From assembly GCA_024278345.1 (NCBI GenBank), contig JAJRTK010000137.1, positions 1 to 33,829 on the forward strand: a stretch of DNA of 33,829 bases, read 5' to 3'. Position 1 is the stretch's first letter, and each line of letters starts with the position of its first letter. Below are positions 1 through 33,829 of the stretch, piece by piece. The stretch comes from a bacterium (lineage in GTDB: Bacteria > CSSED10-310 > JAJRTK01). A program made the position numbers and the translations under genes. The notes beneath the pieces were generated by a model that ran no database searches, was not told where the DNA came from, and saw only the letters and a list, made by a program, of their open reading frames with translations.

Positions 1-144
1 AAATTGTCGTGTTTTTGCTTTACAATTTTCTTCGCCGAAACGGTGGCACCGGCATCTTGCCGGTGTAGCGCCCTCCGGGCTGCACGGAGCCGGGAAGGAG
101 GCCCGCCCCAGCGGTGAAGTTGTCAACCGGATCTGATAGGTTCC
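1..144 (+). mobile_element. MITE-like dispersed element, copy 1 (left end cut by window edge)
   Basis: 144-bp match to 17566-17709 in the same orientation with 4 mismatches by eye (positions 18, 21, 128, 142). Right terminal repeat TGATAGGTTCC at 134-144. Internal hairpins AAATTGT(1-7)/ACAATTT(22-28) and CACCGGCA(47-54)/TGCCGGTG(58-65), plus stem CTTCGCCG(30-37)/CGGTGAAG(112-119). Confidence 0.8.
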
Positions 145-159
145 GAACAGGGCAATCAT

Positions 160-3100
160 TCACCGTGGGATGGGGTCTTGGACGAGCTGTTCCCATCGGC
201 CTTCGGCGGGAACGGGGAAAATGCATTTCATGATCGTCCCTCTGCCGATCTCAGACTCGACTTGAACGTGGCCCCGGAGGGATTGGACCATGCGGTGGAA
301 GAGCCACAGTCCGACGCCAGCGGCGCCTGGTTTCGTAGTGAAGAAGGGATCGAAGACTCGACCGAGTTGATCGGGAGGAATCCCGACGCCGTGATCCTCG
401 ATCTCGATGACCACTTGGCCGCGAGCTGTCGCTTCCCCAAGCTCCGGTTTCACGTCCTTTTCGTACCGGCATTCAAAGCGGATCGATTGCCCCGGCGCAG
501 AGGCCGCAATTGCGTTTTGCAGCACCCCTTGCAAACCCTCCACCACCTGTTTCCGTTTCAAACACATCTTCGGCGCCGCGGGATCGATGGAGAGATCGAG
601 CTCTAGGTTTGCCCGGGCGATTTGCGTTGCGTTCGCCGAGGCCACTTCCTGGATCAGTTCCGAAATTCCCACGACCTCTTCTTCCGAGGAAGAACTGGAG
701 AAGTTGAGCTGCTCGTAGGTGTAGCTTTCAGCGCCTCCCACCACTCGTAGGATCTCATCGACGTACGTCGATTCCTCGGTGCCATCTTCGCATTCGCGGC
801 GGAGGCCCTGAGACAAGATTTTGATCCCGGACAGGAGATTCTTCATCCGGTGGGCGACCTGGGCTGCAAGCTGGCCCATGGCTGCCAGGCGTCGCGACAA
901 CTCGAGTTCGGCCCGCAGACGTTTCACCTTTGTCACCTCCTCGATGACAGCGGTGACTCCAATGGTTTCTCCGTAGCCATCGTGTAACAGGGAGGTCGTG
1001 ATATCGAGCCAGCCGCCCTGGACTTCTCCCGAGCGGCGGTAGGGAAGCTCCCGGTGAACTGTCTCGCCCCGGGCGAAGGTCGTGGCCAGCACCGACCCCA
1101 GCTCGGAGTGGGTCCGACGATCCAGCTCGGCCGCCGCCATTTGGCCCAGAATCTCCGACTCTGAGATCCCAAGGATCTTCTCTGCGTCGCGGGAAAAGTC
1201 CCGCACACGACCGCCATGATCCACAACGATGATTCCAACGCCGATCCCCTCCATGATACTTTTGTACCGCTCGTAGAGCCCCACATTCCGGAGAGCCACC
1301 GAAGCGTGGTTGGCAATGGCTGACAGAAGATCGAGATCCCGATCACAAAAGAGCTTTCCTTCGGAGCTGGAGGTCAAGTATAGGGCCGCCTCGCTTCTGT
1401 CTCCCACCGTGAGCGGAACGCAGAGCACGGAGTGGATGTCCAGGACCTCCAGGGAAAGCGTCGTGGCGAGAGGCGCCCCGTCCGTCTGCGTTGAGAGCAG
1501 AGGGCGGCCTTCTTCCAGGACGCGCCCCACGATGCTGCTGGAGAAGGCCTCGAGCTCTTCGTCCCGGTAGCCGTGGCTTGCCACGATTTCGTAGTTGCCA
1601 TCGACCCCAGCCGCCGAGATCAGAAGGCCGCGTTCGGCTTGCACGGACTCCAGGGAAAGCTCCAGGATTCGGGTCGTGAGAAGCTTGTAATCCAGAATGG
1701 GGGAGATGAGCTGACTAATCCGGTAGAGCTGGTAGATGTCCTCGGATGGATCTTCTGGGCGCCGCAGCTTGGTGGCCGTTTCTTCTTGGAGATTTGCTAC
1801 TCGCCGTTCCACGTCCTCCAAGAGGCTCGAAGCGCCTAGAGCCTTGAAAATATGTTCCGCCTTCTTCAGCGTCTCGATGGCTTGCCGGTTGTCGTGGGTT
1901 TGGCTGTAGTAGAGGGAGAGTGCCACGTAGACCTTTCCCAGCTCCGGCTCGCAACCTAGATCCTTGCCGATCCTCTCCGCGCGGCGGAGAAGGTCGAGCC
2001 CCGATCCGTGGCGGCCACTGGTCAGCTCCACCAGCCCTCGCAGGCGCAGAGAACAGGCGAGCTCTCGCATGTTATGACGGGCTTCGAAGGTTGGCTCGAT
2101 TTCGTCGAGCATCTTCGTCGTGTCCCCGATCTGCCCTGACATGAGCGAGACCTCGGCCTGGAGAAGCCGAGCCTCGCCTGCCGCACGCTCCAGACCGCAG
2201 TCGGAAAAAATCGTGTAAGCCTTTCCAAGCTCGGCCATCGCCGATGGCCATTCTCCCTGTCGGAGATGGGCGTAGCCCTGGCCGATATGGACATGGGCAA
2301 CCCAGCCCACCGAGCCCATCTTCTCCAGAGCCGTTCGGCAGCGAGCGAGCTGAGCGCGGCCATCCGCGATCAGCCCACGGTCCAGCAGCATGAGAGCCAT
2401 GAAGAGCTCTGCTTCACTCACCCCATGCTGGTCGCCAATCGATTTCGAGAGCTGAGAACCCTTGCTCAACAGATCCCAGGCCTTGTCCCAGTCCGACGTG
2501 AGGCGATAAAGGGCTGCGCCCCAGTTCGTGTAGACCGCCGCTTGGCCATACCGAAAGTTAATCCGTTCAAAAAGGCGGAGTGCCTTTTCCGAATAATCGT
2601 TGACCAACGCGCTTTGGCCCAGCACCTCGTAAGCCTGGCCAAAGATCCCAAGGGCTTTTCCGATATTCAGCAGATCATCGTGCTTTTCGAAAAGACGCAG
2701 GGCTTCTCGCACGTGCTCGATTGCCTCCGATGCCATCCCCAAGGCAACGTTGCAGAAGGCCATCAGCAGGTTCAGCTCGCCCACCTCATACGCGTCCGGT
2801 GTGTCGGAGAGAAGCTGGAGGGCGTGGACCGTGTTTTCCAGGCTGATCCGCACGTTGCCGCGGAATGCTTCGGCTCGGCCAATTTCCGTATAGAGGCGGG
2901 CGAGGTGTTCTGTTTCCCCTTGATCCGCCAAATCGTCAAGGCAGATCTTGAAATGGCGGAGCGCTTGCTCGAACTTAGAGCTCATCAGGTTGCAGCGGCC
3001 CACCTTGAGCTCGATCCTTGCCCGTTGGGTCAGCGGAAGCCGCTCCCGAAGCAGCTTTCCGTAGTGGAGGATCGCTTTTTTACTATCACCTCCCCGAGCG

Positions 3101-5484
3101 TAGATGTCCCCAGCTTTCTCCAGAACCTCCAGGTACTCTTCAAAATATCGTTCTCGCCCCTGCGCCTCGATCTCTTCGATGACCCGTTCATAGTAGTTGA
3201 TGGAGTTTTGGAAGGCGAACAGCTCCGCCGCTGTCCGAGCGGCGCGGATTCCCCACTCGATGGCACGCCTTGACAGCCGCCCCTCCAGACAGTGGTGAGC
3301 GATGGCGCCGAACCAGCCGGAGTCGCCTGAATGGCGTGAGATCAGGATCTCCGCAAACCGTACGTGCAAGAGGCGCCGCAGCATCGGGTCGAGCTTCTGG
3401 TAGATGACTTCGCCGATCTTGGTGTGGGAAAAGAGGTTTTTCGGGCTGTGAGAGCGATCCTCGACGGCAACCAGTTGTCGGTTCTGGAGCTCCAGAAGCG
3501 CCGATTGGAGCTGTTCCGGGTGGTGGCCCGAGACTTCGCTCAGAAGCTCGAGCTCGATGCCCTGGCTGAAAACCGCCATCGTTTTCAGGATCTCAAGCTC
3601 CAGCTCCTCAAGGGACTCCAAGCGCTTGGTGATCGTGTCGATGATGCTCCCCGGCACTTGAATCAAATCGAGATCCGGGAGCTGGAGATCCCAGTCATCA
3701 CCGCGCAGCTCGATGATCCGCTCGTCGGCCAGATACTTGATGAGCTCCTCCACGAAAAAAGGGTTTCCCTCCGTTTCCTGATGGATCATCTTCGTCATTC
3801 GGGGGGGCTGGTAGTTCAGTCCCAAGAGTGACTGGAGGAGTTGGCCCGTTTCATCCTTGGAGAGCCTGTCAAGCTCCACGGGGCCCGTGAGAGGGCCTTC
3901 CTTTGCCATCTCAAGGAGTGCCCCCAGTGCAGGAGACGCTTCTGTGCCGGCACCCTCAAAGACCAGGAGCAAGAGGATCGCGTGATTGTGCAGGCGGGCG
4001 GCAAGGCCGGTGAGAAACTCGATGGTCTCGTCATCTGCAAGCTGCAAGTCGTCAAGCGTGATCACATAGGGGTGCCCTGTGGAAAACTGGAGGAACACAT
4101 CCGTCAACTGCTCTAACACCTGGCGCTGGCTCGACGGAGAGACCGCCTCGGTGTCGGAGGAAGATCGCCCCGCGGCCAGCAGAGGCCCGAGCATCTCCTT
4201 CCGGTAGTTTTCGACGAGCTGTGGTTGGCTTTCTTCAAAGCGGTGCAAGAGTTGGCCAACCAGCTCGTTGATCTCTTGGTAAGGAGATCGAGCGCGGCGG
4301 AAACTCCGCGTGTGGAGGACGACTTCCCCCTCAAGCTGCAGGAAGAGGCGGAATTCCTCCAAAAGGCGCGTCTTCCCAATTCCCGCCTCACCGGTGACGA
4401 GAACCATGCTCCCCCGGCCCTGGCGATAGGCGCGGTACGCTTTTTCCAGGGAGCTGAACTCCTTTTTGCGGCCCACGAACTCGCTGGAAAAAACAAAGTT
4501 TGCCTGGAACGGCCGTGTCTGCTCGCCTATAATGTACGAGCTGACTTCCGAGAGGGCCGCAGCCACTTCATGGGCCGTTTGGTACCGTCTTGACGGACGT
4601 TTTTCCAAAAGCTTGAGGACGATATTCTCAAGCTCCAGAGGTACATCGGATCGGAGCTGCCGCGGCGGCGGCGGCGGTCGCCGCAGGTGTTGTTTCACCA
4701 GCTCAGTCGTCGTTTCCGCCTCAAAGGGCCTCGCCCCCGTCATGAGCTCGTAAAGGATGACCCCCAGCGAATAGAGGTTTGCCCGCAGGTCCACCGCCCT
4801 GCCCATGGCCGCCTCCGGCGGCAGGTAGTGGAGCCAAACCGGAACTTCCGTCTCGGTCAATTTCAGCTCGGTTTCCATCCCCAATGTGACAAAGCCAAGT
4901 CGGAGGTCTGTCGCTTCGTACGCCGCCGAATCAACCTCTTGGGGTGGCTCGGCCACAAGCATTGATCGAGGAGTCAGGTTGCCCAGAATGATGCCCCGGG
5001 AATGGATGAAGTCCAGGGTCTGGCAAATCTCCCACGCCACCTGGATAAGCTTTTTGAAATCACAAGGCTGGAAGTAGTTGTGGAGGAACTGCCCCGGGCA
5101 GAGGTCCATGGTGAAGAAATAGCAATCCCCCCGCACCACCTCGAAGTCGTGAACTCGGACGATATTGGGATGCCGGAGGTCCGAAAGCAGGCGAAACTCC
5201 TGCTTGAACCGGGCGATGGCTCGCTGATCTTCGGTCCAGTTTAGGAGCCGCAAAGCCAGGTCTTTCTCCAAGATCCTATCGCGAACCTCGAAGACATGGC
5301 TCTTCTGCTCGCCCCAAAGACGGCGCACCAACTTAAACCGTTTGCCGATCTTTTTCGGCGAAACCACCCCGGCGGCCGAGCGCCGAGTCTCCAAAGAGAA
5401 GGACAACTCCTGGGATACGCCTTTCGAGCTGCTCATCATTCCAGACATCCTCCCTATACTATCCCGAAATCCAGGCTGTGTCAC
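160..5484 (-). CDS. Hybrid sensor protein: kinase-like (probable pseudokinase) - AAA ATPase - TPR - GAF - PAS - histidine kinase
   Basis: 1774-aa ORF. Kinase-fold landmarks (RHPNIVRVHDF, GVILYELMTGARPFE), Walker A GEAGIGKT and Walker B-like VITLDDLQLADD, TPR-rich middle, GAF and PAS regions, H-box AAQVAHRMKNLLSGIKIL, N-box LQNAIAAS, G boxes DHGVGIPP / GVGLWL. Start is GTG at 5484; ATG at 5448 is an alternative. Confidence 0.9.
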   Translation of the reverse strand: MTQPGFRDSIGRMSGMMSSSKGVSQELSFSLETRRSAAGVVSPKKIGKRFKLVRRLWGEQKSHVFEVRDRILEKDLALRLLNWTEDQRAIARFKQEFRLLSDLRHPNIVRVHDFEVVRGDCYFFTMDLCPGQFLHNYFQPCDFKKLIQVAWEICQTLDFIHSRGIILGNLTPRSMLVAEPPQEVDSAAYEATDLRLGFVTLGMETELKLTETEVPVWLHYLPPEAAMGRAVDLRANLYSLGVILYELMTGARPFEAETTTELVKQHLRRPPPPPRQLRSDVPLELENIVLKLLEKRPSRRYQTAHEVAAALSEVSSYIIGEQTRPFQANFVFSSEFVGRKKEFSSLEKAYRAYRQGRGSMVLVTGEAGIGKTRLLEEFRLFLQLEGEVVLHTRSFRRARSPYQEINELVGQLLHRFEESQPQLVENYRKEMLGPLLAAGRSSSDTEAVSPSSQRQVLEQLTDVFLQFSTGHPYVITLDDLQLADDETIEFLTGLAARLHNHAILLLLVFEGAGTEASPALGALLEMAKEGPLTGPVELDRLSKDETGQLLQSLLGLNYQPPRMTKMIHQETEGNPFFVEELIKYLADERIIELRGDDWDLQLPDLDLIQVPGSIIDTITKRLESLEELELEILKTMAVFSQGIELELLSEVSGHHPEQLQSALLELQNRQLVAVEDRSHSPKNLFSHTKIGEVIYQKLDPMLRRLLHVRFAEILISRHSGDSGWFGAIAHHCLEGRLSRRAIEWGIRAARTAAELFAFQNSINYYERVIEEIEAQGRERYFEEYLEVLEKAGDIYARGGDSKKAILHYGKLLRERLPLTQRARIELKVGRCNLMSSKFEQALRHFKICLDDLADQGETEHLARLYTEIGRAEAFRGNVRISLENTVHALQLLSDTPDAYEVGELNLLMAFCNVALGMASEAIEHVREALRLFEKHDDLLNIGKALGIFGQAYEVLGQSALVNDYSEKALRLFERINFRYGQAAVYTNWGAALYRLTSDWDKAWDLLSKGSQLSKSIGDQHGVSEAELFMALMLLDRGLIADGRAQLARCRTALEKMGSVGWVAHVHIGQGYAHLRQGEWPSAMAELGKAYTIFSDCGLERAAGEARLLQAEVSLMSGQIGDTTKMLDEIEPTFEARHNMRELACSLRLRGLVELTSGRHGSGLDLLRRAERIGKDLGCEPELGKVYVALSLYYSQTHDNRQAIETLKKAEHIFKALGASSLLEDVERRVANLQEETATKLRRPEDPSEDIYQLYRISQLISPILDYKLLTTRILELSLESVQAERGLLISAAGVDGNYEIVASHGYRDEELEAFSSSIVGRVLEEGRPLLSTQTDGAPLATTLSLEVLDIHSVLCVPLTVGDRSEAALYLTSSSEGKLFCDRDLDLLSAIANHASVALRNVGLYERYKSIMEGIGVGIIVVDHGGRVRDFSRDAEKILGISESEILGQMAAAELDRRTHSELGSVLATTFARGETVHRELPYRRSGEVQGGWLDITTSLLHDGYGETIGVTAVIEEVTKVKRLRAELELSRRLAAMGQLAAQVAHRMKNLLSGIKILSQGLRRECEDGTEESTYVDEILRVVGGAESYTYEQLNFSSSSSEEEVVGISELIQEVASANATQIARANLELDLSIDPAAPKMCLKRKQVVEGLQGVLQNAIAASAPGQSIRFECRYEKDVKPELGEATARGQVVIEIEDHGVGIPPDQLGRVFDPFFTTKPGAAGVGLWLFHRMVQSLRGHVQVESEIGRGTIMKCIFPVPAEGRWEQLVQDPIPR

Positions 5485-5615
5485 CCCTCTGAGCCTGGCT
5501 CCACAACGATTTTTTTCTTTTCTTGTGTCGATTTCCGCTCGCGTCGCTCACATCCGCTGCGCGCCACTCGCCCTCTTCTGCCTTCCAACCCCATTGTCTC
5601 AGCTCCGAATCCCCC

Positions 5616-6704
5616 TCAATCCTCTTTCCAGACTTTGCGGAGAAGGCGTTGCAGGCCTGGTGTTTCCAGGGAAAAATCCCTGGATCGCCCCGGGCCCGGG
5701 AACCATTTCCACAAGAAGGCTCCGACAACCGTCGGTTCTCTTTCGATGGCATTCAGGGCTGATTCCAGACAGGCGGCCTGGATAGCTTCGGCTTCTGGAC
5801 CATCCACCTGATACTCCCAGGGCGCAAAAGGCGCACGGAAGGCCTGGTTGTAGCCAAGCTCGGTGAAGACAATTCGCCGGCCTGTCTGCTTGGAGTATCG
5901 CTTCAGCCGGAGCAGGATGCGGCGCCAACCGGAATCGATGGCCTCTCGGGTCACCGGACTGGCGGCGCCAGCCTCCACAAGCGGGAAATAGGCTTGGATA
6001 CCCACGATATCCAGTGCATCCCAAAAGGGCACGCGCTCATAGTCGGTCCAGTTCGCGCCATAGGTCAAGGGGCCGCGAAAAACCTCCCGCACCCGCCGGA
6101 TGATTCGCCTCCATTCCTCCTCGTGTCCCAGGGTCTTGTCCAGCTCGGTTCCCACGACGAAACCGTCCGCCTGGCGGCAGATGCGGGCCAGGTTGACGAT
6201 CCAGGTCTCGTAATCTTCGAAGAAGCGGCGCCATTCCCGGTCGGTCTGAAACTCGATCTCGCCGCGCCACCGGAACCGGCTTCCCCAGTAGCCCAGGTGA
6301 GGCTTGATGAGCATCTTGAGGCCCAACCGGTGAGCTTCAACGATGGGCCGGGTGAGCCACCGGGGCGGTCGCTTTGGATCGTAGTGCTCCAGACCACCCA
6401 GCCCCGTGTCTCGACCGATCCAAGCGTAGGGATGGATGGCGATCCAGGTGGCGCCCAGTGCCTTGAGCTCGGTCATGGTCTCCACCATCTCGTCGGTTCC
6501 CCACTCGGGTCCCCAGGTGGGGCAGGAGACGGTGATTCCCCGAATCGGCGCCTTATTGGAGCTTTTCCCCGGGGAGATTTCCCCGGAGGCCACCGGAGAG
6601 TCCACTGGATCCCAGCGCGAGGAGCCGCCGGCCAAGGTCGTGGCCAGGAGTGCTATCAGGAAAAGCCCCCATCTTTGGCCGGCCAGCTTATGGGCGGGCT
6701 TCAT
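5616..6704 (-). CDS. Glycoside hydrolase-like TIM-barrel protein (GH113-like), exported
   Basis: ORF 5616-6749; internal ATG at 6704 gives signal peptide MKPAHKLAGQRWGLFLIALLATTLAGG and an ATGA overlap with the upstream GST stop. Motifs ITVSCPTWGPEWGT, FVVGTELDKT and IVFTELGY fit catalytic Glu positions of GH113-like barrels. Confidence 0.7.
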   Translation of the reverse strand: MKPAHKLAGQRWGLFLIALLATTLAGGSSRWDPVDSPVASGEISPGKSSNKAPIRGITVSCPTWGPEWGTDEMVETMTELKALGATWIAIHPYAWIGRDTGLGGLEHYDPKRPPRWLTRPIVEAHRLGLKMLIKPHLGYWGSRFRWRGEIEFQTDREWRRFFEDYETWIVNLARICRQADGFVVGTELDKTLGHEEEWRRIIRRVREVFRGPLTYGANWTDYERVPFWDALDIVGIQAYFPLVEAGAASPVTREAIDSGWRRILLRLKRYSKQTGRRIVFTELGYNQAFRAPFAPWEYQVDGPEAEAIQAACLESALNAIEREPTVVGAFLWKWFPGPGRSRDFSLETPGLQRLLRKVWKED

Positions 6705-7402
6705 GGGGCTTGCGCCGGGGCCGTGCCCGCATCCACACGATCCATCCAAGCCTTCACTTGAGGTTTCGCGGCGATGAGTCTCGCTCCCTCGGGGGTCCCG
6801 CCAATACAGGAAAGTTGGGCAAAGACCGCGATGTCTCCAAGAGTCAGCCCATCACCCAGCAGCCAGTCGCTTCCGTCGAGCCATCCGGCGAGGCTTTGGA
6901 TGTGGCGCCTGAGATCGGCGAGGATAGCCTCTGGCGGCTTCTTTCCAAGACCTTGCGACTGGAGGATTTTGTCGATATATCGTGGAACTGCTTGCCGGGC
7001 GATGAGTTTAAAAAACCAGTTCTCCCGGGCCGCCAGGATCGGCAGCCAACGTTCCACATTCGCCGGAATCCCGAAGCGAAGCCACATTTCGTGGAAGTAG
7101 AGAGCCTCGTCAGCCCAATCCTCCAAGACATGGCATTGAGCGGCGAGCTTAGGTTCTTTGGGGATGAGGGGCGGATCTGGGTAGCGCTCTTCCAGATAGT
7201 GGGCGATATCGGTGGAATCGGTGATGAGCTTGCCTTCGTGCCGGAGGCAGGGCAGCTTGCCGATGGGGGTGATCTTTTTCAGCCGCCACAGCGTGTCGGA
7301 GGGGCTCAGGTTTTCCGCTTGATAGGGGACGCCCTTGACGTGAAGCACGCGCCTGATTTTGTCGCAAAAAGGGGAAAGCTCGTATTGGTAGAGGATGATC
7401 AC
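6701..7402 (-). CDS. Glutathione S-transferase family protein
   Basis: 233 aa; N-terminal thioredoxin-fold start YQYELSPFCDKIRRVLHVKGVPYQ, DSTDIAHYLEERYP, C-terminal LLGDGLTLGDIAVFAQL. GTG start. Confidence 0.85.
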   Translation of the reverse strand: MIILYQYELSPFCDKIRRVLHVKGVPYQAENLSPSDTLWRLKKITPIGKLPCLRHEGKLITDSTDIAHYLEERYPDPPLIPKEPKLAAQCHVLEDWADEALYFHEMWLRFGIPANVERWLPILAARENWFFKLIARQAVPRYIDKILQSQGLGKKPPEAILADLRRHIQSLAGWLDGSDWLLGDGLTLGDIAVFAQLSCIGGTPEGARLIAAKPQVKAWMDRVDAGTAPAQAP

Positions 7403-7450
7403 CGTCGTTACTTTCGCGTTGAGTTGCCTGTTTTCGGGAGAATCGAGTGT

Positions 7451-9556
7451 ATGGGAAGGATTTTGCGACGCGGAATCGCCGCGATGCTGCTTGTGCCATG
7501 CCTGGCCGGTGCGACGGAGCTCCTTGAGGGAACCGTGACCACCTCTACGGGGCTTCCCGTTGCTGGTGCCTGGGTGGGGCTTGCTGAGTCAGGTCTGGAA
7601 ACCCACACCGACAGCCGGGGCCATTTCCGGTTTCCCAAGTCGCTTTTTCCCTCGACCTTGACGGTTGTTCATCCCCGTTTTCTGGCGCGGACGTTGCTCT
7701 TGGACCGTCTTCCCAAAGAGCCCCTGGTCATGACTCTCACGGCGAAACAGCAGATGTTCGAAGAGATAGTGGTCTCGGCGGAACGCGCCAACAGCAGTTT
7801 TTCTCCGCCCAGCGGCGCCACGTCCTCCGTCCGTCCCGCCGAGCAGGCGGTGGAACCATCGACTCTCACCGAAGCACTTCAATCCGTGCCCGGCGTCGCC
7901 GAGAACGGCCAAGGTGGCCTATTCCAAACATACTCAATCCGTGGTGTTTCGCGCCAGCGCGTCTTGACCATGGTGGGGGGGGTTCAGCTTGTGGGCGAAC
8001 GCCGTGCCGGCGTCTCTGGCTCCTTCATCGATCCCCAGCTCATGGGGGATATCGAGGTCCTGCGGGGCCCCTCTTCCACTCACTTTGGATCGGGCGCCTT
8101 GGGCGGCGTGGTGCAGATATTCCCCAGCCAATTCACGGGATGGACCGCCAGCGCGGGTTACGATTCCAACGGCCATGAAGCCAACGCCACCCTTGGCTGG
8201 GGAGATCGCGTTTGGTCCGGAGGATTTGCTACACGGCGGGCTTCCAATGCCAGGGCTCCCGATAGCAGCGAGCTCAATTCGGGTTTCACGCAGCTTTCGG
8301 GCTTTCTGAACCGCAAGTTCGCGCTGGGTTCGGGACAGGCCGATCTTCTCATTGTGGGATCGTTGGGCAAGGATATCGGGAAATCCAACACCGATTTTCC
8401 CAAGAAGACCACAATCTACCCAAGGGAGCGCCATCTTATTGTTCGTTTCGAAGCGGAGTTTCCCGTGGGGCTTCGATTCAAGATCTTTTCTCACCCCAAC
8501 GACCTAGTGACGGAAAAGGTCTCCGACAAGAGTCTCAATCGCGTTGAAAACCAGGCCTTCGATTCCGGCGCCACGTTGGAACAGGAGTTGGAAATCGGGC
8601 AGTTCCTCAACTTGCAGGTGGGGGTCGATTGGTTTTCCCGCCGAGGGGTCACTGCTCGGGAGACCGGATCCGAGGTCCCTCCCGGCCTCGAAGAGCTCAG
8701 GACCCTGGATGGAGCATCTCGGGACGACATCGCACTCTTTGCCACCAGCCGTTGGAGCTTGGGCGGCGTTCAACTCCTGGCCGGTGGCCGACTGACTTAC
8801 CAAACGCAGGGCAATGCCGGCTGGTCGCGGCGCGCCGATACCGCCTGGAGCGGATTCGCCGGAGCGGTTCTTCCCGTGGGAAAAAGTATCGAGCTTGCCG
8901 CCAATGTGGGGACCGGCCTGAGGTTTCCTTCCTTGAGCGAGAGGTTTTTTAGCGGGTCCACCGGCCGGGGCGGTGTTGTCGGCAACCCCGACCTCGTTCC
9001 CGAACAGTCCCTCGACTTCGACTTCGGGATACGCTGGTTTGGAAAAAGTTTCTTTCTTGGGCTTTCCGCTTTTGACAAACAGGTGGAGCACTACATCGAG
9101 CGGATCGAAATCGATCCCGATCTGCTCACCTATGTCAACCTGACTTCGGGAACGATCCGTGGCCTGGAGCTGGAGGGAGCGTGGCAGCCGGCTCGCGGAT
9201 GGAACCTTTTCTGGGTGGGGCATCTTATGCGCGGCCGATCCGACGACAGCAAACCCTTGGCCGATCTCCCGGCCCATCGACTTCTTCTTGGAGCAAGTCG
9301 GGGAGCTGCGCGGTGGAAAGCTGATACCTCTCTTCAGATGAGGGCATCGAGACAGGAGCCTGCCAGCGGAGAAAAGCCGATACCAGCAGCCTATTTGTGG
9401 AATGTGGCCGCCAGGCTCCAAATGTCGGGCGACCTATGGCTGACCCTTAGCGGAGATAATCTCCTGAACCAGAGCTACTACAGCTCCGCCGACAGAAAGG
9501 CGCCGCTGGCGCCCGAGCGGAGCGTGGCCGTTGGCTTTCGCTGGACTGCCCGATGA
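7451..9556 (+). CDS. TonB-dependent receptor with N-terminal carboxypeptidase-regulatory-like domain
   Basis: In ORF 6650-9556; likely ATG at 7451 followed by a signal peptide (MGRILRRGIAAMLLVPCLAGA). Plug motifs LTEALQSVPGVAENGQGG, YSIRGVS, DIEVLRGPSSTHFGSGALGGVVQI; TBDR C-terminus NLLNQSYYSSADRKAPLAPERSVAVGFRW. Confidence 0.9.
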   Translation: MGRILRRGIAAMLLVPCLAGATELLEGTVTTSTGLPVAGAWVGLAESGLETHTDSRGHFRFPKSLFPSTLTVVHPRFLARTLLLDRLPKEPLVMTLTAKQQMFEEIVVSAERANSSFSPPSGATSSVRPAEQAVEPSTLTEALQSVPGVAENGQGGLFQTYSIRGVSRQRVLTMVGGVQLVGERRAGVSGSFIDPQLMGDIEVLRGPSSTHFGSGALGGVVQIFPSQFTGWTASAGYDSNGHEANATLGWGDRVWSGGFATRRASNARAPDSSELNSGFTQLSGFLNRKFALGSGQADLLIVGSLGKDIGKSNTDFPKKTTIYPRERHLIVRFEAEFPVGLRFKIFSHPNDLVTEKVSDKSLNRVENQAFDSGATLEQELEIGQFLNLQVGVDWFSRRGVTARETGSEVPPGLEELRTLDGASRDDIALFATSRWSLGGVQLLAGGRLTYQTQGNAGWSRRADTAWSGFAGAVLPVGKSIELAANVGTGLRFPSLSERFFSGSTGRGGVVGNPDLVPEQSLDFDFGIRWFGKSFFLGLSAFDKQVEHYIERIEIDPDLLTYVNLTSGTIRGLELEGAWQPARGWNLFWVGHLMRGRSDDSKPLADLPAHRLLLGASRGAARWKADTSLQMRASRQEPASGEKPIPAAYLWNVAARLQMSGDLWLTLSGDNLLNQSYYSSADRKAPLAPERSVAVGFRWTAR

Positions 9557-10230
9557 CAATAGGAACGGAAACGGCGAGCAGCGGCAGGATGCGCACCCCA
9601 TGGAAGTGGAACCGGCCTCGGCCACCCTTTGAGCATCTGAACCTTCGGCGAAATCCCTTCGGAGAGATTCCACTGGACGAAAGGCCTGCTCTGGCAATTG
9701 TCGATGTGAAGCCTCTGCTAAAGTTGCTTTGGCCATCGCCGGTGGCGATCCAATTCATCGGGGAAGCAGGGCGAGGGAAGACGACCCACCTGCTGGCACT
9801 CCGGGTCCATTTTCCCCATGCTCCCTACGTCCATCTTCCAGAAGACGAACCTCTACCGCTTATCCCGCGGGCTCCCGTCCTGTTTATCGACGAGACCCAA
9901 CGCCTCTCTCCCTGGCGCCGGCGGCGGCTATTTCGTCAGGCGGAGATCCTTGTGATGGGAACCCATGAAGATCATTCCAGGGAGCTCCGGCGGGCGGGGA
10001 TTCGCTACCACTGCTTTCGCGTGGGCGGACTCTCTTCTGAGCGCCTGAGTGCCATCATCCGGCAGCGGATCGAGGCTGCCCGGCGAGGGCCGGGTCCCGT
10101 ACCGACCCTTGGCGGAAGCTCCGGACAGGCGCTATTGGCATGCTACAAAGATGATCTCCGAGCCATCGAGCACGATTTGTACGAACTCTTTCAGAAGATT
10201 GACGGCGTTGGAGAGATAACGATAGTCTGA
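9553..10230 (+). CDS. Small P-loop ATPase-like protein
   Basis: 225 aa; Walker A GEAGRGKTT, Walker B-like VLFIDE; ATGA overlap with the TBDR stop. Confidence 0.75.
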   Translation: MTIGTETASSGRMRTPWKWNRPRPPFEHLNLRRNPFGEIPLDERPALAIVDVKPLLKLLWPSPVAIQFIGEAGRGKTTHLLALRVHFPHAPYVHLPEDEPLPLIPRAPVLFIDETQRLSPWRRRRLFRQAEILVMGTHEDHSRELRRAGIRYHCFRVGGLSSERLSAIIRQRIEAARRGPGPVPTLGGSSGQALLACYKDDLRAIEHDLYELFQKIDGVGEITIV

Positions 10231-10281
10231 TGGAAGGCGTTGAGCTTTTTGTTGGCGAGATTCAGGCGAAAGGACTGACCG

Positions 10282-11874
10282 ATGGCCAAATGTGACTTGC
10301 GGATTGATATCGATGGGGATCGGCGGACCTACCACGGAGGCGAGAAGATCTCCGGAACGCTCACGGTCCGGGTCAACGCCAAGTGTCAGTGTAACGGGCT
10401 CACGCTCACGCGTCTTTGGCGCACCCATGGGCGAGGGAACAGGAGCCAGGGAAGCGAGCAGACCAAAGATCTCTTCAAGGGGGAGTGGCAGGCCGGCCAG
10501 ACTTTCGCTTATCCTTTCGAGTTCACGGTTCCTCACAGGCCCCTGACCTACCATGGGCACCTGCTGAATATCGACTGGTACATCGTGGCCCGAGCCGACA
10601 TTCCATGGGCCATCGATCCCAAGGCGGAAGAAGAGTTTTTTATTGAGCCGGAGGAGTGGGAGCCGAAAACCAAGGTGGAAGCTCTCCCGGGACAATCCTA
10701 TCGCCAGGAGTTCAAGACGCCTGGCCGGTATGAGTTTTGGATTCTGGTCTTTTTTATTGCCTTCCTTGCCTTGATGGGGCCCGTGGGTTGGGTGATCGCC
10801 GTGATCGGATTGATCATTGCCTTTGCCGGTTTCAACATGTGGAGCCGGTTTGCCCAGCGGAAGATCGGGAATGTGATCATTGAGGTGTCGCCTTCCTCAT
10901 TGTCGCCAGGAGAAACGCTGACCGCCAGGATCAGCTTTGTTCCACGGAAGAACCTGCGCCTCAACAAAGTTGTGGGCGTCCTCACGGCGAAGGAAGTCGT
11001 GGTCAGTGGCAGCGGAACCCACAAGACGACCCACACCCACACGCTGTTGGAAGAAGATGTGCGGTTTTTGGGCAAGGGGAACGTGGCGGCGAACCGGACG
11101 CTGCTCCTAGAGAAAGAAATTCGCCTTTCGTCAGAGGCCCCTCCCTCCTTTTCGGCACCTTCCAACAATCTGAACTGGTCCTTCGACTATCGGGTGGATA
11201 TTCCCCGCTGGCCGGACTGGACACGGAGCGTGGAGCTTCAGGTGTCCATTCCTCGTGCCGAAAGACCGGCCGGGAGCGGTGTAGAGGAAGCTGAAATGGC
11301 GTTGGAGGAAGTGCCTCAAGGTGTGTATCGAGGCGAGTCTCTCCCGGAGGAGATGTCGGAGCGGGTGGAACGCGTTGCTTCCACCAGTCTACAAACCTCC
11401 GCCCCCTCAAGGCTGGAGGAGCCCCGGGCTGTCGCTGCCGCATCAGTTTTGCCGCCGCCTTTCGTGGAAAAGGATCCCTTTGCCCCCCCGGAGCCGGAGC
11501 AGCCAGGCTCCGGGAAGGAGTCGGAACCCGATCTGGGAGCGATCCTCCAGGCGGTCCGCGACGCAAGTTCCTTTGGCGATGAGCGCCAGAAGCTCATTGC
11601 TTCCGCCATGGGCCAGAGTTTTTTTCTCACTCTCCGGGTGGGCCGAGTCGAGCGAACGACCTCTCTTGATTGCCCGGAGCATCTTCGGGGCGGGCAAACT
11701 GTTATCGGTCGTATGGAGGGGCTTTTCGGACAGGAGTTGGCGATTCGGTTTCCACAGGAACGCAAGGACGAGGCCAGGAAGATCAAGAGGGGTTCTGACG
11801 TCGAGTTCCGGGCAGTCTTGACTGGGTGGGACGACCTGTTCGAACGCGCCGAGCTGGAACTGATGCCATCCTAA
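10282..11874 (+). CDS. Arrestin-like beta-sandwich membrane protein
   Basis: 530 aa; N-terminal CDLRIDIDGDRRTYHGGEKISGTLTVRVNAKCQCNGLTLTRLWRTHGRG...FEFTVPHRPLTYHGHLLNIDWYIVARADIP resembles arrestin-like N domains; two TM-like segments (FWILVFFIAFLALMGPVGWVIAVIGLIIAFAGF); second beta-rich segment follows. Confidence 0.6.
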   Translation: MAKCDLRIDIDGDRRTYHGGEKISGTLTVRVNAKCQCNGLTLTRLWRTHGRGNRSQGSEQTKDLFKGEWQAGQTFAYPFEFTVPHRPLTYHGHLLNIDWYIVARADIPWAIDPKAEEEFFIEPEEWEPKTKVEALPGQSYRQEFKTPGRYEFWILVFFIAFLALMGPVGWVIAVIGLIIAFAGFNMWSRFAQRKIGNVIIEVSPSSLSPGETLTARISFVPRKNLRLNKVVGVLTAKEVVVSGSGTHKTTHTHTLLEEDVRFLGKGNVAANRTLLLEKEIRLSSEAPPSFSAPSNNLNWSFDYRVDIPRWPDWTRSVELQVSIPRAERPAGSGVEEAEMALEEVPQGVYRGESLPEEMSERVERVASTSLQTSAPSRLEEPRAVAAASVLPPPFVEKDPFAPPEPEQPGSGKESEPDLGAILQAVRDASSFGDERQKLIASAMGQSFFLTLRVGRVERTTSLDCPEHLRGGQTVIGRMEGLFGQELAIRFPQERKDEARKIKRGSDVEFRAVLTGWDDLFERAELELMPS

Positions 11875-11958
11875 GTTCGGGCGCCAGCAGTCTGTCTGCC
11901 GCACCTCGCCACAGTGCCATTTGCGTTGTCGGCGGCGCCTGCACTATACCCTAGTGGC

Positions 11959-12711
11959 ATGCGTCAGATGGCACCTCATACAGGATTCAAGGCCAAGTGG
12001 CTTCCGTCGAAGGCAGAGACGTTTCGCTACCGGCTGACGCCGAGGCCAAAACCACTGTACAAGTCAGTGGTGGATGCCGTGCAGCTTTTCGGTGGAGTCA
12101 ATTTCGCCTGAACTCCCGCACTGTTCAAGACACGAACCGAAAAGGCGCCAGATGGGACGCGCCTTGTCTTTGATACAACATTGGAGCTCCAATACGGAAT
12201 CTCCCGAGAAGTTACCCGCTTCCGGGTGGATAACGGCGTACTTCAGACCGAGTTCTTCGATCGCACGGTTCACAACACCGATGGAGACCTGGTTCGAGAG
12301 GAAAAAGTCGTCTTTCACGAAGGCCCCTACCAGTTTCCCCGTGACCTCTACCCAGAGGTGTACGCTCCATTCCTCATGCGCTCGGAGCGTCTGCCCACCA
12401 GCAGGCGCAGCTTTCATGCCTGGATTAGTGATCGCTTTGTTGTCCGGATCTACTTCGAACTCCAGAAACGGTGTGTCAAGATCCGTTCCTCCGCTGGCTT
12501 GTACAACTGTAGCCAGCTCCTCATGTACCCGGACATCAATGACTGGGTCCCCTTGGGCAACCTGGTCATGGCCTTGGCCAAGCCGATTCTTCCACGGTAT
12601 CATATCTGGATCGCCAACGATCCTCCCTATCCCGTTGTCCGCTTCGAAGGAGCCTACGGCCCGCCAGGTGCTCCAGAGGTCGTCGTCGATCTCCTGAGTT
12701 TCGAGGCGTGA
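11959..12711 (+). pseudogene. Uncharacterised ORF interrupted by an in-frame TGA at 12109-12111
   Basis: Track ORFs 11914-12111 and 12181-12711 share one frame; translation reads MRQMAPHTGFKAKWLPSKAETFRYRL...VQLFGGVNFA*TPALFKTRTEKAPDGTRLVFDTTLELQYGISREVTRF... with only the TGA between. The downstream half starts only at a TTG with no visible RBS. Confidence 0.55.
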
Positions 12712-12724
12712 TCTCTTGGCCTAG

Positions 12725-12744
12725 AAAAACCGGGGCCGCCGGTT
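12725..12744 (-). terminator. Candidate rho-independent terminator of the queC-queE operon
   Basis: Minus-strand reading AACCGG-CGGCC-CCGGTT followed by a T-run (AAAAA on + at 12725-12729), overlapping the queE stop. Confidence 0.55.
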
Positions 12745-13432
12745 AAACGCCTCGGCGCCCTGCTCCCCAAACGACCTTGTGAAGCTGGAGCTGGAACCTG
12801 ACGGCCATGCGGTCTTCCAGGATCCATTCCGCCAGATCGCGAGGCTCCAGAACCCCGAAAACCACGCCCATGAGGACCGTGCAGCGCCCGTCCAATCCGT
12901 GCTCGCGGATGAGATCCCTGGCCCATTCATAGTCGCCTCGACTCGCGATAACGAACTTGACTTCGTCCCTTGGGCCAAGAAAACGGAGGTTTTCCAGGTG
13001 GTTGTGCTTGCACTCGCCGCTGTCGGGGCACTTGATGTCCAGAATCCTCACGACGCCAGCAGGCACGATGCGGATGTCCAGAGAGCCGCCCGTTTCCAGG
13101 ATGACGGTTTTGTCCTGGTCGAGGAGCTCCTGCATGAGGGGCCGGACGTTCCTCTGGAGGAGCGGTTCCCCGCCGGTGATGAGGACAAGCGATTCTCCCA
13201 ACTCTTCGATGCGGTCTAGGAGGTCTTTCACGGTCCATCTGCGGCCTTCGGCAAATGCATGGCCGGAGTCGCACCAGACGCAGCGGAGATTACAGCCGGT
13301 CAAACGGACGAGGACGCAGGGGATCCCGACCCAGGATGATTCGCCTTGGAGCGAGCGGTAGATCTCGTTCACCACCAGAGTCAGGTTCTGGATGGAGTGG
13401 GTTGCGTCAGGATTTGCCGGAGCGTTTTGCAT
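12743..13432 (-). CDS. queE: 7-carboxy-7-deazaguanine synthase (radical SAM)
   Basis: [39 protein letters not shown] (CX3CX2C), [18 protein letters not shown] at 13432. Confidence 0.92.
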
Positions 13433-14120
13433 ACTCAATTGGATCGGGGATTCCGACCTCCATAAAGCCCTTGAGCCGGAGCAGGCATGCGTCGCAAGTG
13501 CCGCAAGCGGTTCCCGCCGGTAGAGGGTCGTAACAGCTATGGGTCCAAGTGTAATCGATGCTTAGCTCTAAGCCTCGCCGGATGATCTCCGCCTTCGTCA
13601 TTCGGCTCAATGGAGTGTGAATCCTGAAGCGGCTCCCCTTTTCAGTGCCAGCTCGCGTTGCCAGGTTGGCCATTTTTTCAAATGCCGCGATGAATTCTGG
13701 CCGGCAGTCGGGGTAGCCGCTGTAGTCGATGGCGTTGACGCCGATGAAAATGTCCGCGGCTCCCAGGACTTCAGCCCAGGCCAAGGCACAGGAAAGGAAA
13801 ATGGTGTTCCGGGCGGGAACATAGGTGACGGGAATACCGAGCTCCACCTTTTCCGCCAAGGCGCGGTGGTGGGGTACGTCGAGATCGGTGGTGAGAGCGG
13901 AGCCTCCGATCTTTCCAAGGCTGATATCGAGAATTAGGTGTTGTCGTGCGCCCAACTCCCGGGCAACAGTTTTAGCGGATTCGATCTCCCGTTCGTGGCG
14001 CTGCCCGTACCGGAAGCTCAAGGCGTGGCACTCGTAGTCTTCGACTCTTCGCGCAATAGCCAGGACCGTGGCCGAATCCAGGCCCCCGCTGAGAAGGACG
14101 ACTGCTCTTTGGATACTCAT
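13407..14120 (-). CDS. queC: 7-cyano-7-deazaguanine synthase
   Basis: [21 protein letters not shown]-loop, [19 protein letters not shown], zinc-site [24 protein letters not shown]. Confidence 0.95.
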
Positions 14121-14194
14121 GGGCGTAATGTTCAGACGATGAGGGTCGTTCGAGAAGGGGCAAAAGAGAAGGCCATGGTTGTCCGGTTGGATCG

Positions 14195-14482
14195 TCAGTT
14201 TCGCTTGGCTCGTCGTGCGATTCTGTGCCGAGATGGCGTGAGAATGGGAATCTCTGCCACCAGCCGGCTTTCCGTGGGAGTTCGCGTGATATGGATCTCC
14301 ACGGCATCGGCATCGATGGAGAATCTATCCACGAAGATCGCGATGATATCGTCCTTGATCTCTTCGATGAGTTGGGGAGAAATATTGAAGCGGTCGTGGG
14401 AGAGCACCATTTGGAGGCGGTTTTTCGCGACAGAAGCGCTCTGGTGACTTTTAGGATTCAGGATGTTTCGAAACCAGCCCAT
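14195..14482 (-). CDS. minE: Cell division topological specificity factor MinE
   Basis: [43 protein letters not shown]...VEIHITR, directly downstream of minD. Confidence 0.92.
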
Positions 14483-14492
14483 GCTCAGCTCC

Positions 14493-15296
14493 TCATTTCC
14501 CCCGCGAGGCCCAGGCGCGGAAACGTTTCAACAAGTTTTTCTTCTTGGTCAGGTCCTGGAAAGGCACGGGATTGCCGTCGAGGCGCTGGGCGATGTTTCG
14601 GAAGGCCATCTTCGCCAGGGACTCATTCTTGTCCATGACAACGGGAACGCCCTTGTTTGCGGACACGACGATGTTATCGTCCTCTGGGATGATCCCGATG
14701 AGCTCGATGGCCAGAATATCGAGAATATCGTCAATAGAGAACATGTCCCCCCGTGAAATCATGTCGGGTTTCAGGCGGTTGATGATCAGTTGTCCCGGCC
14801 CCTTCTCCTTCGCCTCGATGATGCCGATGATCCGGTCGGCATCCCGGACGGACGAGACTTCCGGATTCGTGACGACAATCACCTGGTGCGCCGGTTCGAT
14901 GGCGTTTCGGAAGCCCCCCTCAATGCCGGCGGGGCAGTCCAAAAAAACGTAATCGACTCTGTTTTTCAGATCGTCGCAGACCCTCACCATATCGTCTGGA
15001 GTGACAGCGCTTTTGTCTCGCGTCTGGGCAGCCGGAATGAGATGGAGCTCCGGGTGCCGCTTGTCGCGGATCATCGCTTGCCGCAAGCGGCAGCGGCCTT
15101 CCACGATGTCCACCAGATCATAGACGATGCGGTTCTCCAGCCCCATGATGAGATCGAGATTTCTTAGCCCGATATCGCAGTCTATCGCCACGACCTTTTT
15201 TCCGGCCATGGCCAAGGCAGTCGCCAAATTGGCCGTGACCGTGGTTTTCCCCACCCCTCCCTTTCCAGAGCTGACGGTGATGACTCGTGCGCTCAT
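14493..15296 (-). CDS. minD: Septum site-determining protein MinD
   Basis: MSARVITVSSGKGGVGKTTVTANLATALA deviant Walker A; DCDIGLRNLDLIMGLENRIVYDLVDIVEG. ATG at 15296 preferred over the longer track start. Confidence 0.95.
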   Translation of the reverse strand: MSARVITVSSGKGGVGKTTVTANLATALAMAGKKVVAIDCDIGLRNLDLIMGLENRIVYDLVDIVEGRCRLRQAMIRDKRHPELHLIPAAQTRDKSAVTPDDMVRVCDDLKNRVDYVFLDCPAGIEGGFRNAIEPAHQVIVVTNPEVSSVRDADRIIGIIEAKEKGPGQLIINRLKPDMISRGDMFSIDDILDILAIELIGIIPEDDNIVVSANKGVPVVMDKNESLAKMAFRNIAQRLDGNPVPFQDLTKKKNLLKRFRAWASRGK

Positions 15297-15417
15297 GAAC
15301 AGGCTCCCTTGCTCTCTTTCTTGCTTTCCATTGATGACTTCGCCTCTTGTACCCCTGCTCCTCCCTCCCTCGCAATGACGGAAGATCCACAAGCAAAACC
15401 ATTCGCCCGCTGTCGGT

Positions 15418-16371
15418 TCAAGGTCTCACCGGCCATGGATCGGCGACGATCTGTCCTTCCCGGATCAACGCCATTTCTGGCACCGATTTCTTCCGCTTGT
15501 CGTTCGGCGTAATGGCCACTTTTCCCGAAATACGCAATTGGGTCGGCGTGAGCTCAAGTGCGCAGATGACGGCGCTGTCATCGCCATAAGCTCCGGCATG
15601 GACGAGCCCGCGCACCTTGCCCCACACGATGACATCTCCTCCGGCGATGACTTCGGCGCCCGCATTGACATCGCCGATGACAATGAGGTGGCCATCGTGG
15701 CGAAGCGAGCGTCCCGATCTCAAGGTCTCGATGCAGACATGGCCGCCTCCCATTTCAATCCTCTTGGGAGGTCGTTGCCGCTTCATCCTCTTCCCTTTCG
15801 GATCGACGGCGTGCCCAAGCTGCGTCGAGAAGGCCCCACCGGCCCCCCGAAATCCTGATTCGCGCTCTTGGCTTCGTTCCGGTTTGCTGGTGTAAGTCTC
15901 GTCATCATTGCCTTTACGGTTTTCCTCAGAAGCTCCCCGCGCTGGCATTCTCTTCCGTCCGGGCAGCCTTCCTTCCGGCTCCGGCGATTGAGCATCGCTT
16001 TTTGCGAGAGCTTCCGACGGGACTTCCCAGCGCCCCACCGAGTATCCACGTCTAGGAAGGTGTGTGGCAAAGCCGAGGTCTTCCGCGGCCAGCCGCGTCG
16101 TTTCCGACGCGGAAAGCACGGTCCGAAGTTCCAAGCCAAACCGTAGAAACAGTTCTTGCGCCCTAAGAAGCTCTCCCCGATCTACCACTCGACCGCCCAG
16201 TGCCAGAATGACCTCACCACCCCGCCAGAAATCTTTCTTTTTCCCAAACTCCAGAACCAGGGCCTCGACCCAGCCTTTTCCTCCAGACTCGTCTACCGAG
16301 ACCATGAGGCCATCTTGGGTACCTCGAATTCGAAAACACGGAGCTCCCAAAGGAGCGGAAGGCAAACTCAT
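15418..16371 (-). CDS. minC: Septum site-determining protein MinC
   Basis: C-terminal beta-helix RSGRSLRHDGHLIVIGDVNAGAEVIAGGDVIVWGKVRGLVHAGAYGDDSAVICALELTPTQLRI; upstream of minD. ATG 16371 (GTG 16410 alternative). Confidence 0.9.
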   Translation of the reverse strand: MSLPSAPLGAPCFRIRGTQDGLMVSVDESGGKGWVEALVLEFGKKKDFWRGGEVILALGGRVVDRGELLRAQELFLRFGLELRTVLSASETTRLAAEDLGFATHLPRRGYSVGRWEVPSEALAKSDAQSPEPEGRLPGRKRMPARGASEENRKGNDDETYTSKPERSQERESGFRGAGGAFSTQLGHAVDPKGKRMKRQRPPKRIEMGGGHVCIETLRSGRSLRHDGHLIVIGDVNAGAEVIAGGDVIVWGKVRGLVHAGAYGDDSAVICALELTPTQLRISGKVAITPNDKRKKSVPEMALIREGQIVADPWPVRP

Positions 16372-16652
16372 TTCGTTCAACAACCTGCCGAAGAAAAATC
16401 CCCTAGACACCTGACTTTGCTAGCCCGCGCCCAAGAGTTCCCAACCCTCCCACTCAGGATCACCTCAGCTACCCCGTTCCGAGAGCCTAAGACCAGCAAA
16501 TACCAAAAAACCAGTACGCCAAGGTTCGGGAAATTGCAAGTGGCCACGTCAATCCACCATGCCATGGCCTCGGCACCAGGCGATCCGAGGATTCCCGCGA
16601 GTGTCATGCCGGTGCGGCGGAGCCATGGGACGTGTGACGTGAATCAGCTAGC

Positions 16653-17489
16653 TCAGGAGGAGAGCTCTTTCTTGCTTCCGGCGAGCCGCCGCAAGTATGG
16701 ACCCACGGGTCTGTAAACCAAGCGCAGGACGAAACGAGGAGTCCAGCGACCACCCCAAATCGCCAAATTCATGGGCAAAGAAAAGGCATGGGTCAGGGCG
16801 CGTCCTCGCGAAAACCCCTTGAGCCCCATCCGGGCGCATTTCTCCGCACTGATCTCCGCCCAACCCGGAACAGCCTGCCCCGTGGGGTTGCCAGCCACAT
16901 CCTCGAACTCCGTGGCCACCGGACCGGGGCAGAGTTGGCTCACCACCACGCCCGTACCCACCAACTCCATTCGAAGTGACTCCGTGAAGGCTGTCACGTA
17001 GTGCTTTGTCCCCGCATAGGCTGCTGCACCCGGCATGAAGGTCAAACCGAATCCAGAGCTGACATTCAAGATCCCTCCACGGCCTCGATCCAACATCGAG
17101 CCCAAAACTCGGTGCGTCAAGTGGGTGAGGGAGACGACATTGATCTTCAGCATCCGGTGGAGTTTGTCCCAAGATGCCCCCTCGAAAAGTTCTGTAGAGC
17201 CCATGCCCGCATTGTTGACCAAAATGTCAATGCCTCCCAAAACCTCCCGGACCGACTGGAGCATCCCGTCCGCGGCCTCGAGATCCGTCAGATCGCACGC
17301 CTCCACTCGCACCGTCAGTGCGGGATACTTTCCCAAAAGCTCCCCCTTGAGATCCTCCAACCGCTCCTTTCTTCGAGCCACCAGCACCAGGGATTTCGCC
17401 CGAGGCGCAAGCTGACGCGCCATCTCCCGGCCTATTCCCGATGAAGTTCCCGTAATTAGAATGTTGCCCCCATCAATGGGTGGTTTCAT
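16653..17489 (-). CDS. Short-chain dehydrogenase/reductase (SDR)
   Basis: ITGTSSGIGREMARQLA, DILVNNAG, catalytic S...YAGTKHYV motif, PGPVATEF. Confidence 0.92.
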   Translation of the reverse strand: MKPPIDGGNILITGTSSGIGREMARQLAPRAKSLVLVARRKERLEDLKGELLGKYPALTVRVEACDLTDLEAADGMLQSVREVLGGIDILVNNAGMGSTELFEGASWDKLHRMLKINVVSLTHLTHRVLGSMLDRGRGGILNVSSGFGLTFMPGAAAYAGTKHYVTAFTESLRMELVGTGVVVSQLCPGPVATEFEDVAGNPTGQAVPGWAEISAEKCARMGLKGFSRGRALTHAFSLPMNLAIWGGRWTPRFVLRLVYRPVGPYLRRLAGSKKELSS

Positions 17490-17547
17490 GAAGGTGTCTC
17501 CCTAAACTTGTCGGAGATTTGCCAACAGATCACCAAAGGAAATATCT

Positions 17548-17717
17548 TTCGAACGGGGACCTATCAAATTGTCGTGTTTTTGTTTCACAATTTTCTTCGC
17601 CGAAACGGTGGCACCGGCATCTTGCCGGTGTAGCGCCCTCCGGGCTGCACGGAGCCGGGAAGGAGGCCCGCCCCAGCGGTGAAGTTGTCAACTGGATCTG
17701 ATAGGTCCCTTCGAACG
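17548..17717 (+). mobile_element. Complete MITE-like element, copy 2, with TIRs and target-site duplication
   Basis: TTCGAACG (17548-17555) / GGGACCTATCA (17556-17566) ... TGATAGGTCCC (17699-17709) / TTCGAACG (17710-17717): perfect 11-bp TIRs and perfect 8-bp flanking direct repeat; no transposase ORF inside the 154-bp element. Confidence 0.85.
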
Positions 17718-17730
17718 CCATAAATTCTCG

Positions 17731-17809
17731 TCCTTGGCCAAGCTCCCTTGGTCACTGCCCCTGGCGAGAGTTCCAAGTGAACAGACCAACACTAGGCGCT
17801 GGCCAAGGA
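17731..17809. repeat. 10-bp inverted repeat TCCTTGGCCA...TGGCCAAGGA
   Basis: 17731-17740 and 17800-17809 are exact reverse complements with a 59-nt spacer, just right of the MITE copy. Confidence 0.6.
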
Positions 17810-17833
17810 TGAAGGCAAGACAAACCCCGGGTT

Positions 17834-18208
17834 TTGTCGTTTCATGTTCCTCGGAAAGGCATCCTTGGGCTCATCTCTTCTCTTCTGTTGTTTTTTTCCG
17901 CTTGCGGCGGCACGACCCACGCCTACGGGGCGAGTTCCCCTCCCTCTCACTGTAATCGATCATGTTACCGCCAGAATCATGGAAAATCCTGCAATAGCAG
18001 TCGGTTGCCGATAATCCGAGGGGCAATCGCGGTGCGTTACTTCAAGAGAGTAAATCGTTTGGTTACACTGAGTGGCGCATGTCTAATGTATGGAATCCAC
18101 CTGAATCTAATGATTTATTTGATGTTTTTGGGTCGTTTTGAAGTTTGGCGTTTTTTTTGCTTGAACCTAGAACGGTCCAGTTCGGTGTCAGGGAGTGATC
18201 CGCCTTGA
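17834..18208 (+). pseudogene. Possible decayed lipoprotein-type gene
   Basis: Frame 2 has a lipoprotein-like signal (MSFHVPRKGILGLISSLLLFFSACGG). Frame 1 from 17962 reads MLPPESWKILQ*QSVADNPRGNRGALLQESKSFGYTEWRMSNVWNPPESNDLFDVFGSF*, protein-like but broken by TAG. Region is visibly AT-richer than its surroundings. Confidence 0.3.
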
Positions 18209-18328
18209 CCAGGCACCGCGCCGTCACCGGCTGGAAGCCATGGAAAAGTCATCGACGAGTCTCCCTCTCCCAATGCCGGGAATCGCGGCAAAATCCGGCA
18301 AATTGACCGCACCCCAAGATCCCCAACG

Positions 18329-20785
18329 GTGAAGCCCATGTTCGAACGATTTTTGGAGTTCGTCTGCCGTAGCTCGCACCGCCGGCCTTTGGCTTGGCTT
18401 GCTCTCGCCTTTTTCCTTAGCCTTCCAGCCCTTTACGAGGTGACCACCGAGCTGCGCGTCAACACCGACCTGACGCGGCTTCTTCCCGAAGAGAGCCCCG
18501 CGGTTCGCTGGAGCGATGAACTACGCGACACGGTGGGCGACGGAGGCGTCTTCAGTATTCTTTTCCAAGGCGATGACCCAAAGGTTTTGCGGCGTGCCCT
18601 GGAGCTGACGGCGCCGGAGGTGGAGCTTCTGCCCGAAGTCCAGACCGTACAATACCGCTATCCAGTGAAATTCCTGGAGAAATACGCCTACCTGTTGGCT
18701 CCATCGGAGCTGCTTCAAGAGATGTTCGATCTCCTGGTCCAGTGGCGTTCCGCGGCAAGCCCTTTTGCCCTCGACCTTTCCAAGGATGCCAAGGAGGCGC
18801 TTCCATCGGAAGAGCAAAAGCGGTTGGAAGAGACGCTCTACCTGGCGACGAACCTGCCGGACATTCACCAGAGCCGTGATGGTCGCATCGTGGGGATGCT
18901 CGTCTATCCCAAGGATGCCGTGACGAACCTTGGAAAGGTGCGGGATCTTTACGAAAAGCTGGAGGTGATTGCTTCAAAGGCCGGGGAAGAGCTGGGGGTT
19001 TGGCACGGGGTCAGTGGCACGATGCGAAACAAGCTGACGATCTTCAAATTGGTGATGCGGGATCTGGGTCGTAGCGGGATTGTGGCGATTCCAGCGATCC
19101 TTTTGGCGCTGGTCATCACCTTTTGGTCGGTGCGGATTCTACCGGTGTTGCTTTGGCCTCTTGGCGTGGGTCTTCTTTGGGCTTTTGCCTTGGTTCCGTC
19201 CCTTGTGGGGGATCTCAATAGCATTACGGCCTTCCTGCTCATGATCCTTTTCGGGATGGGGGTCGATCACTCGATCCACCTTGTCAAGCGCTTCCAGGGC
19301 GAGCTCATGGTCCTCGATCCCGAATCCGCCCTCCTGGAAACCTACCGGTCCACGGGGCGCTCGGTGGCCACGTCGGGCTTGACGTCGGCACTGGCTTTGA
19401 CAATCCTGTCGCTGACGGGATTTCGGGGGTTTTCGGACTTCGGGATCATCAGTGGCTCCGCAATGCTGGTGGTGCTCGTCGCCATGTTCCTGGTCATGCC
19501 ATCCGCCCTGGCACTTGGAGTAAGGTGGGGTCTGGTCCTTCCCAGAAGCCCTGTCATGCACAAATGGTCGGTCGTTCCCAATCAGTGGTGGACGCTTGCT
19601 CTGGCTGCCGTTGTGGTGGCGGCGTTCCTGGCAAGCCCCTGGGGGCTGCGGTTCGACTATGATTTCCAGGAGCTGCAAACGGAGACAGCGGAAGCCGCTC
19701 AGGTCAAAACGCTCCACAGGCAAGTCTATTCCGCCTCGCTCACGCCGGCGGCAATCTATGTGGCAAAAGATATTGATGCGTTGGATCGAATGCTGGCTGC
19801 CTTGGAAGAGGCCAAGAGCCATGAACCAGGGTCCAAGCTCTTCGGTCGGTTGGCCAGTATCCGGGAACTGAGTCCACGGCCCGCGGAAGTCCAGAAGCGC
19901 AGGGAGATCCTGACCGAATTACAGGATCGTCTCAAGGGCCGTTGGATCCGACGGGTGAAGGACGAACGCAAAAAGGAACTGCTCCAGAAGGTTCGCGACT
20001 TCCAGATCCCGTGGGCCATGCCATCCCTCAAGGATCTTCCTGCCCAGGCCGAGCACGTTCTCAAGGCCCGCGATGGTTCTGGCGAGCTCGTTCTTGGCGT
20101 CTATCCCATCATCGAGCGAAGGAAGGGAAAAAAAGCCATCGCCTTCACCCGGGCTCTTTACGAGCTGGGGCGCCCGGCGGGAATCCGGGGGCCCACCGGC
20201 GAGACGATCATCTTTGCCGAGATCCTGGGCCTCGTGACGCGAGAAGGTCCCTGGATCATGGTTCTTACTCTCCTGGGGGTTTGGCTCCTTGTCCTGGTGG
20301 ATCGCCGTTCCTGGTGGCAGAGCCTCTGGGTTCTCTTCCCCCTGGGCGCCGGCCTGGGATTGACCGTGGGAGCCATGTTCCTTTTTGGCTGGAAGCTCAA
20401 TTTCTTCAACATGGTTGTTCTTCCGGCTCTCATGGGGATGGGGGTCGATCACGGGGTCCACTATCTCCGCCGCTGGCACGAGCTTGGGCGGGATACCGAA
20501 GCGACGCAACGAGAGCTTTTCGAGGCGCTGAGCAGCGCGTCCCTCACGTCGATGATGGGCTATGCCGGATTGTTGTTGGCCCATCACCAAGGGCTTCGAT
20601 CCATCGGTAATCTTGCCGTCATGGGTCTCTTCTTCTGTTGGCTCACGGCTCTGGTTCTCCTTCCCGGCTGCCTGCGCCTCGTGGAACGGCGTGGCCGCCC
20701 AGGAGCCATGAGGGGAATGGCTCCGCCGCGCCTGGCAAGGCCAGAGAAGAGGGGAGCGGCTCCGCTCCATATCAGTGCCGCCTAG
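18329..20785 (+). CDS. MMPL/RND-superfamily transporter
   Basis: 818 aa, two halves each with TM bundle and GMGVDH motif (GMGVDHSIHLVKRF; GMGVDHGVHYLRRW). GTG 18329 or ATG 18338 start. Confidence 0.88.
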   Translation: MKPMFERFLEFVCRSSHRRPLAWLALAFFLSLPALYEVTTELRVNTDLTRLLPEESPAVRWSDELRDTVGDGGVFSILFQGDDPKVLRRALELTAPEVELLPEVQTVQYRYPVKFLEKYAYLLAPSELLQEMFDLLVQWRSAASPFALDLSKDAKEALPSEEQKRLEETLYLATNLPDIHQSRDGRIVGMLVYPKDAVTNLGKVRDLYEKLEVIASKAGEELGVWHGVSGTMRNKLTIFKLVMRDLGRSGIVAIPAILLALVITFWSVRILPVLLWPLGVGLLWAFALVPSLVGDLNSITAFLLMILFGMGVDHSIHLVKRFQGELMVLDPESALLETYRSTGRSVATSGLTSALALTILSLTGFRGFSDFGIISGSAMLVVLVAMFLVMPSALALGVRWGLVLPRSPVMHKWSVVPNQWWTLALAAVVVAAFLASPWGLRFDYDFQELQTETAEAAQVKTLHRQVYSASLTPAAIYVAKDIDALDRMLAALEEAKSHEPGSKLFGRLASIRELSPRPAEVQKRREILTELQDRLKGRWIRRVKDERKKELLQKVRDFQIPWAMPSLKDLPAQAEHVLKARDGSGELVLGVYPIIERRKGKKAIAFTRALYELGRPAGIRGPTGETIIFAEILGLVTREGPWIMVLTLLGVWLLVLVDRRSWWQSLWVLFPLGAGLGLTVGAMFLFGWKLNFFNMVVLPALMGMGVDHGVHYLRRWHELGRDTEATQRELFEALSSASLTSMMGYAGLLLAHHQGLRSIGNLAVMGLFFCWLTALVLLPGCLRLVERRGRPGAMRGMAPPRLARPEKRGAAPLHISAA

Positions 20786-21065
20786 GTTGGCTGGGCTGCA
20801 CTGCCGCAACGGGCGGTTTCCAACACAGACAGTTTGCTCCATGTTGGCCATGGCCGTTGTTCTCCTCGAATCCCCTCGCGTGATCCACGACGGTGCGGGG
20901 GAAGCCGCCGACCTCTCCTTTGGCGGTTCATCGGTGCGGCTCGTGGTTGCTTGAATCATGTGTTGCGGGAATCTCAGGGGCGAGAGAGGCTTTAGGGGGG
21001 AGGCCGGTTCGAGGGGGAATAATAGGGGAGGGGCGGCGGACGGACTGCCGCCGACCCGACCGGAA

Positions 21066-21102
21066 CCCAACCCAAAAGAAGCATCGTCGGTTGGGCTTTT
21101 TT
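21066..21102 (+). terminator. Intrinsic terminator-like hairpin upstream of the HAD gene
   Basis: CCCAACC (21066-21072)/GGTTGGG (21089-21095) followed by CTTTTTT (21096-21102). Confidence 0.5.
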
Positions 21103-21147
21103 CATGGCCTTGAGTTCAATCAGAGAGTGCAAGGAGACGGGATTTCC

Positions 21148-22620
21148 ATGATTTCACACCAGGATTCTCCATTGGGGCAGCAGGATCACGTTGAGGCGAT
21201 TCCCCTTCGGAAGCAGCTTTTTTGCAACCGGACGCTCAATCTTCGGAGCATCGGAGCTATCGGCTATGACATGGATTACACCTTGATCCATTACCGGGTG
21301 GAGGAATGGGAGCGCCGCGCTTTCGAAACCACCAGGTGCAAGCTCATGGACGAAGGTTGGCCCGTTGGGAGCCTTCGTTTCGATCCCCACCTCATCATTC
21401 GTGGGCTGATCATTGACACGGAGCTTGGGAACTTGGTCAAGGCAAACCGTTTTGGCCACGTGAAGAGGGCATTTCACGGCATTCGGCCCTTAGATTTTCC
21501 GGAGCAGCGGGCCATCTATTCGCATCGGCCCGTGGATCTCACCAACCCGCGCTTCGTCTTCCTCAATACGCTGTTTGCTCTTTCCGAAGCCTGCCTTTAC
21601 GCGCAGCTCGTGGAGCTCCTGGAGAAGGGGCAGCTCCCTGGAGTCGTGGGTTATCCCGAACTCTACCGTCGGGTTCGTGCCGGGCTGGACGCCACCCATG
21701 TGGAAGGTCGCCTCAAGGCCGAGATTATCGCTGATCCAGAACCTTTTGTCGAACTGGATCCAGAGACGCCTCTGGCACTTCTAGACCAGAAAATGGCGGG
21801 GAAGAAGCTGCTGCTCATCACCAATTCGGAATGGAGCTACACCCATTCGATGATGAGCTTTGCCTTCGATCCCTTTTTGCCCGCTGGGATGGTGTGGCGG
21901 GATCTGTTTCAGATCGTCATCGTTTCGGCGCGAAAACCTGGATTTTTCACCGGCGGCGCTCCGATTTTTCAGGTGGTCGATGATTCGGGGCTTCTTCGTC
22001 CCGTGGCTGGGGATATCCTCGGAGACGGGATCTATCTAGGAGGAAATGCAGCGCAGGTGGAACGTTACCTGCGTCTTTCGGGGGATCAGATCCTCTATGT
22101 GGGGGATCATCTCTTCGGGGATGTTCACGTGTCAAAAAGGGTGCTCCAGTGGCGGACCGCCCTCATTGCACGGGAGATCGAGGGTGAACTGGAGGCTCTT
22201 GAAACGTTCCACACGCGCCAGAAAAAGATCCACGCTCTCATGGCGGAGAAAGAGAGGCGCGAGCTTCGGATCAACCGGCTCCAGCTTGCCAGGCTCCGGA
22301 AACGGCACGGTTATGGTCCCGCGCGGATCGGGCCCCCCGTAGATCTCGATATGGAATTGGCAAACGCCCGGAAGCAGCTTGTAGACCTCGACGCCGAAAT
22401 CGGGCCCCTTGCCAATGAATCAAGCAGATTGCACAATCCCCATTGGGGACCGCTCATGCGTGCGGGCAACGACAAGAGCTTCTTTGCCAGGCAGGTGGAG
22501 AGGCATGCCAGCATCTACACTTCCAGGGTCTCCAATTTCCTTCACCATACGCCGTTTGTCTATCTTCGTGCGCCCCGAGGCAGCCTGCCCCACGATTCTG
22601 GAGTTGCGGAGCTGGAGTGA
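21148..22620 (+). CDS. HAD-IG family 5'-nucleotidase-type hydrolase
   Basis: IGAIGYDMDYTLIHY (HAD motif I), KKLLLITNSEWSY, QILYVGDHLFGDVHVSKR. ATG 21148 with AAGGAG upstream. Confidence 0.85.
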   Translation: MISHQDSPLGQQDHVEAIPLRKQLFCNRTLNLRSIGAIGYDMDYTLIHYRVEEWERRAFETTRCKLMDEGWPVGSLRFDPHLIIRGLIIDTELGNLVKANRFGHVKRAFHGIRPLDFPEQRAIYSHRPVDLTNPRFVFLNTLFALSEACLYAQLVELLEKGQLPGVVGYPELYRRVRAGLDATHVEGRLKAEIIADPEPFVELDPETPLALLDQKMAGKKLLLITNSEWSYTHSMMSFAFDPFLPAGMVWRDLFQIVIVSARKPGFFTGGAPIFQVVDDSGLLRPVAGDILGDGIYLGGNAAQVERYLRLSGDQILYVGDHLFGDVHVSKRVLQWRTALIAREIEGELEALETFHTRQKKIHALMAEKERRELRINRLQLARLRKRHGYGPARIGPPVDLDMELANARKQLVDLDAEIGPLANESSRLHNPHWGPLMRAGNDKSFFARQVERHASIYTSRVSNFLHHTPFVYLRAPRGSLPHDSGVAELE

Positions 22621-22642
22621 TGGCATGCCCGTGGATTGCGCT

Positions 22643-23038
22643 TCAGCGATTGTGGGGGTTTCTTTCCCGGAGCTCTTTCACGGCGTCGTGTTCCTCGCCA
22701 AATGGCGAATCTCTGGCGATTGCCTCTTTTCTGTCTTCCACCAGTCTTTCCATATCTTCGGCAGTCATGAAACGGGGAAGGGGCGTCACTTTCGCTTCCT
22801 TCGGATCGTTCGAGTCCAAAGCTTCGCCTGAATCGGCCAAGTCTTCGTTTTCGTCGTCTTCCTTGTTTTCGACGAGCTCGTCAGATTCATCCTGGTAGCT
22901 GGTTTCGGCGGTGCCCTTCCGGTTGCCGCCATGCTGGGCCGGCACCTTCGATTCTTCGGGAGGGGCGGGGGATCCGCATCCAAGAAGAGAGAGCAGGGCA
23001 AGAAGGAGGAAGGCTCGGAAGGAAAATAGGGTTTTCAT
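22643..23038 (-). CDS. Small acidic lipoprotein
   Basis: 131 aa; signal MKTLFSFRAFLLLALLSLLGCGSP with lipobox, then acidic low-complexity ESDELVENKEDDENEDLADSGEALDSND. Confidence 0.65.
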   Translation of the reverse strand: MKTLFSFRAFLLLALLSLLGCGSPAPPEESKVPAQHGGNRKGTAETSYQDESDELVENKEDDENEDLADSGEALDSNDPKEAKVTPLPRFMTAEDMERLVEDRKEAIARDSPFGEEHDAVKELRERNPHNR

Positions 23039-23220
23039 CGGTGAGTTCCCCGAGGTTTGAACTGCTCGCCGCGACCGGTTGGCCGGGGTCTAAAGGGCAG
23101 CAGCCCAAAAAGCCGCTGCCCGTTTGGCAAGTGTGCCACGATCCAGGTGAAATGGACAGCCCTAACAATTGTCAGCTATTCTCGATGATCAAGGAGTGAC
23201 TCTAAACCGGAGGATGTCCC

Positions 23221-23994
23221 ATGACTCGAGCCGTCCTGGAGAAGACCACGCCAGTTTTGCCCGAAGCCCAACCGCTTCAGGAGGTTCCTGGGGAAGAGAT
23301 CCAGTGCCCCCCCACGGAAGAAGAATTGCCCTACAGCGATGGAGTGCCCATGGAGAGCGAACGCCACTTCTTGCAGATGAGTTTGTTGCTCGAAAGCCTC
23401 AAGCTTGCTTGGAAAGATCGCGACGACTTCTATGTCGGTGGCGACATGTTCGTCTACTTCAGTATGGCCCAGGTGAAGGGCAAGGAGTTCCGTGGGCCAG
23501 ATGTTTTTGTTGTCCTGGATGTCCCCAAGCGGGAGCGAAAGAGCTGGGTGGTTTGGCAGGAAGAGAAGGGGCCGGACGTCATCATTGAGCTTCTTTCCGC
23601 AAGTACGGCGGCGGTGGACAAGGGAACGAAGAAGCGAGTGTACGAAACTCAGCTTCGGGTTCCAGAATACTTTTGGTACGATCCATTCACGCGGGAACTT
23701 GCAGGGTTTCGTCTTGGCGGGGGCCGTTATCGGCCGCTGAAAGGCGACGGGCGGACGGGTTTCGAGAGCCGGCGGCTCGGCTTGCGGCTGGTGGTGCGGG
23801 AAGACGTCTACCAGGGACTTCGCGTGCCCTGGCTCCGGTGGGCTACCCCTGAAGGGAAGGTTCTACCAACGGCGGAAGAGGTCGCCCGCCAAGCCGAAGC
23901 TCGGGCCGACAGATTGGCTCGCAAGCTCCGGGAGCTGGGAGTCGATCCCGATGCCCTTGACCATGAGGCCCAGGCCCGGAAGGGTTCCCTCTGA
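23221..23994 (+). CDS. Uma2 family (DUF820) endonuclease-fold protein
   Basis: 257 aa; FRGPDVFVVLDVP, GPDVIIELLSASTAAVDKGTKKRVYETQLRVPEYFWYDP, C-terminal basic coiled region. Confidence 0.85.
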   Translation: MTRAVLEKTTPVLPEAQPLQEVPGEEIQCPPTEEELPYSDGVPMESERHFLQMSLLLESLKLAWKDRDDFYVGGDMFVYFSMAQVKGKEFRGPDVFVVLDVPKRERKSWVVWQEEKGPDVIIELLSASTAAVDKGTKKRVYETQLRVPEYFWYDPFTRELAGFRLGGGRYRPLKGDGRTGFESRRLGLRLVVREDVYQGLRVPWLRWATPEGKVLPTAEEVARQAEARADRLARKLRELGVDPDALDHEAQARKGSL

Positions 23995-24344
23995 AGCTTC
24001 ATTTACCGTGAAATCGCCGTAAACAGATTTTTGTCTTTCATCTTTAGAGGGCTGGCCAGCGCCTCCATGAGCGTTGGGGCGTCTGTCTTCCCTTCCTTGC
24101 AGCCGCTGGTGGTGCCGCCTTTCTTACCTAAATTTGCCGTTTCACAGGAGTCTTGACCTTTCAAGAATTTTGGAACCGGAAGTGGGGGACCCGTTGTTCT
24201 GATTTTAGGTTATTGATTCTCCACATTTCGGTTGCCCTCCATCGAAAGGGTGGTCCGCTCACTGACAGACCGCAGCCACTCGGGTCGTGGGTCTCCTGCA
24301 ACCGCCATTCGAACCCCACGGTCCCTTTTCGTTGGGAAGCTGAT

Positions 24345-25781
24345 ATGAGTGCCATGAACCAAGGATCCAGCCCAACCGAATCCGAAGACTCTGTTGCGAA
24401 AGAAGTTTCGGCTGGACTTCCGGCGAAACAAGAGCCTAAAGCCCGAGACCCCGGTTCCGGTGGGCCTGGCCCTGGAGACCATCGGGCGTCCGGGCCTCCA
24501 GCGGAGCCTGGGCCTGGAGCCCGCGCCCCCGGATTCGTGGAGCCTGGATCTGGAGACCATCGGGCGTCCGGGGCCCGCCACAGCTTGGGTGAGCCTGCTT
24601 CCGCGGGCTCCGACGGTTCCCCGCGGGCTGGACTGATGGGCCGGCCTTGGCTGCGTGAATTGGTGGGGCTGGTGGTGGTCGTAGCCGTTCTGGGAGTCGC
24701 CATTGTGGGTTTTGGCAGGGCCATCCAGGGTCGAGCCGAGGCCATCGGGGCGGAGACGAAGGCGGCGCGGGGCAGCGTGGCCCTACCGGTGACCAATGTC
24801 GTGGTGATGGTCGTGGAGCCCACGGAGGTGAGGGATGTGATCCGTCTTCCGGGCCTTGTCCAGGCAAACCGCGAAGTGACGGTTTCGGCCTTCACATCCG
24901 CTCCCGTGGTGGCAAGAAAGGGTCTTCCCATCAAAGAGGGGACGGAAGTTCGGATGGGAACACCGTTGCTCCAGCTCGATGAGCGGGATTGCGGTTTGCC
25001 CTTCGCTCGGGCGAAGGAGGAGCTGGAACTGGCCCAGCAGAACCTGGAACGAAGCCGCTCTTTGGTGAAGCGAAAGGCGCGTCCCCAGTCCGTCCTGGAT
25101 GCGGACGAGAACGTTTATGAGCGGGCGCTCATCGAGGTCAAGGCGGCCAAACTGGGTTTCGAGCGCTGTACGATCCGGAGCCCCATCGATGGGATTGTCG
25201 ATGCAGTTTATCCGGAGTTGGGAGAACTGTTGAAGCGCGGCGACAAGGTGGCGACCATCGTTGACATTGACACAGTCCGGGTGGAGGTGGGAGTGCCGGA
25301 GAGAGATGTCGCCGAGATTCGGGATCTGAAAACCGCATGGATTACTGTCGCTGCCTTAGGCGAAGGCCGCCGGTTCGAGGGCCGGAGGACTTATCTCAGC
25401 CTGCGGCCTCTTGAGCAGGCCATGGTCTACCGTTTGCGGCTGAAGGTAGACAATCCGCGTCACGAGCTAAAGCCTGGAATGTTCGCCGAAGCGGAGCTTG
25501 TGAAGTCGGTTCGGGAGAACGGCTTTTTGGTTCCTCTGTTTTCCGTGGTGACCCGAGGAGAGGAGCGAGTCGTCTACGTAGTGGGCAAGGGGCCCAAGGG
25601 TGAACCGATAGCCATGCGCCGGTCGGTGGAGGTGGGCATCATCTCCGGTCGGGAGATTGAGATTCGGTCCGGCCTGACTGCGGGAGACCGCTTGATCGTC
25701 ATGGGCCACAGGTCGGTGTCAGATAAGGCCGGGGTTCGGGTCATGCGGACGGTCAAGGACGTGCTGGAGCTGCTCCGATGA
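24345..25781 (+). CDS. RND efflux periplasmic adaptor (membrane fusion protein)
   Basis: In ORF 24153-25781; probable ATG at 24345; TM helix LVGLVVVVAVLGVAIVGFG, adaptor motifs GTPLLQLDERDCGLPFARAKEELELAQQNLERSRSL, CTIRSPIDGIVDAVYPELGELLKRGDKVATIVD. Confidence 0.88.
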   Translation: MSAMNQGSSPTESEDSVAKEVSAGLPAKQEPKARDPGSGGPGPGDHRASGPPAEPGPGARAPGFVEPGSGDHRASGARHSLGEPASAGSDGSPRAGLMGRPWLRELVGLVVVVAVLGVAIVGFGRAIQGRAEAIGAETKAARGSVALPVTNVVVMVVEPTEVRDVIRLPGLVQANREVTVSAFTSAPVVARKGLPIKEGTEVRMGTPLLQLDERDCGLPFARAKEELELAQQNLERSRSLVKRKARPQSVLDADENVYERALIEVKAAKLGFERCTIRSPIDGIVDAVYPELGELLKRGDKVATIVDIDTVRVEVGVPERDVAEIRDLKTAWITVAALGEGRRFEGRRTYLSLRPLEQAMVYRLRLKVDNPRHELKPGMFAEAELVKSVRENGFLVPLFSVVTRGEERVVYVVGKGPKGEPIAMRRSVEVGIISGREIEIRSGLTAGDRLIVMGHRSVSDKAGVRVMRTVKDVLELLR

Positions 25782-28700
25782 ACATCTATGGCCTGGCGGT
25801 TCGCAACCGTACGACGGTGCTTTTCTTGACGCTGCTCATCGTCATCGGTGGGCTCTATTCCTATTTCACGCTCCCCTTGGAGGCGGCGCCGGACATTACG
25901 ATTCCTAACGTTTTCATTACCACGAGTTACCGGGGAGCGTCGCCAGAGGACATTGAAAAGGGGATCACGATTCCCATCGAGGACGAGATCCAAGGGCTTT
26001 CGGGGGTGAAGGAGATCACCAGCGTCTCTTCGGAAGGGCAAAGCTCCATCAACGTCGAGTTTGTCACCGGCACGGACATTGACCAGGTGCTCACGAAGGT
26101 CAAGGACCGGGTCGATCGAGCAAAACAGGATTTGCCCAACGACCTCGAGGACGATCCCTTTGTTCAGGAGCTCAACATCTCCGAAATGCCCATCCTCGTG
26201 CTCATCTTGTCGGGCGATTGCGGGCTTCGGCAGCTCACGGAGTTAGCCGATGACTTGGCTGATGAGCTGGAGACGATTCCAGGCGTATTGGAGGTGGGGG
26301 TTTCCGGGAAGGTCGTCCGAGAGATCCAGATCCAGCTCTGGCCCGACCGGTTGGCGATGTACGGGATCTCATTCCAGGCCCTCCAAAGTGCCGTGGCAGG
26401 CGCCAACAAGAACACGTCAGCTGGATTCTTCCGGACAACGGAAGGCCGGTATCAGCTTCGGATTCCTGGAGAGATCCAGACGGTGGAAGAGCTGGAGGGC
26501 TTGGTGGTGGCCATGAGAAGCGGTTCTCCGGTTTACCTTCGAGACGTCGCTAGAATCGTTGACGGCCTCAAGGATCGCCGGAGCATATCCCGGACAAACG
26601 GCCGTGATTCCATCAATTTGGCCATCAAGAAGCGGGTGGGCGAAAATATAGTTCGGATCGTCGATGCCGTCGATGAAGTCGTCGATAAGCTCAAGCCAGC
26701 TTGGCCACCGGGAACGAAGGTCTACCGGCTCATGGATCAGGCCAAGAACATTCGCTCTATGCTTTCGGATCTGCAAAACAACATTTTGTCCGGTCTCATC
26801 CTGGTGGTGATCGTCGTCAGTCTGGTCATGGGATTTCGCAACGGCATCCTCGTAAGCCTCAGCATTCCCCTCTCCATGCTCCTCTCCTTCATGGTGCTCA
26901 AAGCTTTGGGCATTACGTTGAACATGGTGGTCCTTTTCTCCCTGACTCTTGCGTTGGGGATGCTGGTGGACAACGCGGTGGTGATCATCGAGAACATCTA
27001 CCGTTTCATGCAGCAGGGAGTGCCCGCGGAGGAAGCCGCTATCGCGGCGACGAGCGAGGTAGGGCTGCCCATTATCGGCAGCGCCTTGACCACCATTGGC
27101 GCGTTCGTGCCCCTCCTTGCTTGGACCGGCATCATGGGGGGCTTCATGGTTTTCTTGCCAAAGACGGTGATCATCACCCTGGCGAGCTGCCTCTTTGTGG
27201 CTCTCATCATCAATCCGGCGTCAGCGGCGATCTTCATGAAGGTCCACTATCAAGGCCCGCCCCGGTCGGCAGCGGACATCACCAGCGGCGGCGAGCATCC
27301 CATGCTGTCTGGCGGCGGTTGGCTGATCAGAGGCTATCGCAGAGTTTTGAGATTTGCCCTCCAGTTCCGGCTGGCCGTCGTGGCCACGGCCCTCTTGGTG
27401 ACGCTCCTTCTGGGGATGCTCTGGTTCTGGGCCGTGGGACTCCGCACTCCCCTGGAGTTCTTTCCCGCCGTCGATCCAGACGCGGTCTATGTCAACATCA
27501 CTCCGCCAGTTGGTGCCGACCTCGATTACTCCGACGCCCTCGTGCGCCGCATCGCCATGCACCTGTACGATCCAAGGGTTGGGACTCCCCAAGAAGCAGG
27601 GAATCCCGTCACCTACGGGGAAGCAATCCAACTCAAGTCTCACCGCTATTCGACGTCCGGCAAAACCTACCAAAGCCCCCTCTATCTGCCCGATGTGGAA
27701 TATGCTTACGAGAAGGCCGGTGCTGGCAGTGGGCTCGCCTCTTTCTTCGGTGGCAATTCCGCAACGCAGATCGGCCTCCAGTTCGTGGACTTGGCCGATC
27801 GCGAACGTTCCTCCAGCATGACGATGAACATGGTACAGGAACGCCTACGCGACATCGCCGGAGCCAAAATCCTGGTGGAGGCGCAGAAAGAAGGGCCTCC
27901 TACTGGAGCGCCCATCAGTATCGAGATCCGGGGCCACGATTTTCCAGTTTTGGGCGCCCTCGCCAAGAAGGTGCGGGAGCTTGTGCGGCGCGTTCCCTAC
28001 ACCCGAAACGTTCGCCACGATTTCGAGGAGGGAACTCCCACCATCCGAGTCATCGTCAATCGGAAGCGGGCGGGACTCTTCGGCCTCACCGTGGGCGATG
28101 TGGGATACGTTCTCAAGGCAGCCTTCAACGGGATCAACATCTCCACCTACCGTGAAGGGGAAGACGAACACGATATCGTCGCCCGACTTGTGGACGAAGA
28201 CCGCCGCGCCATCGACACACTCCGCCAATTGATGATCCCGACGCCACAGGGGAGACTCGTCCCCCTCACAACGCTTTGCGATATCCAATACGTCGGGGGC
28301 GTGGGGCGTATTACCCGCGTTGATCGACGACGCGTGGTCACGGTCAAGGCGGACGTCGATACGACAAAAACCACGGGAGTCACCGCCCGACTCATGGCTG
28401 AACAACTTTTGCGAACCACTTTTCAGACCATGGGAGAAGGGGAGCAGAGCGGAGGACTTTTGCCGCCCGGCTACAGCTACCAATTTACCGGCGAGCAGCA
28501 GGAGCAGCAGAAATCACAAGATTTCTTGAGCTGGGCCATGGGAGTGGCACTCCTGATCATTCTGTTCGTTCTTGTGGCGCAGTTCAATTCAGTGCTCTAT
28601 CCGCTCATCATTCTGAGCGCGGTGTTTCTTTCACTTTCAGGGGTATTTTTGGGGCTAGCGGCTTATAGAATGCCGTTTGGCGTCATCATGACCGGCGTGG

Positions 28701-29056
28701 GCGTGATCAGCCTCGCGGGAGTTGTCGTCAACAATGCCATCGTGCTCTTGGACTACATTCTCAAGCTGATGGAGCGGGGCATGGAGCTCAGGGATGCCAT
28801 CGTCGCCGCTGGCGCCACCCGCTTGCGGCCAGTCTTGCTCACCGCCATCACGACGATCCTTGGGCTCATTCCCATGGTCACGGGCGTCAGCTTCGATTTC
28901 GCCACCTTCCAAATCCAATGGGTCAGCGAATCCAGCCAGTGGTGGAGTTCCATGGCGGTGGCGGTCATTTTCGGGCTGGGCTTGGCCACCCTGCTCACAC
29001 TCTTTGTCGTGCCCGTCCTCTTTTCACTCAGCCAGGCGGTACGTCGGGCGAAGTAA
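25778..29056 (+). CDS. RND efflux permease (AcrB/HAE-type)
   Basis: 1092 aa, PDITIPNVFITTSYRGASPEDIEKGITIPIEDEIQGLSGVKEI, LALGMLVDNAVVIIENIYR; ATGA overlap with the adaptor. Confidence 0.93.
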   Translation: MNIYGLAVRNRTTVLFLTLLIVIGGLYSYFTLPLEAAPDITIPNVFITTSYRGASPEDIEKGITIPIEDEIQGLSGVKEITSVSSEGQSSINVEFVTGTDIDQVLTKVKDRVDRAKQDLPNDLEDDPFVQELNISEMPILVLILSGDCGLRQLTELADDLADELETIPGVLEVGVSGKVVREIQIQLWPDRLAMYGISFQALQSAVAGANKNTSAGFFRTTEGRYQLRIPGEIQTVEELEGLVVAMRSGSPVYLRDVARIVDGLKDRRSISRTNGRDSINLAIKKRVGENIVRIVDAVDEVVDKLKPAWPPGTKVYRLMDQAKNIRSMLSDLQNNILSGLILVVIVVSLVMGFRNGILVSLSIPLSMLLSFMVLKALGITLNMVVLFSLTLALGMLVDNAVVIIENIYRFMQQGVPAEEAAIAATSEVGLPIIGSALTTIGAFVPLLAWTGIMGGFMVFLPKTVIITLASCLFVALIINPASAAIFMKVHYQGPPRSAADITSGGEHPMLSGGGWLIRGYRRVLRFALQFRLAVVATALLVTLLLGMLWFWAVGLRTPLEFFPAVDPDAVYVNITPPVGADLDYSDALVRRIAMHLYDPRVGTPQEAGNPVTYGEAIQLKSHRYSTSGKTYQSPLYLPDVEYAYEKAGAGSGLASFFGGNSATQIGLQFVDLADRERSSSMTMNMVQERLRDIAGAKILVEAQKEGPPTGAPISIEIRGHDFPVLGALAKKVRELVRRVPYTRNVRHDFEEGTPTIRVIVNRKRAGLFGLTVGDVGYVLKAAFNGINISTYREGEDEHDIVARLVDEDRRAIDTLRQLMIPTPQGRLVPLTTLCDIQYVGGVGRITRVDRRRVVTVKADVDTTKTTGVTARLMAEQLLRTTFQTMGEGEQSGGLLPPGYSYQFTGEQQEQQKSQDFLSWAMGVALLIILFVLVAQFNSVLYPLIILSAVFLSLSGVFLGLAAYRMPFGVIMTGVGVISLAGVVVNNAIVLLDYILKLMERGMELRDAIVAAGATRLRPVLLTAITTILGLIPMVTGVSFDFATFQIQWVSESSQWWSSMAVAVIFGLGLATLLTLFVVPVLFSLSQAVRRAK

Positions 29057-29115
29057 AGAGAACTCCGGCGGACAGGCAGATTGCCAAGAGTCGCTCGACT
29101 CAAGGAGAGGCACCC

Positions 29116-29580
29116 ATGGCGAAAGAAATCGAACGAAAGTTCTTAGTGCTGGGGGACGCTTGGAAGGATCTCGGCGATGCCATTTTTTACCGGCAGGGCT
29201 ACCTTTTGGCGGGGAAAGGGACCACCGTCCGTGTCAGAACCATCGGGGCCAAGGCCTATCTCACAATCAAGGGACCCAGCGTGGGACTGTCCAGGCTCGA
29301 GTTCGAGTACAAGATCCCCCAGGCCGATGCCCTGGAGATGCTCCATAAACTTTGCGACAAGCCGCTGATCGAAAAATCCCGCACCACGATCCAGGTTGAA
29401 GGCATGGCCTGGGAAATCGACGAGTTCTACGGTGCCAACGTGGGACTGGTGCTTGCGGAAATCGAACTTGAAAGTGAGGGGCAGCAGTTTACAAAGCCTC
29501 CCTGGATTGGCAGGGAGGTGTCTGACGATTCCCGCTATTTTAACGCCAATTTAGCTCGCCGACCGTACACTCAATGGTGA
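29116..29580 (+). CDS. CYTH domain protein
   Basis: MAKEIERKFLV (ExExK), TVRVRTIGAKAYLTIKG, LEFEYKIP, EIDEFYGANVGLVLAEIEL. Confidence 0.92.
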   Translation: MAKEIERKFLVLGDAWKDLGDAIFYRQGYLLAGKGTTVRVRTIGAKAYLTIKGPSVGLSRLEFEYKIPQADALEMLHKLCDKPLIEKSRTTIQVEGMAWEIDEFYGANVGLVLAEIELESEGQQFTKPPWIGREVSDDSRYFNANLARRPYTQW

Positions 29581-29704
29581 TCCTCGGGCTTGCCTGGGGA
29601 GCGCCGCGCCTTTTGGGTTGCGCTCCGCGCAGGGCAGTCCGCCGAGCTTGCCAGTGTTCCTTACGTTCTGCTCCCCCGTCGGGTTGGCGCCGTGGAAGTC
29701 GCCG

Positions 29705-30109
29705 TCATGCGAGGCGTGCCTTGATGGCTCGAAGAATGTCGAAGCGAGTGATGGCCCCGATGAGCTCTCCATTTCTGACTACCGGGAAACGGCGGAAGGG
29801 CACACTGAGGAACTTGCCCGCTGCGTAGTAGATATCCACATCAGGATCGATGGTCTTGACGCCAGAAGTCATAAAATCGGAGGCCGTTCCCTTGGGCACG
29901 TCATAATCCGTGGAGGATCCGTGGGTGAGGAGTTTTAGGCAATCTGACTCGGTGATGATACCTACGAGTTTCCCATCTTTGTCCGTCACCGGAGCGCCAG
30001 TGACTCGCTTTTCCAGGAGGAAGCTCACGACATCCATGATGTCCATCTCCGGCGTCACGGCATCAACGTGAGAGTCCATGAACTCGCTGACTTTTGGAAG
30101 CTTGTGCAT
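29705..30109 (-). CDS. CBS-pair domain protein
   Basis: 134 aa from ATG 30109: MDSHVDAVTPEMDIMDVVSFLLEKRVTGAPVTDKDGKLVGIITESDCL ... RFPVVRNGELIGAITRFDILRAI. Confidence 0.9.
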   Translation of the reverse strand: MHKLPKVSEFMDSHVDAVTPEMDIMDVVSFLLEKRVTGAPVTDKDGKLVGIITESDCLKLLTHGSSTDYDVPKGTASDFMTSGVKTIDPDVDIYYAAGKFLSVPFRRFPVVRNGELIGAITRFDILRAIKARLA

Positions 30110-30424
30110 CGCTTCTTCACCTTTCGTTGCTGGTTCTCTGCTGCAAGCGCCTGTAGGGTGATGGGCGCGGAAGAAAGTATTGTGCTTGGAAAGGTGGAAG
30201 AGGGCAACAGGAGAACGTTTTTTTGCAGGATCGTTGATCCGGAACCTCCCCAATGGACTTGTCGCGGTGGCCCATCCATCGTCCTCCGTGGTGTCGCCAT
30301 CGAATCCGATCCTCTCGTTTTCGGGTTTCTTGGCCGCGAGGTTGGCTTGGGTTTGGCCGGCGCCAGACTTTCCGGTACAGATGATCGTCGAGAGAGAGAA
30401 GGAGCGTTTGAGCAGGGGACAAAC

Positions 30425-30772
30425 ATGAAAAAAAATGATGAGCGGCGTCGGGATCCACGTCTGAAAAGGCTGAACATGGTCAGCCTTTCGCGGTGCAATG
30501 AAATGGGCGTTTGGCTTGACCAAGCCGTGGGCAGGACCCTGGATATTTCACAAAATGGGATTCTCTTGGAGCTCGATCATTATTTGGAGTCTGGTGCTCG
30601 GGTTCGCCTTGAGGTGGCTCTCGCCGAAGATGTGATCGCGCTTGGCGGAGTCGTTTGCCACGTGGAGGTGATTGAGGGGCTGGAGAGATACACTGTGGGG
30701 ATTGAATTCCAGGAGCTGACCCCGAAGGCTCGGGCAACTCTTGAGGACTACATCGGTTGGACCAGTCCCTGA
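30425..30772 (+). CDS. PilZ domain protein
   Basis: RRDPR (RxxxR) and LDISQNGILLE (DxSxxG) motifs, GIEFQELT; ATG at 30425. Confidence 0.85.
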   Translation: MKKNDERRRDPRLKRLNMVSLSRCNEMGVWLDQAVGRTLDISQNGILLELDHYLESGARVRLEVALAEDVIALGGVVCHVEVIEGLERYTVGIEFQELTPKARATLEDYIGWTSP

Positions 30773-30864
30773 GGGGGACAGTTCCGTTGCTTTCCGCGCC
30801 GTTTTTTTCCGGCGAGCTTTCAACGACTAGGCTGGTTGGCCCGGTCCCAACAACGAGTCGAATC

Positions 30865-31743
30865 ATGTTCAATTGTCACAAGAAGCTTGTGCTTGCCATT
30901 GCAATTCTCTTTCTTGGAGTGGGGTGCCAGCAGGAAAAGTCCGAATCATCCCAGCCATTCAAGGAAGGGCCCACCACTTCGATTCCCTCATCGCCTCTCC
31001 ACACTGCGGCTCCAGTTACCGCGCAATCCATTGGCGGGACCGTCGAGGAAACCATGAATTCAGGAGGCTACACCTACATGCTCCTAGATACGGGTTCGGA
31101 GAAAGTTTGGGCGGCGATTATCCAAGCGCCCGTGGAAGTAGGGCAGAAGGTGAACGTGATCAACGCTGCCATGATGGTGGGCTTTGAGAGCAAGACCCTG
31201 AATCGGAAGTTTGATCGGATCTACTTTGGAATGCTTCCTTCGCAAGGGGATCCCGGTGCGGCCCGGCCTTCCACACGACCCGCGACGAGTCAGAAACCGC
31301 CCCTGGGCTCCGAGGCGGTTGAACCGGAGGCGGCGGCGATGGCGTCGAGTCATTCTCCCGTGACCGCAAAAGAACCGCTTGAGGCTCCCATCGCCAAGGC
31401 CCCGGGAAAGCAAGGCCGGACCGTGGCGGAAGTCCACGCGCGGAAATCGCGTTTGGAACGGCGGCAAGTCACGGTGCGGGGGAAAGTGACGAAATATAAC
31501 GCGGGTATCATGGGGCGGAATTGGCTCCACTTGCAGGATGGGACTGGCAGCGCAAAAGGGGGGGACTTCGATCTTACGGTAACGACGATGCAAGAGGCCG
31601 CGGTGGGGCAGGTTGTGGAGATCACGGGCACCGTAGGGTTGGACAAAGATTTCGGCGCGGGTTATCGGTACCCGGTCATCGTGGAGGCGGCGGTGGTGAA
31701 ACCCGTGGCATCAGAGGAGGTCCCAGTGGCTTCGGAGCAGTAA
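30865..31743 (+). CDS. Lipoprotein with two OB-fold-like domains (NrfJ-like first domain)
   Basis: Lipobox MFNCHKKLVLAIAILFLGVGCQQ; IGGTVEETMNSGGYTYMLLDTGSEKVWAAI...KTLNRKFDRIYFGML resembles NrfJ-type OB folds; second half QVTVRGKVTKYNAGIMGRNWLHLQDGTG...VVEITGTV. Confidence 0.7.
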   Translation: MFNCHKKLVLAIAILFLGVGCQQEKSESSQPFKEGPTTSIPSSPLHTAAPVTAQSIGGTVEETMNSGGYTYMLLDTGSEKVWAAIIQAPVEVGQKVNVINAAMMVGFESKTLNRKFDRIYFGMLPSQGDPGAARPSTRPATSQKPPLGSEAVEPEAAAMASSHSPVTAKEPLEAPIAKAPGKQGRTVAEVHARKSRLERRQVTVRGKVTKYNAGIMGRNWLHLQDGTGSAKGGDFDLTVTTMQEAAVGQVVEITGTVGLDKDFGAGYRYPVIVEAAVVKPVASEEVPVASEQ

Positions 31744-32016
31744 TCCTGCCGCGAATCCGGTGTGCCTCGATGCGGTGTGCGGAATCATGCCCACGAGGCC
31801 CGCGCCTGAGCGGGAACCCGTACGGCCCTCTATGACCATTGGCGTGCTGAAAGCGGCGAAGCCTCTAGCGAATCAGGTCCCGTGCAACATACCGTCGCTC
31901 TCACAGGGCTTCCCATGTCGGAAACCCCGAGAAGCCGCTACCAATCTTGGCTTGATCATTGCCCACTACTGAAGGATGGCTTTTCTAGATCATTCTTCCA
32001 AGAATGTGGGCAATTC

Positions 32017-32712
32017 ATGAAGCTATATTTGACTGTCGGCAGCCTTTTTTTTTGGTCGGCCTTGGCTTTTGGCGACAGCGTTTTGGGGTCTCTCCATGAC
32101 TTGAGCACCACGGGCGTCGATCCCTACTCAGATCGGGTTTGCGTCTTTTGTCACACACCCCACGGTGCGAACCCGGATATCCAGGCCCCCTTGTGGAATC
32201 GAGCGGTAGATACCTCCGCCGCGTACCAGATGTACCAAAGCTCAACGATGGACACGTCCGTTCCGGCGGGTCCAATGGATGTTTCCCTCATCTGCCTCGG
32301 TTGCCACGATGGGGTCAGTGCCTACGTTGTCGTAGCCGGCTACTCCGTGAGCACAAAGCACGACCTTTTGAACGCGCCGGGGCCGGGAGGAACTCCCGAC
32401 ACCACTTCCTACCCAAACTGTCGCCGGTGTCACGGGCCGATTTACGGGGATCCACCCTTTCCCGTGCTGGGCAATGACCTGAGGAATGATCACCCCGTCT
32501 CCATGATTTATCCCACGGCGGCTCAAGATCCGGATTTCAACATTCCTCCCGATTTGACCAACGGTTGGGGAGGCACCGGGCAGGATGTCAAGCTCTATTC
32601 GGGGCGGGTGGAATGCTCCTCCTGCCACGATGTCCATGACCCCGCCATACCACCCTTCTTGAGGAAATCGAACGACGGGAGTGCTCTCTGCTTGACTTGC
32701 CACATCAAGTAG
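32017..32712 (+). CDS. Pentaheme c-type cytochrome, doubled-CXXCH type
   Basis: Signal peptide MKLYLTVGSLFFWSALAFG; heme motifs CVFCH, CLGCH, CRRCH, CSSCH, CLTCH; ATG at 32017. Confidence 0.9.
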   Translation: MKLYLTVGSLFFWSALAFGDSVLGSLHDLSTTGVDPYSDRVCVFCHTPHGANPDIQAPLWNRAVDTSAAYQMYQSSTMDTSVPAGPMDVSLICLGCHDGVSAYVVVAGYSVSTKHDLLNAPGPGGTPDTTSYPNCRRCHGPIYGDPPFPVLGNDLRNDHPVSMIYPTAAQDPDFNIPPDLTNGWGGTGQDVKLYSGRVECSSCHDVHDPAIPPFLRKSNDGSALCLTCHIK

Positions 32713-32747
32713 GCTTGCCGGTCCCCGGGCGGGGAGCGAAGGCTGTG

Positions 32748-33829
32748 CTATTGCTTGATTGGCTTGCCGATTGGCTTGGGAGGATCCGGCCAGCCGGGCC
32801 GATCCACACCTGGGCGGATACCCGGTGGCCGGAGGGGCACCATGTCCCCCATGCTTGTTGGCGCGGGGGGCAAGATTCCCAACGTGAGGCCGTACCCCAG
32901 AGGGTTATGATCGACGTCGTGGCAGATCAGGTAGCAGGCTCCGCTTCCCTGGCGAGGGGAGATGAAGGCCAGGCGCCCCGAGCTCGAGGGTTTTACTCCC
33001 GAGAGCTTTGTTTCTTCACCAAACCGGATCAACGCCCGGTTTCCGATGGATCCGTGAGGCGCGTGGCAGGTGGCGCAGGAGGTCTTGTCTTGGATGACAT
33101 GGCTTGAATGGAGGGGGAAAGGCGAGCTGCTGAAGATGGCCTTTCGGTTGTGGCACTCGTAGCAGAGGGTGTAGGTTTCGGGGGCTTCAGTGGCGCCGTC
33201 TGCCGTCTGGTAGTTCCAGCGGAGGATAGAGGCCACCGTGGAGCCGTGGGGACCCCTTGCGCCCCGCTTGGAGGCGTTTCCGTGGCAGTCGGTGCAGTTG
33301 ACCCGCCGGCCGGAGATCCGGCTCTTGACTGAGGGCGACAGCGTGCGGGCTGGAGCGTGGACCGGGTGAAACGAGGCGTTCTCCGGTGTGAGCAGCCGAC
33401 TGATGTCCCCAAGCGCATCCGCGGCGATCCCCTTTTTTCCGTGGCAGCTCTGACAGAGCTCGTATTCTTGTTGGGACGGGTCTCTTGGGGAAAGTCTGAC
33501 TTTCCCGTTTGGCTGACTCCGATTCTGCCCTCGGAGGGAGCGCCGATGAGGGGAATGGCAAGAGGTGCAGACCACCTCGTTGGATTTGCCAGAGACCACG
33601 GCTTTGCGGTTGAGGGGATGGAGGTAGGTTTGGCTGAGAGCTGTTTCCAAGAGCGGAGGACTGGCATCGCTGGCGATGTCGTTCGTCGCGATACGGCGGT
33701 TTCGGTCGGCTTCGTTTCCGTGGCAGGACAAGCAGACTTCGGCTTCGGATGTGGGCAACATGGGTGATTGGGACGTACCATGTCCCGCATGGCAGACGTT
33801 GCAGCCTCCGGTGGTGATTCTGGAATCAA
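32748..33829 (-). CDS. Multiheme c-type cytochrome, 5' end beyond window
   Basis: Motifs CNVCH (upstream of the track start, same open frame to the window edge), CLSCH, CTSCH, CQSCH, CTDCH, CYECH, CATCH plus CYLICH (CX3CH). No stop between 33761 and the window end in this frame. Confidence 0.88.
   Translation of the reverse strand, partial: DSRITTGGCNVCHAGHGTSQSPMLPTSEAEVCLSCHGNEADRNRRIATNDIASDASPPLLETALSQTYLHPLNRKAVVSGKSNEVVCTSCHSPHRRSLRGQNRSQPNGKVRLSPRDPSQQEYELCQSCHGKKGIAADALGDISRLLTPENASFHPVHAPARTLSPSVKSRISGRRVNCTDCHGNASKRGARGPHGSTVASILRWNYQTADGATEAPETYTLCYECHNRKAIFSSSPFPLHSSHVIQDKTSCATCHAPHGSIGNRALIRFGEETKLSGVKPSSSGRLAFISPRQGSGACYLICHDVDHNPLGYGLTLGILPPAPTSMGDMVPLRPPGIRPGVDRPGWPDPPKPIGKPIKQ

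Follow-up and report, generated by a model that had tools for sequence, protein, structure and literature searches.

A 154-bp member of a probable high-copy MITE family with 8-bp target duplications in a bacterium of the CSSED10-310 lineage

In a bacterium of the CSSED10-310 lineage (GenBank assembly GCA_024278345.1), a sequence of 154 bp with perfect inverted repeats at its ends is framed by the same eight bases on either side. The locus raises the question whether this sequence is a transposed element, how far its relatives have spread, and what may have moved it.

The element in the window and its copies in the host genome

The element lies in the window, i.e. the whole stretch of 33,829 nucleotides that was analysed, which represents one complete contig (C56) of the host genome. 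Read directly from the sequence, the non-autonomous element occupies positions 17556-17709 (forward strand) and starts with an 11-bp terminal inverted repeat (TIR), GGGACCTATCA (17556-17566), of which a perfect counterpart on the reverse strand, reading TGATAGGTCCC in forward-strand letters, forms the right end (17699-17709). The flanking 8-mer TTCGAACG is found at 17548-17555 and again at 17710-17717. These letters are exactly those of the preliminary description, which reported a 154-bp element with perfect TIRs and an 8-bp duplication at 17548-17717. The element is too short for any transposase-sized open reading frame (ORF), and by the structural definition it is a MITE; its DNA fold has a z value of -3.43. 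It is intergenic, located between the leftward gene of an SDR oxidoreductase (16653-17489, reverse strand), 66 bp upstream of the listed start codon, and the divergent, rightward gene of an MMPL/RND-type membrane transporter (18329-20785, forward strand). Elsewhere in the window, two direct tandem repeats of 78 bp, 73% identical (24409-24564), lie near the start of an ORF of 542 aa (24153-25781).

A second copy (copy 1; positions 1-144, forward strand) is 97% identical to the 154-bp element and has a right terminus, TGATAGGTTCC, with one change; its left end is missing because the first base of the window is also the end of the contig. The two loop differences between the copies fall outside the AAATTGT/ACAATTT arms, as had been noted before. 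When one mismatch is allowed, GGGACCTATCA has three matches in the window, all at the ends of these two copies, against 0.33 expected, a number reached in none of 100 shuffles of the window. The 8-mer TTCGAACG is not rare by itself (four occurrences versus 1.86 expected), and its duplication is persuasive because of the position of the repeats and because other copies are flanked by other 8-mers.

The host genome comprises 6.06 Mb in 550 contigs, in an assembly that is 88% complete. Matching of the 154 bp to this genome, as the preliminary description had suggested, gave at least 41 matches of 95-100% identity when 40 of 292 candidates were scored. Exact matches to the right-end 18-mer GGGACCTATCARATCYGG number 115 and those to GGGACCTATCARATC ends 181, with no occurrence of the reversed control in either case. 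With at most one mismatch allowed, the TIR was found 430 times as compared to 67 times for the control, and from this difference a rough estimate of about 180 copies is obtained. The family has at least some 115 members in the host genome, and the true number is probably nearer 180. Of the 282 edges of the stretches read in detail, 68 fall inside the element, a proportion that should not be taken for a genome-wide rate, as the stretches were mostly chosen for element content and some edges are cuts made in the analysis. The element accounts for part of the fragmentation of the assembly.

By DNA similarity the element was found in none of 58 other genomes, and the right-end pattern GGGACCTATCARATCCGG was found in none of 384 other genomes, seven of them from the same phylum; in both comparisons the nearest genomes belong to other families. 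No member was found among plasmid and phage records, and a literature search with the TIR string returned unrelated papers only. Judged by its sequence, the element thus apparently represents a new family of a well-known kind.

Insertion sites and the case for transposition

Copies were read in about 140 stretches (L-numbered), which together cover 1.52 Mb of the 6.06 Mb. Pairing of ends that are 120-200 bp apart in this sample yielded 82 end pairs, with a spacing of 148-199 bp. As to copies lacking these termini or duplications, which the preliminary description had named as counter-evidence, 55 of the 82 pairs carry an exact 8-bp duplication, 10 carry one with a single mismatch, and 17 have no duplication within one mismatch. 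Exact duplications of any other length were not found among the 82 pairs. The 53 duplication sequences that were tallied are all unique, and the base composition around the insertion sites reveals weak preferences only. The insertion sites tend to lie away from long ORFs, with a median of 695 nt versus 1257 nt at random sites.

Several copies are located inside other repeats, which makes it possible to compare occupied sites with element-free paralogues, after joining the flanks with a single 8-mer. Such empty sites were detected for the copies in L142 (94% identity to L162 over 133 bp, with further element-free paralogues in L195 and L072), L078 (97% to L167 over 93 bp) and L131 (94% to L097 over 88 bp), whereas for the copy in L168 the 8-mer matches that of L130 except for a one-base indel. 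These sites are paralogous, not orthologous, and concern copies other than the one in the window. A member of subfamily C in L071 (positions 1-232) lies inside the gene of an IS1595 transposase and has lost its right half by a deletion, and an apparent fusion of IS1595 and MITE sequences, with which contig C16 begins, is best explained as insertion of the MITE in the IS1595 gene, followed by deletion.

The classification as a MITE that had been proposed before is supported by the number of copies, by duplications that are always 8 bp long although the targets differ, and by the paralogous empty sites. With a probability of about 0.95, we regard the element as a copy of a high-copy MITE family that is moved, with an 8-bp stagger, by a DDE-type transposase encoded elsewhere. 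This enzyme, of which we infer the existence, the DDE nature and the transposition step, would recognise the GGGACCTATCA ends together with conserved subterminal sequence and move the 154-bp element in trans. The target, mostly between genes, would be opened by a staggered cut of 8 bp, and filling in would then give the direct duplication.

Subfamilies, mosaics and the central hairpin

An alignment of 75 oriented copies was divided into subfamilies by simple sequence tags, without use of a tree. Subfamily A, which includes the window copy, has 37 members that differ on average by 2.0% from their consensus, and the window copy and this consensus differ at four positions. Subfamily B has 23 members (1.95% from consensus), and the C and D groups are smaller and more divergent than A and B. 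Three parts are conserved in the whole family: about 34 nt at the left end, as far as TTTACA, about 25 nt at the right end (GGGACCTATCAGATCCGGTTGACAA), and a central hairpin of 19 nt, CACCGGCA-TCT-TGCCGGTG, which in the window copy is found at 17612-17630 (forward strand) and is present in all subfamilies. The nested stems of the preliminary description are all present as listed, but only the central hairpin is conserved family-wide. The AAATTGT (17566-17572)/ACAATTT (17587-17593) hairpin, spanning 17566-17593, and the stem formed by CTTCGCCG (17595-17602) and CGGTGAAG (17677-17684), spanning 17595-17684, are found mainly in subfamily A.

In a pairing analysis of 14 representative copies, 99% of the cells of the central hairpin were paired and two of its base pairs were changed on both sides, with values of about 57-62% paired for AAATTGT/ACAATTT and CTTCGCCG/CGGTGAAG. 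The covariation score was matched or exceeded in 6 of 500 shuffles. Since other measures were unremarkable and the sequences are related, the compensatory change is suggestive only. Inside some copies the hairpin unit is expanded to a tandem array, with 4.8 units of 35 bp in L076 (5710-5876), 4.8 units of 43 bp in L185 (15723-15927) and units of divergent sequence in L111 (8213-8491); all three arrays reach the end of the sequence read.

At least four full copies combine a left part of type A with a right part of type B, the switch occurring around the central hairpin, and each has its own exact 8-bp duplication (L148:4727-4880; L163:2746-2899; L177:16097-16250; L181:4541-4694). Because these mosaics have private changes in common, one such element probably arose, seemingly by recombination, and was then amplified. 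A divergent copy in L069 (4459-4657) carries a duplicated terminus of 44 bp, with two right ends in tandem.

A GC-rich hairpin that is the most conserved part of the interior, and that is tandemly expanded in some copies, would also fit a REP/REPIN-type palindromic repeat, of which the hairpin itself is the mobile unit, spread by a RAYT (REP-associated tyrosine) transposase. However, of the 154 hairpin cores in the 1.52 Mb, 145 are within 160 bp of TIRs, five are at contig edges and only four occur elsewhere, which implies that the hairpin does not move alone. Furthermore, to our knowledge REPs make no 8-bp duplications, whereas this family does, and a REP-type origin is therefore very improbable. 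We give just as little credit to a conserved structured RNA or regulatory element that is copied by recombination instead of transposition. The compensatory changes in the central stem and the intergenic bias would agree with it, but a search of Rfam gave no match for the element, and transposition is what the exact 8-bp duplications and the empty sites indicate. As RNA or as DNA, the hairpin may have a secondary role.

The compensatory change across subfamilies, the multiplied mosaics that switch around the hairpin and its use as the unit of tandem amplification raise the possibility that the central hairpin serves a function in the element, such as that of a fold on excised or single-stranded DNA or of a hot spot for recombination, a suggestion that we consider rather doubtful. 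The retention of the hairpin could be due to selection or to the way in which the element is amplified.

Known systems and the search for a parent transposon

Prokaryotic MITEs such as Chunjie of Geobacter uraniireducens and Correia of Neisseria have been reviewed (PMC10969869), and the present family resembles these in being short, non-coding and mostly intergenic, with TIRs, direct repeats and a foldable interior. It also shares the copy numbers of tens to hundreds that are described for prokaryotic MITEs (PMC10969869), a likeness by description. Judged by its anatomy, the family would work as known MITEs do. It differs from the Chunjie and Correia types in that it was found in the host genome only, among the genomes, plasmids and phages tested. 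An interior with a tandem minisatellite is known from the BrickBuilt MITE of Porphyromonas gingivalis, in which a 23-bp tandem unit defines the family (PMC4596501). In contrast to BrickBuilt, the present family is expanded only in some copies, with a repeat unit that includes the central hairpin. Duplications are 5 bp long in Tn3-type elements and 8 bp long in the present family. The Tn3-derived miniature elements (TIMEs), which generate mosaics, offer a parallel for mosaic non-autonomous elements that arise and move (PMC4133298).

What is less usual about the family is that the central hairpin is conserved and, in some copies, tandemly expanded, and that mosaics have been amplified. The family is a case of heavy MITE amplification in a bacterial phylum from which few genomes have been sampled, and its copies, mosaics and paralogous empty sites provide a clean set for MITE diversification without a visible parent.

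With respect to such a parent, the check for a full-length IS with a GGGACCTATCA-type TIR that the preliminary description had proposed gave none in the 1.52 of 6.06 Mb that were read. In this sample, no inverted end pair with a spacing above 162 bp (up to 5 kb) was accompanied by a duplication. Those orphan ends that were readable inwards led to truncated, nested or chance sequence, with no transposase gene of their own. Because breaks in the assembly fall inside the element, a parent with the same ends may be absent from the contigs.

The host genome was searched for transposases of the IS1595, ISL3, DDE_Tnp_1, IS256, ISKra4 and IS66 types, and none of the matches inspected has the ends of the MITE. 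No match for IS256 or IS66 (PF00872, PF03050) was obtained in the 88% complete assembly; an IS256 or IS66 parent that is absent or extinct is conceivable. Coding remnants of IS1595, ISL3, ISAs1-like and ISKra4-like elements are present, which would allow a decayed IS of one of the IS1595, ISL3, ISAs1 or ISKra4 families to be named as donor; this concerns the donor and not the MITE nature of the element. Duplications of 8 bp are a feature of IS1595 and ISL3, and the termini of ISKra4 members start with GGG. However, the local IS1595 copies end in GGCTCTATATGCGATCC and not in GGGACCTATCA, so that IS1595 was rejected, and no GGGACCTATCA-like terminus was seen next to the readable ISL3, ISAs1-like and ISKra4-like remnants, which are broken or truncated at contig ends. 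We consider a donor from these families unlikely, and the preliminary description was right to leave the donor family open.

An intact transposase of the DDE type, 601 aa in length, is encoded on contig C175 (L065:448-2253; also L085). Its N-terminal part is IS481/IS630-like and its C-terminal part IS1380-like, all below the family cut-offs, and an unrelated long inverted repeat is found upstream of the ORF. It was rejected as parent, the contig having no MITE-like sequence. Another abundant repeat, the ends of which resemble GGCCTCGGTCATGGTACCGGCCA, gave 68 end matches in the 1.52 Mb and is absent from the window. It occurs inside or abutting MITE copies in L114, L194, L071, L102, L127 and L099, and the ISL3 transposase gene in L060 is interrupted by sequence similar to this repeat.
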